Of a stretch of 64,000 bases of DNA, positions 1 through 64,000 are shown piece by piece. The notes under the pieces are model-generated. The model saw only the letters and a list, made by a program, of their open reading frames with translations, did not search any database and was not told the origin of the DNA. Position 1 is the first letter of the stretch. Each line of letters begins with the position of its first letter. Source of the stretch: Alkalilacustris brevis (lineage in GTDB: Bacteria > Pseudomonadota > Alphaproteobacteria > Rhodobacterales > Rhodobacteraceae); assembly GCF_003350345.1 (NCBI RefSeq), contig NZ_QNVJ01000053.1, positions 1-64,000 on the forward strand, written 5' to 3'. The translations under genes and the position numbers were made by a program.

Positions 1-565
1 CAGAGCCGGAGCCCTCCAGACCAAAATCACGCCGACTATCCCAAATCATTCGACGACGGACAATCCAGGCGGCCCAGACTGCCTGTCTGGGCGCCTTGAT
101 CACGCGTTGCAACACCATGGTCCGTGCAGTCACATCCGCCAGATTGTCCAGCCCAGCGCCGAAACCCTGCTGGTAGCCCGCCTCCATGTCCTCGGCCAGC
201 GACGAAAGCTGCACCGTCACCACCAACCGGCTGCCGGCGCCCGTGCCCGTGAAATCGGCCGTCACCAGCGCCACCGATTGCGTCACGCCCTCGGACTCGA
301 TCACCTCGTAGTTCACGCTGCGCTGCGCGTGTTGCAGCGCCAGCCAGCCGCACTCGCAGCGAATGTCAGGCTGACCCTCCACCTTGCACAGCGAGACCTC
401 ACGCCCGCCCTCCCTGGTGTCGGCCTCCAGAAATTCCACGGTGACCGAGGGGGTAGGGGCCGCCCAGACCGCCCGCGCGGCAGGTGCGGTCCAGGCTTCC
501 CAGAGGGTCGTCACAGGTGCCTCCACCTGTCGCTCGAAACTCAGCGTTGCGAAACGGCCGCTCAT
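1..565 (-). CDS. AHSA1/SRPBCC-domain protein, 3' end outside window
   Basis: Reading the minus strand from ATG 565 gives an open frame to the window edge (at least 188 residues, no stop). The start MSGRFATLSFERQV and the following VTTLWEAWTAP are the typical opening of an AHSA1-type START-like ligand-binding domain. A second copy of the motif, VIKAPRQAVWAAW, appears near residue 155, so this is a two-domain protein whose second domain lies mostly off the window. The start overlaps the stop of the preceding AHSA1 gene by ATGA, so the two are coupled in an operon led by the ArsR gene. After WAAW the sequence stops resembling the family, which may be divergence or a frameshift. Ligand unknown. 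Confidence 0.75.
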   Translation of the reverse strand, partial: MSGRFATLSFERQVEAPVTTLWEAWTAPAARAVWAAPTPSVTVEFLEADTREGGREVSLCKVEGQPDIRCECGWLALQHAQRSVNYEVIESEGVTQSVALVTADFTGTGAGSRLVVTVQLSSLAEDMEAGYQQGFGAGLDNLADVTARTMVLQRVIKAPRQAVWAAWIVRRRMIWDSRRDFGLEGSGS

Positions 566-1038
566 TTCATCAGGCCCTTGGCATAGGCCTCCAGTTGCGT
601 CGCCACCGTGCCCCATCCGTCAAGGAATCCCATGTCCTCATGCGCCTTGCGACTTTCTGGATTACGGTGGCGGGCGATCGCCGTGTAGGTCGTTCCACCG
701 TTCGGCGCATCCGATAGCAACAGGATCGCGGTCATGAAGGGATCGGGCGCGGGTTTCCAGCCTTCGGTGTAAGTGTCGGTGAAGACCAGCTTCTCGCCCG
801 GCACCACCTCCAGATAGACACCCGTGTTGTCCATCACCTTCCCTTCGACATCGAAACGCGTGTTGAACCGCCCGCCGACCCGCAGGTCGATATCCACCGC
901 CGTCACCTTGTGAGGTGCTGGCACAAAGAAATTCGGGATATGCTCGGGCCGCGTCCAGCACTCCCAGATCAGTTGCCGCGGCACAGCCAGCGTGCGGGTG
1001 AAGCTCAGATCGGTATTGGGGTCCAGTTCCGGGATCAT
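562..1038 (-). CDS. AHSA1/SRPBCC-domain protein
   Basis: 158 residues, one complete AHSA1/START-like domain. The N-terminal FTRTLAVPRQLIWECWTRPEH is the family's opening strand and helix, followed by the charged GGRFNTRFDVEG hairpin and a C-terminal long helix (GWGTVATQLEAYAK). Such domains form a hydrophobic cavity for small ligands and are commonly co-encoded with small ArsR-type repressors. The start overlaps the ArsR stop by ATGA and its stop overlaps the next AHSA1 start, so the three form one coupled unit. Ligand and role are not known from sequence; a detoxification or stress function is only a guess from family context. Confidence 0.85.
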   Translation of the reverse strand: MIPELDPNTDLSFTRTLAVPRQLIWECWTRPEHIPNFFVPAPHKVTAVDIDLRVGGRFNTRFDVEGKVMDNTGVYLEVVPGEKLVFTDTYTEGWKPAPDPFMTAILLLSDAPNGGTTYTAIARHRNPESRKAHEDMGFLDGWGTVATQLEAYAKGLMK

Positions 1039-1376
1039 TTTTCGCGCTCCTCCATCAGTTTCGTGACATAATCGTCAAGCCGGTCGAGGCGGCCTTCCCA
1101 AAGCGCCCGCTGTTCGTCGAGCCATGTTCGCATCGGTGTCAACGCTTCGGGCAGCATGGCACAGGTCCGTACCCGCCCGTCCTTCGACGTGGCGATCAGC
1201 CCGGCCTCCTCCAGTACCGAAAGGTGCCGCATCACTGTGGGCAGTCGCAGCCCCGTGGGCTTGGCCAGCTCTGTCACCGGCGCTGGCCCCTCGGCCAGGC
1301 GCGTCAGGATCGCGCGGCGGGTCGGGTCTGCCAGCGCGTGAAAGAGCTGCGAGAGGTCTGTGTCATGCTTAGCCAT
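1035..1376 (-). CDS. ArsR-family winged-helix transcriptional regulator
   Basis: 113 residues, the usual length for the family. LFHALADPTRRAILTRLAEG is the classic ArsR opening, and PTVMRHLSVLEEAGLI is the recognition helix and wing. No CxC metal-binding motif is present in the recognition helix, so this belongs to the metal-independent type usually found with AHSA1 proteins. First gene of a three-gene minus-strand operon with the two AHSA1 genes. A palindrome overlapping its own start codon suggests autoregulation, and the same half-site occurs in the space shared with the plus-strand GFA gene. Confidence 0.9.
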   Translation of the reverse strand: MAKHDTDLSQLFHALADPTRRAILTRLAEGPAPVTELAKPTGLRLPTVMRHLSVLEEAGLIATSKDGRVRTCAMLPEALTPMRTWLDEQRALWEGRLDRLDDYVTKLMEEREK

Positions 1377-1433
1377 ATTGCTAACTATATATCGCGCCGT
1401 CGCATGACAAGAAAAACTTCGCTATATGGCTAA
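1369..1433. promoter_or_regulatory. Candidate ArsR operator region
   Basis: TTAGC-N6-GCTAA is a perfect inverted repeat at 1369-1384, covering the ArsR start codon. The extended half-site TTAGCCATAT (1369-1378) recurs in inverted orientation as ATATGGCTAA at 1424-1433, inside an AT-rich stretch that must hold the arsR promoter. Two sites facing each other around a promoter fit autorepression. The assignment to this regulator is inference from position. Confidence 0.5.
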
Positions 1434-1595
1434 GTTTTATGGTAGGTTCTTCCAGCCATGAATATCCGACGGCGCATGAGGTCGCTTCTGCCGCAAGCTT
1501 GCAGCCAATCCGTTGTCATCTCGCGCACATCCTTGCCAGAGTGGGGGGTGCTGACAGAGTTCCACAGCCAAGTGGATGCAGTGCGAGAGCCCAAC

Positions 1596-1988
1596 ATGAA
1601 GCAGCTTGAAGGAGGATGCCTTTGCGGCAATGTGCGTATCGCAGCGCAGGGCGAGCCCTACGGGGTTGGCGTTTGCCACTGCCTCGACTGTCGAAAACAC
1701 CATGGCGCGCTGTTCCATGCCTCGGCCGTATTCCCTGAGGACATGGTCACAATTACCGGCGAAACACGCGAATATGCGGGGCGGCACTTCTGCCCTGACT
1801 GCGGATCGTCAGTGTTTGGGCGCACGGGCGATGAAGTCGAGGTGAACCTTGGGCCTCTGGATGCCTCAGACCAGTTGATGCCCACCTATGAACTCTAGAC
1901 CATCCGCCGCGAATCCTGGCTGCCGGCGTTACCCGTCGCGAGGCAATACAAGCGTGATCGCGATAACAATAGGCGTAAGGAGGGATAG
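1596..1988 (+). pseudogene. GFA-family zinc protein interrupted by an in-frame amber codon
   Basis: ATG 1596 begins MKQLEGGCLCGNVRI, the start of the GFA (glutathione-dependent formaldehyde-activating-like, CENP-V) fold. Zinc ligands are visible: CLC, CHCLDC and CPDCG. Translation halts at TAG 1896-1898 directly after TYEL (100 residues), exactly where family members read YELW. Past the stop the same frame continues for 29 codons with a family-like tail (TIRRESWLPALP) to TAG 1986-1988. The simplest reading is a TGG-to-TAG change that removes the C-terminal tail. The zinc core is intact, so the 100-residue product could still fold; a sequencing error is also possible. No frameshift is involved. 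Confidence 0.75.
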
Positions 1989-2340
1989 GTTACTCTCGGC
2001 CCCTTGCCGACGTTCATCGAATCGCCGGATGCCGCAGTGCGGCCCGTCAAACCGGCCATTCGCTGCAGGCGCGCGGTTGAAGAACACGGTATGGCGGCAG
2101 TGCGGACGCTGTCGTTCGCCCCTAAAGTGCGGCACCTCTTCGCGGCTTCAGCGCCATGAGGTTGCCGCCTTCAGCAGGTCGCGCCCGATTTTTTTCCATT
2201 CGGTGTCGATTTGACCCGTGAATCTGCGACCATGGTCAGGGTGGTCCGCTGATTGATCGAAGCCTTGCCCTCAGATTGACCAGTCGCGATACTCGTGCGC
2301 AACAGCTTCAAAGCAGTTAGGTTTCGCTGTAAGGCTTGGC
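1989..2340. other. Intergenic stretch, no gene recognised
   Basis: 352 bases between the GFA remnant and the channel gene. Short frames exist on both strands but none has a domain, a good ribosome-binding site or a convincing start. The middle part has a GC-rich composition like coding DNA, so a decayed gene is possible. Confidence 0.4.
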
Positions 2341-2781
2341 ATGCACATCTTTTTCATATCAACGACGGCCATGCTCCTCATCGCGGCGACCGTCTTGATC
2401 CATTACGAGGCGCTGCGCTTCACTGGGCGGCTTCTACCGCGCCTTCCGATCCGACCGCGCCAGCGTGTGCTCGTTGTGATTGCGGCATGCTTTGTTGCCC
2501 ATCTCCTCGAGATAATGCTCTACGCATTGGCGTTTGCCTTGCTCCATGACCGACAGGGTTTCGGACGGATCGAAGGGGAGTTCGATGCGACTGCGCTCGA
2601 TTTCTTCTATTTTTCGATTACCAGCTACACGACCTTGGGCGTAGGAGATGCGTATCCTCAGGGGCTTCTTCGAGTGCTTTCGGGCATCGAAGCGCTGAAC
2701 GGTTTTCTTCTTATCACCTGGTCGGCGTCCTTTACATACCTGATGATGCAACGCCACTGGCACCCGGAAAGCGACAAGTGA
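2341..2781 (+). CDS. Small two-helix potassium-channel-like protein
   Basis: 146 residues. An N-terminal hydrophobic helix (about 1-22), a second one (about 44-66), then a pore loop carrying SYTTLGVGD, the K+ selectivity filter TxGxGD, and a final membrane helix (about 115-135). This is the Ion_trans_2 arrangement with an extra N-terminal helix. No cytoplasmic RCK domain is attached. It sits upstream of a convergent KefB-like K+/H+ antiporter with its own RCK domain, which suggests a local K+ homeostasis pair. Start chosen at ATG 2341. Confidence 0.85.
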   Translation: MHIFFISTTAMLLIAATVLIHYEALRFTGRLLPRLPIRPRQRVLVVIAACFVAHLLEIMLYALAFALLHDRQGFGRIEGEFDATALDFFYFSITSYTTLGVGDAYPQGLLRVLSGIEALNGFLLITWSASFTYLMMQRHWHPESDK

Positions 2782-2830
2782 TCGGAATCATGCTATCCAT
2801 TTTCTGCAGACATCTGGACGGGATCAAGTC

Positions 2831-3079
2831 ATGCCGAAGGGACCGATACGTATGACCGGCTGGGCAGAAGAGCGTTTGTGCGAGACGTGGAAATCGGATT
2901 TCGATCCTGAACACCCCGCCAGTGTCGACGCCGCGGGACTTGAAAAACGTAACGCAAGCTCGCTCGATGTTGCCCGTCAAGAGGATACTGGCAGGTTGGA
3001 AACTCCGCCGGTTTCCTCAGATTCCCTTGCGAAGAAAATGCTTGCGCGCCTGAGGAGAAAACTCCACTCCGGTGGTTGA
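2831..3079 (+). CDS. Hypothetical small protein, weak
   Basis: 82 residues, hydrophilic, rich in charged residues, no recognisable domain. It begins 50 bases after the channel gene with a poor ribosome-binding site and ends just before the stop of the convergent antiporter. Codon use is unremarkable. It could be a real accessory protein of the channel or a chance frame. Confidence 0.3.
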   Translation: MPKGPIRMTGWAEERLCETWKSDFDPEHPASVDAAGLEKRNASSLDVARQEDTGRLETPPVSSDSLAKKMLARLRRKLHSGG

Positions 3080-3081
3080 TT

Positions 3082-4656
3082 TCAGGGTTCCAACGCTTGG
3101 GATGGCGACAGGTCGAGATCGATCGCGCGAGCAGCGTGGTCAGCAAGCCCCATTCCTGCCTGGTTCATTGTCAGATAGGTATGGGTCGCACCAGCGCCTT
3201 TCAGTCGCTCGATATGTTCCTCGAACATGGCATGAGAGATGATGGGGCCCGTGAAACCGTTCCGCCGCAGAGCATTCGCCGCGCATTCCTTTGCCTCGAC
3301 ACCGTCCATCGCGAGGATCACGGCTTCGAGCTGCGCGACGTTCAGGCCGCGCCAGAAGCCAGCGTCCTCAACATCGGCGAACAGCACATTGCGACCGGCC
3401 TCGCGGTGGGCCTCGACCTTGTAGGTGTCAGCGTCGATCGCAACGATCCGGTCGCACGATGGGATCAGATGGTCATAGGCCGCTGTGCCGGTTCGCCCCA
3501 TTCCAAGTATCAGGATCCGGGCGTTACCCAGATCGGTTGGCAACTCGTCACGATGTACCCGCGAGGGCTCGAACCGTTGCAGCCGTTCTTCCATTCGCTC
3601 GAATACCTGCTGCGCAATCCGATTGATGGGTGCCGCGATCACAAAGGACAGGCTGACGGCGACCGCCAGAGGCACCAACCATTCCGGCAAGACGCCGGCT
3701 GCGACGATCAGGCCGAATTCGCTGTAGGCGGTCAAGCTGGCTGCCGCCATGAATGCCGTCCGTGATCTGAGCCGGAAGAGGATCAGCAGGAAAAAGAACA
3801 ACGCTCCTTTCAGAGGCAGGATCAGCGCGAACACCAGTGCGAAGGCCAGGTCGTGCCAGCCCGGGAGGCCGGACATGCCGATCTGGAGGAAAAAGCCGAC
3901 AAGGAAAATTTCCTTCAGCGCCCAGAGTGCCTCCGAGAGTTCCTTCGCGCGCTTGTGCGTCGACAGCATGAGGCCCATGACCAGCGCACCGATCTCGGAG
4001 CTCAGACCCACGCTTTCGAAGCCCATGCCGCCGACCACCAGTGCCAGCAGCATCCCCATCAAGACGAGAAGTTCGTCGTGGCCAGTGAAGTCCAGCAGCC
4101 AGTGCAGTGCAGGACGCAGGAGCGGGATTGCGAACACGCCGAGTGCCCAGATAGAGGGTGCTTGCCCACCCCAGATCCCCAGCACCACGAGCGCAATGAT
4201 ATCCTGCACGATCAGGATCCCAATTGCGGTGCGCCCGTAAAAAGCACCGATGTCGCGCTTCGACTCAAGAATTTTGGCAGAAAACACGGTTGACGAGAAC
4301 GATAGTGCGATGGCCAGCAGCAAGGACGTGTTCCAGTCGAGCTGCATGAACAGAGCAAGACCAACGCTGAAAACTGCCGTGGTGATTGCGAAGTGGATCA
4401 ATGACCCACCCAATACCTGAGGCTGCGCGATCTGCCCCAGGCGCAGCTTCAAGCCGACTGCGAAAAGAAGCAGGAGAACGCCGAGATGTGACACGTATTT
4501 CAGGATGTCGCCCGTCTCCTCGGGCAGACCCAATCCGGGGCCAAAGGCGTTGATCGCAAAACCTGCCGCCAGGAACCCGACCAGCGGCGGCAATCCGACT
4601 TGGCGGACGGCGAGGCCAAAGAAAAAGGCGAAGGTGATGCAGATGACTTCGAACAT
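3082..4656 (-). CDS. CPA2-family (KefB/YbaL-like) cation:proton antiporter with RCK domain
   Basis: 524 residues. About 12 membrane helices fill residues 1-370, with the family motifs VGFLAAGFAI, HLGVLLLLFAVGLKL and ALSFSSTVFSAKIL. The C-terminal part from about residue 382 is a TrkA-N/RCK NAD-binding domain (RILILGMGRTGTAAYDHL, a GxGxxG nucleotide loop). Members exchange K+ or Na+ for H+ across the inner membrane and are gated by nucleotides or glutathione adducts. It lacks a separate TrkA-C domain. It is convergent with the small K+ channel gene. Ion specificity cannot be read from sequence. Confidence 0.9.
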   Translation of the reverse strand: MFEVICITFAFFFGLAVRQVGLPPLVGFLAAGFAINAFGPGLGLPEETGDILKYVSHLGVLLLLFAVGLKLRLGQIAQPQVLGGSLIHFAITTAVFSVGLALFMQLDWNTSLLLAIALSFSSTVFSAKILESKRDIGAFYGRTAIGILIVQDIIALVVLGIWGGQAPSIWALGVFAIPLLRPALHWLLDFTGHDELLVLMGMLLALVVGGMGFESVGLSSEIGALVMGLMLSTHKRAKELSEALWALKEIFLVGFFLQIGMSGLPGWHDLAFALVFALILPLKGALFFFLLILFRLRSRTAFMAAASLTAYSEFGLIVAAGVLPEWLVPLAVAVSLSFVIAAPINRIAQQVFERMEERLQRFEPSRVHRDELPTDLGNARILILGMGRTGTAAYDHLIPSCDRIVAIDADTYKVEAHREAGRNVLFADVEDAGFWRGLNVAQLEAVILAMDGVEAKECAANALRRNGFTGPIISHAMFEEHIERLKGAGATHTYLTMNQAGMGLADHAARAIDLDLSPSQALEP

Positions 4657-4889
4657 GGGCGCGCTGCCATTACATGGGATTTCGTCCTGCCATAGGATTC
4701 ATTGCTGCGGATCACAACGATTTTCGCCCTGTTCCGTGAAGGCGATCCCGGCAGCAGCGCTATCGCATTCTGGTTTGAGGCTCACTCGATACGAAAAGAA
4801 AGAAAGCGGTTTGGTTTCCGGCCATTCAGTCAACACGCAGCGAACGACGGCAATCCGCCCTTCGCGCCCAGGTAGCCGCCGGCATTGGC

Positions 4890-5622
4890 TCATGGTTTGT
4901 GCTTGCCAGTGTCCTTGTCACCTCGCCGCAACCGCATAACCGCCTCGGCATAGTCGCGCGCTGCCTCGATCCCCTGCGCATGGATGTAGTGCTTTTCGGC
5001 GGTGCCGAAGCCGGCATGGGCGAGGAGTGGCCGGATCAGCTGGGCGCATTCAGGTGAGAGGCGCACAAGCGTGGTGGCGGCGGCATCGCGAAAGAGGTGC
5101 GGCGGTACGCGCACGCCGGTCAGGCGCTTGGTGAGGCCCCCGATCTTCATGCCGAGGAAATTCGGATCGAACGGGCGCCCCCGGTCCGTGACCCACAGCA
5201 CATCGTGATCCTCGCCACCGCGCTGCATCAGCCAGGGCCGAACCTCAGAAAGGTAGCCGCGCATGAGCGGCAGGACCGGCGCCGGCACCGGCGCCTCCCA
5301 GGGTGCGCCGGTCTTGGTGAGATCCGCCGGCAGGTCGACGACCAGGCTGTCGCCGGTGTCGTGGAAGGAGTGCCCGATCCGAAGGCCGGCGAAGGCGGAC
5401 TGGCGTGGCCCGCTCCGCCGGCGGCAGGGCCAGCGCTGTCGGTTCCTCGGCCTTGAGCCAGCCGAGCCAGCGGGCATAATGCGCCCTGAGCGTGTCGACG
5501 GAGGTTGCGCGCAGATGCGCGAGCGCTCCCTCATCGTCAAGCGGTCCGCCTTTCCGCAGCAAGTTATTCCACATCAGCACGTCGGCGGGTGGCCAGGCGG
5601 AGTCAGGAAGCGTGAGGCTCAT
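4890..5622 (-). pseudogene. Tyrosine recombinase (integrase) with internal deletion and frameshift
   Basis: Two frames together make both ends of a phage/island-type tyrosine recombinase. From ATG 5622 the N-terminal SAM-like part reads WNNLLRKGGPLDD...LRAHYARWLGWL to about 5405. Then the match jumps to another frame at SAFAGLRIGHS and continues through the catalytic domain: PPHLFRDAAATTLV (the HxxR box), LLAHAGFGTAEKHYIHA (the second His and the nucleophilic Tyr), ending at 4890. The first catalytic Arg region and roughly 100 or more residues between the two parts are missing at about 5400-5440. The product cannot be active. It marks an old integration event and starts a stretch of decayed genes. 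Confidence 0.8.
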
Positions 5623-5639
5623 GCGCGCGGCCCCGTCTT

Positions 5640-5945
5640 GTCCGTGATCAGCTGGGAGAAGGCATCAGCCAGCGCTGGTCCTTCATCGGCCCGCCCGAGG
5701 TGGGTGATCTGAACGCCCCAAACGGCATCCGCGAATATGCCGAGCGCTATGAGCCGATGAACCGCGGCATCGCCGCCGAGCAGCGTGATCTCGTGCCATG
5801 GGCCGGGTCACTGATCGACTATATCGAGGAGCGATTCCGTGCGCGCCTGCCGCTCGATCAGCTCAAGGATCGTCAGCGCTGGCGCGACCGGCGGCTCATG
5901 GCGCTGGCCGTGCACAAGCAATGGGCTAACGAAAACATCAAGTGA
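5640..5945 (+). pseudogene. C-terminal fragment of an unrecognised gene
   Basis: An open frame with protein-like composition (GDLNAPNGIREYAERYEP and later RWRDRRLMALAVHKQW) ends at TGA 5945. It has no upstream start with a ribosome-binding site: reading back in frame it runs through 5640 towards the integrase remnant, with GTG 5700 as the only internal candidate. It looks like the last 80-100 residues of a longer enzyme left by a deletion. I do not recognise the family. It lies between two other remnants on the same decayed stretch. Confidence 0.4.
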
Positions 5946-6013
5946 CTCAGTGCAGATGATCTGATCCGGGGGCGGCTGCCGCCTCCGGATCAGCCGGGGA
6001 AAGGGGGCAACCA

Positions 6014-6711
6014 ATGCGCTCTCGCAGCTTTGCAAACACCGATCTGCAGATATCCGAGATCACCTTCGGTGCGCTGCGCGAGCTGAAAACCGAGCACATC
6101 GCCATCGTCCAGCACCTGCAGCGCGGAGTGCCCAAGGACATCATCTATGGCGAGCGCGGCGACCCCGATCGCATCGCCCGCATGGGGAAACCAATGCCGC
6201 GCTCGGCGAGACCGTGGAGGCCATGCGCCGCGAGGGCAAGATCGGCCATGTCATCACCTTCCCGCATACGCATGGCTTCGCCAAGCCCGCTGTGGCTTCG
6301 GGCGCGTTCGACGGGCTGATCGCATTCTGGAACTTTCTCGAAACCGAAATGCTCGACGTGTTCGACGATTGCGCCGCGCGTGGTATTGGGGCATTCTCGA
6401 TGCGCCCATACCTGCAAGGAGTCATCACCGACAAGCGCGCCGATCGCAGCAGGCTCGCCACCGACGACCCCAAGCGCGATGCCGCGTGGGACAGGCATTA
6501 TGCCCAGTTCGAGAGGGTCCAGGCCGAGCTTGGCGACGAGATCACCTCCTGGAGCGATGCCGCGATCCGTTTCGCCCTGTCGCACCCGGCGATCATCTCG
6601 GTCGTGGTGTCGCTCAACAATCCCGATCAGGTGCGTTCGGCGCTGGCCGCAATCGACGGCAAATATTTCGACCGCGACACGCTCGAGCGCATGGCAGGGC
6701 TCGCACGATGA
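6014..6711 (+). pseudogene. Aldo/keto reductase remnant (deletion plus frameshift)
   Basis: ATG 6014 starts with SFANTDLQISEITFGA, the first strand of an aldo/keto reductase. The text then jumps to LKTEHIAIVQHLQRGVPKD, so most of the N-terminal half of the TIM barrel, including the catalytic Asp-Tyr-Lys region, is gone. A frameshift near 6190 moves the rest to the frame NAALGETVEAMRREGKIGH, which carries the C-terminal half to TGA 6711 (RFALSHPAIISVVVSLNNPDQV is the usual late-barrel motif). It cannot encode an active enzyme. The next gene, a dehydrogenase, starts 36 bases later and is intact. Confidence 0.75.
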
Positions 6712-6747
6712 TCGCTGGACCCAACGACACGCCCGGAGGCAACCGAC

Positions 6748-7713
6748 ATGACGGCAAGGCACAGGTTATTGGTCACGCGCAAGCTCTCGCCCGAGGTCGA
6801 GGCCCGCGCGGCGCGCGACTACGACGCGGTGTTCAACCCCGGTGACCGGACATTCACCACCGAGGAACTGATTGCCGCCTGTCAGGACATGGATGCGGTG
6901 TTGCCGTGCCATTCGGAAGCGTTCACGGCACAGGTCATCGCCGCGCTGCCCGAGCGGCTGCGGGTGATCGCCAACCACTCGGTCGGGGTCGACCATGTCG
7001 ATCTGGAGGCCGCGCGCGCCCGCGGCATCATCGTCACCAACACCCCCGATGTGCTTTCCGACGCCACGGCGGAAATCGCCATTCTGTGCATGCTGGGCGC
7101 CGCGCGACGCGGCGCCGAGGGGCACCGGCTGGTGCAGGAAGGCAAATGGGACAGCTGGTCGCCGTCCTTCATGGTCGGGTCTCAGGTCTCCGGCAAGCGG
7201 TTCGGGATTCTGGGCATGGGGGGTGTCGGGCAGGCCGCCGCCGCGCGCGCGCGTGGCTTCGAAATGGAAATCCACTATCACAACCGCAAGCCGCTGCCCG
7301 AGGTGCAGGCGAAGGGGGCCATCTATCACGAAACACCCGAGTCGCTGATCGCCAGCTCTGATGTGCTCTCGCTGCACTGTCCGGCGACCCCGCAGACCCG
7401 TGGGATCATGAATGCCGAAAGGATCGCCATGATGCCCGAGGGCGCGATACTGGTGAATACCGCGCGCGGCGCGCTGGTCGACGAGGGCGCGCTGATCGCC
7501 GCTCTGAAATCGCGGCACCTTTTCGCCGCCGGGCTGGATGTGTTTCAAACTGAACCGGGCGGCAATCCGGAGCTCTCGGCGCTGGATAACGTCTTTCTGC
7601 TGCCCCATATCGGTTCGGCAACTTTCGAGACGCGGATCGCCATGGGAAACCGGGCGCTCGACAACCTCGATGCCGCACTGCGCGGCGAGGCGCCACGCGA
7701 CCGGGTGGCATGA
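6748..7713 (+). CDS. D-isomer-specific 2-hydroxyacid dehydrogenase (glyoxylate/hydroxypyruvate reductase type)
   Basis: 321 residues, full family length. The Rossmann loop is GILGMGGVGQAAAARARGF (about 150-168); catalytic residues sit in VNTARGALVDE (Arg), the Glu of DVFQTEPG and the His of LLPHIGSAT. The N-terminal catalytic segment contains NHSVGVDHVDLEAARARGI. Cytosolic NAD(P)H-dependent reduction of glyoxylate, hydroxypyruvate or a related 2-ketoacid is expected. A GGAGGC ribosome-binding site precedes ATG 6748. It points towards the glyoxylate-handling Bhc-like genes, with which it may share metabolism, though these are on the other strand. Confidence 0.9.
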   Translation: MTARHRLLVTRKLSPEVEARAARDYDAVFNPGDRTFTTEELIAACQDMDAVLPCHSEAFTAQVIAALPERLRVIANHSVGVDHVDLEAARARGIIVTNTPDVLSDATAEIAILCMLGAARRGAEGHRLVQEGKWDSWSPSFMVGSQVSGKRFGILGMGGVGQAAAARARGFEMEIHYHNRKPLPEVQAKGAIYHETPESLIASSDVLSLHCPATPQTRGIMNAERIAMMPEGAILVNTARGALVDEGALIAALKSRHLFAAGLDVFQTEPGGNPELSALDNVFLLPHIGSATFETRIAMGNRALDNLDAALRGEAPRDRVA

Positions 7714-7867
7714 GCCCCCTTGCCATGCGGGGCCGCGGCACCGGAAAGTGGCCGTGCATGCGCCATGGCAGATCCCGTTGTCGCAGGCCCCGGAACCATT
7801 CCTGTCAGGCGCCACAACCGGATCGCCGCCGGGGGGGTGAGCGCACGCAAGGTGACCGAGGCGTATA

Positions 7868-9031
7868 TCAGTAGGCCTTCCCGCGTGCGGAAACCGGCCA
7901 GAGTGTCTCTACCTTGTCGCCACGCACTCCGACATACCAGTCATGCATGTTGCAGGTCGGATCGCAGTGGCCGGGGACGAGGCGGAGCTTGTCGTTGATC
8001 TTCAGCACGCCATCCGGGTCGTCGATCACGCCGTGTTCGTCCGAGCATTTGACATAGCGCACATCGTCGCGCCCGTAGATGAACGGCAGGCCGGAATCCA
8101 CCGATTGCGCCTTCAGCCCCGCATCGCAGATCGCCTTGTCCGGCTTTGCGTGGCTCATCACCGATGTCAGGATGAACAGGGCGTTCTCCCACTCGCCCTG
8201 GTCGATGCGCCTGCCGTCCCTGTCGAGGATGCGCCCGTAATCGGCATCCATGAAGGCGTAGGATCCGCTCTGAAGCTCGTTGAAGACACCTGAGGTCCCT
8301 TCGAAGTAATAGCTTCCCGTGCCGCCGCCGGTGACGATGTCGCATTCCATCCCTGCGGCCTTGAGCGCGCCTGCCGCCTCCTTCGTCATGGCCACCGCGA
8401 TGTCGAACTTCGCCTTGCGGTCCGCGTATCTCTCCAGGTGCTGCATCGCGCCCTGATAGGCCTGCAACCCGGAAAAGGTCAGCCCCGGCGCCGCGTCGAT
8501 CTCTCTGGCGATCTGAACCACCGCTTCGGGTGTCGTGACGCCGCACCGGCCGGCTCCGCAATCGATCTCGACCAGGCACGCGATCGCCATGCCATGCCTG
8601 GTTGCGGCCTGCGAAAGCTCGGCCACATTCGCGATATCGTCGACACAGACGATCATGCGCGCACCCAGCAGCGGAAGACGCGCAAGGCGGTCGATCTTGG
8701 CCGGATCGCGCACCTGGTTCGAGACCAGCACATCCATGATGCCCCCGCGCACGAAAACCTCGGCCTCCGATACCTTCTGGCAGCATACGCCGCAGGCATC
8801 GCCCAGCTCGAGCTGAAGTTTCGCCACATCGACCGATTTGTGCATCTTGCCGTGCACCCGGTGTCGCACCCCCATCTCCTTCACCGCCCGGCCCATCTTC
8901 ACGATGTTTCGCTCGAGCGCGTCGAGATCGAGAACGAGGCAGGGCGTCTGGATGTCGGCCGCGGGCATGCCGGGCAGCGCCGGCACGTCAAAACCAACCT
9001 CAAGGCCATCAAGCGCGCTCATTTCCGTCAT
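7868..9031 (-). CDS. bhcC: Beta-hydroxyaspartate aldolase (BhcC-like), D-threonine aldolase family
   Basis: 387 residues of the fold-III PLP D-threonine aldolase family. The PLP lysine region is RHRVHGKMHKSVDVA near residue 60; VSGGGTGSYYFE-type phosphate loop appears as VTGGGTGSYYFEG; the C-terminal metal-binding pair is in LVPGHCDPTCNMHDWYV (His and Cys). The overall text closely follows BhcC of the Paracoccus beta-hydroxyaspartate cycle, which cleaves or forms (2R,3S)-beta-hydroxyaspartate from glycine and glyoxylate. Encoded downstream of the BhcA-like aminotransferase on the same strand. The dehydratase (bhcB) that normally lies between the two is reduced to a scar, so the full cycle is not encoded here. 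The specific substrate is inferred from similarity and neighbour. Confidence 0.8.
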   Translation of the reverse strand: MTEMSALDGLEVGFDVPALPGMPAADIQTPCLVLDLDALERNIVKMGRAVKEMGVRHRVHGKMHKSVDVAKLQLELGDACGVCCQKVSEAEVFVRGGIMDVLVSNQVRDPAKIDRLARLPLLGARMIVCVDDIANVAELSQAATRHGMAIACLVEIDCGAGRCGVTTPEAVVQIAREIDAAPGLTFSGLQAYQGAMQHLERYADRKAKFDIAVAMTKEAAGALKAAGMECDIVTGGGTGSYYFEGTSGVFNELQSGSYAFMDADYGRILDRDGRRIDQGEWENALFILTSVMSHAKPDKAICDAGLKAQSVDSGLPFIYGRDDVRYVKCSDEHGVIDDPDGVLKINDKLRLVPGHCDPTCNMHDWYVGVRGDKVETLWPVSARGKAY

Positions 9032-9302
9032 GCTGTCTCTCCTGTCGCGGCCCTGTTTAAGGGCAGATTGTTCGGATCCTCGTTACCACCGTTGACGATG
9101 ACGCCGAAACGGTGATCGGCGAAGAAATCCCGAGGGTCAGGACACCTTGAACGCCACCGCATGGCCTGAAGGGAGCGCTGGGCGGCCCGAGTCACGCGGT
9201 GCGATGCCGAGCATCCGATACCGCGTTTCGGCTCATCACGGCGCAACCGCCGCATCCCCGATTGCCGGAGTGGGAATTGCGACAATCGAGGCCAATGCAG
9301 CC
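9032..9302 (-). pseudogene. Probable remnant of bhcB (beta-hydroxyaspartate dehydratase)
   Basis: The 271 bases between the BhcA- and BhcC-like genes contain, at 9055-9135 on the minus strand, PRDFFADHRFGVIVNGGNED followed by PNNLPLN. This is the expected last segment of a fold-II PLP Ser/Thr dehydratase such as BhcB, which ends in a GVI-GGN-D-LP motif. Upstream in another frame, LPSGHAVAF resembles the EPSGAVALA region that precedes it in the family. The rest of the gene is missing and frames are broken. The remnant's stop overlaps the bhcC start by ATGA, as an intact coupled gene would. Recognition is from memory of the family. Confidence 0.6.
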
Positions 9303-10496
9303 TCAGGCCGCCCCGGCAACCGCGGGTGCGCCCGTCGTTGACCTGTAATATTCCTGCGCTGCCGCGACACCCGAACCGAGCCGGATCTGAACGCCCATAT
9401 CCGCCATGACCATCTCTGCCGTGGCAATGCCGGACAACGCCATCACGTCGGTCATCATTCCCAGATGGCCGATGCGAAAGACCTGGCCCGCAACATCCCC
9501 AAGCCCCGCACCGAAGGCGACACCGTATACCTCCGCCGCGCGCTGCACGATCTCCTGCCCGTCAAAACCCGGCGGCACCACCACGGCGCTTACGGTGTCG
9601 GAATACAGCTCGGGCGACGCTGCGCAAAGCTTCAGCCCCCAGGCCGAGATCGCATCCCGCACGCCCTGGGCGATCCGGTGATGCCGGGCGAACACGTTGT
9701 CCAGGCCCTCGGCCCGCAGCATTTCGAGGGACTCGCCGAGCGCGGCGATCAACGCGACAGGCGGGGTATAGGGGTATCCGCCCTTGGCGTTGGCTTGCGC
9801 CATGTCGCGGATATCGAGATAGGCGCGTTTCAGTCCTGCCGTTTCGGTCGCTGCCATAGCCTTGGGGCTCAAGGCCGTGATTGCCAGACCCGCCGGCAAC
9901 ATGAACCCCTTCTGGCTGCCCGTCACGGCGCAGTCCACGCCCCATTCCTCCATGCGGAAATCCATCGACGCGATCGAGGAGACGCCGTCGACCATCAGCA
10001 ACGCCGGATGCCCTGCCGCGTCGAGGGCCTGGCGGATTGCAGCCACGTCCGAGCGAACCCCGGTTGCAGTTTCGTTGTGGGTCACGAGCACGGCCTTGAT
10101 CTCATGATCCGTATCCGCCGAAAGTTCGGCCGCGAAGGCCCCGGCCGGAGCACCCTCTCCCCAGGGGCGTTCGATCACCCGGCAGTCGAGCCCATGTCTG
10201 CGGCACATTTCGATCCAGCGCTGCGAGAACATGCCGTGCCGGGCCGCCAGGATCCGGTCTCCGGGCGAAAGCGTGTTGGTGATGACGGCCTCCCACCCGG
10301 CGGATCCGGTGGCTGGAAAGATCATGATCTGCGCATCACGCGATTTCACGATCTCCCTGATCCCGTCAAAGAGGGGAAGGAGCATCTCGGCAAAGGCGGA
10401 TGATCGGTGGTCAATGGTCGGCAGGTCCACCGCCCGGCGCAGCCGCTCGGGAATGTTGGTCGGGCCGGGTATGAATACCGGATTCTGCGTGAACAT
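9303..10496 (-). CDS. bhcA: Aspartate/serine-glyoxylate aminotransferase (BhcA-like), class V
   Basis: 397 residues. PGPTNIPERLRRAVDLPTIDHRS is the class-V alanine/serine-glyoxylate aminotransferase opening; FPATGSAGWEAVI binds PLP phosphate; VDGVSSIASMDFRMEEWGVD holds the PLP Asp; GSQKGFMLPAGL contains the Schiff-base Lys. The sequence resembles BhcA, which transaminates glyoxylate to glycine with aspartate as donor, more than general serine-glyoxylate enzymes. ATG 10496 was chosen because GAGGAGG lies just upstream; an in-frame upstream extension has no site. Head gene of the bhcA-(bhcB remnant)-bhcC unit. Donor preference is inferred. Confidence 0.8.
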   Translation of the reverse strand: MFTQNPVFIPGPTNIPERLRRAVDLPTIDHRSSAFAEMLLPLFDGIREIVKSRDAQIMIFPATGSAGWEAVITNTLSPGDRILAARHGMFSQRWIEMCRRHGLDCRVIERPWGEGAPAGAFAAELSADTDHEIKAVLVTHNETATGVRSDVAAIRQALDAAGHPALLMVDGVSSIASMDFRMEEWGVDCAVTGSQKGFMLPAGLAITALSPKAMAATETAGLKRAYLDIRDMAQANAKGGYPYTPPVALIAALGESLEMLRAEGLDNVFARHHRIAQGVRDAISAWGLKLCAASPELYSDTVSAVVVPPGFDGQEIVQRAAEVYGVAFGAGLGDVAGQVFRIGHLGMMTDVMALSGIATAEMVMADMGVQIRLGSGVAAAQEYYRSTTGAPAVAGAA

Positions 10497-10668
10497 GGGT
10501 GCCTCCTCGCTTTCGGCCAGATTACAGGCTCGACGCCGCCGGCACCATTTCTTTGAAAAGTTTTTTGATATTGCGTTAACCTCCAGAAATGCCAGCCTGA
10601 TCATGTTGATCTGATCCCCGCAAACTGGGTTCCGGTCGCGGCTGGATGAAAGTTCAGTGGCAGGTCAT

Positions 10669-11649
10669 TTATCGGCCATTATCAGGTTCTTCAAACATGT
10701 CGCCAAAATACCCCACCGTCCGCCCCAGCCCCTCCTCCAGAGCAACCTTCGGTTCCCAGCCCAGTTCGCGGCGGGCCAGCCCGATGTCGGGGCAGCGTTG
10801 CATGGGGTCGTCCTGGGGCAGCGGGTGGAAGGTCAGTTTCGAGCGCGATCCGGTCAGGGCGATCACCTTTTCGGCCAGTTCGCGGATCGTGAATTCACCC
10901 GGATTGCCAAGGTTCACCGGGCCGGTGAAGCCCCCGGGGCTGTCCATCAGCCGCAGGAAGCCCTCGATCAGGTCATCGACATAACAGAAAGAACGCGTCT
11001 GCCCGCCGTCGCCATAGATGGTGATGTCCTCACCCCGCAGCGCCTGGACGATGAAGTTCGACACCACGCGTCCGTCCTTGGGGTGCATCCTGGGGCCGTA
11101 GGTGTTGAAGATGCGCGCTACCTTGATGTCCAGCCCCATCTGGCGGTGATAGTCGAAGAACAGCGTCTCGGCGCAGCGCTTCCCCTCATCGTAGCACGAG
11201 CGCGGGCCGATGGGATTGACATTGCCCCAGTACTCCTCGCGCTGTGGGTGCGCGGTGGGGTCGCCATAGACCTCGGAGGTGGAGGCCTGAAAGATGCGGC
11301 AGCCCAGCCGCTTGGCAAGGCCCAGCATGTTGATCGCCCCATGCACCGAGGTCTTGGTGGTCTGCACCGGGTCGTGCTGATAGTGGATCGGCGCCGCCGG
11401 GCAGGCGAGGTTCCAGATTTCGTCCACCTCGACATAAAGCGGAAAGGTCACGTCGTGGCGCATGAACTCGAAGCGCGGGTTGGTGTGCAGGTGCTCGATA
11501 TTGCGCTTGGTGCCGGTAAAGAGGTTGTCGACACAGAGCACCTCGTGCCCCAGGTCAAGCAGTCGGTCGATCAGATGCGAGCCGAGGAATCCCGCGCCGC
11601 CGGTGACGAGGATGCGCTTGCGCGAGTCGTAGAGGCGCAATTTTTTCAA
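10669..11649 (-). CDS. UDP-glucuronic acid decarboxylase (UXS-like), extended SDR
   Basis: 326 residues. [17 protein letters not shown] is the NAD Rossmann loop; STSEVYGDP and [11 protein letters not shown] hold the catalytic Thr/Ser and Yxxx[22 protein letters not shown] is the signature of UDP-xylose synthases. It converts UDP-glucuronate to UDP-xylose or the 4-keto intermediate in the cytosol for surface polysaccharide. Start is TTG 11649: an in-frame stop lies just upstream, GGAG is 8 bases away and the usual N-terminus fits. It stands alone; no polysaccharide genes are adjacent. Confidence 0.9.
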
Positions 11650-11775
11650 ACCATTTCACTCCGGTATGATTTCGACGTCTTATCCTGACATTCTGCCAAA
11701 GAAGTCTAAGCGCCACCACACCAAGGAGAACCCAGCCTCGATGCGCCCGATATTTCAAGAGAAACTTGTGACAGC

Positions 11776-12120
11776 TCAAGTGATCGCGGCTTGTTTGCCG
11801 GTTGGCTGGGCCTGTGAAGGTTCAGCCGGGTTTGCGCGCGATGACGCCCGGGCGCGGGCCGCCATGGTCGCCATAACTCCCGCCCGAGGGATCATGGCCC
11901 ACCGGCGTCCATACCGTTCATTGACGCCCAGGCTGGTGCGACATTGGTCAACGATGCAATAGTGTCCTGCAATGCCGGCCTGTGCAAAGCCCTGCGCCGC
12001 GCAAGCCAGGATGCCGTGATCGGCCGCGCCTGAAATCAGCACCCGCCGCGCCCCGGCCCGCGCCGCATTGGCACAGGCCGTATGATAAAACCCCGCATCG
12101 CGCCCGACCGAGGCAAGCAC
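11776..12120 (-). pseudogene. Fragment of a SAM-dependent methyltransferase-like gene
   Basis: From GTG 12120, GFYHTACANAARAGARRVLI followed by SGAADHGILACAA and ending in CIVDQCRTSLGVNERYG has the order of a methyltransferase core: a strand, a Gly-rich loop (SGAADHG), then VDQC...N-RY. After NERYG the match to any methyltransferase ends and a short unrelated tail follows. Upstream in-frame DNA is stopped. The whole 11.65-12.44 kb interval has no intact gene. The family call rests on motif order only. Confidence 0.4.
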
Positions 12121-12445
12121 CCGTCAAGACGCAAGACCCCCCAGATGTCGTGGTGTTCGCGACAGGCCTCCACGCAATGCCGCCGCCGACGCTTTCGAAC
12201 CCGCCACCGCCACAGGAACTGAACCAGATGCTGCGCATTGCCGGCAAGTTCGACTTGGCAGGGCATGACGATGCACAGCCCCGGCGGCAATGGGCGGGTC
12301 ACACCCCAGCAGGCCGCCGACCCGACGCAGCTGTATGCGTTGATCATACGATATTTCTCACGCTGCGGCTTGCCATTTATGATATTGACCTAAGTCAGTT
12401 ACGGGGTACTCAGAAAAGCATATGCCATCCTTAAAGGATTCGAAA

Positions 12446-12739
12446 ATGAATCGAACGGGAGTTGACAGCATCGAAAAGGTACAACCGAAATCGTCGTTCG
12501 TCTTCTTTGATGACCGTTTCGTCTTTGACCGGGTATCAGGCATGTTCTTCGCCATCAGCGAAGAGGCGGCGCTGATCCTGAGATCGGCGTGGGAAGGGCT
12601 TGATCGTGATGATATCAGGAACCTGTTGATGCAGCGCTTCGAGATCGAGCGCGGCACGGCGATCCGCGATACCGAGCAGTTTCTTGGCAAGCTGAAGGAG
12701 CTCGGCCTCCTCCCGCCGACATGGCGGGATCGCTCATGA
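12446..12739 (+). CDS. PqqD-like RiPP recognition element (RRE) protein
   Basis: 97 residues from ATG 12446, chosen because AAAGGA (12433-12438) is 7 bases upstream; an in-frame ATG at 12422 lacks a site. The run FVFFDDRFVFDRVSGMFFAI gives the three N-terminal strands of a PqqD winged helix, SEEAALILRSAWEG starts the helical part, and FLGKLKELGLLP is the last helix. PqqD domains bind leader peptides and present them to modifying enzymes. The usual radical-SAM or cyclodehydratase partner is absent here. The stop overlaps the ATP-grasp start by ATGA, so the partner is probably the ATP-grasp enzyme. Precursor not identified with confidence. Confidence 0.8.
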   Translation: MNRTGVDSIEKVQPKSSFVFFDDRFVFDRVSGMFFAISEEAALILRSAWEGLDRDDIRNLLMQRFEIERGTAIRDTEQFLGKLKELGLLPPTWRDRS

Positions 12740-13863
12740 AGGGCGCCCCATTGCATCCCGTGATCGCGGTCAGCGGTCTGCATCGCGGTGAAAGCCCGCA
12801 GGCCGGAGGCGCGGTGATCGAGTCGATCCGCTCTCGAATGCCTCAGGCGCGTTTCATCGGCATCAGCTACGACGCGATGGAGACGGGGCTTTATACCCGC
12901 GATCTTGGCCATGTCGATGCGGCCTATCTCTTTCCCTATCCGGTGGCTGGTCCGGGCGAGTTTCTGAAGCGACTGCGAATGGTTCACGAGGCCGAAGGCC
13001 TGTCGCTGATCATCCCGACCCTCGATACCGAACTGGAGAATCTTCTCACCGTGCAGTCCAGCCTTGGTGAAATGGGGATCAAGGTGGCCGTTCCTTCACG
13101 TCCGTCGTTGAACGCCCGCGCCAAGTCGGTGCTCGATCTTCTGGGCAAACGCGCCGGCGTGCCGGTGCCCCGCACCTTTGCGGCAAACGACCCTGTAACG
13201 CTTGCCGACCATGCCGGGAAAATCGGCTACCCCTGCTATGTGAAAGGCGCGCTCTATGACGCCCGCCTCGTCTACAACGAGGCCCAGCTCCATGAGGCTT
13301 TCAACACAATCTCTGCCGTCTGGGGGCCGCCCGTGCTGGTGCAGGAGGCCATCTATGGCGAAGAATACGTTGTCGGCGGCGTCGGCGATGGAAAGGGTGG
13401 GCTGGCCTGCCATTGTGCCATGCGCAAGCTGCTGCGTTCGAAGCTGGGCAAGGCCTATGGCGGCGTGGTGATCGAAGACCCGGTGGTAAACGATATCGCG
13501 CTGCGCCTGGTCAAGGAGCTGAAATGGGATGGGCCGTTCGAGATCGAACTGGTCAAGCCGGCCGGGCGCGAACATCATCTGTTCGAGATCAACCCGCGTT
13601 TCCCCGCCTGGATATCCTTTCCGTCCAAGGTCGGGTGCAACATGCCCGCCTATGTCGCCGAACGGGCGCTCGGGCTTGCGGCTGCTGCTCCGGGCAGAGT
13701 GCCGGCGGGCAAGATGTTCTTCCGTCATTCCGAAGACATGGTGGCCGACATTTCCGATGTCGCAAGGATCATTACCCACGGCGAAACCGAATACACAGTC
13801 GATGGCGGGCTCGCCGTCCCGGAAGCCGAGGAACAGCGGGCCAGAAAACGGGGATCCCCATGA
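12736..13863 (+). CDS. ATP-grasp ligase, PylC/carbamoyl-phosphate-synthase-like
   Basis: 375 residues. The N-terminal pre-grasp Rossmann part runs to about residue 110 (LIIPTLDTELENL is the typical junction of carboxylate-amine ligases such as PylC). The ATP-grasp core follows: KRAGVPVPRTF, YPCYVKGALYDA (ATP lysine), VLVQEAIYGEEY (adenine and hinge) and DGPFEIELVK ... HHLFEINPRFPAW, the metal-binding Glu-x-Asn. It should activate a carboxylate as acyl-phosphate and join it to an amine or other nucleophile. Start ATG 12736 overlaps the RRE stop, and its own stop overlaps the PLP enzyme start, so the three proteins are made together. Substrates are unknown. Confidence 0.85.
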   Translation: MKGAPLHPVIAVSGLHRGESPQAGGAVIESIRSRMPQARFIGISYDAMETGLYTRDLGHVDAAYLFPYPVAGPGEFLKRLRMVHEAEGLSLIIPTLDTELENLLTVQSSLGEMGIKVAVPSRPSLNARAKSVLDLLGKRAGVPVPRTFAANDPVTLADHAGKIGYPCYVKGALYDARLVYNEAQLHEAFNTISAVWGPPVLVQEAIYGEEYVVGGVGDGKGGLACHCAMRKLLRSKLGKAYGGVVIEDPVVNDIALRLVKELKWDGPFEIELVKPAGREHHLFEINPRFPAWISFPSKVGCNMPAYVAERALGLAAAAPGRVPAGKMFFRHSEDMVADISDVARIITHGETEYTVDGGLAVPEAEEQRARKRGSP

Positions 13864-15287
13864 ACGACGCCTATCAAGGCCCGACGATCACCAGCGAGCT
13901 GGGCAGACTGCCGATCGAAGCTGCGGCCGATCGCAACCGCATGTCGCGCGGGACCGCCGGCGAAGCGCTGGAGATGATCGACGGCGCGCCCGTGGTCGAA
14001 TTGTTGCGCGATCACGGCTCGCCGCTTTTCGTGTTCTCCGAAGCCACATTGCGCAGAAAACTGCGGCGTTTTCGCGAAGCCTTCTCCTCTCGCTACAAGA
14101 ACATGAGCTTTGCATGGTCGTTCAAGACCAACCGGCTCGATGCGATCTGCAAGATCATGAAGGATGAAGGCTGGACCGCCGAGGTGGTTTCCGAATTTGA
14201 ATACCAGAAGGCTCGCAGGCTCGGATATGCGGGGTCCGAGATCGTGTATAACGGCCCCTACAAGAGCCGTTCTTCGCTGAAAACAGCCCTCGAAGAAAAG
14301 GCGCTGATCCAGATCGACAATTGGGACGAACTGTCCGTCGTGGAGGAACTGGCGGAAGAACTCGGCGGCACTTTCGACGTGGGATTGCGGGTCTGGGTGA
14401 CCACCGGGCACGCGCCGGTCTGGTCGAAGTTCGGCTTCAGCATGGTCAATGGCGAAGCGCAGCAGGCAGGGCGGCGCATTATCCGCAACGCCCAGTTCCG
14501 GCTGCACACGATCCACTGCCATGTCGGAACCTTTGTTCTTGACCCCGAAACCTATGGCGTAGCCACGCAGATCCTGCTCGGAATGCGCAAGGCCCTGTCC
14601 GACGACACCGGCCATCTGGTGCCATGCCTGAATCTTGGCGGCGGCTTTCCCTCCAACAGTCTGCTTCATGGCATGGCCGGGCCGGCCGAGGTCGTGATTC
14701 CGCCGATCGAGGAATACGCCGACGCGATCATCACCGAACTGAACGCGCTGCCGAAGCGCGAAAGGCCTCTGTTGCGTCTGGAATCGGGGCGCTCCCTGGT
14801 GGACGAGGCCGGCTATCTGGCCACGACGATCGTTGCGGTCAAGGGCGGGCCGCGCCCCGATGCCCCGGCCGAGACGCTGAGTTCGATTGCCGTCAAGGAA
14901 CAGATGCTGCTGTCGGATACCGCCAGGCTCAGCTACGTGCTTGATGCGGGCGTCCACCTTCTCTTCACCGCGAACTGGTTCGCCATCCAGCCCTATCCGG
15001 GCCGGCGCGTGAATTCGATTCCTGTGCCGACCCGGCTGCTGGGATGTCTGTGCATGGAGATCGACGTCATTCGCGATCATGTCGATCTGCCCCGTCTGCA
15101 GACCGGCGATCATCTTACATTCCATCCGGTCGGGGCCTACAATTTCGATCAGTCGATGCAGTTCATCCATCTGCGACCCGCGGTCGTTCTGATCGGCGAG
15201 GACCGGAAGGTGCATCAGATTCGCCGCAAGGAAACACTTGCCGACATCGAGTCTGCCGAGACGCTGCCTGACCATTTATCCGGCTAG
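13860..15287 (+). CDS. Fold-III PLP-dependent decarboxylase (DapDC/ODC-like)
   Basis: 475 residues. Seen motifs of the alanine-racemase-fold decarboxylases: SPLFVFSEATLRRKL; MSFAWSFKTNRLDAI with the PLP lysine (the family's AVKAN); HTIHCHVGTF (HxHVG); LNLGGGFPSN (phosphate loop); RLESGRSLVDEAGYL (family EPGR); and GCLCMEIDVI, the CxxxD catalytic motif. Family enzymes decarboxylate meso-diaminopimelate, lysine, ornithine or related amino acids. The LESGR and the aromatic LFTANWFAIQPYPG segments differ from true LysA, so a specialised substrate is likely. ATGA overlap with the ATP-grasp gene ties it to the RRE operon. Confidence 0.8.
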   Translation: MNDAYQGPTITSELGRLPIEAAADRNRMSRGTAGEALEMIDGAPVVELLRDHGSPLFVFSEATLRRKLRRFREAFSSRYKNMSFAWSFKTNRLDAICKIMKDEGWTAEVVSEFEYQKARRLGYAGSEIVYNGPYKSRSSLKTALEEKALIQIDNWDELSVVEELAEELGGTFDVGLRVWVTTGHAPVWSKFGFSMVNGEAQQAGRRIIRNAQFRLHTIHCHVGTFVLDPETYGVATQILLGMRKALSDDTGHLVPCLNLGGGFPSNSLLHGMAGPAEVVIPPIEEYADAIITELNALPKRERPLLRLESGRSLVDEAGYLATTIVAVKGGPRPDAPAETLSSIAVKEQMLLSDTARLSYVLDAGVHLLFTANWFAIQPYPGRRVNSIPVPTRLLGCLCMEIDVIRDHVDLPRLQTGDHLTFHPVGAYNFDQSMQFIHLRPAVVLIGEDRKVHQIRRKETLADIESAETLPDHLSG

Positions 15288-15307
15288 CCGGGCATCGAGC
15301 CCTGACG

Positions 15308-15326
15308 CCGCAACAGGAAACCACCT
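15308..15326 (+). repeat. Direct repeat, left copy, holding the UT/M23 ribosome-binding site
   Basis: CCGCAACAGGAAACCACCT at 15308-15326 recurs with one extra A at 17512-17531, immediately after the stop of the gene that begins at 15330. The copy contains AGGAAA, the only ribosome-binding site for that gene. Confidence 0.75.
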
Positions 15327-15329
15327 CCA

Positions 15330-17510
15330 TTGGAAGTTTCGTCCACCGAGAACCAGTTTCCGACACCCCGGCAGATGATGGCCGTGGCAGCCCAGCTCTA
15401 CCTGCGCCCGCTCGCGTCGATCCTGCTGATCGGCTCGGCCTGGGTCGGGGCGGGGATGTGGATCCTGCTGCTGCAGCAGCCGCTGCTGGCGATCGTGGCT
15501 TTCCTCGCGCTGAGCATTATCGAGATCATCAGCCAGATCATGGCGCGCGGGGACGCCTCGGTCTTTGGTGCCATGACGCGCGCCAACGCGCTGCTGTGTT
15601 CGCTGGCCGCGGCGTTTCTGATGGGTCCGATGAACCTGCCGTTTCTGCTGCAAGTCGTGCTCATGTTCGGCGCGCTGTGCGTGGGCCTCTACTTCACGCT
15701 GATATTTCGACGCCTGCTCAGGAACACCTCGATTCCGCCGGTAATCCTGCCTTACGTCACGCTGGCGGCGATACTCGCCATCCTCATCCCCGATGGCATG
15801 AGCAATGCAACCCACCACTTCGACTGGCCTGCTGTCGAAGTGGTGGGCTTCATCGACCTTCCCCATGCCTTCCTGCAGACCATGGGCGGGTTTCTCTACT
15901 CGCCCTGGATTCTGTCGGGCGCGGTGATCTCTCTGCTGATACTCGCCTGGTCACCGGCCATGTTCCTTGCCGGGATAATCGGCTGGCTGATGGGCGCCCT
16001 GACGTCGATGGGGCTCGTTGCCTCGGGCTTCGGTTCGTATTGGCCACCGGCCTCCTACAATTTCTTCCTTTCCGGTATGGCGCTCGGCGCTGTGTTTTTC
16101 CTGCCGGGCCCGCGCGGCATGGCCATTGCGGCCTTTGCCGGGATGATCTGCGCGCTCATCTCGGCGGTCTTGATGGTCTATGCCGGACCCTCCGGAATTG
16201 CCTACTTCCCCATCCCTTTCGGTCTCACCCTCATCACCGGCATACTTGCACTGGACAACCCGGCCTTTGCACCGGGTGTGCGGCGCAATCTCACCTGGTT
16301 CGAGCGGCCCGAGGACGCCTGGATCAAGGATGCATGGTCGCGCAAGCGCTGGGGAGAGCTGGGCGAGCTGCTGGCGATTCCGCTTGTCGGCCCGGTTGAG
16401 GTGGTTCAGGGATTCGACAGCAGACCCAGCCACCGGGGCCCCTGGAAACACGCCCTGGATTTCCAGCGCCCCCCGTCGGGTGAGAATCGGGAACGCCCCT
16501 CGCTGTTTGGCGAACCCGTTTATTCCCCGGCGGTAGGGGAAGTGGTGGAAATGCGCAACAATGTCGCAGACAACCCGCCGGGCATGGCGAACTATGGCGA
16601 CAATTGGGGCAATTACCTGGTCTTGCGTACGGGTGCCGGCAATCATGTGCTGCTGGCGCATTTCATGCAGGGGTCCATAGCGGTCGCACGGCGACAGTGG
16701 GTCGATTACACGACCTATCTGGGCGTTGTAGGCAATTCCGGGCGCTCGACGGTGCCGCATCTGCACATGCAGGTGCAGAAGAGCAGCGAGCCAGGGGCGC
16801 CGACACAGCATTTCAGCCTTGCTAACTACCACACATTCGGCGGCGAAAATGGCGACACCCGGATATGGCATGCGGCCGGAACACCCCGCGAGGGCGAAAT
16901 CGTTGAGGGTGCAAGAACCAATCCAGCAGTGTACCAACTGATGACCGCAAGCGGGCCTGGACGCTCGATCTTTACGGTGACGACCAAAGGCGAAGTGCCG
17001 GACTTCGCTGCCTCCAATGGCTCGATCATCGTAGAGGCGCACCTGACGGAAGCCGGGAACCTCGTGTACAGCTCCAGCGAGGGTTCGGAGGCCGAACTGA
17101 AACTGGACGCCGACGCAGCGCGTGTGATCCGCATACAGGGCGCGCCCGGAACGGCTATGGTGATGGCAATGATCGCCGCACCATCGGTCCCCTTTTGTGC
17201 TCAACCCGGCTTGCGGTGGACCGATGTTCTGCCTCTGACAGAATTGCAGACAATGCAGTATCTCAGAAAGGTCCTGTCGCCCTTCGAGGTGCAGGTCTTT
17301 GTAGCTTTCGAGTGCGAGTGCCTGGCCGTCCCGGATTCATTCAGCCCAGCGCTGGTCATCCGCTCGCGCCCGCTGAAGCGCTATCCCGGTTTGCCGATCA
17401 GTTGCACGATGACGGTGGAACCCCTGCGCGACCCGGCGCGTATCGTGGCAGAATATCCAAGCGGCACGGTGACCTATTTAAATGCCTCTTTCGAGCCTCG
17501 CAGCATGTAG
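15330..17510 (+). CDS. Urea-transporter-like membrane domain fused to M23 peptidase domain
   Basis: 726 residues. Residues 1-320 form about 10 membrane helices resembling the UT/SLC14 urea transporter fold (SIPPVILPYVTLA and SYNFFLSGMALGAVFFLPGP match its repeated loop positions). Residues about 345-510 are a LytM/M23-like domain with all three zinc motifs: GPWKHALDF, a middle Asp/Gly loop, and VPHLHMQVQ (HxH). A C-terminal beta-rich region of about 200 residues is unrecognised. The start is TTG 15330 with AGGAAA 9 bases upstream; the first in-frame ATG is inside the expected N-terminus. It follows the PLP gene by 42 bases and likely belongs to the operon. Role unknown: channel plus envelope hydrolase or binding module. 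Confidence 0.75.
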   Translation: MEVSSTENQFPTPRQMMAVAAQLYLRPLASILLIGSAWVGAGMWILLLQQPLLAIVAFLALSIIEIISQIMARGDASVFGAMTRANALLCSLAAAFLMGPMNLPFLLQVVLMFGALCVGLYFTLIFRRLLRNTSIPPVILPYVTLAAILAILIPDGMSNATHHFDWPAVEVVGFIDLPHAFLQTMGGFLYSPWILSGAVISLLILAWSPAMFLAGIIGWLMGALTSMGLVASGFGSYWPPASYNFFLSGMALGAVFFLPGPRGMAIAAFAGMICALISAVLMVYAGPSGIAYFPIPFGLTLITGILALDNPAFAPGVRRNLTWFERPEDAWIKDAWSRKRWGELGELLAIPLVGPVEVVQGFDSRPSHRGPWKHALDFQRPPSGENRERPSLFGEPVYSPAVGEVVEMRNNVADNPPGMANYGDNWGNYLVLRTGAGNHVLLAHFMQGSIAVARRQWVDYTTYLGVVGNSGRSTVPHLHMQVQKSSEPGAPTQHFSLANYHTFGGENGDTRIWHAAGTPREGEIVEGARTNPAVYQLMTASGPGRSIFTVTTKGEVPDFAASNGSIIVEAHLTEAGNLVYSSSEGSEAELKLDADAARVIRIQGAPGTAMVMAMIAAPSVPFCAQPGLRWTDVLPLTELQTMQYLRKVLSPFEVQVFVAFECECLAVPDSFSPALVIRSRPLKRYPGLPISCTMTVEPLRDPARIVAEYPSGTVTYLNASFEPRSM
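15811..15847. repeat. Perfect 14-bp inverted repeat inside the UT/M23 gene
   Basis: CCCACCACTTCGAC (15811-15824), a 9-base loop, then its exact complement GTCGAAGTGGTGGG (15834-15847). It lies within codons for the loop THHFDWPAVEVVG of the membrane domain. No T-run follows, so it is not a standard terminator. Confidence 0.8.
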
Positions 17511-17511
17511 A

Positions 17512-17531
17512 CCGCAACAGGAAAACCACCT
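17512..17531 (+). repeat. Direct repeat, right copy
   Basis: CCGCAACAGGAAAACCACCT starts one base after the UT/M23 stop codon and matches the copy at 15308-15326 except for one inserted A. It supplies a ribosome-binding site (AGGAAA) for the 23-residue frame at 17537. Confidence 0.75.
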
Positions 17532-17536
17532 GCGGC

Positions 17537-17608
17537 ATGATCAGGGGTTGGCCCGAGATACAACAAGAGAGGCGAGGCCAGGACAAGCCATGCGAAGGCA
17601 CATGGTAA
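17537..17608 (+). CDS. Candidate 23-residue peptide gene
   Basis: ATG 17537 opens a 23-codon frame starting MIRGWPEIQQERRG and ending in CEGTW. It is preceded by the same AGGAAA-bearing leader as the UT/M23 gene. It is charged, has one Cys and ends in Trp. It could be a precursor peptide for the RRE/ATP-grasp enzymes, or a chance frame attached to a duplicated leader. No homology is recognised, and no signal sequence or double-Gly cleavage site is seen. Confidence 0.2.
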   Translation: MIRGWPEIQQERRGQDKPCEGTW

Positions 17609-17839
17609 AATAACGAAAGGAGAAGTGAAACCGGAATCACCTCATGGCCCGTCTGGAAGCGCGCCACTTCCGGTCAGCCGAACCTGATGATCGGACGCTC
17701 GCTTTATTTCGCGAAAACTGAGCAAGATCAATGCAGCAAAGATATGCTAAACTAATTTGGTGAGCATGGACTCAATTCGGCTCGCGTCTGGCACAGGGGT
17801 GCGGGCAGGTTTTTCACTTGTGCTTCGGGGAATTTTTTC

Positions 17840-19426
17840 ATGTCAAGAATGCCAGGACTTTCCGGAATCGTCATGGGGGCAGCCATGTTGCTGGCTCCTC
17901 TTGGAATCACCGGTGCGGCGAATGCGCAGACGCTTCGCGCCGCCCCGCATGCAAATCTCGAGTTCCTCGATCCCATCTGGACCACGGCCTATATCACGCG
18001 CTCGCACGGGTATCTTGTCTACGACACCTTGTTCGGGATGGACGAGAATTTCGACCCGCAGCCGCAGATGGTGTCGGAATGGAGCGTGTCCGAGGACGGG
18101 CTGTTGTGGAGCTTCACCCTGCGCCCCGATCTGCGCTGGCACGATGGCACCGACGTGACCGCAGCGGATAGCGTGGCCTCGCTGCAGCGCTGGGCGGCGC
18201 GCGATGGCGTGGGGCAGGCGCTGTTTGAACTGGTCGAGGAAATCACCGCCGAAGACGCCACGACTTTCACGATCCAGCTAAGCCATCCTTTCCCGCGGAT
18301 GCTTCATGCGCTGGGCAAGATGTCGTCAAACGTGCCGTTCATCATGCCCGCCCGCATCGCGGCCACGCCGGCCAGCCAGCCTATCACCGACCCCACCGGC
18401 TCTGGCCCGTTCATCTTTGCGCTGGACGAATGGGACCCTGCACGCCGCGCGGTCTATATCCGCAACGACGATTATGTCCCGCGCGACGAACCCACCTCGC
18501 TGACCGCGGGTGCGAAAATACCCTTCATGGAGCGGATCGAGTGGGTGTTTTTCGATACGCATGAAGAGGCGCTTGAGGCAACGCTTGCGGGCGACATCCA
18601 TTTCTTCGAGTCGCCCTCGACCACGGTGACCGACCGTTTCACCGACCAGGAGGTCGCCATCCTCGAGGTGACCGACCCCAGCGGCAATGTCGGCATGGCG
18701 GTTTTCAACCACCTCATAGCGCCGTTCGACAACCCGGATATCCGGCGTGCCGTGCTCATGGCGATGTCGCAGGAAGACTACATGCGCGCCGCGCTCGGCA
18801 ACGAGGATTACTGGCAGACCTGCCGCTCGATCTATCCGTGCGGCACGCCCTATTCGACCGAGACGGACATGACCGGGTTCATGGGCGGCGATGTGGAAAC
18901 CGCGCGCCAGATGCTGGCCGATGCCGGCTATGATGGCACCGCGGTCGTGATCCGGGACCCGGTGGACAGCCCGGTGATCTCGGCCTTTACCGGTGTCACG
19001 CTAGAGCTTTTCGAAGAGCTGGGCATCAATGTCGACCATCAGCCCATGCTCTGGGCCGAGCTAGTCGAAGGCCGCGCCGTCCGCACCAGCGAAGAGGGCG
19101 AGGTGTGGAACATGTTCCACACCTGGTGGATCGCTGATGATCTGAGCGACCCGTTGCGCATCGCCTTTTCAGGGGATCCGGAAACCGGCTGGATCGGCTG
19201 GCCGAACGCCCCGGAGCTTGCGGAGCTGCGCCGCGCCTTCCTACTGGCGGAAACTGACGAGGTTGCCGCCGAGATCGCACAACAGGTTCAGGCCGTGATC
19301 GTGGAGGGCGCGCATTTCGGGATCCTTGGCCAGTTCTTCGAGCCGATCGCCTTCAACGTGGCGATCATGGGTCTGCAGCGACCGATCCAGATGTATTACA
19401 ATCTGGCCATACCGTCCGCGAAGTAA
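17840..19426 (+). CDS. ABC transporter substrate-binding protein, family 5 (peptide/nickel type)
   Basis: 528 residues. A signal peptide (hydrophobic core MGAAMLLAPLGITGAANA, cleavage after ANAQ at about 30) targets it to the periplasm. The SBP_bac_5 fold is clear from LEFLDPIWTTAYITRSHGYL, the strand LLWSFTLRPDLRWHDGT, and DPTGSGPFIF. Length matches DppA/OppA-type proteins. No permease or ATPase genes are adjacent, so it is an orphan binding protein or works with a transporter elsewhere. It lies 330 bases after the UT/M23 gene and ends before a strong terminator. Confidence 0.9.
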   Translation: MSRMPGLSGIVMGAAMLLAPLGITGAANAQTLRAAPHANLEFLDPIWTTAYITRSHGYLVYDTLFGMDENFDPQPQMVSEWSVSEDGLLWSFTLRPDLRWHDGTDVTAADSVASLQRWAARDGVGQALFELVEEITAEDATTFTIQLSHPFPRMLHALGKMSSNVPFIMPARIAATPASQPITDPTGSGPFIFALDEWDPARRAVYIRNDDYVPRDEPTSLTAGAKIPFMERIEWVFFDTHEEALEATLAGDIHFFESPSTTVTDRFTDQEVAILEVTDPSGNVGMAVFNHLIAPFDNPDIRRAVLMAMSQEDYMRAALGNEDYWQTCRSIYPCGTPYSTETDMTGFMGGDVETARQMLADAGYDGTAVVIRDPVDSPVISAFTGVTLELFEELGINVDHQPMLWAELVEGRAVRTSEEGEVWNMFHTWWIADDLSDPLRIAFSGDPETGWIGWPNAPELAELRRAFLLAETDEVAAEIAQQVQAVIVEGAHFGILGQFFEPIAFNVAIMGLQRPIQMYYNLAIPSAK

Positions 19427-19445
19427 AGGCAGGCGACAGAACCGA

Positions 19446-19479
19446 AGGCCGGGCGGCGCAAGCTGCCCGGCCTTTTTTT
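19446..19479 (+). terminator. Rho-independent terminator after the family-5 binding protein
   Basis: AGGCCGGGC (19446-19454) pairs perfectly with GCCCGGCCT (19465-19473), followed by a run of seven T. It starts 20 bases after the stop codon. Confidence 0.9.
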
Positions 19480-19490
19480 GTATTCTCGCC

Positions 19491-19530
19491 GGCTTCGGCG
19501 TGAACCCGCTGGTTTCGGCGTGAACTCGCC
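19491..19530 (+). repeat. Two tandem 20-bp imperfect repeats
   Basis: Units 19491-19510 and 19511-19530 share 17 of 20 bases (core TTCGGCGTGAAC). They lie in the 470-base gap 19427-19892, where apart from the terminator no gene was recognised. Confidence 0.6.
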
Positions 19531-19892
19531 GAATCCTCCCGGATGAAAAACCACCCTGCAATTCCCTTCCCGGCAGAACGGGTTGCGCGCCCAGGGGCGG
19601 GCAGGGGGGCACTGCCGGTTTTCCGAAAAGGCGAAAAACTTCAAGCAGCTACGGGCGCGCGCGCACCCCGTCTGGCGCACGTCAGGAAAGATGAACCCGA
19701 TCGGGCGCAAGCTGCACGAACTGCCAGATACCGGCGCGCGTCACCTCCAAACCCGCATTCGCCTGTGCCACGCAATAGCCGGATTCTTGCCACGGTGTTG
19801 ACTGCTTCTGTTCCATCATGGTGTCTGGGCCCCCTTGTCCGCGCCCCTCGAGGCAATGCGGCAATCCTTCCTGACAGGCATAGGAACAGCAT

Positions 19893-20783
19893 ATGGTCGA
19901 GTACCCCCTCCCCGTTAACCCTCGTACAGCGGCATCTGCCAGGAGCCGCACCATCGCCACGCAGGTATTCGTGGTTCTTGCGATGGTTCTGTCGCTGCTG
20001 GTGGCGAAGCAGGCCAGCGCGCAGGGCGCATCGCAGCAGGTCAGGTTGCAGACCACCGCTTCTGACCGCGCGGTGCTGAACGCCCGCCTGCATCGCCCCA
20101 ATGCGCGCGGGCCGGCGCCCGCCGTGGTCCTTATGCATGGTTGTGGCGGCTGGCAGCCCGAGGTTCTCGCATCTCTGGAAGAATATGCGCGCTTTCTTAG
20201 TGGCAATGGCTTTGTCGTGCTGAACGTCGACAGCTTCGGCACCCGCAATCGGGCCGGGGGGCGAGTTTGCGGCAGCCTTGGCGAGTTGTCCCGCGCCCGC
20301 GATTACCGCACGCATGATGCCTTTGCCGCGCTCCGGTTCCTGCGCCATCAGACCTTTGTCGATGCCGACAACATCTTTCTTGTCGGTCAAAGCAATGGCG
20401 GCAGCGTCGCCTTGATCTCGGCGTTGTCGCGCACTGCCAGCCGCTTCGGCGGCGAGGGATTCCGCGGTGTGGTGGCGCTTTACCCCTGGTGCGGTGCCGC
20501 CGGCGGCACACGGCTTGATCTGCATTCACCGGTGCTAGTTCTGGGCGGCGGGCAGGATAACTGGGTGCCCCCCGATCAGTGCAGGCGTTTTAGTGGCAAT
20601 GGCCAGGAAGTTGCGGTCAAGGTTTACCCGAATGCTGCGCATTCCTATGACCTGAGGATTCCGATTCAGCGATACATGGGTAATCTGATAGGCTACAATC
20701 CGCAGGCGGCTTCTGCCACCCGAACCGAAATGCTGACGTTCTTCCGTCGCCACCTCGCCGATGGCCGGACCGCGGCTCGCTGA
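19893..20783 (+). CDS. Secreted dienelactone-hydrolase-like alpha/beta hydrolase
   Basis: 296 residues. A long N-terminus with a hydrophobic helix (FVVLAMVLSLLVAKQASA) and an AxA-type cleavage site near residue 43 indicates export. The alpha/beta-hydrolase core shows the oxyanion loop MHGCGGW, nucleophile elbow GQSNGG (Ser), acid in GGGQDNW (Asp) and NAAHSYD (His). Family members hydrolyse lactones or esters; the true substrate is unknown. AGGAA lies 7 bases upstream of ATG 19893. It is a single gene between a terminator and the next promoterless gap. Confidence 0.85.
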   Translation: MVEYPLPVNPRTAASARSRTIATQVFVVLAMVLSLLVAKQASAQGASQQVRLQTTASDRAVLNARLHRPNARGPAPAVVLMHGCGGWQPEVLASLEEYARFLSGNGFVVLNVDSFGTRNRAGGRVCGSLGELSRARDYRTHDAFAALRFLRHQTFVDADNIFLVGQSNGGSVALISALSRTASRFGGEGFRGVVALYPWCGAAGGTRLDLHSPVLVLGGGQDNWVPPDQCRRFSGNGQEVAVKVYPNAAHSYDLRIPIQRYMGNLIGYNPQAASATRTEMLTFFRRHLADGRTAAR

Positions 20784-20923
20784 ACGTGCCTTAGTGTGGC
20801 TAACCGGCAACCTATGGCGGCAATCCATCGCGCAATCCGTCGAACAGCGCGTAAGTCAGGGCGCTCGGTGCGGTTCTCTGATAGGGTGACGCAATTGAGA
20901 CCAACTAAGCATCGGAGATGATC

Positions 20924-21610
20924 ATGGTCCACTTGCGCCGCCTCGCCTTATGTTCCGCGTCCGCTCTGATTCTGGGAGGTTTGCCGGCGCTCGGTCAATC
21001 CTTCGAGTTTATCGGCGGGGTGCGTCAGATCGGCTCGAATGACACGCAGGGTTACGGCACCCTGACCTATGGGCCCGGAGGGCTGGAGGCCGATGGTGTG
21101 CGGCTGCGCGTTACAGGCACCGGGTCCAACTCGCATATGTTCACCACGCGGGTCCGCCAGAGGTCGATGGCGCTGACTGGGGGATACTCCTGGAGGGCCG
21201 GGGACGCAGGAAGCTTTGCGCTGATGGCCGGTCCGACCTATGTCAGGCGAACCGAAGGCGGTGTCTCGACCATTGACGAGGTGGGTATACTGGCTTCGGC
21301 CGAATATGCCGGTTTCGTGGGCGAGCGCGGCTTTGCCGTGGCTTATGCCGAATATTCCAGCCCCGATCGGGCGCTGTTCGCGCGTGCCTTCTATTCGCAT
21401 TACACCACCGACCAGTTCGGGATCGGCCCCGATATCAGCTACCTTTCCGAGCCTGATTTCTCCCGCTTGAACCTGGGTGTGCGCGCAAGCTATGTGGTGG
21501 GAGCGACCGTACTCTCCGCGACGGTCGGACATGCGACCACGAAGAACGATCTGGACCCACCGACCAATCGCAGCCCGTTTCTGGAGCTTCAGGTCGCGAC
21601 GCGTTACTAG
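20924..21610 (+). CDS. BcsS-like outer-membrane beta-barrel protein
   Basis: 228 residues from ATG 20924; GGAG six bases upstream favours it over ATG 20918. A signal peptide (LALCSASALILGGLPALG) precedes a mature chain made of alternating short beta strands with aromatic girdles (SMALTGGYSWRAGDAGSFAL, YFARAFYSHYTT-like stretches) and a terminal aromatic (VATRY), the usual signature of an outer-membrane barrel. The general layout resembles cellulose biosynthesis protein BcsS of alphaproteobacteria, but no cellulose synthase genes are nearby. Function unassigned beyond barrel. Confidence 0.6.
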   Translation: MVHLRRLALCSASALILGGLPALGQSFEFIGGVRQIGSNDTQGYGTLTYGPGGLEADGVRLRVTGTGSNSHMFTTRVRQRSMALTGGYSWRAGDAGSFALMAGPTYVRRTEGGVSTIDEVGILASAEYAGFVGERGFAVAYAEYSSPDRALFARAFYSHYTTDQFGIGPDISYLSEPDFSRLNLGVRASYVVGATVLSATVGHATTKNDLDPPTNRSPFLELQVATRY

Positions 21611-22363
21611 GCCGGTGGCCGGCAGCTGCCCGGAAAACAGTTTCTCGGCGGCGTTCGGCGGCAGCGGAACAGCTCAGATTCGGGAAAACGGCAGGGACCG
21701 CCTGCGAGGCGCCTGCCGTCGCCCCCCCGAAATACGCATGACGGTAGGCTGGTGCGGCCGGACAAGGCACAAGATTGTCCGGCCCCAGGCGCGCCCCTTC
21801 CGCCACTTGCCCTCGGATGCGCGTTCTGCCGATCCGGCTACGGCCGGATTTTTGTTTTTCAAAGGGTTATGCGAACGGGGCTGAGCACTGGCCCGGCCGC
21901 CAGGAGGGCCGGGAGCGGTCTCTCGGGGCCTGATGACTGCGCTGCTTTGGTGAGCTTCTCGGCGTCAGCCTTGCTTCCCGTGTCGGTCCCGTTCGTCCGA
22001 CGGCGACCGGGACCGAACCATTTTCGGGTTCAGTCAAACCGCGCGCGGTGACGATACCCTTCGGGCGCAAGCCGGCGACCACCTGCCGCCAGAGGGCGCG
22101 CGCGATGGGTGAGGCAAGAGCCCTAACCGCATGATCCGGCCAGGGCATCCTGCCTGCGACACGGGCTCACCGAGCCCGCGCAACATGCCGTCAGCGAACC
22201 TAATAAAAACAAATGGCAAGTAATAGGAAACGATATTTGTTCGCATCCGGCGCACGGCCTACTGATTGTCGTGATCACCCGGTCGTCCGCTTGGCTGGGG
22301 TGTCCCGGGCGCGCATCGCGTTGGCATCGGGGCTGGCACATGCTGACAAGGGAGGCTCTGGCC
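21611..22363. other. Long intergenic interval, no gene recognised
   Basis: About 750 bases. Only a hairpin terminator (21832-21859) and an AT-rich patch near 22195-22245 stand out. Short frames on both strands have no domains, and none has a good ribosome-binding site. The AT-rich patch is the likely promoter for the downstream ferredoxin/oxygenase operon. Confidence 0.4.
21832..21859 (+). terminator. Hairpin terminator with T-rich tail
   Basis: ATCCGG (21832-21837) pairs with CCGGAT (21844-21849) and is followed by a T-rich run broken by one G. It is 220 bases past the BcsS-like gene and could serve it or a lost gene. Confidence 0.6.
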
Positions 22364-22711
22364 GTGTCGAGAATATATCTGTGCGATTTCGAGGATCTCA
22401 CCCCGGAAGAGCCGCTTCTTGTGGAGGTCGAGGGGCTGGAGCTTGCGGTCATTCGCAAGGGCGACGAGGTCTTTGTTATCGACAACCAGTGCACGCACGG
22501 GCCCGGCTCGCTGTCGGAGGGGGATCTCGATGGTTACACGATCATTTGTGATTTTCACGATGGGGGGTTCGACATCCGAACCGGCGAACCCGTGATTCCG
22601 CCCTGCATGGTGCCCGTGCGCACCTATGAGGTGGAGCGCGACGCGGGCGCGATCATGATCGCGCGCGAGGCAGAAGCGGTGACCTGCGCGCGCAAATTCG
22701 GCAGCGGCTAA
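22364..22711 (+). CDS. Rieske-type [2Fe-2S] ferredoxin
   Basis: 115 residues from GTG 22364, with AAGGGAGG 8 bases upstream. The Rieske cluster ligands are CTHGPGSLSEG and CDFHDGGFD (CxH-17-CxxH), as in dioxygenase ferredoxins (HcaC/BphF type). It carries electrons from a reductase to the terminal oxygenase encoded 68 bases downstream. The cognate reductase is probably the convergent gene at 25683-26681. It heads the ring-hydroxylation operon. Confidence 0.9.
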   Translation: MSRIYLCDFEDLTPEEPLLVEVEGLELAVIRKGDEVFVIDNQCTHGPGSLSEGDLDGYTIICDFHDGGFDIRTGEPVIPPCMVPVRTYEVERDAGAIMIAREAEAVTCARKFGSG

Positions 22712-22779
22712 GCGCTTGACGGACTGAGGATCAAGGGAAGGCAGAACGCTGGCAGCGTTCGGTAAAGGAGAAACAGACG

Positions 22780-24060
22780 ATGGCGACCCAGGAGCAAAAC
22801 GACCTTTTGACGCACACCGGCCCCGACACGCCGATGGGCAACCTTATGCGTCAATACTGGATTCCGATTCTGCTGTCGGAAGAGCTGCCCGAACCGGACT
22901 GCCCGCCAGTTCGTGTTCGCCTGTTGTCCGAGCGCCTGATCGCGTTTCGCGACACGCAGGGCAAACTGGGCCTTATCGATGAGTTTTGCGCGCATCGCGG
23001 CGTTTCACTCTGGTTCGGGCGCAACGAGGAAGGCGGCATTCGCTGCCCCTATCATGGCTGGAAGTACAACACCAAGGGCGAATGCGTCGAGGTGCCCTCC
23101 GAGCCCGACGAGAGCGGGTTTTGCAGCCGTATCCGCCTGACCGCCTATTCGCTGGAGGAAAAGGGCGGGATCATCTGGGCCTATATGGGCCCGAAAGAGG
23201 AAAAGCCCGAGCTTCCGGACTTCGAGTGGATGTCGCTCCCGCCCGAGAATGTCTATATCTCCAAGCGCTGGCAGGAGTGCAATTACCTCCAGGCGATGGA
23301 GGGGGGGATCGACTCGGCGCATGTCTCTTTCCTGCATTCGGGTGAACTCAACACTGACAAGCTGCACCAGGGCACGCTGGGCGCGCAGTATCAGCGCGAC
23401 CGAATGCCGAAGTTCGAGATCTACAACTCGCCCGGCGGGCTCTATATCGGCGCACGCCGCACGGCGCCGGACGATCACTATTACTGGCGCATCACCCAGT
23501 GGATCATGCCGTGGTACACGATGGTTCCGCCCTATGGCGACAATGCGTTGAACGGTCACGCCTGGGTTCCGATCGACGATGCGAACAACTTTGCCTGGAC
23601 CTTCACCTATCATCCGACGCGGGCGCTGACCGAGGAAGAGGTGGAAACCATGCGCGACGGCGGCGGTATCCATACAAGGTTGATTCCCGGAACGTTCCGC
23701 CCAGAACTGAACATGGACAACGATTACGGGATGGACCGAAAGGCGCAGAAAGAAGGGCTCTATTATAGCGGTGTGCCGGGAATCGCGATGCAGGATGCCT
23801 CCATCCAGGAAAGCATGGGGCCGATCCAGGACCGCACCAAGGAAAACCTGACCTCCACCGACAATGCCATCATCATGGCCCGTCGCCGGCTGATCAAGGC
23901 CGCCAAAGCGCTTGAAAAGGGGACCCCGCCGCCGGCGCGCGACCCCAGTCATTTCAGGGTTCGGTCGGCGTCCTTCGTGCTGCCATGCGGTCAGGCCTTT
24001 CACGAAGAGCGCCCCGATGCGTTGACCGCCACACCCGGCGTTCATCACACGTCGATCTGA
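22780..24060 (+). CDS. Ring-hydroxylating oxygenase, phthalate 4,5-dioxygenase-like
   Basis: 426 residues. The N-terminal Rieske domain holds CAHRGVSLWFGRNEEGG then CPYHGWKY (CxH...CxxH). The catalytic domain has the bridging and mononuclear iron motif NYLQAMEGGIDSAHVSFLH (D-x2-H-x4-H). The overall plan is that of the alpha-only oxygenases (phthalate 4,5-dioxygenase, class with homotrimer or hexamer), and no beta-subunit gene is present. With the following BenD-like dehydrogenase, cis-dihydroxylation of an aromatic carboxylate is the likely reaction. A GTAAAGGAG ribosome-binding site precedes ATG 22780. The exact substrate is not known. Confidence 0.85.
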   Translation: MATQEQNDLLTHTGPDTPMGNLMRQYWIPILLSEELPEPDCPPVRVRLLSERLIAFRDTQGKLGLIDEFCAHRGVSLWFGRNEEGGIRCPYHGWKYNTKGECVEVPSEPDESGFCSRIRLTAYSLEEKGGIIWAYMGPKEEKPELPDFEWMSLPPENVYISKRWQECNYLQAMEGGIDSAHVSFLHSGELNTDKLHQGTLGAQYQRDRMPKFEIYNSPGGLYIGARRTAPDDHYYWRITQWIMPWYTMVPPYGDNALNGHAWVPIDDANNFAWTFTYHPTRALTEEEVETMRDGGGIHTRLIPGTFRPELNMDNDYGMDRKAQKEGLYYSGVPGIAMQDASIQESMGPIQDRTKENLTSTDNAIIMARRRLIKAAKALEKGTPPPARDPSHFRVRSASFVLPCGQAFHEERPDALTATPGVHHTSI

Positions 24061-24135
24061 GTTGTTGAAGCGGGAACGGCAGCATGGAGCACCCCATCTG
24101 TCCCATGTATTGCAGTGCGAAAGGACATTACCAAC

Positions 24136-24999
24136 ATGCCCCTTGAAACCTTGCAGACGAAATCAGAAGAGGCCGCCGCGCTCGACCCGAAAGCCGCCGG
24201 TGCGCGCCGGTTCGAGGGCAAGGTTTGCATCGTGACCGGCGCCGGACAGGGCATCGGCCGCGCCACGGCCCGCCGGTTCGGCGCCGAGGGCGCAACGGTC
24301 GTTGTGGCCGAACGGGTTGAGGAAACCGCTCAGGAAACCCTTGAGCAGTTGCAGGCCGCCGGGGTGGAGGCGATGGCCTGCCTGTCGGATGTCAGCAGTT
24401 TTGCCGGTGCAACCGAACTTGTCTCGAAGACGGTCGAGCGCTACGGGCGTATCGATGTCATGGTCAACGTCGTGGGGGGAACCATCTGGTGGCAGCCCCT
24501 GCATCTTTATGGCGAGGAGCAGATCCTCCATGAAGTGGAGCGGTCGCTTCACACCACCTTGTGGTGTTGCCGCGCAGTGCTTCCGGTCATGGTGGAGCAG
24601 AACGGCGGATCGATCGTGAACGTCAGTTCAAGCGTGACAAAGGGCGGATTCTATCGCGCGCCCTACGCTGCGTGCAAGGGCGGTGTCGAGGCGCTGACAC
24701 GGGTGCTCGGGGCGGAGTATGGCCAATATGGCATCCGCGTCAACGCGATCGCCCCGGGCAGCACGGAGATCCCCGACCGGCGCACCTCGCGGTTGACGCT
24801 GCGCCCCGGGGTTGATGCCGAGCCGGCCAAGGATACGGAAAAGTATTACAAGAGGATGCTCGACATGCGCATGGGGGGCTCTCCCGGTCTGGGGCGAAAG
24901 GGGCAGCCCGAAGAGCAGGCCGCCGCCATCGCATTTCTGGCAAGCGACGATGGGTCCTATGTCACGGGCCATGTGGTCGATTCAAGCGGAGGGTGCTGA
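24136..24999 (+). CDS. SDR cis-dihydrodiol dehydrogenase, BenD-like
   Basis: 287 residues from ATG 24136 (GAAAGGAC upstream; a GTG at 24115 is an alternative). Classical SDR: VTGAGQGIGRATARRFGAEG (NAD loop), NVVGGTIWWQP, VNVSSS and YAACK (Ser-Tyr-Lys catalytic set). The segments GGTIWWQPLHLYGEEQI and SLHTTLWCCRAVLPVM closely match benzoate cis-diol dehydrogenase BenD. It should rearomatise a cis-dihydrodiol carboxylate with NAD. It follows the oxygenase by 75 bases, which fits the order of attack and dehydrogenation. Confidence 0.85.
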   Translation: MPLETLQTKSEEAAALDPKAAGARRFEGKVCIVTGAGQGIGRATARRFGAEGATVVVAERVEETAQETLEQLQAAGVEAMACLSDVSSFAGATELVSKTVERYGRIDVMVNVVGGTIWWQPLHLYGEEQILHEVERSLHTTLWCCRAVLPVMVEQNGGSIVNVSSSVTKGGFYRAPYAACKGGVEALTRVLGAEYGQYGIRVNAIAPGSTEIPDRRTSRLTLRPGVDAEPAKDTEKYYKRMLDMRMGGSPGLGRKGQPEEQAAAIAFLASDDGSYVTGHVVDSSGGC

Positions 25000-25451
25000 T
25001 GGAAAGCGCAATGGCTTTGCTCAATTCCTGCGCCGAAGCGCGGCTGCACCCCAGGCTTGACCGGAAAAACTCCGAACCCCGGCGTATCGCGGTATTCGCA
25101 ACGGATGCCCAAGGGGAACGTGCGGTCAAAGACGCAACGCAGGCCGCGGGCGTCTCGGTGCTCCGCATCCTTCCGGAAACCGTGTCGGCCATGCCGGACA
25201 GGCTGGGGGAACGCCCCGATCTGATCGTCGTGGTGGGGTCGGCGGGCGGAACTGTGGACCAGCTGCCGGCGCTCTACGATCTGGCAGGAAAGCTTGGCAT
25301 TCTATTGACGGCCGTGCTGCTGAGCGATGAGGAGCAACCGCAGCGCGGGCCGGCTGTCGAGGGGATGCGCCGCAACACCGATATGCTCGTGCAGGCGACC
25401 GACGAGGATTTCCTCGCTCTGATGCTCCATTGGCTCGAACGGTCACATTGA
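24999..25451 (+). CDS. Uncharacterised 150-residue protein of the oxygenase operon
   Basis: The start ATG overlaps the SDR stop (TGATG), so the protein is translationally coupled to the diol dehydrogenase. After a variable N-terminus it reads RRIAVFATDAQGERAVKDA, then PDLIVVVGSAGGTVDQLPAL and LGILLTAVLLSDEE, ending in a helix (LALMLHWLE). The pattern of alternating hydrophobic strands and helices resembles a small flavodoxin- or Rossmann-like fold. I do not recognise a family. A scaffold or accessory role for the pathway is inference from coupling. Confidence 0.7.
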   Translation: MESAMALLNSCAEARLHPRLDRKNSEPRRIAVFATDAQGERAVKDATQAAGVSVLRILPETVSAMPDRLGERPDLIVVVGSAGGTVDQLPALYDLAGKLGILLTAVLLSDEEQPQRGPAVEGMRRNTDMLVQATDEDFLALMLHWLERSH

Positions 25452-25682
25452 GGCATATCGCGCCCCCGGCCGGCGGCCGCGGTGGAGGAAAACCTTCGCA
25501 GATATGAATGCCCCGGGTATCACGGCACCGGTGCCCGAACGCGACCACTTGCCGCGGCGGATACGTTAATATCCATGGGCGGGGCAGGGCAGGGGGCCTG
25601 GGCACGGAAAGCACAGCTTGAGGGCGCTGCTTCCCGCGCCCGGAGGCAGGCAATCTGGCAAGCGTTCCGCAACCCCCGTTAA

Positions 25683-26681
25683 TCAGAGGAACTTGTCGAA
25701 ATGCATCTGCTCGGGCGCCACGCCGCGTTGGTACAACATGCGTTCCATTGCCTCGGCCATTGCCGGTGGACCCGCGAAATAAACCTCGTGCCGTGCCAGA
25801 TCGGCGCCAAGGTCGGCCTCCACCACCTCGTGGAGCATCCCGCGCCGGCCAGTCCACCCCTCCGGCGCGCTTTCCGAGAGCGCGGGGACAAAGCGCAGCT
25901 TCGGCGTGCCGTCAGCCTCGTGCGGCAGGATCGCGGTGTCGAACAAGTCCGCCATGCCGCGCGCACCATAATAGAGGGTGATGTTACGGGCGCCGCAGCG
26001 CGGGTCCGCCACCGCGGCGCGGCAGATGGCCAGCATGGGCGACAGCCCCGAACCGCCGGCAACGCACAGGATGTCGCGCGGCGCCTCGGGGCGCAGATGA
26101 GCCGTCCCGAAGGGGCCGTCGAGCGAGAGCCTCGCGCCGTGCGAAAGCCCCGCCAGAACGCTTGAGCCCGCGCCGCCGGGCATCAGCTTGATCTGAAAGC
26201 TCCAAAGCGCGCCGCCCTCGCCGATGGCGGACATCGAATAGGCGCGTGGTTGCGTCATCCCCGGCAGATCGACCAGCGCATATTGCCCCGCCAGCGCATC
26301 CATCGCCCGATCCAGCCGCAGATCGTATTCGCGGATGTCGTGGGTTATCTCGCGCACGGATTCGAGCAACGCGCCGGTTTTCGCGGGGCGGATGGCAGGC
26401 CGGTATTGGTCATCGAGACGGAGCTTGATGCGGCAGTCGCCACGCGGTATCGCCTGACAGCCCAGCCAGCGATTGCGTCGGATGTCGCGCTCTGACCAAC
26501 CTGCAGCCTTACCAAAGCCATGCTCGACCTCGCCCTCGATCAGGGTGAAGCGGCAGTTTCCGCAGCTTCCACTGTTGCAGGCATAGGGAAATCCGATGCC
26601 GGCCCGAAGCGCGGCGCGCAGGATGGTGTCGTCCTCGCAGGTGAAGGTTTCGCCGGAACGGTCAATCTCGATACGCGCCAA
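25683..26681 (-). CDS. Ferredoxin-NAD(P)H reductase component of an oxygenase, BenC-like domain order
   Basis: 332 residues from TTG 26681 with AAAGGAGTG upstream. Domain order is plant-type [2Fe-2S] first (CNSGSCGNC ... CQAI, residues about 35-85), then the FAD domain (RAYSMSAI, about 145), then the NAD domain (CVAGGSGLSPMLAICR and a C-terminal FDKFL). This is the BenC/XylZ order, not the FMN-NAD-ferredoxin order of phthalate dioxygenase reductase. It should pass electrons from NAD(P)H to the Rieske ferredoxin and oxygenase encoded convergently. It ends the UbiX-ALDH operon on the minus strand. Confidence 0.85.
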   Translation of the reverse strand: MARIEIDRSGETFTCEDDTILRAALRAGIGFPYACNSGSCGNCRFTLIEGEVEHGFGKAAGWSERDIRRNRWLGCQAIPRGDCRIKLRLDDQYRPAIRPAKTGALLESVREITHDIREYDLRLDRAMDALAGQYALVDLPGMTQPRAYSMSAIGEGGALWSFQIKLMPGGAGSSVLAGLSHGARLSLDGPFGTAHLRPEAPRDILCVAGGSGLSPMLAICRAAVADPRCGARNITLYYGARGMADLFDTAILPHEADGTPKLRFVPALSESAPEGWTGRRGMLHEVVEADLGADLARHEVYFAGPPAMAEAMERMLYQRGVAPEQMHFDKFL

Positions 26682-26728
26682 GTTTCACTCCTTTCGATGC
26701 TTTGGTCCTGGGGGTGGGGCGCCTTGCC

Positions 26729-27304
26729 TCAGTCCCCGGCGCGCCAGCGATTGACCGACCCGCTGTCGATATCGAACAGGTCGAGCATCCGCCCCACCGT
26801 GTGATCGATCACGTCGTCAAGCGTTTCGGGCCGCGAGTAGAAGGCGGGAACGACCGGCGCGACCACCGCCCCCATTTCCGCAAGCGCCGTCATCGTACGA
26901 AGATGCCCCAGATGCAGCGGTGTCTCGCGCACCCCGAGGACGAGGCGCCGGCGTTCCTTGAGGACGACATCGGCCGCGCGGCTCATCAGCGACGAGGTCA
27001 CCCCAGAGGCGATCTCGCTCATCGTGCGGATGGAACACGGCAGGATCAGCATCCCCCGGGTGCGATAGGACCCCGAGGAAATTGCCGCGGCCACATCGCC
27101 GATCGGGTGCGCCGCGGTGGCGAGTTCACGGATTTCGCGCGGCTTCTGCGCCACCTCGTAGGACATGGTCAGCTCGGCCGATTTGGTGATGACCAGATGT
27201 GTCGGGATCGAAAGCTGGCGCAGAATCTCCAGGGCGCGGATGCCGTAGATCACGCCCGACGCGCCGGTAATGCCAATCACGATGGGAAGTGTGCGATCCG
27301 TCAT
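26729..27304 (-). CDS. ubiX: UbiX-like flavin prenyltransferase
   Basis: 191 residues. VIGITGASGVIYGIRALEIL is the UbiX/Pad1 N-terminus and FMN loop; PCSIRTMSEIASG (the PCSMKTLA motif) and RRRLVLGVRETPLHLGHLR (Arg-rich prenyl phosphate site) complete the signature. It makes prenylated FMN, the cofactor of UbiD decarboxylases; one is encoded divergently at 28952. ATG 27304 overlaps the aldehyde dehydrogenase stop by ATGA, so both are translated together. A longer in-frame extension upstream has no ribosome-binding site. Confidence 0.92.
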   Translation of the reverse strand: MTDRTLPIVIGITGASGVIYGIRALEILRQLSIPTHLVITKSAELTMSYEVAQKPREIRELATAAHPIGDVAAAISSGSYRTRGMLILPCSIRTMSEIASGVTSSLMSRAADVVLKERRRLVLGVRETPLHLGHLRTMTALAEMGAVVAPVVPAFYSRPETLDDVIDHTVGRMLDLFDIDSGSVNRWRAGD

Positions 27305-28755
27305 GCAGCACCGCCGGGCGAGTATTCGAGAAAGGTGTGCTTGGTCTCCAGAAAGTCGGCCAGCCCTTCTACACCGTGAAGGCGGCCAAGCCCGCTTTCG
27401 CCGAAACCGCCTACTTCGGCCTCGGCGAACTGGCGGCGATGGCAGTTGATCCACACTGTTCCGAACCGCAGCCGGCGGGCGAGGCGGTGCGCAACCTCGA
27501 TGTTTTGCGTGTGAATACTTGCGGCGAGACCGTAGGGGGTTGCATGAGCCATGTCGCGCGCCTCGGCTTCGGATGTGAATCGCTCAAGCGTGATGATCGG
27601 CCCGAACAGCTCTTCCTGCACGAAGGTAGAACGCAGATTGTTGATTCCCACAAGCGTGGGCGTCAGAAAGGCGCCCTTCGGGGGGACATCTTCGGGGCGT
27701 GCGCCGCGCACGATGACCTCGCCCTGGTCGCTGGCGGCGTCGATCAGCTTGCGCAGCCGGAGCTCGTTGTTCGCGTCGATCAACGGGCCCATCTCGCTTG
27801 AAGGGTCCGCGGCCGGGCCGACCTTGATACTGGCGAAGCGTTCGGCCATGCGGGCGCGGAAATCGTCATAAATGTCGGCATGGACGAGCAGGCGGCTGGC
27901 GCACATGCAGAACTGCCCGGCGACGGAGAGGGCACCGAAAGCGAGTTCACGAACGGCGCGGTCAAGATCGGCATCGGGAAAGACGATCCCCGGCGATTTG
28001 CCGCCCAGTTCCAGCGACAGGCGTTTCATCGTCGGCGCGGCGGCCACCATGATCGCCTTGCCGGTAGCGGACGCGCCGGTGAAGCTTATGACCTGCACGC
28101 CGGGCGAGGCGACCAGCGCGCGCCCGACCTCGATGCCGCTTTCATTGATGACGTTCACGGTGCCGGGCGGCAGGTCGGGGTCATCCAGCAGCAGGTCCAT
28201 CACGGCGGCGTTCACCAGGCTTGTCTGCGGTGCGGGCTTGACGATCACCGTGCAGCCGGCCGCCAGCGCCGGGGCCAGCGAGCGCACGAGGAGCGTTACC
28301 GGCGCGTTCCAGGGCACGATCACTGCGGCGACGCCCGCAGGCTCGCGTGCGAGGATGGACAGCGAACCCGGCACAACCTCGCCGCTGCGACCCTGCGGCA
28401 CACGCGCGAGTCCGGCGTAGAAACGCGCCTCGGAGATCGCGGCGAGCAGTTCGCCGCGCGCCTCGTGGCGCAGTTTTCCGTTTTCGCGGCAGAGAAGGCC
28501 GGTAATCGCGTCGCTTTGCGCAGCCAGCCGGTCGGCAAAGCGGCGCAGCACTTCCTCGCGCAGCCGCGGCGCCTGAGTCCATGATGAGGTTTCGAAAGCG
28601 TCGTTCGCGACAGCGACCGCGCGGTCGACGAGTTCCGCGTTTCCCGGCGCGTAGCGGCCGATCACCTCGCCGTTGGCGGGATCGGTGCTGTCGGCCCAGA
28701 TGCCCTCGGGGTGTTCGACCCGGTCTGCCCCGATGCGATTCAATGCCTCACGCAT
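27301..28755 (-). CDS. NAD(P)-dependent aldehyde dehydrogenase
   Basis: 484 residues, full ALDH length. VIVPWNAPVTLLVRSLAPAL and KPAPQTSLVNAA bind NAD; SFTGASATGKAIM is the Rossmann Gly loop; ELGGKSPGIVF holds the general base Glu; VAGQFCMCASRLLVH carries the nucleophilic Cys. Family resembles betaine/vanillin-type dehydrogenases that oxidise aromatic or small aldehydes. First gene of the minus-strand ALDH-UbiX-reductase operon, divergent from UbiD. Its substrate is probably an aldehyde of the same pathway. Confidence 0.9.
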   Translation of the reverse strand: MREALNRIGADRVEHPEGIWADSTDPANGEVIGRYAPGNAELVDRAVAVANDAFETSSWTQAPRLREEVLRRFADRLAAQSDAITGLLCRENGKLRHEARGELLAAISEARFYAGLARVPQGRSGEVVPGSLSILAREPAGVAAVIVPWNAPVTLLVRSLAPALAAGCTVIVKPAPQTSLVNAAVMDLLLDDPDLPPGTVNVINESGIEVGRALVASPGVQVISFTGASATGKAIMVAAAPTMKRLSLELGGKSPGIVFPDADLDRAVRELAFGALSVAGQFCMCASRLLVHADIYDDFRARMAERFASIKVGPAADPSSEMGPLIDANNELRLRKLIDAASDQGEVIVRGARPEDVPPKGAFLTPTLVGINNLRSTFVQEELFGPIITLERFTSEAEARDMAHATPYGLAASIHTQNIEVAHRLARRLRFGTVWINCHRRQFAEAEVGGFGESGLGRLHGVEGLADFLETKHTFLEYSPGGAA

Positions 28756-28951
28756 GTTTTGCTACCTTCCAGCGGAATCCTTGTATTATTGCTCTGCCTT
28801 TACACTTGCTCCGCCGATGAGCGGCATACGAAACCTACATATCTGACCTAACTTTTCGTTTCTTGTGAGTTTGGTGGCCACCGGTAGCTTACGCATGTCG
28901 CTGCGCATCACTATCGGACCGGATGCGCAGCCTGACAGGGAGGGCAATGCG
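28756..28951. promoter_or_regulatory. Divergent promoter region between ALDH/UbiX and UbiD operons
   Basis: 196 bases between two divergently transcribed catabolic operons, with an AT-richer centre (about 28770-28870). It must hold both promoters. No confident inverted repeat was found by eye. AGGGAGGG just before ATG 28952 is the UbiD ribosome-binding site. Confidence 0.5.
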
Positions 28952-30406
28952 ATGGCTGACGGAACTGGGCAGATCAAGCGTCACGAAGACCTGCGCGATC
29001 TGATCGAACACTTCGAGGCGCTTGGCGAGCTGGCGCGTGTGGATGGCGCGGATTGGGATCTGGAGGTTGGCGCCGTGGCCGAGTTGACGGCCCAGAAAGA
29101 TCCCGGCCGGGGGCCCGCGGTGCTGTTCGACAACATCAAGGGCTATCCCGAGGGGTTCCGCATTCTGTCGGGGGCGCCCAATTCCTTCCGGCGGCTGGCC
29201 ACGGTTCTGGGGCTGCCGATGCCCGATGACGAGATCGCGCTGGTGCGGTCCTATCTCGAGCGGATTCGGCAGGGCGGCGCGGACCTTATCCCCCCCGTGG
29301 AAGTCAGCGACGGCCCCATCCTTGAGAATATCCTCGAGGGCGACGATGTCGATCTGTTCAAGTTTCCCGTGCCCAAGGTCCACGAGCTTGACGGAAACCG
29401 CTATATCGGCACCGATGACATGGTGGTGATGCGCGACCCCGAGGACGGGCATATCAATCTGGGCACCTACCGCATTGCGGTCCATGACAAGAACACCGCG
29501 GGGATCTGGATCAGCCCCGGCAAGCATGGCCGCTTCATCCGCGAAAAGTATTTCAAGCAGGGCAAGCCCTGTCCGGTCCTGATTTCCTGCGGGCAGGACC
29601 CGTTGTTGTTTCTGGCCAGCCATCAGGAAATCCGTGGCGGGGTCTCGGAACTCGACTATGCGGGCGGTCAGCGTGGCCGCCCCTTCGAGGTCATTCCCTC
29701 GAAAAGCCACGGGCTGCCTATCCCCGCGAATGCCGAGATCGTGCTCGAAGGCACCATCCACCCTGGCGAGGAGCGCGAGGAAGGGCCGTTCGGCGAATTC
29801 ATGGGCTATTACGCCTCTGAGGCCTCGATGCAGCCGGTTGTGAGGATCGAACGCATCTATCACCGCAACAACCCGATCCTGACCCTCGCGGTTCCCTCGC
29901 GCCCGCCCGAGAATTTCACCTTCGCCCGCTCTGCGGTGAAGTCCGCGATGATCTGGGACGAGGTCGAAAAGGCCGGGCTTGCCGGGGTGACGGGCGTGTG
30001 GTGCCATGAGGCGGGCGCGGGTCGCCTGTTCAACGTCATCGCCATCAAGCAAGGCTATCCTGGGCACGCAAAGCAGGCAGGGATGCTGGCGGCGAACTGT
30101 CGGGCGGGCAATTACGCGGGGCGCTGGACCATCACCGTCGATGACGACATCAACCCCGCCGATATCAACGATGTCATCTGGGCGCTGTCGACGCGCTGCG
30201 ATCCGGTGGAAGATGTGGATTTTATCCGCCGTGCCTGGTCGACGCCGCTTGACCCGCTTCTGCCAAAACCGCCCTACGAGTCCAATCGCGCGGTGGTTGA
30301 CGCCTGCAAGCCATGGGGACGGCTGAACGAATTTCCTATCACTGCCGAGGCGGGGCCGGAGTTGCGTCGGCGCGTGAAGGAAAAATGGCCTGAACTCTTC
30401 GCATGA
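28952..30406 (+). CDS. UbiD-family prenyl-FMN-dependent decarboxylase
   Basis: 484 residues from ATG 28952. LRDLIEHFEALGELARVDGA is the UbiD N-terminus; NLGTYRIAVHDKNTAGIWIS matches the prFMN/Mn2+ binding segment; EEREEGPFGEFMGYY contains the E-x-Glu-Arg-type catalytic set; the C-terminal IKQGYPGHAKQA is conserved. Members reversibly decarboxylate aromatic or alpha,beta-unsaturated acids. Its cofactor would come from UbiX encoded divergently. It leads a plus-strand run with a TAXI-TRAP transporter and a TPP enzyme, suggesting import then decarboxylation of a carboxylic acid. Confidence 0.9.
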   Translation: MADGTGQIKRHEDLRDLIEHFEALGELARVDGADWDLEVGAVAELTAQKDPGRGPAVLFDNIKGYPEGFRILSGAPNSFRRLATVLGLPMPDDEIALVRSYLERIRQGGADLIPPVEVSDGPILENILEGDDVDLFKFPVPKVHELDGNRYIGTDDMVVMRDPEDGHINLGTYRIAVHDKNTAGIWISPGKHGRFIREKYFKQGKPCPVLISCGQDPLLFLASHQEIRGGVSELDYAGGQRGRPFEVIPSKSHGLPIPANAEIVLEGTIHPGEEREEGPFGEFMGYYASEASMQPVVRIERIYHRNNPILTLAVPSRPPENFTFARSAVKSAMIWDEVEKAGLAGVTGVWCHEAGAGRLFNVIAIKQGYPGHAKQAGMLAANCRAGNYAGRWTITVDDDINPADINDVIWALSTRCDPVEDVDFIRRAWSTPLDPLLPKPPYESNRAVVDACKPWGRLNEFPITAEAGPELRRRVKEKWPELFA

Positions 30407-30480
30407 AGACGATGCTCTAGCATTCGGATTTCTTGGACGGAGTCAGGGAGAGTTCCAAGCATATCAAAGGGAGGAAAGCT

Positions 30481-31494
30481 ATGAAGATCACTGCAAACCG
30501 CCGTCAGGTTCTCGGGGGGATCGGCGCGGCCGCTGCCGCCGCGGCTCTGCCCGGGAGCATGGCATTTGGGCAACCGGTATCGTTGCGCATCGGCACCTCT
30601 AGCGTGGGTTCGGTGTTCTATACGCTTGCTGTTGGTGCGGGCGAGCTGATCCGTGACAAGGCGGGCATAAACACCACCGTCGAGCCGGTTGGCGGATCTG
30701 CGGCCAATGTGAACGGCATCGGCCGCGAGACCGTGGATCTTGCGGTCACCAATTCGTTCGCATCCTTTAGCGGCTACAACGCCATGCATGGTTTCAATGA
30801 TCCGATTGACCATCGCCTGATCATTCAGGGGCAGCCGAGCTATCGGTGGATCTTCACCCGCCCCGGCGCGGGCATCGAATCCGCCCGCGATCTGGAGGGG
30901 CGTACGATCATCGGTGAGCGCCGCGCGCTGCCGGAGCTGCGTCTTGTGCTGGATGCGCTGGCCACTGCGCTCGATCTGGACATCGATTCCATGAACATCG
31001 TCGCGACCGCCGATACCGGTGAAGCCTTCGCCGCGATCCGGGCGGGCAGTGTCGATGCCTTCGTGATGCCCTTCAGCCCGCGCGCGGGGATCATCGAGGA
31101 GGGGATGCGCGACAGGCATATCCAGTTCCTCCACGTCACCCCAGAAGAACGTGACGCGATGCTCGAACACCTTCCGGCCGCGTTCTTTCCTGTCGATCAG
31201 CGAGCGAATGACTTTTCTAACCAGGAAGAGGTCGTGCCGCTGGTGTCGCTCAACACCTACATGATCGGCCGCACCGACCTTGACAACGAGACGGTCTATC
31301 AGGTGGTCAAGACGCTCTTCGAAGAGAACGAGACCTTCATCAGCTATCACGCCGCTGCGCGGAACTGGACGGTCGAGAACACGCTCATTCCGCCGGCGGT
31401 GCCGCTGCATGACGGGGTGGTGCAGTATTTCCGCGAGATCGGTGTGTGGACCGACGAGCACGAAGCCGTGCAGCAGAGACTTCTGTCGAACTAA
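30481..31494 (+). CDS. TAXI-family TRAP transporter solute-binding protein
   Basis: 337 residues from ATG 30481 (GGGAGGAAAG upstream). A twin-arginine-like start (NRRQVLGGIGAAAAAAAL) and signal peptide lead to the periplasm. LRIGTSSVGSVFYTLAVGAGELI is the hallmark N-terminus of TAXI (TAM/TRAP-associated extracytoplasmic immunogenic) proteins, followed by EPVGGSAANVNGIGRETVDLAV. It delivers a carboxylate-type solute to the fused permease encoded next. Ligand not predictable. Confidence 0.9.
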   Translation: MKITANRRQVLGGIGAAAAAAALPGSMAFGQPVSLRIGTSSVGSVFYTLAVGAGELIRDKAGINTTVEPVGGSAANVNGIGRETVDLAVTNSFASFSGYNAMHGFNDPIDHRLIIQGQPSYRWIFTRPGAGIESARDLEGRTIIGERRALPELRLVLDALATALDLDIDSMNIVATADTGEAFAAIRAGSVDAFVMPFSPRAGIIEEGMRDRHIQFLHVTPEERDAMLEHLPAAFFPVDQRANDFSNQEEVVPLVSLNTYMIGRTDLDNETVYQVVKTLFEENETFISYHAAARNWTVENTLIPPAVPLHDGVVQYFREIGVWTDEHEAVQQRLLSN

Positions 31495-31584
31495 GCCTGC
31501 CGAACCGGGTTTCGGAAAGGCTTCTTGCCGCCTCCGGTTCAGGCCGGGGGCGGAACAGATGTAACAGGTGCGGGAGGAGGCATC

Positions 31585-33549
31585 ATGTCATCGCGTTTCG
31601 GTCTTGGGGCGTCCAACGTCCTGCTGGTGCTGACCACTCTGACGGCGGCCTGGCATGTGGTGCACATCACCCAGGTGACCACCTTCTTCGGCATCTTCAT
31701 TCCCGAGGTCTCGGTCAAGGCGCTCAGCCTGACGATGGCCTCGCTCATCGCGTTGATCTTTGCCCGATCGCCCGAACCAGGGCCCAATGGCGAGGACGTC
31801 TTTGACCTGAAGTTCCGCTGGCACGATCTGGTGCTCTGGGCGATGATCGCCACCGGCTGCGGTTTCGTCGTCTTCTTCAACGATATCTTCCTTGATTACG
31901 GGTTCTGGGGCGAAGTCGACGATCTGGGCATCGTGATGGCGCTACTGGTCTCGATCCCGCTGCTTGAGGCCGTGCGCCGCAAGACGGGTATCGTGCTGCC
32001 CATCATCATCCTGTCTTTCGTGGCCCTGGCGCTGTTCCAGCAATATCTGCCCGGCGTCCTGCACGGGCGCGGCTACTCGCTCGAGCGGCTCCTCTACGGC
32101 ACCTATGTCAGCAGCGCGGGGGTGTTCGGCGTCCCGCTGGGGATCGCGGTGAACATCGTGATTGTCTTTCTGGTCTTCGGTGCGCTGATGGAGCGCGCCG
32201 GCGCCAGCCAGTGGTTCATGGACCTGGCGTTGTCGCTGACGGGGCGTGCCCATGGCGGCCCGGCGAAGGCGGCGGTGCTGGCCTCGGGCATGTTCGGGTC
32301 GATTTCCGGCTCGCCCTCGGGCAATTCGGCGACCACGGGGGTATTCACCATCCCGATGATGAAAAAGGTCGGCTACAAGCCAACCTTCGCCGCAGGCGTC
32401 GAGGCCGTTGCATCGACCGGCGGGATGATCCTGCCGCCCGTCATGGGCGCCATTGCCTTTCTTATGGCCGAGTGGATCGGACGTACCTATGTGGAAGTGG
32501 TCACGGCAGCCATCATTCCCGCGATACTCTACTTCCTGGTCGTGTTCGCGTCAGTGCATTTCGAGGCACGCCGCAGCGGGATCAAGCCGACACCGACGCT
32601 GGACATACCGAACTTTTGGCGCACGCTCCGCGGCGGCTGGTATTTCGCACTTCCGATCATCGCGTTGATCTGGTTCCTGATCATAGCCGCCTATCAGCCC
32701 GGACGCGCCGCGCTCTACTCCTGCGGAGCTGTCGTGGTTGCGAGCTTCATGTCGCGCGACCGCACCAACTGGCTCTGGCCGATGCAGATCCTCTACGCCA
32801 TTCGCGCTGCAGTGATGCGCTGGCTGGTCATCGTGCTGATCACCGCATCGGTGGGTATCATGATCGGCGCGCTTGAGCTTTCCGGAGTCGGTATCAACGT
32901 CTCGCGCTTCATAGTCGATCTCGGTGGCGGCAATCTCATCGTCACGCTGATTCTCGTGGGGATCGTCAGCCTGCTGGTGGGCATGGGGCTGGATGCAACC
33001 CCGGCCTATGTGACGCTGGCCACACTGATGGCGCCGGCATTGGTGATGCTGGGCGTGCCGGATATCGCCGCGCATCTCTATGTCATCTACTGGGGGCTTG
33101 CCTCGTTCTTCACGCCGCCGACCTGTATCGCGATTTTCGTCACCGCAGCGATCGCGCGCGCGCCGATCTGGGCCTCGGGGTTCGAGGCGATGCGCATCGG
33201 CATCGCGGCCTTCATCGTGCCGCTTGCCTTTGCGCTCAATCCGGCACTGTTGATGGAGGGCGACGCGCTGAGCATCATCTTTGCGGCGAGCACGGCACTG
33301 GTGGGGGCGGTTGCCATCGCCTCGGGGCTGCGGGGGTTCGCGCTGAACCACATGCCGGGCTACACGCGGGTGCTGATGGTCGGCGGTGGCCTGATGCTTG
33401 TGGCGCCGGGCGTGATGCTTCTGCTCGGCGGGCTGGCGCTGATAGTGTTGGCGGTCCTGCTATCGGGACGCGAGCAGATTTCTGATGATGATAAAGCACT
33501 CGAGCCCGCGCGCGCGCCCGATGCGTCAATGGAGCACCTGACACGATGA
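31585..33549 (+). CDS. TRAP transporter fused 4TM/12TM permease
   Basis: 654 residues from ATG 31585 (GGGAGGAGG upstream). An N-terminal DctQ-like part with four helices (about 1-170) is joined to a DctM-like permease: GSISGSPSGNSATTGVFTIPMMKK is the conserved substrate/Na+ loop, and GVPDIAAHLYVIYWGLASFF and TPPTCIAIFVTAAIAR its second one. This fused form is standard with TAXI binding proteins. It moves solute with Na+ into the cytoplasm. Its stop overlaps the TPP enzyme start (ATGA), an uncommon coupling of permease and enzyme. Confidence 0.9.
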   Translation: MSSRFGLGASNVLLVLTTLTAAWHVVHITQVTTFFGIFIPEVSVKALSLTMASLIALIFARSPEPGPNGEDVFDLKFRWHDLVLWAMIATGCGFVVFFNDIFLDYGFWGEVDDLGIVMALLVSIPLLEAVRRKTGIVLPIIILSFVALALFQQYLPGVLHGRGYSLERLLYGTYVSSAGVFGVPLGIAVNIVIVFLVFGALMERAGASQWFMDLALSLTGRAHGGPAKAAVLASGMFGSISGSPSGNSATTGVFTIPMMKKVGYKPTFAAGVEAVASTGGMILPPVMGAIAFLMAEWIGRTYVEVVTAAIIPAILYFLVVFASVHFEARRSGIKPTPTLDIPNFWRTLRGGWYFALPIIALIWFLIIAAYQPGRAALYSCGAVVVASFMSRDRTNWLWPMQILYAIRAAVMRWLVIVLITASVGIMIGALELSGVGINVSRFIVDLGGGNLIVTLILVGIVSLLVGMGLDATPAYVTLATLMAPALVMLGVPDIAAHLYVIYWGLASFFTPPTCIAIFVTAAIARAPIWASGFEAMRIGIAAFIVPLAFALNPALLMEGDALSIIFAASTALVGAVAIASGLRGFALNHMPGYTRVLMVGGGLMLVAPGVMLLLGGLALIVLAVLLSGREQISDDDKALEPARAPDASMEHLTR

Positions 33550-35258
33550 AGGACACTGGCAAGGCAACGATGACGGTCGCGGAAGCCTATCTGCGGCTGC
33601 TGAAGAAGCGGGGCGTCGATTACCTCTTCGCGAATGCAGGAACCGATTTCGCTCCGATCATCGAAGCACTGGCCGGAGGGGGCGCGGACCGCGGAGAGAT
33701 GCCGCACCCGGTGATCGCGCCGCACGAAAATGTCGCGGTGGCAATGGCGATGGGGCACGCGCTCATCAGCGGGCGCCCGCAGGCGGTCATGGTCCATGTC
33801 AATGTGGGGACCGCGAACGCGCTGTGCGGCCTGATGAATGCCAGCCGCCTGCACGTTCCCATGCTGTTCACGGCCGGGCGCACCCCGATCCTGGAAGAAG
33901 GCGCCCCCGGCGCGCGTTCGGGGTTCATTCACTGGCCTCAGGAAATGTTCGATCAGGGCGGCATCGTGCGGGAAATGGTGCGCTGGGACTACGAGCTGCG
34001 TGACCCCCGGCAGCTGCGTCAGGTGGTCGACCGGGCACTTGCAATCTGCCGCTCCTCGCCCGCCGGTCCGGTCTATCTGACCTTGCCGCGCGAGGTGCTG
34101 GCCGCCCCGGTGACAGAAATCGACCTCGAGGCGGCGCCGGCGCTGGCCCCGGTTTCCGCCGGCCGCCCCCCCGAGAGCGCCCTGCAACAGGTCGCAGGCT
34201 GGATCGGCACGTCCCGCCGCCCGCTGCTGATTACCTCGGCCACGGGGCGAACCGCCGCGGCGCGCGCCGCGCTTGAAGCCTTCGCCGCGGAACACAGGAT
34301 ACCGGTGGTGACCTATACGCCACGTTTCGCCGAGATCAGCCACGACCACCCGATGAATGCCGGAAGCGACCCAAACCCGCTTCTGGGCGAGGCCGACCTG
34401 GTCCTTGTCTCCGAGGCGATGGCGCCCTGGATTCCGGGGCAGGCGTCACCCGGGCGCGATTGCCGCGTCGTGCAGATCGGCGAGGACCCTCTGTTCGCCG
34501 ACCTGCCGATGCGCAGCTTTCCCGCCCATGTGGCGCTTTCGGGCGCACCGGCCGAGATATTCTCCGCGCTGCAGGCAATGGCGCGCGGCGACACCCCCGA
34601 GGCCGAAGCCGGCAGGGCCCGCGACGACTGGGCGGCTCGGACGACAGCCAATGCCCGCGTCAGCCGCACCGTCGAGACACTGCCCGACGATGCCCCGCCT
34701 CCACCCTCCGAAGTCACCCGGGCGATCGCAGAGATCCGCGGTGGCGCCCCGGTGTTCAAGGAATCGCCGCTTCTGCTCGGCGATCTGGGGGATACCGAAA
34801 CCGGCGACTACTTCTTTGCCGGTGCGGCGGGTGGCCTTGGCTGGAGTATGGGCGCGGCGCTCGGTGCGTCACTGGCGCGCGGGCGCAAGCCAGTCATCGT
34901 GACGACGGGCGATGGCTCTTACATGTTCAACACGCCGCTGGCTGCGCATCATGTCGCCGCGAGCGAAGGCATCCCCCTCCTGACCGTGATCTACAACAAC
35001 AATGCCTGGCACGCGGTGCGCCGTGCAACGCACGGCATGTATCCCGACGGCGCTGCCAAGGCAGCCTGCCCCGAGCCGCTGACCGATTTCGGCGTCGATT
35101 TCAATTACAGCAAGATGATGGAAGTTGCCGGCGGCCATGGTGAGCGTGTGGACCGCATGGACGAGTTGCGCCCGGCGCTGAAACGCGCGATGGCGGCGGT
35201 CGAGGTCGGCGGCCAGGCGCTGGTCGATGTGCGTATCGCCCACGGCCGCAAATCTTGA
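33546..35258 (+). CDS. Thiamine-pyrophosphate-dependent enzyme (acetolactate synthase-like)
   Basis: 570 residues. N-terminal PYR domain with the catalytic Glu in APHENVAVAMAMGHA; central domain (about 200-340); C-terminal PP domain with GDGSYMFNTPLAAHH ... IYNNNAW (GDG-N metal/TPP motif). The family includes acetolactate synthase, benzoylformate decarboxylase and oxalyl-CoA decarboxylase; specificity cannot be read. Because it is coupled to the TRAP permease, it probably acts on the imported acid or its product. It resembles the second TPP enzyme at 38900 in plan but is clearly a different protein. Confidence 0.85.
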   Translation: MKDTGKATMTVAEAYLRLLKKRGVDYLFANAGTDFAPIIEALAGGGADRGEMPHPVIAPHENVAVAMAMGHALISGRPQAVMVHVNVGTANALCGLMNASRLHVPMLFTAGRTPILEEGAPGARSGFIHWPQEMFDQGGIVREMVRWDYELRDPRQLRQVVDRALAICRSSPAGPVYLTLPREVLAAPVTEIDLEAAPALAPVSAGRPPESALQQVAGWIGTSRRPLLITSATGRTAAARAALEAFAAEHRIPVVTYTPRFAEISHDHPMNAGSDPNPLLGEADLVLVSEAMAPWIPGQASPGRDCRVVQIGEDPLFADLPMRSFPAHVALSGAPAEIFSALQAMARGDTPEAEAGRARDDWAARTTANARVSRTVETLPDDAPPPPSEVTRAIAEIRGGAPVFKESPLLLGDLGDTETGDYFFAGAAGGLGWSMGAALGASLARGRKPVIVTTGDGSYMFNTPLAAHHVAASEGIPLLTVIYNNNAWHAVRRATHGMYPDGAAKAACPEPLTDFGVDFNYSKMMEVAGGHGERVDRMDELRPALKRAMAAVEVGGQALVDVRIAHGRKS

Positions 35259-35365
35259 GCCCGACCACGGTGCCTGCGCAACCCTCCATGGCGGCCGCGC
35301 GTGCTGATGCCGGCCGCCTCCTGACCTTTGCCCGCTGAAGCGGGCCTTCGAAGGAGACCGTTCAC

Positions 35366-36343
35366 ATGCTGGGTGCGGCACTCGCCCTTAGCTCCGCCGC
35401 CTTCTTCGGGCTCAACAATGCAGTCGTCCGCCGCGGGGTTCTGAGCGCGACGATTCTGCAGGGCATGTCGATCACGGTGCTGCTGGGAATTCCGGTGTTC
35501 CTGTTCTTCGGGCTGTTTCTTGGCGCCTATGCGGCATTGGCCGAGATGTCGGTTCCGGCCTATCTGTGGATGGCGCTGGCGGGGGTGGTCCACTTCGTCA
35601 TCGGGCGCTACGGCGACTATCGCGCAACCCGGTCCCTGGGCACGGCGCTGTCCTCGCCGGTGCAACAGCTCAGCGTTCTGGTGGCGCTGGCGCTGTCGCT
35701 GACCTTTCTGGGCGAGGAGATCACCGGGCTGAAATTCATCGGCCTTGTCCTCGTGCTCATGGGGCCGACCGTCGTGCTGGCAAGGCGCGCGCGTGCCCGC
35801 GAGCAGGCAAGGGAAAAGGCGTTCGAGCCTCGCTATGCCGAAGGTTTCCTGTGGGGTGGGATCAGTGCGCTGTGCTTCGGAACCAGCCCTCTTTTCATCG
35901 CACTGGGGCTTGGTGCGGGCGGTTCGGTCTCGGACGGCGTGGCCGGGGTGATCGTGTCCTATTCGGTGGCCGGCGTGGTGGTTCTGGCGATGATGATTCA
36001 TGCGGGCGGCACCGCCTATATGCGGGCGATGGATCGCGGCGCATCGGGGTGGTTTCTGTTGGCGACGGTGCTCGTCGCGGTCAGCCAGATGCTTCGTTAC
36101 ATGGCGCTCAGCGTCGCGCCGGTCTCGGTCGTCGTTCCCATTCAGCGCCTGTCGGTCGTCTTCCGGCTGATCTTCGCCGCCATCCTTAACCGCGATACCG
36201 AGGTTTTTGACAGCATCGTCGTTCTGGGCATCATCATCGCGGTGAGCGGCGCGGTCGCGCTGTCGCTCGATACCGGTGTTGCGGCCGGGTTTCTGGCCTT
36301 TCCCGAGCGGATCGACAGGTTCCTTTTCACCCCGTGGTTCTGA
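35366..36343 (+). CDS. EamA/DMT-family transporter
   Basis: 325 residues with about 10 membrane helices in two EamA repeats (residues 1-145 and 170-310). MLGAALALSSAAFFGLNNAVVRRG is the typical first helix, and the charged linker (ARRARAREQAREKAFEPR, about 135-155) separates the halves. Members export small metabolites such as amino acids. It follows the TPP enzyme by 107 bases and converges with the LysR gene. Could be part of the same regulon; the substrate is not known. Confidence 0.85.
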   Translation: MLGAALALSSAAFFGLNNAVVRRGVLSATILQGMSITVLLGIPVFLFFGLFLGAYAALAEMSVPAYLWMALAGVVHFVIGRYGDYRATRSLGTALSSPVQQLSVLVALALSLTFLGEEITGLKFIGLVLVLMGPTVVLARRARAREQAREKAFEPRYAEGFLWGGISALCFGTSPLFIALGLGAGGSVSDGVAGVIVSYSVAGVVVLAMMIHAGGTAYMRAMDRGASGWFLLATVLVAVSQMLRYMALSVAPVSVVVPIQRLSVVFRLIFAAILNRDTEVFDSIVVLGIIIAVSGAVALSLDTGVAAGFLAFPERIDRFLFTPWF

Positions 36344-36379
36344 GTGCGCGTCCGCGCGTCGGTCCGACAGGGGCCGGTT

Positions 36380-37312
36380 CTACTCGATTTGGGTCCAATT
36401 CATGGTGCCCTCGTCGAGAACTTTATGGATCAGCTTGACCACCACCTGCTGGAGCCGATGGGCGACCGTAGCCGGCAGCTTGCGGCTGATCACGAAATGC
36501 ATCCGGCGCCCGACCGTTGGGTTGACGATATGGCGCGCCACCAGCTCGCCGCTCTGAATATCCTTGAGAAACAGTCCATAGGGCGAAAGGGCACAATGCT
36601 GATGGTGTAGCAGCAACTCGTGCTTCAATCCGGCAAGGCTGAATTCCATCTCGGGCGTGATGGTGATGCCGGCATCGTGCGCGACGCCTTCGATCTTGGT
36701 GCGCAAGCGGTTAGGATGCGGGGAGAGTACGAGCCGCTTGTTTGCCAGTTCGGAAAACTCGATCGGGCATGTGTCCTGACCGACCACCGCCGCAGGGCCG
36801 ACAAGGTAGAGGTCTTCGCGGTAGAGCGGCTTGAGGATCACCCCCTGATCGGTCGGCGGGTCGTAGCAGAACGCGCAATCCAGTTCGCCTCGCTGGATCT
36901 CGTCGAAAAGCTTGTCCGACAGCCCCGCGCTGAGCTGAATGCGCAGCGCGACATCGGGCGACTGCGACTCGAAGAACAAAAGCGGCAGCAGCGTTCGTTC
37001 GATCGTCGGGGTCACACCGATGCGGACGCGCGCGGGTTGATCCTCGCGAAATTCGTTCAGGGCGTGTTCGGCCGCCTCCAGCGTATTGAGCGCGGTTTCC
37101 GCATAGCTGAGATAGACTTCGCCGGCGTGGGTGAGTTCGACCCCGCGCGAGTGGCGCTCGAACAATGGCAGCCCCAGACGTTCCTCCAGCTGTTTGATCT
37201 GGATGCCAATTGCCGGCTGCGACACATTGAGACGCTCTGCCGTTGCCGTGAAGCTGCCGGTATTCGCAACCCCGACGAAGTACTTCAGTTGGCGCAGGGA
37301 GATAATGTCCAT
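36380..37312 (-). CDS. LysR-family transcriptional regulator
   Basis: 310 residues. ISLRQLKYFVGVANTGSFTA and AERLNVSQPAIGIQIKQLEE form the N-terminal winged helix; the rest is a two-lobed effector domain (VRIGVTPTIERTLLPL, ALSPYGLFLKDIQSGEL). It is convergent with the EamA gene and may control the UbiD/TRAP/TPP run or the downstream quinone oxidoreductase; the sequence does not decide. No LysR box could be assigned by eye. Confidence 0.9.
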   Translation of the reverse strand: MDIISLRQLKYFVGVANTGSFTATAERLNVSQPAIGIQIKQLEERLGLPLFERHSRGVELTHAGEVYLSYAETALNTLEAAEHALNEFREDQPARVRIGVTPTIERTLLPLLFFESQSPDVALRIQLSAGLSDKLFDEIQRGELDCAFCYDPPTDQGVILKPLYREDLYLVGPAAVVGQDTCPIEFSELANKRLVLSPHPNRLRTKIEGVAHDAGITITPEMEFSLAGLKHELLLHHQHCALSPYGLFLKDIQSGELVARHIVNPTVGRRMHFVISRKLPATVAHRLQQVVVKLIHKVLDEGTMNWTQIE

Positions 37313-37575
37313 TCGAGAGCGGCCTCAATCCGCAGCGGGCTGACTTGCCAAGGGATCAACTTCAGCTACTGCATGTCCAGATTTTTGACAAGCGCGCAGC
37401 ATGGCCCCTCACGGCAACGCGAATGTGTGGATGCCTGCCGCGATGCAAGGAGCGCTTGGGGCAATTGAGCCGGGGATTGGGTGCGGTCATGTGGCAGGCC
37501 TCTCGCGGGCGGGCTGGCGACAGTCGGTGCCGCAGGGGTAGAGGGTCGCCACCCCGGCTGCGAGGGCGGCGACGC

Positions 37576-38547
37576 TCATCCGGTGCTCAGCACGATCTTG
37601 CCCATATGGGTGCCGCTGTCCATGTGCCGGTGCGCCTCGGCGGCGTCCTCCAGCGGGAACACCCGGTCGATCACCGGGCGCAGCGTTGTCGAGACGTGGG
37701 GCCAGACGTCAGCGCGGATGGCTTCGGCCAGCGCCGTCTTGCGTGACAGGGGCAGCGCCCGCAACAGCGCGCCCGACACCCGCGCGCGCTTAGCCATGAG
37801 CGCCCCGAGCGGCACGCAGAATTCCGGCGGGGCAGGGGACAGATGCACTAGGCGGCCATCGGGCGCCAACGCCTCGATATTGCGCGCGGCGTACTGTCCG
37901 CCAACGGTATCGAGGATCATATCCGTCCCATGGCCGCCGGTAATGTCCTTCACGGCGGCCACGAAATCGGCGTTGCGGTAATTTATGGCCGAATGCGCCC
38001 CATGTTCGGTGGCGCGTGCGCATTTCGCATCGGTTCCGGCGGTGACCAGCGTGCGCGCGCCACGGAGCGCGGCAAAGCGGATGCCCGCCATGCCGATGCC
38101 GCTGGTTCCGCCATGGATCAGAAGCCAGTCGCCCGTGCCCAGCCTGCCCAGTTCCACCAGGTTCAGCTGAAGGGTAAACAGGGCCTCCGGCAGGGCGGCG
38201 GCCTCGATCGCGCTCAGCCCCTCGGGCCAGTCCAGCAGCAACGCTGCCTCGGCCAGGGCATTGTCGGCATAGCCGCCGCCATCGGTCAGTGCGGCAACCT
38301 TGCGCCCCTGCAGCGCGGCATCCACCCCGGCGCCGATGGCCACGACCTCGCCCGCCACCTCAAGCCCCAGGATATCGGTGCTGCCTGCGGGGCCGTGCCC
38401 CCGGGTGCGCTGGTTGATGTCATGGCGGTTGATCCCCGCAGCCTGCACCCGGATCAGAACCTGCCCTGGTTGCGGTTCCGGTATCGGGCGTTCCTGCACG
38501 CGCAGCACCTCGGGGCCGCCGGCACATTCAGGCACAACTGCCCTCAT
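37576..38547 (-). CDS. Zinc-free quinone oxidoreductase of the MDR superfamily
   Basis: 323 residues. MRAVVPECAGGPEVLRVQER is the quinone-oxidoreductase start; NRHDINQRTRGH replaces the zinc site of alcohol dehydrogenases; IHGGTSGIGMAGIRFAALRG is the NADPH loop; AAEAHRHMDSGTHMGKIVL is the typical C-terminus. It reduces quinones or enones with NADPH. A 97-bp stretch at its 3' end is duplicated at 51386-51481. It is divergent from the TPP/TTT catabolic run. Confidence 0.9.
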   Translation of the reverse strand: MRAVVPECAGGPEVLRVQERPIPEPQPGQVLIRVQAAGINRHDINQRTRGHGPAGSTDILGLEVAGEVVAIGAGVDAALQGRKVAALTDGGGYADNALAEAALLLDWPEGLSAIEAAALPEALFTLQLNLVELGRLGTGDWLLIHGGTSGIGMAGIRFAALRGARTLVTAGTDAKCARATEHGAHSAINYRNADFVAAVKDITGGHGTDMILDTVGGQYAARNIEALAPDGRLVHLSPAPPEFCVPLGALMAKRARVSGALLRALPLSRKTALAEAIRADVWPHVSTTLRPVIDRVFPLEDAAEAHRHMDSGTHMGKIVLSTG

Positions 38548-38899
38548 GCCCGAAGGCCTGATTTTTCGCCGGCTCGGGGGTGGTGCGGGGGTGCGACGCG
38601 CAGCCTGGGATTCTGCCGGGACGAATCCAAACCTCCAGTTATGGTTGCAAAAGAATTAGTCATTTCGGGGCGCCTCCATTTGCCTTCACACTTCACAAAT
38701 ACGCAGCGAATGGAACATAATAAGCTTCAAATAACCAGAATGAAGCACTATTAACGATCTTTAATTTTACTATGTGACATAGGAAGGCGTTATTTGACGT
38801 TGATTCGAGGGGGTCGGTGGTGTTGGATACTCTTGGTTTCGCGGCACTGGCGGCAGGACGTAGCCGACAGCAAAGCGCCAAGGGGGAGGGAAGGTCCGC
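38548..38899. promoter_or_regulatory. Divergent intergenic region with AT-rich core
   Basis: 352 bases between the quinone oxidoreductase and the TPP enzyme. Bases about 38690-38800 are the most AT-rich part of the neighbourhood and are the likely promoter for the plus-strand catabolic run. GGGGGAGGGAAGG precedes ATG 38900. No gene and no confident operator seen. Confidence 0.5.
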
Positions 38900-40567
38900 A
38901 TGACGGGCAAGCAGATATATGAAGCTGTAGCCACTGCCTTTCACGCCGAAGGTGTCCGAACGCTGTTCTCCTTGACGGGCGATGGCAACATGCACTGGGA
39001 GGCAGCCCTGGCCGCCTTGCCCGGTGTGCGCAGCTATCATGTGCGGCACGAACATGCGGCATGCGCCATGGCCACGGCCTGGGCACGGCGCACGGGCGAT
39101 ATCGGCGTTGCCTCAGTAACCTGTGGGCCAGGGCTGACCCAGATCATGACCGCGTTGGCGACAGCGGCGCAGGCGCGCATTCCCATCGTCGTCTTTGCCG
39201 GCGAGGACCCTATCAACGCCCCATGGTACAACCAGCGCATTGATCAGGCGCCGCTGGTTACTGCGACAGGCGCGCTTTATGTGGCGGCGCGCAGCGCAAA
39301 ACTGGCGGATCATCATGTGCAGGAAGCGTTCCTGCTGGCGCGCAGCCGGCGTCTGCCCGTGGTTCTGGGCATGCCTCTGGACATTCAGAAACTGCCCGCG
39401 CCAGACACAGGCTATGTTCCCTCGCGCGATGTGATGCCCCGGATGGGGCCGCGCTATCCCCACCCCGATCAGGTGGCCGCCGCCATTGCGCGCATTGCCG
39501 CCGCACGGCGGGTGGTGGTGCTGGGCGGACGCGGGGCGGGGCCTGAGGCCGCGCGCGCTGCTTGCATCCGGCTGTCCGAGCTCTGCGGCGGAGCGCTAAG
39601 CGATACGCTGCCCATGCGGGGGCTTTTCAATGATCACCCGCGCTATGTGGGGATTGCCGGGGGCTTTGCGCATGAGGTCACGCGCACGGTTTACGAACAG
39701 GCTGATCTGGTGGTGGCGGTGGGCACCAGCCTGACGCGCCACACCAGCGATCTGAACAGGCTTTTTACCCCCGATCAGGTGATCCAGATTGACGACGATC
39801 CGCCGGTCATCCGCCACGGTCAGGTGCCCGCAGGGCAGCATGTCGTGGCCGACGCGGCCTTGGCGCTGGACGCCATTTGCGACGGCCTGCAGGGCGCGGC
39901 CGATCCTCGAAAGGTGCCGGATTGGGACGTTGCGGCCCTGGCGCGGCGGGTCCATTGCGAACCCGCCGATACCCACCCCCGCCCGGACCCCGACAGCGCC
40001 GTGCTTGACCCGCGCGCGGTGGCGGCGACCTTGTCGCAGCATCTGCCCCGGAACTGGATGCATGTGGGGTCGGCAGGGCATTGTTCCTATTTTGCCACCC
40101 ATCTTTACGGGCGCGGGCCGGGGCAGTTCCTTACCATCCGCGAGTTTGGCGCCATCGGCAACGGGCTGGCCTATGCCATCGGGCAATGGGCCACGGAACC
40201 GGACCGTCCGGTGATCCTGACCGAAGGCGATGGCGGCTTCCTGATGCATGTGCAGGAACTGGAAACGATCATGCGCTACCGGATGAAAATCCTGGTGTGC
40301 ATTTTCAATGACGGGGCCTTCGGCTCGGAAATCCACAAGCTGCGCGCTGATGGCGTGTCTGACCATGGCGCGATCTTCGGCCATGGCGATCTGGCGGCCA
40401 TTGCGCGCGGTTTCGGGCTGGAAGGGCACATCGTTACCGACATTGCACAGATCCCGCGCCTCGTCCGGGACTTTGATGCAACCGACGGTCCGGCCCTATG
40501 GGACATTCGCGTTTCGGACCGGATCATGGCGCCATCGATGCGGCGCCAGACGCAGAGTGGCCCCTGA
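38900..40567 (+). CDS. Thiamine-pyrophosphate-dependent enzyme (acetolactate synthase-like), second copy type
   Basis: 555 residues. PYR domain with the Glu in HVRHEHAACAMATAWAR; central Rossmann-like domain (VVVLGGRGAGPEAARAAC); PP domain with EGDGGFLMHVQELETI ... CIFNDGAFGSE (GDG...N). First gene of the plus-strand catabolic run, 89 bases before the TctC gene. It likely decarboxylates or condenses a 2-keto acid in the pathway. Not close enough to any single family member to name the reaction. Confidence 0.85.
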   Translation: MTGKQIYEAVATAFHAEGVRTLFSLTGDGNMHWEAALAALPGVRSYHVRHEHAACAMATAWARRTGDIGVASVTCGPGLTQIMTALATAAQARIPIVVFAGEDPINAPWYNQRIDQAPLVTATGALYVAARSAKLADHHVQEAFLLARSRRLPVVLGMPLDIQKLPAPDTGYVPSRDVMPRMGPRYPHPDQVAAAIARIAAARRVVVLGGRGAGPEAARAACIRLSELCGGALSDTLPMRGLFNDHPRYVGIAGGFAHEVTRTVYEQADLVVAVGTSLTRHTSDLNRLFTPDQVIQIDDDPPVIRHGQVPAGQHVVADAALALDAICDGLQGAADPRKVPDWDVAALARRVHCEPADTHPRPDPDSAVLDPRAVAATLSQHLPRNWMHVGSAGHCSYFATHLYGRGPGQFLTIREFGAIGNGLAYAIGQWATEPDRPVILTEGDGGFLMHVQELETIMRYRMKILVCIFNDGAFGSEIHKLRADGVSDHGAIFGHGDLAAIARGFGLEGHIVTDIAQIPRLVRDFDATDGPALWDIRVSDRIMAPSMRRQTQSGP

Positions 40568-40656
40568 CCGGGGGCGACGGCGGGGCGGCGGGCCGGGAAG
40601 GGGCGCGCCGCCGCGAGAAGATCAATGACAGGGTGCAACCAAGGGAGGAGATACCA

Positions 40657-41616
40657 ATGAAACGTACCTTTGCAGCCACGGCAGTTGCCGCGCTGATGTC
40701 GACAGGCGCGGCCTTTGCGCAGGACTATCCGACGGGCACGGTCACGATTGTCGTGCCTTACAGCCCGGCGGGTTCGACCGATCCGGCGGCCCGCTTCATT
40801 GCCGGTGAGCTACAGGAGAAATGGGGCGTCAACGTGACGGTGGAGAACCGCCCCGGCGCCGGGGCCACCATCGGCACCGCCCATGTGGCGACCACGCCGG
40901 CGGATGGCTACACCATCCTGCTGACCACTTCGGCCTACACAACGGCTCCTGCGGTCCATGACGATCTGCCCTATGATCCGGTCAACGACCTGCGGGCGGT
41001 GGCGATGCCGTCTTCGGCGCAGTTCGTGGTTACGGCAGGCGCCAGCGTCGAGTCCGAAACGCTTAGCGAATTCCTGGAGAATGAGGCCGCCGAGCGCGAG
41101 ATCTTCCTTGCCACGGCAGGGCTGGGCAGTTCCACGCATTTCGCGGGCGAATTGCTGGCGGCGGCAACGGGCATGAACGCGGTTCCCGTGCATTACAGCG
41201 GCGGCAGCGACGCGATGGTCGATCTGATCGGCGGGCGCGCCGACATCTATGTGGGGTCGATGACGGCGGTTCTGAGCAATGTTCAGGCCGGCCAGATCAA
41301 GGCGCTTGGCGTGTTTGGTGCGGACCGCGCCCGCGCACTGCCCGATACCCCCTCGACCGAAGAACTGGGTATTGAGGGTGCCAGCTCGGGCTTCTGGCTG
41401 GGGGTCTTCGCACCCGCCGGCACCCCGGAAGAGATCATCACCAAGCTGAACGAAGACATCACAGCCGTGATGACCTCTGACGCGGGCACGGCCTATCTGG
41501 AGAACCTCGACTCCAATGTAGGCACCATGTCGGCCGCCGAGTTCCAGGCCATGGTCGAAGCCGAGATCGAACAGTGGAAAGTGCTGGCCGCCGAGCGCGG
41601 CATCGCTGCCGACTGA
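40657..41616 (+). CDS. tctC: TctC-family (Bug) solute-binding protein of a TTT transporter
   Basis: 319 residues from ATG 40657 (AAGGGAGGAG upstream). Signal peptide MKRTFAATAVAALMSTGAAFA. The Bug fold is clear: PTGTVTIVVPYSPAGSTDPAAR, VENRPGAGATIGTAHVA, and the C-terminal FAPAGTPEEIITKLNEDI. It binds a carboxylate in the periplasm and hands it to TctAB, encoded seven genes later (48125-50079). A perfect hairpin follows it. Confidence 0.92.
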   Translation: MKRTFAATAVAALMSTGAAFAQDYPTGTVTIVVPYSPAGSTDPAARFIAGELQEKWGVNVTVENRPGAGATIGTAHVATTPADGYTILLTTSAYTTAPAVHDDLPYDPVNDLRAVAMPSSAQFVVTAGASVESETLSEFLENEAAEREIFLATAGLGSSTHFAGELLAAATGMNAVPVHYSGGSDAMVDLIGGRADIYVGSMTAVLSNVQAGQIKALGVFGADRARALPDTPSTEELGIEGASSGFWLGVFAPAGTPEEIITKLNEDITAVMTSDAGTAYLENLDSNVGTMSAAEFQAMVEAEIEQWKVLAAERGIAAD

Positions 41617-41638
41617 TCCCGGACCCACAGACGGCAAC

Positions 41639-41666
41639 GGCCGGGGCGGCACAAGCCGCCCCGGCC
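41639..41666 (+). other. Strong intercistronic hairpin after tctC
   Basis: GGCCGGGGCGGC (41639-41650), loop ACAA, exact complement GCCGCCCCGGCC (41655-41666). No T-run follows, so it probably shields the tctC transcript end or limits read-through rather than terminating fully. Confidence 0.75.
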
Positions 41667-41689
41667 CTGACCGCACACAGGACAAGCCA

Positions 41690-42409
41690 ATGAAACGACT
41701 TACCGGCAAGATAGAGGCTGCGCGCATCCGCAGCATGGAAACACCGCGCCCGCCCGAAGGGATTGTCGAGCGCATCCGCGCGTTGGGATGTGACACCAGC
41801 CTGATCTCCGATGCGATGGATGATCTGGGCATTGGCGGCACGCTGCCGGGCTCGCGCTATCGGCCCACCATTGCAGGTGCCGGGATCGTCGGCCCGGCGA
41901 CCACCGTGCGCAACGTGATGTCGCCGCGGATGTCCTCGGTTTCCACGCGCGCTGTCGAAAAACGCAACGGCATGGCCGAAATGGAGGCCCACAACCTGGC
42001 ATCTCCGGGCGATGTGGTGGTGATCGAAGGGGTTGCGGGGCTTTCGAATATGGGGGGCATTTCCGCACTGATCGCCAAGCACAACGGCGTTGCCGGCGCA
42101 GTGATTCAGGGAGGCATCCGCGACGTGGGCCATTCCCGCGCCGAAGGGTTTCCGATCTGGTCAAGCGAGATCAACCCCTTGACCGGCAAATGGCGCATCG
42201 ACACGGTCGAGATCAACGGCCCCGTAAACCTGGATGGCCAGCACGTTCGCCCCGGCGACCTGATCATCGCCGACGATACCGGAGTCTGCGTCCTGCCGCC
42301 CGAGTTTGCCGATGAGGTGGTTTCGCGCGCCGAAGCGCAACATGCACTTGAAGCGCGGCGGGTCGAGGCGGTGAAGGCGGGCGTTCATGTGGCGGACCTG
42401 CCGAAGTGA
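41690..42409 (+). CDS. RraA-like / HMG-aldolase-family protein
   Basis: 239 residues. CDTSLISDAMDDLGIGGTLPG is the family start; GAVIQGGIRDVGHSRAEGFPIW holds the Arg-Asp metal-site motif (G-x-R-D) of RraA and 4-hydroxy-4-methyl-2-oxoglutarate/4-carboxy-4-hydroxy-2-oxoadipate aldolases; VRPGDLIIADDTGVCVLP is the conserved C-terminal strand. Members are divalent-metal pyruvate aldolases or RNase E regulators; in this catabolic context an aldolase or oxaloacetate-type decarboxylase role is more likely. Converges with the IclR gene. Confidence 0.85.
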   Translation: MKRLTGKIEAARIRSMETPRPPEGIVERIRALGCDTSLISDAMDDLGIGGTLPGSRYRPTIAGAGIVGPATTVRNVMSPRMSSVSTRAVEKRNGMAEMEAHNLASPGDVVVIEGVAGLSNMGGISALIAKHNGVAGAVIQGGIRDVGHSRAEGFPIWSSEINPLTGKWRIDTVEINGPVNLDGQHVRPGDLIIADDTGVCVLPPEFADEVVSRAEAQHALEARRVEAVKAGVHVADLPK

Positions 42410-42443
42410 CATGCCCGTGACGGTTGCCCAGTTCATGCCACGG

Positions 42444-43229
42444 TCAGTGCGGCCCCAGTTCTGCCGTGTTGCGAAAGGCCGCTCCCCCGAGGCTGACGGT
42501 GGCCTCCTCGGCCAGTTCAAGCACATGCGCGCCATAGGACGGAAACTCTTCGACGCGCAGTTCGGTTTCGCTCGATGTGAGTACGATCGCGCCCAGCGGT
42601 TCGGGCGCCTTCGACCACACCGGCGCGGCGACCGAGTTCATGCCCTTGCGCATACCGCTGACCGACCAGGCATAACGGTCGCGGCGGACCTGCTGCACGA
42701 CCTCCTCGATCACATCCAGATCAAGCCCGGGAAAGGGAACGAAGCCGGTCCAGTCCGTGGCTGGCTGCGCAAGCTGGGCCCGGCGCCTGGCAGGCAGATA
42801 AGGGAATATAGCCTTGCCCGACGCGGTGGCGGTCATGGGCACCTTGCGCCCCGGTTCGGCCGAATGCGGCCGCCCGCGCCGCCCCTCGACCCGGTCAAAA
42901 TAGACCACGAAGGGAAAGCTCTCCATTGCGAAAAAGCATGTCATTCCAGTGACATGCGCCCCAAGGAGCAAGGTGGGGCGCAGCAGCCGGCGCAGGGCGC
43001 TGTCCTCGACCGAACGCTGGCCAAGTTCCCACAGGGAATAGGTCAGCCGATACTTGCGCGTCCCTTCGGCTTGCCGGGCGTAGCCCTGCTTCACAAGCGT
43101 GTTGATCAGCCTTTGCACCGCACTCTGGTTCATGTCCAGCATCCGCGCCAGTTCGGTGATGCCACGCGGCTGGTTGCTGTGGGCCAGCGCTTCAAGAATG
43201 CGCAGTCCCTTGGTCAATGTCTGGCTCAT
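42444..43229 (-). CDS. IclR-family transcriptional regulator
   Basis: 261 residues from ATG 43229 (GGAG 10 bases upstream). N-terminal winged helix KGLRILEALAHSNQPRGITE and LARMLDMNQSAVQRLINTLV; C-terminal effector domain about 90-255 (PMTATASGKAIFPYLPAR, GMRKGMNSVAAPVW). It lies divergently from the acyl-CoA dehydrogenase, the usual position for a local regulator of catabolic operons. Likely controls the CoA-dependent part of the run. Confidence 0.92.
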   Translation of the reverse strand: MSQTLTKGLRILEALAHSNQPRGITELARMLDMNQSAVQRLINTLVKQGYARQAEGTRKYRLTYSLWELGQRSVEDSALRRLLRPTLLLGAHVTGMTCFFAMESFPFVVYFDRVEGRRGRPHSAEPGRKVPMTATASGKAIFPYLPARRRAQLAQPATDWTGFVPFPGLDLDVIEEVVQQVRRDRYAWSVSGMRKGMNSVAAPVWSKAPEPLGAIVLTSSETELRVEEFPSYGAHVLELAEEATVSLGGAAFRNTAELGPH

Positions 43230-43243
43230 GCCGGGCGAAACTC

Positions 43244-43272
43244 CGAAATATGCAGTAATGGTGCGATATTCG
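43244..43272. promoter_or_regulatory. Candidate IclR operator between iclR-type gene and acyl-CoA dehydrogenase
   Basis: CGAAATAT (43244-43251) and ATATTCG (43266-43272) form an imperfect inverted repeat in the 118-base divergent gap, just upstream of the IclR start. Position suggests an operator; one base is unpaired. Confidence 0.3.
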
Positions 43273-43347
43273 ATGTCATCTTGCAAATAAAGACACAAAT
43301 ACCCCGCGCATGCGCGTCCAGCGTCGCAATACCGGAAAGGGCCTGAC

Positions 43348-44532
43348 ATGTCGAACGCGAGCTTTCAGTCACAGGTTCAGGACCCCGCGGAAACCGGTGC
43401 CTGGGAACTTCCCGAGCATTTCGTCATGCTGCGCGATACCATCCACCGCTTCATGCGCGATGAGGTGCACCCGGTCGAGGAACGCCAGCCTCATGATGCC
43501 TGGGCGCTCCCTGCGTCCGAACTGGAGGCGCTGCGCGCCAAGGCCCGCGCCTCCGGGCTTTGGTGCCTGGCCTCGCCACAGGAATATGGCGGCGGCGGGC
43601 TTGGGCTTCTGGGGCAGGTGGTGGTGGCCGAGGAAGCCGCCAAATGCCGGATGGGGGCATATGTTCCGGCTTGCGGCGCCTTCGGGATCGATCCGCCATC
43701 GGTGATCTGGCTGGGAACGCCCGAGCAGCGCCAGAAATACGGGGTGGCCGGGATCGAGGGGGGCAAGAAGAACTTTGTCGCCATATCCGAAGCCGCAGGC
43801 GGGTCCGACCCGGCGCGCAAGATCGAAACCCGCGCCCGGCGCGATGGTGGCGATTATGTGATCAATGGTACCAAGATGTGGATCACCGCTGCCGACAAGG
43901 CCGACTGGGGCATCGTGTTCGCCCGCACCGAGCAGGGCATCACTGCCTTCATCGTCGACCGTGACACTCCGGGCATAAGCTGCCGCGAAATCGGGGTGAT
44001 CCGGTCCTATGCGCCTTTCGAGGTGCATTTCGACAACGTGCGTGTGCCCGCCGAGAATATTCTGGGCGAAGACGGCAAGGGCTTTGCGATATGCCAAAAA
44101 TGGCTGGTACATGCCCGCGTGCCCTATGCCGCCGGGGTCATCGGCATTGCGCAGGCGGCACTGGAAATTGCCATTGACCACGCTCGCCAGCGTCATGTGC
44201 ACAAGTCGCTGCTGGCGGAAAAGCAGGCGGTGCAATGGATGATCGCCGACAGCGAGATGGAACTGCGCGCGGCACGGCTGCTGACCTGGCAGGCCGCCTG
44301 GAGCGGCGATCTGGGCCGGGACATCAAGACCGAAGCCTCGATCGCCAAGGTCGTGGCCACGGAAACTGCCGGGCGGGTAGTGGACCGCTGCATCCAGATC
44401 CTGGGTGCCATGGGGGTGGCGCGCGAAATGCCGCTGGAGCGCTGGTACCGTGAGTTGCGGATCAAGCGCATCGGCGAAGGGCCAAGCGAGGTGCACCGCA
44501 TGGTGCTGGCCCGCGAATTGCTGAGGAGCTGA
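43348..44532 (+). CDS. Acyl-CoA dehydrogenase
   Basis: 394 residues, full family length. FVAISEAAGGSDPARKIETR and MWITAADKADWGIVFART are the FAD/substrate motifs of ACADs; QILGAMGVAREMPLERWYRE and GEGPSEVHRMVLARELL form the C-terminal signature with the catalytic Glu in the EG-S position. It oxidises an acyl-CoA to the 2,3-enoyl-CoA with electrons passed to ETF. The following genes give crotonase and CoA-transferase, so it is the oxidation step of the pathway. Only one base separates it from the crotonase start. Confidence 0.92.
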   Translation: MSNASFQSQVQDPAETGAWELPEHFVMLRDTIHRFMRDEVHPVEERQPHDAWALPASELEALRAKARASGLWCLASPQEYGGGGLGLLGQVVVAEEAAKCRMGAYVPACGAFGIDPPSVIWLGTPEQRQKYGVAGIEGGKKNFVAISEAAGGSDPARKIETRARRDGGDYVINGTKMWITAADKADWGIVFARTEQGITAFIVDRDTPGISCREIGVIRSYAPFEVHFDNVRVPAENILGEDGKGFAICQKWLVHARVPYAAGVIGIAQAALEIAIDHARQRHVHKSLLAEKQAVQWMIADSEMELRAARLLTWQAAWSGDLGRDIKTEASIAKVVATETAGRVVDRCIQILGAMGVAREMPLERWYRELRIKRIGEGPSEVHRMVLARELLRS

Positions 44533-44533
44533 C

Positions 44534-45307
44534 ATGTCGATCGATCTGGATATCCACGAAGGTGTGGCCACCATCACCATCAACCGTCCCGAAAAGCGCA
44601 ACGCGCTGGATGCCGAACATTACGAAGGGCTGTCGAAAGCCTGGACCGAGGTGCGCGATAACCCCGAGATCCGCGTCGCCATCATCACCGGTGCGGGCGA
44701 CAAGGCATTCTGCGCTGGCGCCGACCTGAAAAGCTGGATCGGGCGCAAGCAACCCCTGTCCGAAATGTGGCTGACCCAGAAGGACCAGTTGCTCAACCGC
44801 GGGCTGGAGGTCTGGAAACCCGTGATCGCGGCCATCAACGGCGTTTGCGTGGGCGGCGGGACGACCTTGATGCTGGCCACCGACCTGCGGGTGGCCTGCC
44901 CCGAGGCACGTTTCGGGCTGGCCGAGGTCAAGCGCGGGATCATCGCGGCCAATGGCGGCACGCAGCGGATCATGCGTCAGTTGCCCTATGCGGTGGCCAT
45001 GGAAATGCTGCTTCTGGGCGACATGATGGATGCCGAAACCGCTCTGCGCTGGGGGTTCATCAACCGCGTGGTCCCGCGCGAGGGGCTGATGGACGCGGCA
45101 CAGGACATGGCCGCACGGGTGGCGGCCAACGCCCCGCTGGCCACGCAGGCGGCGAAGGAGCTGGCCGTGCGGTCGCAAGACATGAGCCTGGCCGAAGGGT
45201 TGCGGCTGGAGCAGTTCACAAACCGCATATTGTCGCATTCTACCGATGCAGCGATTGCCCGCGAAGCCTTCGCCGCCAAGCAGAAACCCGAATTCCGGGG
45301 TGAGTGA
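44534..45307 (+). CDS. Crotonase-family enzyme (enoyl-CoA hydratase/isomerase-like)
   Basis: 257 residues. RPEKRNALDAEHYEGLSKAW binds CoA; ITGAGDKAFCAGADLKSW and NGVCVGGGTTLMLATDL form the oxyanion hole; RFGLAEVKRGIIAANGGTQR holds the second catalytic Glu. The first catalytic Glu of hydratases (GGGCELA in rat crotonase) is Thr here (GGGTTLM), so simple hydration by two glutamates is doubtful. It may be a hydratase variant, isomerase or hydrolase. Follows the acyl-CoA dehydrogenase directly. Confidence 0.85.
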   Translation: MSIDLDIHEGVATITINRPEKRNALDAEHYEGLSKAWTEVRDNPEIRVAIITGAGDKAFCAGADLKSWIGRKQPLSEMWLTQKDQLLNRGLEVWKPVIAAINGVCVGGGTTLMLATDLRVACPEARFGLAEVKRGIIAANGGTQRIMRQLPYAVAMEMLLLGDMMDAETALRWGFINRVVPREGLMDAAQDMAARVAANAPLATQAAKELAVRSQDMSLAEGLRLEQFTNRILSHSTDAAIAREAFAAKQKPEFRGE

Positions 45308-45309
45308 CC

Positions 45310-46506
45310 ATGACGCAGCCGCTTCCCCTTGCCGGTATCCGGGTGTTGGACCTGACGCAGATCTACAACGGCCCCTATGCCACCTTCCTGATGGCCATGG
45401 CCGGGGCCGAGGTGATCAAGATCGAACCGCAGGATGGCGAATACCTGCGGCGGCGCGATGCGTCCTCGGGGGCGGGAGTGCCCTTTGCCATGCTCAATGC
45501 GTGCAAGGATTCGGTCTCGCTCAACCTGAAAACCGACAAGGGGCGCGAGATCTTTCTGCAACTTGCCGAAACCGCCGATGTGGTGGCCGAGAATTTCTCT
45601 CCCGGCACCCTGGACCGGCTGGGCATCGGCTGGGAGGCCCTTTCGGCGCGCAACCCGGCGCTGATCCTGGCCAGCAGTTCCGGCTATGGCCAGGACGGGC
45701 CGTACCGCGACATGATGGCCATGGATATTACCGTGCAGGCCATGTCCGGGCTGATGAGCGTGACCGGCACTTCTGATGGCCCGCCGCTCAAGACGGGCGC
45801 GGCGGTGTGCGATTTTGGCGGCGGCATCCACCTCTACGGTGCCATCATGACCGCGCTCTTTGAACGCACCCGCACCGGCTGCGGCGCCCGGATCGACATT
45901 TCCATGATGGAATCGGTCTACATGACGATGGCGTCGAACATGGGTATGCTCTTCGGGGACCGCCGGGGCGAGATTCCGCTGCGCACGGGCAACCGCCATG
46001 GCGGCCTGAGCCTGTGCCCCTACAGCGTATATGCCACAAGCGACGGCCATGTGGCGATCATCTGCAACAGTGACCGGCATTGGGCGGCGCTGGCACGCTG
46101 CATGGACCGCGCCGACCTGATCGATGACCCCCGCACGCGCCACAATCGCGACCGCGTCGCTCATATGGAAATGGTGGACGGGCTGATTGCCGAATTCGCG
46201 GGCCGGCACAGCACGGAGGACCTGGCCGCGATGCTGCGCCGCAACAAGGTGCCCGGCGCCCCGGTGCGCCCGCTGCCCGACGTGATGGCCGATGAAGCCC
46301 TGCACGAACGCGGATTCCTGCACCGGGTGAACCATCCGGATTTTGGCGAGATCAGTCTGCCGCGCTCGCCGCTGCGCATGGGAGGCGCGGCACAGGCCGA
46401 ATACCGGCCCAGCCCGCCCCATGCGCAGGACAATGCGCGTATTCTTGGCGAATTGGGAGTGGACGGCGCCGCACTGGAAGAATTGCGCCGCGAGGGGGTA
46501 ATATGA
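45310..46506 (+). CDS. CaiB/BaiF family III CoA-transferase
   Basis: 398 residues from ATG 45310 (GTG 45304 overlapping the crotonase stop is an alternative). LAGIRVLDLTQIYNGPYATF and GAEVIKIEPQDGEYLR are the N-terminal CoA-binding signature; the catalytic Asp is in MAMDITVQAMSGLM. It transfers CoA between an acyl-CoA and a free carboxylate, activating the imported substrate. Its stop overlaps the thiolase-like start (ATGA). A second member lies at 50165. Confidence 0.92.
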   Translation: MTQPLPLAGIRVLDLTQIYNGPYATFLMAMAGAEVIKIEPQDGEYLRRRDASSGAGVPFAMLNACKDSVSLNLKTDKGREIFLQLAETADVVAENFSPGTLDRLGIGWEALSARNPALILASSSGYGQDGPYRDMMAMDITVQAMSGLMSVTGTSDGPPLKTGAAVCDFGGGIHLYGAIMTALFERTRTGCGARIDISMMESVYMTMASNMGMLFGDRRGEIPLRTGNRHGGLSLCPYSVYATSDGHVAIICNSDRHWAALARCMDRADLIDDPRTRHNRDRVAHMEMVDGLIAEFAGRHSTEDLAAMLRRNKVPGAPVRPLPDVMADEALHERGFLHRVNHPDFGEISLPRSPLRMGGAAQAEYRPSPPHAQDNARILGELGVDGAALEELRREGVI

Positions 46507-47636
46507 CGACGCTGCGAGGGAAAACCGCCATCACCGGCGTGGGCCACACGAGTTGGGGCAAACACCCGGACCGCGACCGGCTTTCGCTGATGACCGAAGC
46601 CGCGGCAGCCGCAATCGCCGATGCCGGGCTGGAAAAGGGGCAGATCGACGCGGTTCTGGTCAAGATGGCCAATTCTGCACCTTCCATTCTGTGGGGCCAG
46701 AAGGTGGCCGAGGCGCTCGGCCTGCAACCTGCCATCGGGCTGTCGCTGGATCAGGGCGGCGCGGCCTGCACCGGGCTTGCCACCTATGCCGCGCTGGCAA
46801 TCGAAGCGGGGATGATCGAGAACGCGCTGATCCTTTATGCCGACACGCCGCGCACCGGGTCGCGTGCGGCCATGCACAGGCCCCGCGGCGACGATGCGGT
46901 GATGGGCTGGTATTCGGTGGCGGCGGGCTATGCCATGCTGCACCGGGCCTATCGGGAAACATACGGTGCAAATGACGAGGATTTCGGCATCATCGCCGTG
47001 CAGGCCCGCGCCCATGGCGCCGCCAATCCCCATGCGCATCTGCGTCTGCCGCTGAGCATGGAGGAGTATCTCTCCGGGCCACTGGTGGTCGAACCCATGC
47101 GCCGCGATGATTGCTGCCTGGTCTCGGACGGGGGGGCGGCGATCGTGATCGGCGCCACGTCGCGGGCAGCCGATCGTTCGCGCGCCGTGCCGGTACTCGG
47201 GCTTGGTCAGGGACAGGAAAGCTGGGAGGTGCATCTGCGCCCCGACCTGCTGCAGACCCGCGCGCAGGCCTCGGCGGAGATGGCGTTCCGCATGGCGGGG
47301 ATCGGGCGCGGCGACATTTCCTTTGCCCAGCTTTATGATTGCTTCACCGTGACCGTGCTGCAGACGCTCGAAGACTATGGCCTTGCCCCGCGAGGGCAGG
47401 CCGGGGCGCGCGCGCGCGGCGAAGGGGTCGGCGTGGATGGCTGGTTGCCGCTGAACACCTCGGGCGGGTTGCTTTCGGAATCGGGCACGCCGGGGCTGCA
47501 ACTGATCATCGAAGCCGTCCGCCAGTTGCGCGGCGAGGCGGTGCTGCAAACGCCCGCACCGCGTTTCGGGCTGGTGTCGAACCAGGGGGGAACCATGCAC
47601 ACCCATGCCACCATGATCCTGGGAGAGCCCCAATGA
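46503..47636 (+). CDS. Thiolase-like protein (SCP2-type), probable retro-aldolase subunit
   Basis: 377 residues of the thiolase superfamily (GQKVAEALGLQPAIGLSLDQ, then GGAACTGLATYAALAIEAG with the Cys position; YDCFTVTVLQTLEDYGL). The two C-terminal catalytic boxes of true thiolases are missing: the GHP histidine region reads NTSGGLLSESGTPG, and the CGGG cysteine box reads VSNQGGTMHTHATMIL. Together with the coupled DUF35 gene this matches Ltp2/DUF35-type aldolases that cleave beta-hydroxyacyl-CoA in sterol side-chain degradation. Function inferred from lost residues and partner. Confidence 0.8.
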   Translation: MTTLRGKTAITGVGHTSWGKHPDRDRLSLMTEAAAAAIADAGLEKGQIDAVLVKMANSAPSILWGQKVAEALGLQPAIGLSLDQGGAACTGLATYAALAIEAGMIENALILYADTPRTGSRAAMHRPRGDDAVMGWYSVAAGYAMLHRAYRETYGANDEDFGIIAVQARAHGAANPHAHLRLPLSMEEYLSGPLVVEPMRRDDCCLVSDGGAAIVIGATSRAADRSRAVPVLGLGQGQESWEVHLRPDLLQTRAQASAEMAFRMAGIGRGDISFAQLYDCFTVTVLQTLEDYGLAPRGQAGARARGEGVGVDGWLPLNTSGGLLSESGTPGLQLIIEAVRQLRGEAVLQTPAPRFGLVSNQGGTMHTHATMILGEPQ

Positions 47637-48034
47637 CCCGCCCCATGCCCGAGATCACCGACATCAACCGCCCCTATTGGGACGGATTGGCGCAGGGCGA
47701 GTTGCGCTTTCAGCGCTGCGACGGCTGCGGCCATGCCTGGCTGCCTGCACGGACGCATTGCCCCCAATGCCTGGGCGCGCGGGCGCAATGGCAGGTGGCA
47801 TCGGGGCGCGGGCAGATCGTGTCCTGGGTGGTCTATCACCGTGCCTATGCGCCGCACCTGCAGGACCAGATTCCCTATAACGTGGCAATTGTCGCGCTGG
47901 AGGAAGGTCCGCGGATGCTGACCAACATCACCGATTCCGCCACCGGCGAAGGTTTCGCCATCGGCGCGCCCGTGGAGCTGACCATCGAAGAGGAGGACGG
48001 GCTGCATCTGCCGCGGTTTCGTCTGCGCGCATAG
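47633..48034 (+). CDS. DUF35 zinc-ribbon/OB-fold protein
   Basis: 133 residues. The rubredoxin-like zinc ribbon is CDGCGHAWLPARTHCPQCLG (two CxxC pairs), followed by an OB-fold (SWVVYHRAYAPHL and later strands). DUF35 proteins form obligate complexes with thiolase-like partners, often as the acyl-CoA-binding subunit. The start overlaps the thiolase-like stop by ATGA, so the two are made in equal amounts. Confidence 0.9.
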   Translation: MTRPMPEITDINRPYWDGLAQGELRFQRCDGCGHAWLPARTHCPQCLGARAQWQVASGRGQIVSWVVYHRAYAPHLQDQIPYNVAIVALEEGPRMLTNITDSATGEGFAIGAPVELTIEEEDGLHLPRFRLRA

Positions 48035-48124
48035 GGTCGGGCGTGCGGGAAATCGTTTCCTTGTCATCCGGATATGGCACACTGCGGCTGTGGCAGGGCG
48101 TTCGGGCAACGAAAGGGTATCCAC

Positions 48125-48568
48125 ATGCGCATTGACAGGGGCGAGGTGATTTCGGGGCTGATCGTGATCGCCTTTGGCGCCTGGTTTGCCTATGGCGCGT
48201 TGGACTATCGCATAGGCTCCCTCGCGCGGATGGGACCGGGGTTCGTGCCCTACAGCCTGGGGCTGATCAGCGTAGGGCTGGGCACCTTGATCGTGTTGAG
48301 TGCCTTCGGGCGCGTGGGTCGGGTTCCGTCAATTGACTGGCGCGGCATGGTCTGCGTTCTGGGGGCGGTGGGGCTGTTTGCATGGCTGCTGCCGCGCACG
48401 GGCATGATCCCCGCGACGATTGTCGGGGTGGTGGTGGCCTCGGTGGGTTCGCCGCTGACCCATCCGCCGGCGGTGCCGATCCTGGCCGTTGGCGTTGCCG
48501 CCGGCGCCTGGGTGGTCTTCGCGTTGATCCTTGGTATCCAGATACCCGTTTTCCGGAGTCCGTTCTGA
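48125..48568 (+). CDS. tctB: TctB-family small permease subunit of a TTT transporter
   Basis: 147 residues, four membrane helices (GLIVIAFGAWFAYGAL; FVPYSLGLISVGLGTLIVL; two more to the C-terminus), matching TctB in size and plan. MRIDRGEVISG is the usual start; ATG 48125 chosen by this. Its stop overlaps tctA (TGATG). Works with TctA and the TctC protein encoded at 40657. Confidence 0.85.
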   Translation: MRIDRGEVISGLIVIAFGAWFAYGALDYRIGSLARMGPGFVPYSLGLISVGLGTLIVLSAFGRVGRVPSIDWRGMVCVLGAVGLFAWLLPRTGMIPATIVGVVVASVGSPLTHPPAVPILAVGVAAGAWVVFALILGIQIPVFRSPF

Positions 48569-50079
48569 TGGAGCTTGTGGACAACGTTATCCTGGGGTTC
48601 GGTATGGCGCTTTCGCCCACGAACCTGTTTTACTGCTTCATCGGGGTGTTTCTGGGCACCATGCTGGGTGCGTTGCCGGGGATCGGGTCGCTGGCGGCAG
48701 TTTCGATGCTGCTGCCGCTCAGCATTGGCTTGCCGCCCACAACGGCGCTGGTGATGCTGGCGGGGGTGTATTACGGGTCGGAATATGGCGGGTCGACCTC
48801 GTCGATTCTGCTCAACCTGCCTGGTACGCCCACAAATGCCGTGACCTGCATCGACGGCTACCCCATGGCGCAGCAGGGCCGCGCGGGCGTGGCGCTGTTT
48901 TCCACCACCATAGCTTCTTTCGTGGGGGGCAGCTTCGGGATCATCGCGCTTTACACGCTTTCGCCACTGCTGGCTGATGCGGCCATCGCCATCGGCCCGG
49001 CCGAGTATTTCTCGCTGATGGTGGCGGGGCTGGTGGCAGCGGCGGTCGTGACCGATGAGCGCCCCCTGAAGGGGATTGCCATGGTGGCGCTGGGGCTGAT
49101 GTTTGGCACCATCGGCACCGATGTGGACAGCGGCGTGGCGCGCTACAACCTGGGCTATCTGGAATTGCGCGACGGGATCAGCTTCATCGCGCTGGCGATG
49201 GGGCTGTTCGGCGTGTCTGAGGTGATCATGTCGTTGCGCTCGTCCATGAGCGGACGGCGAAAGATCGACAAGGTGACCTTCCGCTCCATGCTGCCCGAAC
49301 GCGAGGAATGGCGCCAGTCGGCGGGTCCGGTCGCGCGGGGGGCATTGCTGGGCGGCGTGTTCGGCGCGTTACCTGGCACCGGAGCCACCATCGCGACATT
49401 CCTGAGCTATGCCATAGAGAAGAAGATCGCCCGCGACCCGTCGCGCTTCGGCAACGGCGCGATCGAGGGGATCGTCTCTCCCGAGTCGGCCAACAACTCG
49501 GCGGCGCAGACCGCGTTCATTCCCACGCTCACGCTGGGCATTCCCGGCAGCGCCACGATGGCGATCATGCTGGGTGCGCTGATCATGAACGGGGTCGCGC
49601 CGGGCCCGCAGTTGATGATGAACAACCCGGAAATCTTCTGGGGTCTGGCGGCCAGTTTCTGGATCGGCAACGTGCTGCTTCTGGTGCTGAATATCCCGCT
49701 GATCGGACTGTGGATCCGGTTGCTGCAAATCCCCTACACGCTGCTTTATCCGGCAATCCTGATCCTGATATGCATCGGCACATACACGGTGCGCAACAGT
49801 GCCTTCGATATCATGCTGGTGCTGCTCTTCGGGCTGCTGGGCTATGTGCTGCGCACGCTGAAATTCCAGCTGGCGCCGATTCTGATCGGTTTCATTCTGG
49901 GCCCCATGATCGAGGAGAATTTCAAGCGCGCCATGCTGTTTTCGCGCGGGGATTTCATGACCTTCCTGGAGCGCCCGATTTCGGGGATCACCCTGTCGCT
50001 GACTGCGGCGCTGCTGCTTTGGGCGGTGTTCAAAACGCTGGCGGGCAGGCGCAGAGCTGCGCGAGCCATTGGTCAATAA
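48568..50079 (+). CDS. tctA: TctA-family large permease subunit of a TTT transporter
   Basis: 503 residues with about 11-12 helices. Conserved TctA motifs: GTMLGALPGIGSLAAVSMLLP, YYGSEYGGSTSSILLNLPGTP, and the second repeat GGVFGALPGTGATIATFLSY with SPESANNSAAQTAFIPTLTLG. It carries a carboxylate with H+ or Na+ across the inner membrane. tctB and tctA are together but tctC is seven genes upstream, which is less usual. Confidence 0.95.
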   Translation: MELVDNVILGFGMALSPTNLFYCFIGVFLGTMLGALPGIGSLAAVSMLLPLSIGLPPTTALVMLAGVYYGSEYGGSTSSILLNLPGTPTNAVTCIDGYPMAQQGRAGVALFSTTIASFVGGSFGIIALYTLSPLLADAAIAIGPAEYFSLMVAGLVAAAVVTDERPLKGIAMVALGLMFGTIGTDVDSGVARYNLGYLELRDGISFIALAMGLFGVSEVIMSLRSSMSGRRKIDKVTFRSMLPEREEWRQSAGPVARGALLGGVFGALPGTGATIATFLSYAIEKKIARDPSRFGNGAIEGIVSPESANNSAAQTAFIPTLTLGIPGSATMAIMLGALIMNGVAPGPQLMMNNPEIFWGLAASFWIGNVLLLVLNIPLIGLWIRLLQIPYTLLYPAILILICIGTYTVRNSAFDIMLVLLFGLLGYVLRTLKFQLAPILIGFILGPMIEENFKRAMLFSRGDFMTFLERPISGITLSLTAALLLWAVFKTLAGRRRAARAIGQ

Positions 50080-50164
50080 GGTGTTCGCCGGCGACCGGCG
50101 GGAACGGCAGTGCAACACCCGGCCACAGCCGCAACCCAGATACAAGTGACCGAGGGAGGGACGC

Positions 50165-51364
50165 TTGACTTCCGACAAACCGCTGCAAGGGGTTCGCGTT
50201 CTGGACCTGACCAATATGCTTTCAGGGCCTCTGGCCTGTCACCAGCTTGCCAGCATGGGCGCCGAGGTGATCAAGATCGAACCGGTCGGGCGTGGCGATC
50301 TGGCCCGCCAGCTTGGCGAGGTTCCGGCGCAGAATGCGCAGGGCATGGGCGCTTCGTTTCTGGCGCAGAACGCGGGCAAGCAATCGGTTTCCTTGAACCT
50401 AAAGGACCCGCGCGGGGCTGATATCCTGCGAAGGCTTGTGCGCGGCGCCGATGTGCTGGCGGAAAATTTCCGGCCCGGGGTGATGGCGCGCCTGGGGCTG
50501 GATTATCCGGCGCTCAAATCCGAAAACCCGTCGGTGATCTATTGCGCGATTTCGGGGTTCGGTCAGGATGGTCCGTGGCGGGACCGGCCCGCCTATGACC
50601 ACATCATTCAGGGCGTGGCCGGGGTAATGTCGGTGACTGGCGAAGGCCCCGATCGCCCCTTGCGCGTAGGCTATCCCGTGGCCGATTCCATTGGCGGGCT
50701 GACAGCAGCCATGGCAATCTGTGCGGCGTTGAACGCGCCGGAACGCGGCTGCTTTCTGGATGTGTCGATGCTGAATGCGGTGCTGTCGACCATGGGCTGG
50801 GCGGCGTCGAATTACCTGATCGCCGGGGTGGAGCCCGTACCCGTTGGCAACCGCAACGTGACCTCGGCACCGTCGGGAACCTACCAGTGCCGCGCGGGGC
50901 TGATCAACATTACCACCAACAAGCAGGAGCAATGGGAGATTCTGGCCCGGCATCTGGGCCTGGAACGCCTGCTGGAGCGTCCTGAATATGCCACCGGCGA
51001 GGCCCGCAAGACCAACCGCGAGGCTCTGGAAGTGCTGGTGTCGGAGCGGCTGGTTACGCGCGACGCCGTGATCTGGGCCGAAGAACTGTGCGCCCTGGGC
51101 GTGCCGGCAGGCGAGGTTCTGACCATTCCGCAGGTGCTGGCCCATCCGCAGTTCGCCACCCGGGACCAGGTTGCGGAATACCCCGGCGTGCTGGCCGATG
51201 GCGCGCCCTTGCGAGTGCTGCGCCCGGGCTTCATGGTGGATGGACGCACCCCCGATACCCGTACTGCGCCGCCCCGGCTGGGCCAGGACACGGATGCGGT
51301 TCTGGGCGAACTGGGGCTCGATTCCGCGGCGCTGGAGGCGCTGCGCCGCGACGGCGTGATCTGA
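50165..51364 (+). CDS. Second CaiB/BaiF family III CoA-transferase
   Basis: 399 residues from TTG 50165 (GAGGGAGGG upstream; the first ATG lies too far inside). LQGVRVLDLTNMLSGPLACH and GAEVIKIEPVGRGDLAR are the CoA-binding N-terminus; the catalytic Asp is in PAYDHIIQGVAGVM. It is the last gene of the run. It shares only general identity with the enzyme at 45310, so the two probably handle different acids, for example activation versus product release. Confidence 0.9.
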   Translation: MTSDKPLQGVRVLDLTNMLSGPLACHQLASMGAEVIKIEPVGRGDLARQLGEVPAQNAQGMGASFLAQNAGKQSVSLNLKDPRGADILRRLVRGADVLAENFRPGVMARLGLDYPALKSENPSVIYCAISGFGQDGPWRDRPAYDHIIQGVAGVMSVTGEGPDRPLRVGYPVADSIGGLTAAMAICAALNAPERGCFLDVSMLNAVLSTMGWAASNYLIAGVEPVPVGNRNVTSAPSGTYQCRAGLINITTNKQEQWEILARHLGLERLLERPEYATGEARKTNREALEVLVSERLVTRDAVIWAEELCALGVPAGEVLTIPQVLAHPQFATRDQVAEYPGVLADGAPLRVLRPGFMVDGRTPDTRTAPPRLGQDTDAVLGELGLDSAALEALRRDGVI

Positions 51365-51385
51365 CGCAGGAATCGCATGGCCGCT

Positions 51386-51481
51386 GCTCGGCGCGATCCT
51401 TGCCATATGGGTGCGGCTGTCCATGCGCCGATGCGCCTCGGCGACCTGCTCCAGCGGAACGCGCGCTCGATCACCGGGCGC
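51386..51481 (-). pseudogene. Fragment of a duplicated quinone oxidoreductase gene (3' end)
   Basis: Over about 96 bases this stretch closely copies 37585-37681, the 3' end of the quinone oxidoreductase. On the minus strand it reads AEAHRRMDSRTHMARI against AEAHRHMDSGTHMGKI. It has no start, the frame is not continuous, and the upstream two-thirds of the gene are absent. It sits in a 205-base gap after the second CoA-transferase. Confidence 0.8.
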
Positions 51482-51569
51482 CATCGCGGCAGCCTGCGTG
51501 ACGGCGTCGGTGTTCAGGGTGCTGTCGAGGCTTATAGAAGGATCCGGAACAGTGCAGGTTGGCCGGGGC

Positions 51570-52310
51570 TCATGACTGGCTAGTGGCCTCTTGCTTGCGA
51601 TGCTCGGCAAGGCTGCGAAAGGCATCTACGGTGCGCTGGTAGTGCACTGCCAAAAGTTTGCAGCTTTCTTCGGCATCACGGCGCAGAACGGCATCGTGCA
51701 ACTGCCTGTGCTCACGTGCAACATCCTTGTTATAGCGCACGCCAGCCGATGTAACCGCAACCCGGCGATAGCGTTCGCATTTGCTTGCCAGGCGCTGCTG
51801 GGTGCGCAACAGCCAGATCGACGGGCACCCCGACAGAAGCGCGGCGTGAAATTCGGCATTCGCCTTTTCCCAGCGGTCGACTTCGTCAGACGCTCCGGCA
51901 AGCATTTGGGTATCCCATTTCTGCAGGATGTAGCCGGTTGCGACAATTCGGCCTTCCCAATCCTCGTTGCCGTGTTCGATCGAAAGGCGCAATGCGGCCA
52001 GTTCGATCGCAGTGCGCGCGATGTTCAGATCGACGAATTCGTCAACGGTCAGCGGGGCAACCTGGAATCCGCGCCCCCCGCGGGCAATCACGAGATCCTC
52101 GGCCGTCAGACGCTGAAGGGTTTCGCGCAGTGGCGTGGGGCCAACTCCGTAGGCGCGGCTCATCCGGTCGATGCGCAGGTTCTCGCCCGGCTTGCGTTTG
52201 CCCGAGATGATGTCTTCCTTGAGCGCGGCGTATACGGCATCGACAGCCGAAGGGGTCATGTTCGGAGGTGCGGTGTCTTGCGGCATGGTCGCCGGCTTTT
52301 CAACTTTCAT
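51570..52310 (-). CDS. GntR-family transcriptional regulator (FCD type)
   Basis: 246 residues from ATG 52310 (GGAG 9 bases upstream; ATG 52328 and 52325 are alternatives). N-terminal winged helix VYAALKEDIISGKRKPGENL and RAYGVGPTPLRETLQRL; C-terminal FCD helical effector domain (NIARTAIELAALRLSIEH, HRQLHDAVLRRDAEESCK). It lies downstream of the TRAP/DASS transporter genes on the same strand and probably controls them in response to an organic acid. Confidence 0.9.
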   Translation of the reverse strand: MKVEKPATMPQDTAPPNMTPSAVDAVYAALKEDIISGKRKPGENLRIDRMSRAYGVGPTPLRETLQRLTAEDLVIARGGRGFQVAPLTVDEFVDLNIARTAIELAALRLSIEHGNEDWEGRIVATGYILQKWDTQMLAGASDEVDRWEKANAEFHAALLSGCPSIWLLRTQQRLASKCERYRRVAVTSAGVRYNKDVAREHRQLHDAVLRRDAEESCKLLAVHYQRTVDAFRSLAEHRKQEATSQS

Positions 52311-52328
52311 CGCCTTATGCTCCATCAT

Positions 52329-52673
52329 CCAATCCGTGTAATGCCCCTGACCAGCGCGAAACAGGGGTGTGTTCTGCAGACGATCCGGGGGATTCGACCG
52401 CGCAAGGGGCGCGCGATACATTTGACCCGCTCCCCCGATGCATCCGCAATAGCCGCCACTGACAGTGATACCACCGGTCCTGCCGCGAAGATTGCAAAGG
52501 ACTATCATATCGAGATATGTGGCGCATACGCGCTTGGCAAGGCAGGGCGCCCCGACGCGCGAAGGCAACGGGCCCTGGCGCGCGCGTCAACTGCAGGCCG
52601 GTCCCCGGCACTGTCCTTTCCTTCCGGGATCGCGACTGCGGCCGGAGTTTCGCGCAACGGGACTGGAGCGTGC
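52329..52673. other. Intergenic, with a perfect palindrome
   Basis: About 345 bases between the DASS transporter and the GntR gene, both on the minus strand. The only marked feature is CATATC-GA-GATATG at 52506-52519, a 14-base palindrome that could be an operator for the GntR protein. No gene seen. Confidence 0.35.
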
Positions 52674-54092
52674 TCAGTACCATCCCAGGACCTGCCACCA
52701 AAAATGTGCCGCGATGAGCGTGACAGGCGTCGTGACAGCCGCCAGCCAGAGCAGAACGCGCGTTGCGTCCCGCATCGAAATCCCTGTCATGGCCAGCGCC
52801 AGCATCAGCGGCGGCAACTGATAGGGCAACAGCGGGGTCGCATAGCCAAGAACCTGGCTCATCCCGACAGCTTCAATCGTCCAGCCGGTCGAGATGGCGA
52901 TATCAGCAAAGAAGGGCGCGGTCATCGCTGGGGCGACAGGCATGGTCGTGGCCAGCGATGTGAGTGTCGCGACCGCCGTCAGTAAAAGCAGGCGCATGAG
53001 ATTGCCGGTGTCCGCCAGCGGAAGGTTGCTCACGATCAGGCGCGACAGCGCCTCGCCCGCGCCCGAATGCGTCATCACCGCGCCAATTCCCAGAACCGCA
53101 CCGATGTATAGCAGCATGGGGAAGATCGAATGCAGGGGCATTTCCTTGAAATCGATTATGCCCATGAAAGGCATCAGGCACAGAATGGCCGCGCCGAGGC
53201 CCACCCAGGCCGGGGATATACCGTGCAGGAAATCGACGCTCCACAGCGCCAGCGTCGCGACCAGGACAAACAGCAGGCGCTGCCCGGATCCTGAAAGCGG
53301 CTCGATGTGCCCTTCGTCGTGCTGGGTTGCGGGGGCCGGGGCTTCTCTGAACAGGGCGTTGACGATCAGAACCAGCGCAACGCCCTTGACCAGCCCGATC
53401 ACCGGGAAATGCAGCACAAGATAGGCGCCGAAAGTGGGTGTGATGCCGTAGATCGACTCAAGTGAACCGGCAAGAACGATATTGGGAAGGTTGGCGGGCA
53501 GGAAGGTGATCGGCACGATATAGGTTCCGACCGCCGCGGCCAGAACCAGGCCCGTCCGCCCCTTGCCGCCCGATTGATAGCCGAACTGATCGCACAAGGC
53601 GATCACCAACGGCAGCAGGATCGCCACGCGCCCAAGGGTGGACGGCAGAATGAGAGCCAGCCCCGCCGAGAAGGTCACGACGATGGCCACGCGCATCCCA
53701 TAGCCTGTAGAGGCAAAGATGCCCCCGACCGAGTGCGCGGCCAGCCAGTCGGAAAGCCCGGTCCGCGTGGCGCTTGCGCTCAGTACCGCGCCCGCAAATA
53801 TGAGCCAGAACGCCGTTGTCGTGAAACCCGAGAAAACGACCGCCGGTTCAAGCTGAAGCAGCAGCGTCGCTCCGAGCAGGAACAGCAGCCCGGTAAGCGC
53901 TTCGGACAGGACCCCCAGCCCCCAGAAACCGATCGCCATCAGGACCAGCGCGATGCTGTTCGCCATTACTGCGGGGGTGTCGCCGCTGTGCAGCCATATG
54001 GCCAGCCCCGCACAGACGAGCACCACCACAAGGGCGCGCCGACCGGCGCTGCCGAATGTCCGGCCGGCCATGAGATTGCTGTTCCAGTTCAT
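52674..54092 (-). CDS. DASS/SLC13-family anion transporter
   Basis: 472 residues from ATG 54092, about 11-12 membrane helices. GFTTTAFWLIFAGAVLSASAT and the later VPITFLPANLPNIVLAG (SNT-like motif region of the family) and LYIGAVLGIGAVMTHSG mark two inverted repeats. Members bring in dicarboxylates, citrate or sulfate with Na+. It is 97 bases downstream of the TRAP permease, so the cell encodes two different carboxylate importers in one run. Specificity unknown. Confidence 0.8.
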   Translation of the reverse strand: MNWNSNLMAGRTFGSAGRRALVVVLVCAGLAIWLHSGDTPAVMANSIALVLMAIGFWGLGVLSEALTGLLFLLGATLLLQLEPAVVFSGFTTTAFWLIFAGAVLSASATRTGLSDWLAAHSVGGIFASTGYGMRVAIVVTFSAGLALILPSTLGRVAILLPLVIALCDQFGYQSGGKGRTGLVLAAAVGTYIVPITFLPANLPNIVLAGSLESIYGITPTFGAYLVLHFPVIGLVKGVALVLIVNALFREAPAPATQHDEGHIEPLSGSGQRLLFVLVATLALWSVDFLHGISPAWVGLGAAILCLMPFMGIIDFKEMPLHSIFPMLLYIGAVLGIGAVMTHSGAGEALSRLIVSNLPLADTGNLMRLLLLTAVATLTSLATTMPVAPAMTAPFFADIAISTGWTIEAVGMSQVLGYATPLLPYQLPPLMLALAMTGISMRDATRVLLWLAAVTTPVTLIAAHFWWQVLGWY

Positions 54093-54188
54093 CCTTTCCC
54101 CCCGGTCGGGCAGGCGATTACCCCGCAGGCCAGAAACCGCGCCGCGCCGCAATCTGCGCGCATGACCCCAGTCGTTCAACCGTGCCTG

Positions 54189-55508
54189 CTACAACAGGCT
54201 CGGCAGATAAAGAACCAGCGACGGAAACACATACATCACGACGATGAGTATTGCATCGCATCCCAGATAAGGCGCCGCGGCGATGGCGACCTTTCGCAGG
54301 GTCGTGCCCTTTGGTGCGACCCCGAGCATCACATAAAGCAACAACCCGAAGGGTGGTGTCGTCTGGCTCATTTCAAGGCAGATCAGAACGAAAAGGCCAA
54401 ACCACAGCGGGTTGATTCCAAGTGTCTGCGCCAGCGGAAAGAAGATCGGGGTGGTAATCAGGATCATCGAGACCGGATCCATGAACATCCCGAGAAACAG
54501 CAGCGCGATGAACATGAACAGGAGCACGGTCACGGTGTTCACATCAAACGATGCCGCAAAGCGCAGCATCCCCGAACTTGCCCCCGAATAGGCCAGAAGC
54601 TGGCTGAAGATGCTGGAATTCAGGATGATGAAGAACACCATGCCGCCGATCTTCACAGTCGAAAGCAGGGCATCGTGCAGCGCCCTGTATGACAGCACCC
54701 GGAATGCCGCCATCAGGATCAGAATGGAGAGCACCCCGAAAGCGGCCGACTCGGTCGGGGTGGCGATCCCCAGCAGGATCAACCCTACCACCATGAACAC
54801 CACGAACCCCATGGGCACGAGATTGACCAGGGCGGCCCAGAGCTTTTCACTGAGTGGAACGGGTGCGACCTCGTATTGCGGTGCATAGGAGGGATTGCGC
54901 CAGACCTGCCCGACGATGACAAGCGTATAGAGCAGCCCGAGCACCAGCCCGGGCAAGATGCCCGCAATCAGGAAGCGCCCCACGTCCAGCCCGGCCACTG
55001 TTGCCAGCAAGACGCCCAGCGTCGAGGGGGGAATGATCATGGCCAGTCCGCCGGTGCCCAGGATCGGCCCCAGTGACATCCGCCAGTGATAGCCGCGGCG
55101 CTCCATCTCGGGCACCATCATCGACCCCAGCATCGCGGTGTTTGCCATGCTCGACCCGGTAAGCGTCGAGAACAGCGCGCCGCCGCCCACGGTCAGAAAG
55201 CACAGCCGCCCTGGAATACGTCCGAGCAGCAGATCGAGTGTGGTGAAGACCCGCTGCGCGATGCCTGAATAGAAAAACAGCGCCCCCATCAGGATGAAGA
55301 AAGGCACCGGCGCAAGCTGAAAGCGGGTGATCAGCGAGGTCGAATTGTCGACCACCTGATAGAATGCGAAAGTGTCGCCCATGAAAAGATAGGCGCAAAG
55401 CAGGTTCGCCGCCATGAAGGCGATGGCCACCGGGACGCCCAGCATCATCTGGCCCACCACCAGCGATATCAGCAGGCCGAGCGCGAAATACCATTCCAGA
55501 ATCATCAC
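54189..55508 (-). CDS. dctM: TRAP transporter large permease (DctM)
   Basis: 439 residues, about 12 helices. FSTLTGSSMANTAMLGSMMVPEM and GTGGLAMIIPPSTLGVLLATVAG are the conserved first core loop; MDPVSMILITTPIFFPLAQTL and LEMSQTTPPFGLLLYVM the second. Start ATG 55508 overlaps the DctQ stop. Works with DctP and DctQ upstream. Confidence 0.95.
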   Translation of the reverse strand: MMILEWYFALGLLISLVVGQMMLGVPVAIAFMAANLLCAYLFMGDTFAFYQVVDNSTSLITRFQLAPVPFFILMGALFFYSGIAQRVFTTLDLLLGRIPGRLCFLTVGGGALFSTLTGSSMANTAMLGSMMVPEMERRGYHWRMSLGPILGTGGLAMIIPPSTLGVLLATVAGLDVGRFLIAGILPGLVLGLLYTLVIVGQVWRNPSYAPQYEVAPVPLSEKLWAALVNLVPMGFVVFMVVGLILLGIATPTESAAFGVLSILILMAAFRVLSYRALHDALLSTVKIGGMVFFIILNSSIFSQLLAYSGASSGMLRFAASFDVNTVTVLLFMFIALLFLGMFMDPVSMILITTPIFFPLAQTLGINPLWFGLFVLICLEMSQTTPPFGLLLYVMLGVAPKGTTLRKVAIAAAPYLGCDAILIVVMYVFPSLVLYLPSLL

Positions 55509-56017
55509 AGGCCCTCGCTCGAATCCCGGGTGTCATAAAGGCTGCGCGAGGTCAGCAGATAGCGCGCGAACTCTATCAGCAGCAGCCCGAAACACAGTGG
55601 AAACGCCGCGTAGAGCAGCCAGTAGGGCAAGTCGACCGAGCGCTCATCGAAGGTTCCGCGCGCGATCGCGTCACGCATGATCTGCACGCTGACCACCACG
55701 AAGATCCCGGAGACCGCGATCCCGATCAGGTAGATCACCGATTCAAGCAGGCGCCTGGGCAGGCCGGACAGGTTCTTGATGACCATGTCCACCATCACGT
55801 GCCCGCGGTTGTGCAGAAGGTATGGCGCACTCAACAGCGTGAAGTAGAGCAGGATGTATTCAACGGCAGCAATCGTGGCCTGAAACGACCCATACCCCAT
55901 TGCGCGCGAGGCGACATTTGCAATGACCAGCCCGATGGACACGACGACAAGCAGTGCGGCAAGGGCCGCAAGCCCGTTTATGAGGCCCGCATAGGCGCGG
56001 CCGAGGATAGCCAGCAT
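55505..56017 (-). CDS. dctQ: TRAP transporter small permease (DctQ)
   Basis: 170 residues from ATG 56017, four membrane helices; AVEYILLYFTLLSAPYLLHNRGHVM is the typical DctQ loop with the conserved HVMVD motif. Alternative start ATG 56065 has no better site. Lies between dctP and dctM, overlapping dctM. Confidence 0.92.
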   Translation of the reverse strand: MLAILGRAYAGLINGLAALAALLVVVSIGLVIANVASRAMGYGSFQATIAAVEYILLYFTLLSAPYLLHNRGHVMVDMVIKNLSGLPRRLLESVIYLIGIAVSGIFVVVSVQIMRDAIARGTFDERSVDLPYWLLYAAFPLCFGLLLIEFARYLLTSRSLYDTRDSSEGL

Positions 56018-56095
56018 GATCAAACCGTCCGGTTGATGAACAGATACGCAAAGGGCGCGCGCCACATGGCGCGCGCCCCGGAACGGTTTCCGTGA

Positions 56096-57076
56096 TCAGT
56101 CGGCCCTGTAGATCAGTGCCCGCATTTCCTCGGTGGTTTCATCGCCCACATTGCCGCGCACGTTGTCCCACATCGCCTCGAATGCGACCGACAGGTAGCG
56201 ATCTGCCGCTTCGCCTTCCATGCGGACGGCCTGCACTCCGGCGGCATCGGCCGCGGCGACGTCGGCCTCGCCCATCTCGTTCATTTCCACGATCGACGCC
56301 TGCTCATACTCAAGCGCGATGCGGCTGAGCTGCTCGCGGGCTTCGTCGCTGAGGCTTTCCCACTTGTCCTGGTTGACCAGGACGACATTGGCCAGGTGGT
56401 AGAACGGCGGCTCGACCCGATAGTTGACGGATTCCTGAAGCCCGATCGATTCGAGTCCGACGGTCGGCCAGCCGAAACCATCGATCACCCCGCGGTCAAG
56501 CCCCTGTGGGACATCACCGGCCGGAATGGCAACGGGCGAGCCGTTCAGCGCCTCGATGATCGGACGATAGGCCCCGGTCGAACGCATGGACAGGCCCGTC
56601 AGATCGACCACGCCATCGTCGTCTAGTGCCGGCTCGGATGTCAGGTAGAGGTAATAGCCGGCGCTGGTTTCGCTCCAGGCCAGGAAGTGCCCGTTCGCTT
56701 TTTCGCGAAAGATGCCGGCGTAATGGTCGAAGGCACCGTTCGAGCGCAATTCATCGATGCCGACATTCTGCAGCATCATCGACTGGGCCTCGGGCACCTG
56801 ACCGGTCATGAAGGCAGCCGGGGTCCACAGGATATCAAGCAGGCCGCGTTCCAGCGCCTGCACCGCGCGGTCCTGGGGGTTCACCTCGGGCCCGCCAAGC
56901 AGGTTGATCTGAACCGTGCCGTCGGCATTTACCACATCAATGAAGTGCTTGATGAAGCTCTGTGACAGCGTGTGCTGCGTCGGCAAGGTCGTCTGCGCGC
57001 GCAGAACTTCCTGCGCGGATGCCGGAAACGCTGCAACGGCCGCCGCGAAGGCAATGGCGTAAATCGGTCGTGTCAT
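56096..57076 (-). CDS. dctP: TRAP transporter solute-binding protein (DctP)
   Basis: 326 residues. Signal peptide MTRPIYAIAFAAAVAAFPASA. DctP fold: LLGGPEVNPQDRAVQALERG, TSEPALDDDGVVDLTGLSMR, with the conserved Arg in LSMRSTGAYRP and GFGWPTVGLESIG. Binds an organic acid in the periplasm. GGGAGGG upstream. An inverted repeat in its 5' region may be the GntR operator. Confidence 0.92.
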   Translation of the reverse strand: MTRPIYAIAFAAAVAAFPASAQEVLRAQTTLPTQHTLSQSFIKHFIDVVNADGTVQINLLGGPEVNPQDRAVQALERGLLDILWTPAAFMTGQVPEAQSMMLQNVGIDELRSNGAFDHYAGIFREKANGHFLAWSETSAGYYLYLTSEPALDDDGVVDLTGLSMRSTGAYRPIIEALNGSPVAIPAGDVPQGLDRGVIDGFGWPTVGLESIGLQESVNYRVEPPFYHLANVVLVNQDKWESLSDEAREQLSRIALEYEQASIVEMNEMGEADVAAADAAGVQAVRMEGEAADRYLSVAFEAMWDNVRGNVGDETTEEMRALIYRAD

Positions 57077-57104
57077 TTGTGAATTTCCCTCCCTTTCATT
57101 CTTG

Positions 57105-57123
57105 TTACAGGTTTTCCCTGTAA
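57105..57123. promoter_or_regulatory. Candidate operator upstream of the dctPQM operon
   Basis: TTACAGG (57105-57111), spacer of 5, CCTGTAA (57117-57123): a perfect 7-base inverted repeat 29 bases before the dctP start. On the minus strand a TTGACA box lies further upstream. Position and size fit a dimeric regulator such as the GntR protein at 51570, by inference. Confidence 0.45.
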
Positions 57124-57261
57124 TCTAGAGTATAATTTTTTATCGATGATATTGTTTTCTGTCAAGCTTTCTGCCCCTTGCTCGACAGGATGTCTGCCCC
57201 GCTGCCGCCTGCGCTGGAGGTATGGATTTCTTCGCGCACCGTCGTGCCCCGCTGCTGGCGA

Positions 57262-58338
57262 TCACTGCGCGCGGGGCGGGGCGCCCAGCTTCTCGGCAAG
57301 CCAGTCGGCCATGAGCGGGCGGACCCTGTAGGGGATATTGTCACACACGTGATTACCTTCGGCGAAGATCGCGAGATCGGCCTTTCCGCCCAGCTCGGCC
57401 GCCATCCTGTGGCTGTCTTCGACCGGGCAGACATTATCCTGTCCGCTATGCACGATCAGCACCGGGCAGGAGACCGCGCCCAGCACCCCCTCGAGTGTAT
57501 AATGCGCTGCCAGTGCAGCGGCCTCGTCGGGGTCACGCGCGCCGAAAGCATGGCCGAGCGATTCTGTCGTGCCGCGGGGCATACGCGGCCATGCTGGCCC
57601 CATCGCGTAGAATCCGCCGATGCTGACACAGGCGCGAAGGCGCGGGTCGGTCGCCCCGCGCAACGCGCAATAGGCGCCAAGGCTGCGCCCCCAAATGCCG
57701 ATCCGTTCCGGGGCGATGGCAGGGTGCCGCGCGATCCGGTCGATCACTGCCGCAATCGGACGCTCGAAATCGGGGCGCAGCTTCATGGCGTCCCATGTCA
57801 GCCCCTGTCCCGGCCCGTCATAGCTGAAGGTCGCCAGGCCGCGGCGCAGAAACTCGTTCTCGAGCGTGTGAAACTCTTCCTTGGTCGAGTCGGCCCCTGG
57901 ATTGAGCAAGACGCATGGCGCCGGGCCTGGCGCCCCTTGCGGGATGCGCAGGTTGCCTTGAAAATGGATCCCCTCGAACGGAATGGCGATTTCCTCGGCC
58001 GGGGGGGAAAGCCAGCGGGCGGCCCGCCGATGGGCATCGGCCTGCAACTGCTGCAGCCGCCGCTTGCGCGCCAGATCGTCGAAAAGCACGAACTGCGCAA
58101 AGTGGTAATACAGCGCCGCTGCCTGAAACGCCGCCCCCGCCGAGACATGCCGCCCCGCCTCCATTGCGGCCAGGCCGTGGGTTTCGCGTTCGCGCGCCAA
58201 TCGCTCCCATTCACCGGGCCAGTCAGCTATTCGCGTGATACGCGCCAGAAGCATCTGGACATCGTTGTAATCTACGCCTGCCGCGAATAGGCGTGGCAGC
58301 CTGTCCCGCAGGGTTTCGGCAAGCATCTCGTCTGCCAT
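57262..58338 (-). CDS. Alpha/beta hydrolase of the 2,6-dihydroxypseudooxynicotine hydrolase (C-C hydrolase) type
   Basis: 358 residues from ATG 58338 (CAGGAG upstream). N-terminal helical cap (AGVDYNDVQMLLARITRIADW ... LYYHFAQFVLFDD) precedes the hydrolase core: LLNPGADSTKEEFH (oxyanion), GIWGRSLGAY (nucleophile Ser), VHSGQDNVCP (Asp) and EGNHVCDN (His). The cap with VSAGAAFQAAALYYHF is typical of DHPON-like hydrolases that cleave C-C bonds of beta-diketones. Divergent from the fumarylacetoacetase-family gene, which fits a shared pathway. Substrate inferred from family only. Confidence 0.8.
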   Translation of the reverse strand: MADEMLAETLRDRLPRLFAAGVDYNDVQMLLARITRIADWPGEWERLARERETHGLAAMEAGRHVSAGAAFQAAALYYHFAQFVLFDDLARKRRLQQLQADAHRRAARWLSPPAEEIAIPFEGIHFQGNLRIPQGAPGPAPCVLLNPGADSTKEEFHTLENEFLRRGLATFSYDGPGQGLTWDAMKLRPDFERPIAAVIDRIARHPAIAPERIGIWGRSLGAYCALRGATDPRLRACVSIGGFYAMGPAWPRMPRGTTESLGHAFGARDPDEAAALAAHYTLEGVLGAVSCPVLIVHSGQDNVCPVEDSHRMAAELGGKADLAIFAEGNHVCDNIPYRVRPLMADWLAEKLGAPPRAQ

Positions 58339-58533
58339 GGTTTTCTCCTGACGGGTTTGGGCTGTCCGGCAAAAAGTATAGTAAGCAAAGTTTCCTAGGT
58401 TTACATGATAATCAACGATGAAATATGGTCGCAACGAATGTTGGCCAGGGGTCCGCGCGGCTGCGGCCTTGGATGCGGGCAGCCGTCTTGAAGCTGGGCG
58501 CAGGGCCCTGAATGCACGGATGAGGATACAGGT
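58339..58533. promoter_or_regulatory. Divergent promoter region, hydrolase / FAH genes
   Basis: 195 bases, the left half AT-rich (58370-58430). It must contain both promoters. No clear inverted repeat was seen. Confidence 0.45.
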
Positions 58534-59379
58534 ATGAAGCTTTTTCGCTGGGGCCCCGCGGGGCAGGAGAGACCCGGAATGCTCGACGCCGAGGGGCGCG
58601 CGCGCGATCTGACGGGCCTGGTGCCAGATATTGCCGGGCAGGTGCTTTCCGATGTCGGCCTGGACATGCTGCGCGGCATCGATCCGGCGGCGCTGCCCGC
58701 GCTGCCCGAGGGCGCACGCCTTGGCCCCTGTGTCGGCGGAACGGGCAAGATCATCTGCATCGGGCTGAACTATTCGGATCACGCGGCGGAAACCGGCGCC
58801 CAGGTGCCGCCCGAGCCGATCACCTTTCTCAAGGCGACCTCGGCACTGTCCGGCCCGAATGATCCGATCATCGTGCCGAAAGGGTCTGAAAAGACCGACT
58901 GGGAGGTAGAGCTGGCCATCATCATCGGGCAAAGGGCCCGCCACGTCGAAGAGGCCGGGTCGCTGGCCCATGTCGCGGGCTATGCCGTGGCCAATGATGT
59001 GAGCGAACGGGCCTGGCAGATGGAACATTCCGGCCAGTGGACAAAGGGCAAGAGCGCCGACAGCTTCGGCCCGGTCGGCCCCTGGCTCGTTACCCGTGAC
59101 GAGGTGGCCGACCCGCAGGCACTGAACCTGTGGCTGACCGTCAATGGCAAGACGATGCAGAACGGATCGACCGCGACGATGGTGTATGGGGTGCAGCACC
59201 TGGTCAGTTACCTCAGCCGGTTCTTCACCCTGCATCCCGGCGACATCATCATGACCGGCACGCCGCCGGGTGTCGGCCTTGGCATGAAGCCGCCCCGCTA
59301 TCTTGCGCCCGGCGATGTGGTTGAACTCGGCATCGACGGCCTGGGCGGCCAGCGCCAGGAAGTTGTCGCCGAAGGTTAA
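58534..59379 (+). CDS. Fumarylacetoacetate hydrolase-family protein
   Basis: 281 residues. KIICIGLNYSDHAAETGAQV is the FAH catalytic-domain start; DWEVELAIIIGQRAR gives two metal-binding Glu; KSADSFGPVGPWLVTRDEV and GDIIMTGTPPGVGLG are the usual loops. Family members hydrolyse C-C bonds of 3-acylpyruvates or act as hydratase/isomerase (2-oxo-acid). With the C-C hydrolase next door it supports cleavage of a ring-derived oxo acid. Start ATG 58534. Confidence 0.9.
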   Translation: MKLFRWGPAGQERPGMLDAEGRARDLTGLVPDIAGQVLSDVGLDMLRGIDPAALPALPEGARLGPCVGGTGKIICIGLNYSDHAAETGAQVPPEPITFLKATSALSGPNDPIIVPKGSEKTDWEVELAIIIGQRARHVEEAGSLAHVAGYAVANDVSERAWQMEHSGQWTKGKSADSFGPVGPWLVTRDEVADPQALNLWLTVNGKTMQNGSTATMVYGVQHLVSYLSRFFTLHPGDIIMTGTPPGVGLGMKPPRYLAPGDVVELGIDGLGGQRQEVVAEG

Positions 59380-59424
59380 GCCCGGCACGCCTGCGCAGAT
59401 CACGTGAAAGAGGCCGGAAACGTC

Positions 59425-60453
59425 ATGCAGCAACAGGACCGCGCCCCAGATCAGGCGGCAGATCGGCAGCCCGGCGGTCGGGTGGCCGTTCTTGCCCTTG
59501 GCGGCACCATTGCGATGACCCGCGATGCCTCCGGCGGTATCGCACCGTCGCTTTCCGGGGCCGACCTGGTCGCGGCGGTGCCGGGGCTGGGCGAGGTGGC
59601 CGATGTCACCGTGGCCTCGCCGTTTCAGATGCCTGGCGCCTCGCTCGGGATCACGCATCTCATCAGGGTCGCGGCCGAGATCGAGGCGGCCTTGGCCGCA
59701 GGCGCGGCGGGGGCGGTCGTCGTGCAGGGCACCGACACGATCGAGGAAACCGCCTTCGTGCTGGATTGCCTGTTGCAGGTGGGGGCGCCGGTCGTCGTCA
59801 CCGGGGCGATGCGCGGTGCCCAGGCCGCCGGGGCGGATGGCCCGGCCAATCTTCTGGCCTCCGTGAGTGTGGCGGCCAGTGGCGCGCGCGATACCGGGGT
59901 TCTGGTCGTGCTTGGCGATGAAGTCCACGCCGCGCGTTTCGTGCGCAAGGGGCATACCGGGCGCCCGCACGCGTTTACCTCGGCGCCTTTCGGGCCTGTC
60001 GGGCATGTGGTCGAGGGGCGCTTTCAACAACAGCTGCGGCTTCCGGCCCGCCCGGTGTTCAGCTTGCCCCCCGATGCCGTGCCGCCGCCGGTTGCCCTTG
60101 TGCAGATCGGCCTGGGCGACGATGGCCGGATGTTGCCGGCGCTGCCAGACTTGGGCTATCGCGGCGCGGTGATCGCGGCCATGGGGGCAGGGCATGTGCC
60201 GCAGCCCGTTGCCGGGCCGCTGGAGGCCCTTGCGGCACAGATGCCCGTGGTCCTGTCAACGCGGGTTGCCGAAGGCCCCGTTTTCGAGCGCACCTATGGG
60301 TTCGAAGGTTCCGAGATCGACCTGCTGCGGCGGGGCCTTGTGCACGGCGGTGGGCTGGGCGCGCTGAAGGCGCGGCTGCTGCTGCAGCTTGCGCTTGCCG
60401 ATGGCACGGCCTCCGGCGAGGATCTGGCCCGCATCTTCCGGCATTACGCATGA
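59425..60453 (+). CDS. L-asparaginase-family protein
   Basis: 342 residues from ATG 59425 (CCGGAAA upstream; GTG 59404 possible but without a site). VLALGGTIAMTRDASGG carries the first catalytic Thr; VVVQGTDTIEETAFVLD the second Thr-Asp; TGAMRGAQAAGADGPANLL is conserved; residues 220-340 form the C-terminal domain. It hydrolyses asparagine or another amide. No signal peptide, so cytosolic. It may serve an amide intermediate of the pathway, since it follows the FAH gene closely. Confidence 0.88.
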   Translation: MQQQDRAPDQAADRQPGGRVAVLALGGTIAMTRDASGGIAPSLSGADLVAAVPGLGEVADVTVASPFQMPGASLGITHLIRVAAEIEAALAAGAAGAVVVQGTDTIEETAFVLDCLLQVGAPVVVTGAMRGAQAAGADGPANLLASVSVAASGARDTGVLVVLGDEVHAARFVRKGHTGRPHAFTSAPFGPVGHVVEGRFQQQLRLPARPVFSLPPDAVPPPVALVQIGLGDDGRMLPALPDLGYRGAVIAAMGAGHVPQPVAGPLEALAAQMPVVLSTRVAEGPVFERTYGFEGSEIDLLRRGLVHGGGLGALKARLLLQLALADGTASGEDLARIFRHYA

Positions 60454-60912
60454 AATCATTCGGTTTTCGTTGAAATACCGAATGGCTGTAACCTCCTGAC
60501 TTGTAGCGATTTCCGAGTCGCCAGGTGATCCCATCTGACTTGAAATTGCTTTGTCAGGCTGCTGAAGAACTACGAGCCCAAGCATTTGCCGGCGCAGCAC
60601 TGGAAAGGTGTTCTGCGCCACGCCGGCCCAAGCCCTGGCGCGGGCTGCAAGCCCGGGCCGCGCCCGCCCTTCCCCCCGGGTGGGCGCTTCGGCGATGTCC
60701 CGAAATGCACTGGCGGCATTCATGCTTTTTAGCGTTGCGTTCCGAAGTATCGCCGCACAGCGCCCACCCAAGGTCGGGCGCGGCCCTCTGCGCCTCGTGA
60801 TCGGCTGTAGTGTAGGGAATGATTTTCCAACGCCACGAGATAATGCGGCTTGTCTACTGCCTGCCAGGCACACAAGACGCCGCGCCCCACCGTGGCCGAG
60901 GCGGCAGCTACT
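60454..60912. other. Intergenic, no gene recognised
   Basis: 459 bases between the asparaginase-family gene and the 3' end of the molybdopterin hydroxylase gene, which converge. GC-rich frames on both strands lack domains and ribosome-binding sites. No T-tailed hairpin seen. Confidence 0.4.
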
Positions 60913-63264
60913 TCACCCCTTTGCTTCGCGCGCCTCCTGAATGGCCTGCCATACCCTGCACGGCGTTGCGGGCATGTCGAGATGGCGCACACCCAGCGGC
61001 GAAAGCGCGTGGATCACCGCGTTCATATAGGCCGGCAACGCCCCGACAGCCCCGGCTTCGCCCGCGCCCTTGATGCCAAGCGCGTTATTGGTGCTGGGCA
61101 CCGGGTTCGAGATCACGCCGATCATCGGCAGATCGGTCGCGCGCGGCATCTGGTAATCCATGAAGCTGCCGGTCAGAAGCTGCCCGGTCGAGTCGTCGAA
61201 GACGATTTCCTCGCCTACGGCCTGCCCGATGCCCTGCGCCACGCCGCCGTGAATCTGCCCCTTGACCAGAAGCGGATTGACCACTGTTCCCACATCATCG
61301 ACGACCGCATAGTTCACGATCGCGACCTGCCCGGTCTCGGGGTCCACCTCGACCTCGCAGACATGCACGCCGTTGGGGAAATTGGCCTCGGGCGGGATGA
61401 CGATGGCCTGCTCTCCCAGGCCCATCTCCCAATCGATCGGGAAGCGCCCGCGAATGTAGGAGGCGCGCGCCACCTCTTCGATGCGGATATTGCGGTTTGC
61501 GCCACGCACCCGGAACGTGCCGGCATCGAAATCGATCTCTTCTTCCCCGGTTTCGAGCAGGTGCGCGGCGAGCTTTCTCGCACGGGCCAGAAGCTTGTCG
61601 GACGCGCGGCGCAGGGCCAGCCCCCCCGCCATGGCCGAGCGCGACCCGAAGGTGCCCCGCCCGTGGCGTACCGCGTCGGTATCGCCCGAAACCACCCGGA
61701 CATTCTCGGGCGCAACCCCCAGGAACTCTACGGCCATTTGCCGGAAGGCAGTTTCATGGCCCTGCCCGTGGTTTTGCGTGCCCATCAGAAGGGTGACGCC
61801 GCCGCCCGGGTCAAAGCGGATCTCGGCACCCTCTTCATTTGTGGCACCAAACGGCCCGCCGGCAATCTCGATCGCGTTGACCAGGGAGATGCCGCGCAGC
61901 AGCCCCTTTTCCTGCGAGGCCTTCCTGCGGGCCTCGAACCCGGCGAAGTCCGAGGCATCGAGCGCGGCATCCATGTTCCGCTCGAATTCGCCGGTGTCAT
62001 AGACGAACAGGAACCCGGTGTCATATGGCATGGCCGAAGCCGGGATCAGGTTGCGGCGGCGCAGTTCCACCCTGTCCATGCCAAGCTCCTCTGCCGCCAG
62101 GTCTATGACGCGCTCGATCGCGTAGGTCGCCTCCGGACGGCCGGCCCCACGGTAGGGCGCGGTCGGCTGGGTGTTGGTATGGACGCCCAGCACCTCGGCA
62201 TGGATCGCCGGCGTGGTGTAGACCCCCGACAGGCCGCCAAGGTTGTTCGTGGGCGAATGCGGCGTGTTGAACCCGAGATAGGCCCCGAGATTGGCCTTGG
62301 TGCGCACTTTCAGGCCGAGAAAACGGCCTGCCTTGTCCAGCGCAAGCGACACGGTGGTGAAGTTGTCGCGCGCATGGAAATCCGACAGGAAGGATTCCGA
62401 GCGTGTCGCGGTCCAGCGCACTGGCCGGCCAAGGCGACGGGACGCCCAGAGCACCAGGACATGTTCAGGAAAGGGGCTGCCCTTCATGCCGAAGGCCCCG
62501 CCCACATCGGGGGCGATGATGCGCAGGCGCATCGGGTCGATGCCCAAGGTGTTCTCGGCGATCTCGCTGCGGATCTTGTGCGGGATCTGCACACCCGAAA
62601 CCAGGGTGTAGCGTTCTTCGATGGGGTCGTAGCTTCCTATGGCGTTGCGTGGCTCCAGCGGGTTGGCCGAAACCCGCGTCACGCGAAAATCGAGCGTGGT
62701 CACATGATCGGCCTTAGCGAAAGCGGCATCGGCGCGGTTCTTGTCACCGGCCTCGAAGACGAATGAGATGTTGTCCTCCACAAGGCCCGGCCAGACGACC
62801 GGTGCGCCCGGCTCCAGCGCCGTTTCGGCGCTGGTCACGGCGTCGAGCGGCTCGTAATCGACCATCACCATATCGGCGGCGTCTCGCGCCGCGTTCATGG
62901 TCTCGGCAACCACGACCGCCACACCCTCGCCGGCGAAACGGACCTGCTCCACGGCCAGCGGGTGAAAGGGCGGCCGTTCCATCGGGGAGCCGTCGCGCTT
63001 GTGACGCTGCACTATCGTGTGCAGCGTGCCGATACCATCGGCAACCAGGTCGGCGCCGGTCAGCACCGCCAGCACACCCGGAAAGGCCTCGGCCTCCGCG
63101 ATATCGATCCCGGTGATCCGCGCGGCTGCGTGGGGCGCGCGCACAACCGCCATGAAGGCCTCGCGCCCTGACGAGATGTCATCGACATATCGCCCCCGCC
63201 CGGTGAGCAGGCGTTGATCCTCGGACCGCGGGAGGGGCTGGCCGATACCTGCACGCATTGTCAT
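60913..63264 (-). CDS. Molybdopterin-binding large subunit, xanthine dehydrogenase/CoxL family (form II)
   Basis: 783 residues. IGQPLPRSEDQRLLTGRGRY is the family N-terminus; the two Mo domains follow, with APDVGGAFGMKG and QNHGQGHETAF; PTAPYRGAGRPEATYAIE is the form II (non-CO) active-site loop instead of the AYRCSFR of CO dehydrogenase; KGAGEAGAVGA supplies the catalytic Glu near the C-terminus. It hydroxylates an aldehyde or N-heterocycle with water. The FAD and [2Fe-2S] subunits are not in this window and should lie off the right edge. Followed upstream by a binding-protein-like gene. Confidence 0.92.
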   Translation of the reverse strand: MTMRAGIGQPLPRSEDQRLLTGRGRYVDDISSGREAFMAVVRAPHAAARITGIDIAEAEAFPGVLAVLTGADLVADGIGTLHTIVQRHKRDGSPMERPPFHPLAVEQVRFAGEGVAVVVAETMNAARDAADMVMVDYEPLDAVTSAETALEPGAPVVWPGLVEDNISFVFEAGDKNRADAAFAKADHVTTLDFRVTRVSANPLEPRNAIGSYDPIEERYTLVSGVQIPHKIRSEIAENTLGIDPMRLRIIAPDVGGAFGMKGSPFPEHVLVLWASRRLGRPVRWTATRSESFLSDFHARDNFTTVSLALDKAGRFLGLKVRTKANLGAYLGFNTPHSPTNNLGGLSGVYTTPAIHAEVLGVHTNTQPTAPYRGAGRPEATYAIERVIDLAAEELGMDRVELRRRNLIPASAMPYDTGFLFVYDTGEFERNMDAALDASDFAGFEARRKASQEKGLLRGISLVNAIEIAGGPFGATNEEGAEIRFDPGGGVTLLMGTQNHGQGHETAFRQMAVEFLGVAPENVRVVSGDTDAVRHGRGTFGSRSAMAGGLALRRASDKLLARARKLAAHLLETGEEEIDFDAGTFRVRGANRNIRIEEVARASYIRGRFPIDWEMGLGEQAIVIPPEANFPNGVHVCEVEVDPETGQVAIVNYAVVDDVGTVVNPLLVKGQIHGGVAQGIGQAVGEEIVFDDSTGQLLTGSFMDYQMPRATDLPMIGVISNPVPSTNNALGIKGAGEAGAVGALPAYMNAVIHALSPLGVRHLDMPATPCRVWQAIQEAREAKG

Positions 63265-63288
63265 CCTTTCAGCATCCTTTCTCCGGGG

Positions 63289-64000
63289 TCATTCCACGAG
63301 CGCGAGGGTCGAGGGGTGGAACAGCTCTTCGGGGTCCACCTTGCGGCTGGCAGTGCCGTCGGCCTGCATGAACCGTGTCATCGCCTCTAGTTCGTCGCGG
63401 TTGCGGGCGAAACCGTAGGGCCAGGGGTTGCCACCGGTAAGCTGCATTGCCTCGGTAAAGTCATGGACGCTCCAGGGGTGGGAAACCCGCAACACGTTCG
63501 TCATCGCCATTTCCTCCTGCCGCTGCCGTTTCGCGGCGGTGAAGGCGGTGAAAAGCGCTTCGGGCAGCCAGGGGTGTTCTTCGGCGACATCCTTGCGAAC
63601 CGCCAGCGCGTGCATGATCGGGAAAAAGCCCGTCTCCTTGTAGTAGGCCGTTTCGGCAGCTTTCAGATCGGGATAGAGCCGCGCCACACGCCTGTCACCG
63701 CGCACAAGGCCATCGGGCACACGTGGCGAAATGATCGCATCAAGCCGCCCCGAGAGCAACATCTCGTTCAGCGTGTCGGCGCCTGACAGAGTGTTGACCT
63801 TGATGTCGTCGGGAAGCGATATCTTGATCCTTTCGCCCTGGCTCGGCGCGTTCAGGCCGCCGACATGCCATGTCACATCCGATGCCGCGACGCCGGCCTG
63901 GCTCATCATGCCCCGCACCCACATGGCGGCGGTCTGCTGGTATTCCGGCACCCCGATATTCGCCCCCTTCAGATCGGCCAGCGATGAAAACCCGGCCTCG
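63289..64000 (-). CDS. Binding-protein-fold enzyme resembling 4,5-dihydroxyphthalate decarboxylase, 5' end outside window
   Basis: At least 237 residues; the frame continues past the right edge (ANIGVPEYQQTAAMWVRGMM at the left of the visible part). KIGVPEYQQTA-type text, GGLNAPSQGERIKISLPDD and FPIMHALAVRKDVAEEHPWL match the NMT1/SBP-like family that contains 4,5-dihydroxyphthalate decarboxylase (Pht5/OphC). It could be that enzyme or an ABC binding protein. No start visible, stop at 63289. Next to a molybdenum hydroxylase and within reach of the phthalate-type oxygenase. Confidence 0.75.
   Translation of the reverse strand, partial: EAGFSSLADLKGANIGVPEYQQTAAMWVRGMMSQAGVAASDVTWHVGGLNAPSQGERIKISLPDDIKVNTLSGADTLNEMLLSGRLDAIISPRVPDGLVRGDRRVARLYPDLKAAETAYYKETGFFPIMHALAVRKDVAEEHPWLPEALFTAFTAAKRQRQEEMAMTNVLRVSHPWSVHDFTEAMQLTGGNPWPYGFARNRDELEAMTRFMQADGTASRKVDPEELFHPSTLALVE

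Follow-up and report, generated by a model that had tools for sequence, protein, structure and literature searches.

BtrJ is the ATP-grasp ligase of butirosin biosynthesis, and enzymes of the M23 family are normally extracytoplasmic peptidases that usually act as wall hydrolases. The butirosin decarboxylase BtrK works with an 87-aa carrier protein and, in the part of the source drawn upon here, the substrates of BtrK, FigC, SbnH, AcsE and MccE are all conjugates, the residue after the catalytic Cys being Met in FigC and acidic in the diaminopimelate (DAP), ornithine and arginine decarboxylases (PMC7857480). The PqqD family PF05402 contains many RiPP recognition elements (RREs) unrelated to PQQ, according to the portion of the source used here (PMC12710340).

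The locus described here lies in a window of 64,000 nucleotides from Alkalilacustris brevis, the window being the whole stretch of DNA that was analysed (Table 1). A preliminary description had listed four open reading frames with two ATGA overlaps and a 42-base gap, and all of these were confirmed in the sequence: genes 1 and 2 overlap at 12736-12739, genes 2 and 3 overlap at 13860-13863, and genes 3 and 4 are 42 bases apart. An alternative upstream ATG at 12422 is possible for gene 1. The protein classes given in the same description (PqqD, ATP-grasp, fold-III decarboxylase and urea transporter (UT)/M23 fusion) were confirmed by Pfam. Gene 1 scored 33.8 bits against PF05402 (cut-off 23.4), which bears out the placement of the 97-residue protein in the PqqD/RRE family, and gene 2 scored just over the cut-off of ATPgrasp_Ter (PF15632; 29.6 against 29.1 bits). 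Gene 3 gave 103.2 bits with Orn_Arg_deC_N and 37.9 bits with Orn_DAP_Arg_deC, and gene 4 gave 66.6 bits with UT (PF03253; cut-off 25) and 43.7 bits with Peptidase_M23. A role in phage defence was dropped, as the four proteins gave 0 matches to PADLOC models at E<=0.001. Viral contigs yielded one candidate stretch, not confirmed as a relative; plasmid records gave five weak matches to the ligase, none covering 80% of it, and 22 matches to the UT/M23 fusion, the best 20 of 22 covering the M23 part only.

Table 1. Cassette genes and probable accessory genes in the window.
Feature	Position	Strand	Pfam
Gene 1: PqqD-family (RiPP-recognition-element-like) protein, 97 aa	12446..12739	+	PF05402
Gene 2: CarB/PRK12767-like ATP-grasp ligase, 375 aa	12736..13863	+	PF15632
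Gene 3: alanine-racemase-fold PLP decarboxylase, 475 aa, K89, C398-M399	13860..15287	+	PF02784/PF00278
Gene 4: UT channel + M23 fusion, 726 aa, TTG start	15330..17510	+	PF03253+PF01551
SBP_bac_5 periplasmic binding protein, probable accessory	17840..19426	+	PF00496
Dienelactone-hydrolase-family protein, probable accessory	19893..20783	+	PF01738

The cassette is real and widespread, and its linkage is far above chance. In 80 loci collected as ATP-grasp homologue loci, with record titles spanning about 10 phylum-level groups, the decarboxylase lay directly downstream of the ligase in 80/80, the PqqD domain directly upstream in 76/80 and the UT/M23 gene directly downstream at its expected place in 70/80. 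A further 28 loci of the window's phylum, all picked via the ligase, contained the decarboxylase in 28/28 and UT/M23 in 23/28 by tblastn (used in place of a tally of 26/29 that includes two fragment ORFs, L047 and L059), and clustering placed a PqqD-like ORF upstream in 28/28. The earlier claim that the four genes form a conserved unit therefore holds in neighbourhood comparison; they recur as a cassette rather than only singly with other partners. The ligase was found in 37/398 genomes of the phylum (E<=1e-20; Pseudomonadota by inference) and in 27/296 genomes of a second phylum (Bacteroidota by inference), or about 1 in 11 sampled genomes across the two. The UT/M23 fusion was present, whole or as a fragment at a contig edge, in 36/398 genomes (E<=1e-30; spans read by eye), and both genes, matched by genome handle, were present in 32 of the 398 where about 3.3 would be expected by chance. 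As these searches scored just a few top candidates in each genome (at most four for the ligase, two for UT/M23), genome misses may be overstated.

Altogether 109 loci were compared (the window, the 28 and the 80), from which length filters kept 93 UT/M23 fusions, 99 decarboxylases and 108 ligases, all four genes being available in 84 loci. Across these 84 the gene distance matrices were correlated in five pairs (Spearman 0.66-0.82), and 0/300 permutations gave a value as high. Alignment A1 comprised 28 of 29 ligases, A2 comprised 41 of 68 UT/M23 sequences (window and 80-locus set) and A3 comprised 29 sequences (27 of 29 gene-5 ORFs with L096 and L139); of the PqqD sequences, only the last 90-100 residues were aligned. 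The two parts of the cassette are separable: genes 1-3 occur without UT/M23 nearby in L049 and L051, UT/M23 occurs with a TPR ORF and without the ligase nearby in L148 and L149 (genomes in which no ligase was found anywhere at E<=1e-20), and L088 and L124 have the two parts at separate sites of one genome.

The subtype of the decarboxylase was read from its residues. The nearest solved structure was N-citrylornithine decarboxylase (7kh2), the top NCBIfam model was FslC, with a score far below cut-off (191 against 500 bits), and the lysA model came next (189 against 298 bits). The FigC-type Met after the catalytic Cys was present as M399 in 99/99 cassette decarboxylases, as were I401, Q431 and W373. 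The arginine of the DAP decarboxylase helix is missing, and its place is taken by W373 and position 374 (Tyr in 91 sequences, Phe in 8). Identity as a DAP decarboxylase (LysA) was rejected on C398-M399, W373 and the sub-cut-off lysA score, and an ornithine decarboxylase role by the residues; elsewhere the same genome has a LysA-like protein with Cys-Glu and the specificity-helix Arg, and an ODC-like paralogue with Asp after the catalytic Cys, both named from motifs. The basic and polar citrate contacts of FigC (H357, R387, N389) were not found in the cassette enzymes: by hand count on the alignment, H357 corresponds to I401 and R387 to Q431 in 99/99, and N389 to M433 in 85/99 and to Leu in 14/99. 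Since these contacts are replaced, citrate is probably not the conjugate partner. The decarboxylase looks intact by K89 and C398, and is predicted to act on a conjugated, non-citryl amino acid. The Cys-Met pair and the kinship with conjugate decarboxylases support a scheme of ligation followed by decarboxylation; the earlier suggestion that the ATP-grasp enzyme joins and the PLP enzyme decarboxylates thus gains support from residues interpreted through the part of the FigC source drawn upon here (PMC7857480).

The ligase was 31-40% identical to 27 homologues, with K170, E269, E284, N286 and R288 invariant, and by these residues the enzyme looks intact. Its best families were PRK12767/CarB-like, and the nearest solved relatives by profile were 2pn1 and CarB, with weaker matches to VanA and PylC; with such families scoring best and no precursor found, the ligase did not group as a graspetide ligase. 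At E<=0.001 the genome gave no PqqD match other than gene 1. The PF05402 cut-off was passed by 7/8 relatives scanned, L032 falling below at 21.0. Fusions with PqqD behind a TetR domain were matched in two relatives, L037 and L032 (the latter with a sub-cut-off PqqD score), and such fusions in some loci suggest a sensing role.

The RiPP reading found only half support: no short ORF was conserved, so that a ribosomal scaffold peptide encoded alongside these genes gained no backing. Short-ORF clustering over 80 loci revealed, among the 45 largest clusters, no precursor family beyond local synteny, the clusters being confined to nine syntenic Verrucomicrobia contigs or to Rhodobacteraceae-like loci. 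In 72 of the 80 loci (8/9 of the syntenic Verrucomicrobia left out), k-mers of intergenic short ORFs were shared no more in the sense than in the antisense direction. One longer string shared by five related Bacteroidetes loci is the C-terminal end of the upstream gene and therefore not a precursor. The precursor that a RiPP cluster encodes with its enzymes was thus not found at the loci, a distant one being possible, and the scan of flank proteins recognised neither a radical SAM nor a PEARL enzyme.

The fusion protein comprises a UT fold (about residues 15-310), an M23 domain (about 346-490) and, at the C-terminus, a region rich in beta structure, and its structure model (pLDDT 87.8) matched UT and LytM/M23 structures in Foldseek. 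The UT fold is thus found by both PF03253 and Foldseek. H368, D377, H444, H477 and H479 are invariant in 93/93 UT/M23 sequences, so that the M23 domain looks active; the zinc ligands among them are assigned by analogy with the M23 family. Lysine plus arginine was higher on the N-terminal side in 92/93 with one tie (8 versus 0 in the window's protein), with loop sides taken from the UT orientation that we assume, a caveat to which the N-terminal extensions of more than 45 residues on 15/93 ORFs add. The linker before M23 lacked a hydrophobic stretch in 93/93. From the charge distribution and the linker the M23 domain is predicted to be cytosolic, which would make it unusual among normally extracytoplasmic enzymes and renders doubtful the earlier proposal that the fusion places the product in the envelope. 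Rather than a wall hydrolase, the domain may be a processing peptidase tethered to the channel. Two Cys occur in the M23 part of 52/93 relatives, neither of them in the window's protein, and their joint occurrence hardly differs from the chance expectation; a disulfide is possible where they are present.

Outside Rhodobacteraceae a TPR protein is usually near the cassette and an outer-membrane barrel is found in many loci. Of 60 loci outside Rhodobacteraceae that extend 7 kb or more downstream, 56 had the TPR protein, by a profile that may pick up unrelated TPR proteins as well. The model of the TPR+barrel protein weakly resembled the OmpG, FadL, PelBC and BcsC barrels. No barrel/TPR match was obtained in the seven Rhodobacteraceae-like loci. 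A 230-aa barrel-like ORF (20918-21610), considered as a barrel substitute there, occurred in only L061, L064 and an L065 fragment of the seven and was left out of the cassette because so few loci had it. An SBP_bac_5 homologue (53-91% identity) and a dienelactone-hydrolase homologue (53-83% identity) were near the cassette in 7/7 of these loci (L061-L067), the former on either side and either strand, with its link to the cassette seen in Rhodobacteraceae only. Both proteins are probably cassette accessories in this family. The SBP_bac_5 protein shows sub-cut-off likeness to nickel, glutathione and opine binders. The preliminary description had overlooked these two partners and the barrel and TPR partners of most other groups.

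Around the observed gene content, order, spread, folds and catalytic and decarboxylase subtype residues, we propose a two-part cassette in which conjugate synthesis by genes 1-3 is followed by envelope handling by gene 4 and its partners, a model that we consider evenly balanced between right and wrong. Genes 1-3 would form a cytosolic biosynthetic unit, where the ATP-grasp enzyme would couple an amino acid, via its side chain or a carboxylate, to a partner that the PqqD-like protein holds or delivers, and the fold-III PLP enzyme would strip the alpha-carboxylate from the conjugate and not from the free amino acid. Gene 4, elsewhere together with the outer-membrane barrel and TPR protein, would handle the product at the envelope: the urea-channel-fold domain may pass a small, mostly uncharged product over the inner membrane, and the tethered M23 domain on the cytosolic face may cut the product loose or trim it before passage. 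From sequence and models we infer the order of ligation before decarboxylation, the PqqD role, the transport direction and the peptidase substrate. The linkage, the correlated gene distances, the decarboxylase residues, the intact-looking enzymes and the charge and linker pattern speak for this model. Against it speak the lack of a conserved short ORF, the separability of the two parts, the UT pore expected to be too narrow for a peptide, the unusual cytosolic site for an M23 enzyme, the Cys pairs of many relatives and the marginal Pfam score of the ligase. A bolder form of the model is a new and widespread pathway class in which a small molecule is made by adding and decarboxylating an amino acid on a PqqD-held scaffold, released by M23 in the cytosol and exported via the UT domain of the same polypeptide; gene 4 would then be a channel-coupled releasing peptidase, a wall-hydrolase fold turned cytosolic biosynthetic enzyme. 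This form is in our judgement doubtful.

An alternative is envelope or peptidoglycan remodelling, where a periplasmic M23 domain, with UT inverted, would cut peptidoglycan and join the TPR protein and barrel in a trans-envelope export route for the ligase/decarboxylase product. The usual wall-hydrolase activity of M23 enzymes, the invariant zinc and catalytic residues, the TPR and TPR+barrel proteins at loci of other groups and the Cys pair in 52/93 M23 parts favour this reading, as do the record titles of the 80 loci, which name groups that we take to be outer-membrane-bearing. However, in 92/93 the charge bias favours a C-terminus in the cytosol, the linker has no hydrophobic stretch and the seven Rhodobacteraceae-like loci lack a barrel/TPR match, and we regard remodelling as rather unlikely. 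It is distinctly unlikely, in our view, that the cassette is a RiPP pathway, with PqqD binding the leader of a precursor encoded elsewhere, the ligase and decarboxylase extending the peptide end, M23 cutting the leader and the fusion serving as a peptidase-containing exporter. A cytosolic peptidase joined to a membrane channel would fit such a pathway, but neither a short-ORF family (80 loci) nor a sense excess in intergenic ORFs (72 loci) was seen, TetR-PqqD fusions suggest sensing, and passage of a peptide through the UT pore, which we expect to be too narrow, is unlikely. Also consistent with a RiPP pathway are the membership of gene 1 in PF05402, with its many PQQ-unrelated RREs (PMC12710340), and MccE of the same decarboxylase clade, which can act on a peptide product (PMC7857480), both as given in the parts of these sources used here.

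The kinship of gene 3 with N-citrylornithine decarboxylase, its nearest solved relative, and the sub-cut-off likenesses of the SBP_bac_5 protein would also suit a metallophore or siderophore system, where the joint product of the ligase and the FigC-like decarboxylase would be a chelator of the citryl type whose metal complex is recaptured by SBP_bac_5. A citrate-based siderophore is nevertheless disfavoured because the citrate contacts of FigC are lost; moreover, no NIS synthetase was recognised among 16 proteins scanned and a UT channel is ill-suited to a charged chelator, making this explanation very improbable.

The two-part model provides a testable enzyme pair with a decarboxylase predicted for conjugated, non-citryl amino acids, and a urea-channel fold joined to a peptidase in an unexpected predicted compartment. 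An operon kept across about 10 phylum-level groups should make something useful. If its chemistry is true, the cassette would open a new route to decarboxylated conjugates of amino acids and show a PqqD-like domain in a new use. None of the curated NCBIfam cut-offs was reached by the cassette proteins tested. In the literature covered, outside which lie most subscription papers and bioRxiv, no paper was found on the four-gene set or combining any two of urea transporter, peptidase M23 and PqqD, and the operon seems to be without a name.

In comparison with known systems, the cassette has a PqqD-family domain and a peptidase in common with the PQQ and PEARL scaffold-peptide pathways and shares the idea of a small molecule built on a peptide end and then cut off, as far as the parts of the sources used here describe it; unlike these pathways, it has no scaffold peptide found with it and no radical SAM/PEARL enzyme among the scanned flank proteins. 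The cassette decarboxylase, like FigC/FslC, SbnH, AcsE, MccE and BtrK in the part of the source cited, shows the Cys-Met pair, without the acidic residue by which the amine of a free side chain is bound (PMC7857480). Unlike FigC/FslC, it occurs with PqqD, ATP-grasp and UT/M23 proteins and not with an NIS synthetase. BtrJ/BtrK of butirosin follow the same logic of ATP-grasp ligase, fold-III PLP decarboxylase and small helper protein, but the cassette's small protein is PqqD-like instead of being an acyl carrier, no carrier came to light, and UT/M23 has no counterpart in that system. The fusion itself resembles the urea channels dvUT, UT-A and UT-B (Foldseek target TM-scores of about 0.62-0.76), with its profile aligning over nearly the whole length of dvUT; unlike these channels, that of the cassette is joined to an active-looking M23 peptidase.

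Within the window, the preliminary description's four open reading frames were confirmed, together with both ATGA overlaps (12736-12739, 13860-13863) and the 42 bases ahead of the fourth gene. Pfam assigned the products to the PqqD, ATP-grasp, Orn/DAP/Arg decarboxylase and UT plus M23 families, each over its cut-off and the ATP-grasp match barely so, and the NCBIfam cut-off was reached by none of the four, nor by any of ten further proteins (relatives and partners) scanned. The host genome (3.48 Mb, 103 contigs) has one PqqD match, one UT match and three PF02784 decarboxylases.

Ligase searches demonstrated that the cassette is patchily distributed near its host and commoner elsewhere in the phylum. 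At order level only the window's own genome was matched (1/149 genomes), the ligase alignment matched 3/198 genomes at family level (E<=1e-50), and the ligase was found in 37/398 genomes at phylum level (E<=1e-20) and in 27/296 genomes of Larkinella's phylum (E<=1e-80). Among the first 28 loci, fetched from the same phylum through the ligase, tblastn recovered the decarboxylase in all 28 and the UT/M23 fusion in 23, and clustering placed a PqqD-like ORF upstream of the ligase in 28/28; the five loci missing UT/M23 comprise three cut by contig ends (L047, L054, L059) and two with truly none nearby (L049, L051). When a species-genome collection was scanned with the ligase alignment, at least 582 candidate stretches were obtained, and among the matches listed 562 were confirmed and 80 kept. 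Record titles, which for metagenome bins are not a checked taxonomy, place these 80 loci in Rhodobacteraceae, other proteobacteria, Verrucomicrobia, Planctomycetes, Armatimonadetes, Bacteroidetes, Cloacimonadota, Riflebacteria, Myxococcales, Chitinispirillaceae, Ignavibacteria/Chlorobi, Melainabacteria and one 'Aquifex' bin. The decarboxylase lies immediately 3' of the ligase in 80/80 and PqqD immediately 5' in 76/80 (any PqqD match, 77/80), where two of the three loci without a match begin at a contig edge (L081, L111) and L065 does not. UT/M23 is directly downstream in 70/80 and matched anywhere in 73/80, three of these displaced or inverted; four of the remaining seven lie close to where their contig stops (L075, L078, L093, L105), about 2.3 kb is left past the decarboxylase in L085, and several kb are left in L088 and L124. 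Protein distances correlated in five pairs of the four cassette proteins (Spearman 0.66-0.82; 84 loci; 0/300 permutations).

The UT/M23 profile matched 44 of the same 398 genomes (E<=1e-30), counted by reading spans as 36 fusions or contig-edge pieces and 8 cases of UT alone or M23 alone. Those 36 genomes include 32 of the 37 ligase genomes, leaving a ligase without UT/M23 in G209, G269, G308, G319 and G339 and the reverse in G193, G220, G315 and G316. Genes 1-3 are present with UT/M23 absent nearby at L049 and L051 (G209, G308), and L148 and L149 (G193, G220; genomes 96-97% complete) hold UT/M23 and a TPR ORF, L148 adding a barrel-type ORF, with genes 1-3 absent nearby; here the envelope part may serve a different partner. 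L150 (G316) is a cassette at a contig edge, with decarboxylase. In the L088 and L124 genomes UT/M23 sits at another site (L151, L152), beside a TPR neighbour or one like gene 5, the barrel-type partner gene found outside Rhodobacteraceae. Because each occurs without the other or at different sites, the cassette divides into two separable units, genes 1-3 and UT/M23(-barrel-TPR), which in most cases occur together.

A TPR-profile match anywhere in the locus, possibly including unrelated TPR proteins, was obtained in 56/60 loci outside the seven Rhodobacteraceae-like ones, all 60 having 7 kb or more of downstream sequence. The gene mostly sitting between UT/M23 and TPR forms one cluster in 32/80 loci, and its L092 product was modelled (pLDDT 88.9) as a helical TPR-like start leading into a barrel of roughly 14 strands; Foldseek matched it weakly to OmpG, FadL, PelBC and BcsC. 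In the set made up of the first 28 loci plus the window, a further ORF (about 305 aa), which reads as barrel-like and had no Pfam match in the one sequence scanned, occurs in 19 members and a TPR-type ORF in 23. Neither type was recognised in Rhodobacteraceae-like loci. SBP_bac_5 and dienelactone-hydrolase-like genes lie near the cassette in 7/7 of these loci and the window, on differing sides and strands, a scatter that favours a functional connection more than mere synteny. In 11/28 loci the PqqD domain is the last part of an ORF longer than 260 aa; in two such ORFs TetR_N exceeded its Pfam cut-off in both and PqqD did so in L037, falling under it in L032, and the fusion is possibly a transcription factor whose sensing domain is of PqqD type. 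Two beta-hydroxyaspartate cycle enzymes (BhcC, BhcA) are encoded upstream of the cassette, with an epimerase gene in between; tblastn found no homologue of either in the other loci (E<=1e-4). The 230-aa ORF is kept only in L061 and L064, with a fragment in L065.

Neighbouring features in the window and TetR-PqqD fusions at other loci
Feature	Position	Strand	Remark
BhcC, 3-hydroxy-D-aspartate aldolase	7868-9031	-	740 bits vs cut-off 690
BhcA, aspartate-glyoxylate aminotransferase	9303-10604	-	706 bits vs cut-off 650
230-aa ORF	20918-21610	+	secreted and barrel-like by reading; no Pfam match
Small Rieske protein	22271-22711	+	downstream of cassette region
Rieske oxygenase, LigXa-like C-terminal domain	22780-24060	+	adjoins small Rieske protein
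TetR-PqqD fusions	L037:8413-9231, L032:7084-7884 and similar		ahead of ligase

The ligase is of CarB/PRK12767-like type with invariant catalytic-type residues, its VanA and PylC matches being weaker. The best solved relative of the decarboxylase is the N-citrylornithine decarboxylase 7kh2, followed by DAP decarboxylases. According to PMC7857480, the residue following the catalytic Cys is acidic in DAP, ornithine and arginine decarboxylases but Met in FigC; the paper also describes replacement of the DAPDC arginine by helix residues and lists conjugated amino acids as the substrates of FigC, SbnH, AcsE, MccE and BtrK. With alignment positions numbered by hand, C398-M399 is present in 99/99 cassette decarboxylases, W373 is invariant and position 374 is Tyr (91) or Phe (8); in the window's own genome the LysA-like protein carries Cys-Glu together with the helix Arg, and the ODC-like paralogue carries Cys-Asp. 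The FigC citrate contacts H357 and R387 correspond to I401 and Q431 (99/99), and N389 to M433 (85) or Leu (14). Together, the lost contacts and Cys-Met are best read as pointing to a substrate that would be an amino acid whose side chain is masked by a non-citrate group.

The UT/M23 model (pLDDT 87.8) matched urea channels (target TM 0.62-0.76) and M23/LytM domains in Foldseek, and since the profile covers nearly all of dvUT, the number of membrane spans should equal that of dvUT. Both termini of UT proteins are typically cytosolic. With loops set from this orientation, K+R averaged 7.8 inside vs 2.1 outside (inside higher in 92/93, one tie; 8 vs 0 in the window protein), the linker to M23 adds 5.8 on average, and a hydrophobic stretch ahead of M23 was found in the linker of 0/93 (19-residue mean >=1.6). 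This charge bias and hydrophobic-free linker predict a cytosolic M23 domain, contrary to the usual location of the family. A disulfide in the M23 part of some relatives is possible and would count against this placement: two Cys columns are both occupied in 52 of 93 proteins, one in 30 and none in 11, the window protein among the last, yet their co-occurrence is about that of chance pairing. A hydrophobic stretch past residue 366 occurs in 9/93 and a long N-terminal extension in 15/93.

Among the 45 largest short-ORF clusters of the 80 loci no family extended beyond local synteny, and in intergenic short ORFs of 72 loci shared k-mers were no commoner in sense than in antisense. The only longer string shared was traced to an upstream neighbour gene that five Bacteroidetes loci, related to one another, have in common (L095, L102, L112, L117, L134). 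It is the C-terminal end of this gene, which closes with AIPYYTWCNRGSNQMQVW about 1 kb 5' of the ligase and may resemble the end of a GH127-type glycosidase. These results do not support a RiPP precursor next to the cassette genes; one that is very short or encoded far away is possible. Membership tests rejected a RiPP cluster as usually defined, a citryl siderophore set and a graspetide set. In the earlier proposal, that the ligase adds an amino acid to a peptide or peptide-like scaffold, the PLP enzyme decarboxylates it and the fusion exports it or places it in the envelope, the chemistry is plausible and now better supported; the peptide scaffold and envelope placement are putative. We consider the mechanism about as probable as its negation. 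The four-gene cassette appears to be new as a combination and may work in a manner analogous to BtrJ/BtrK or scaffold-peptide pathways.
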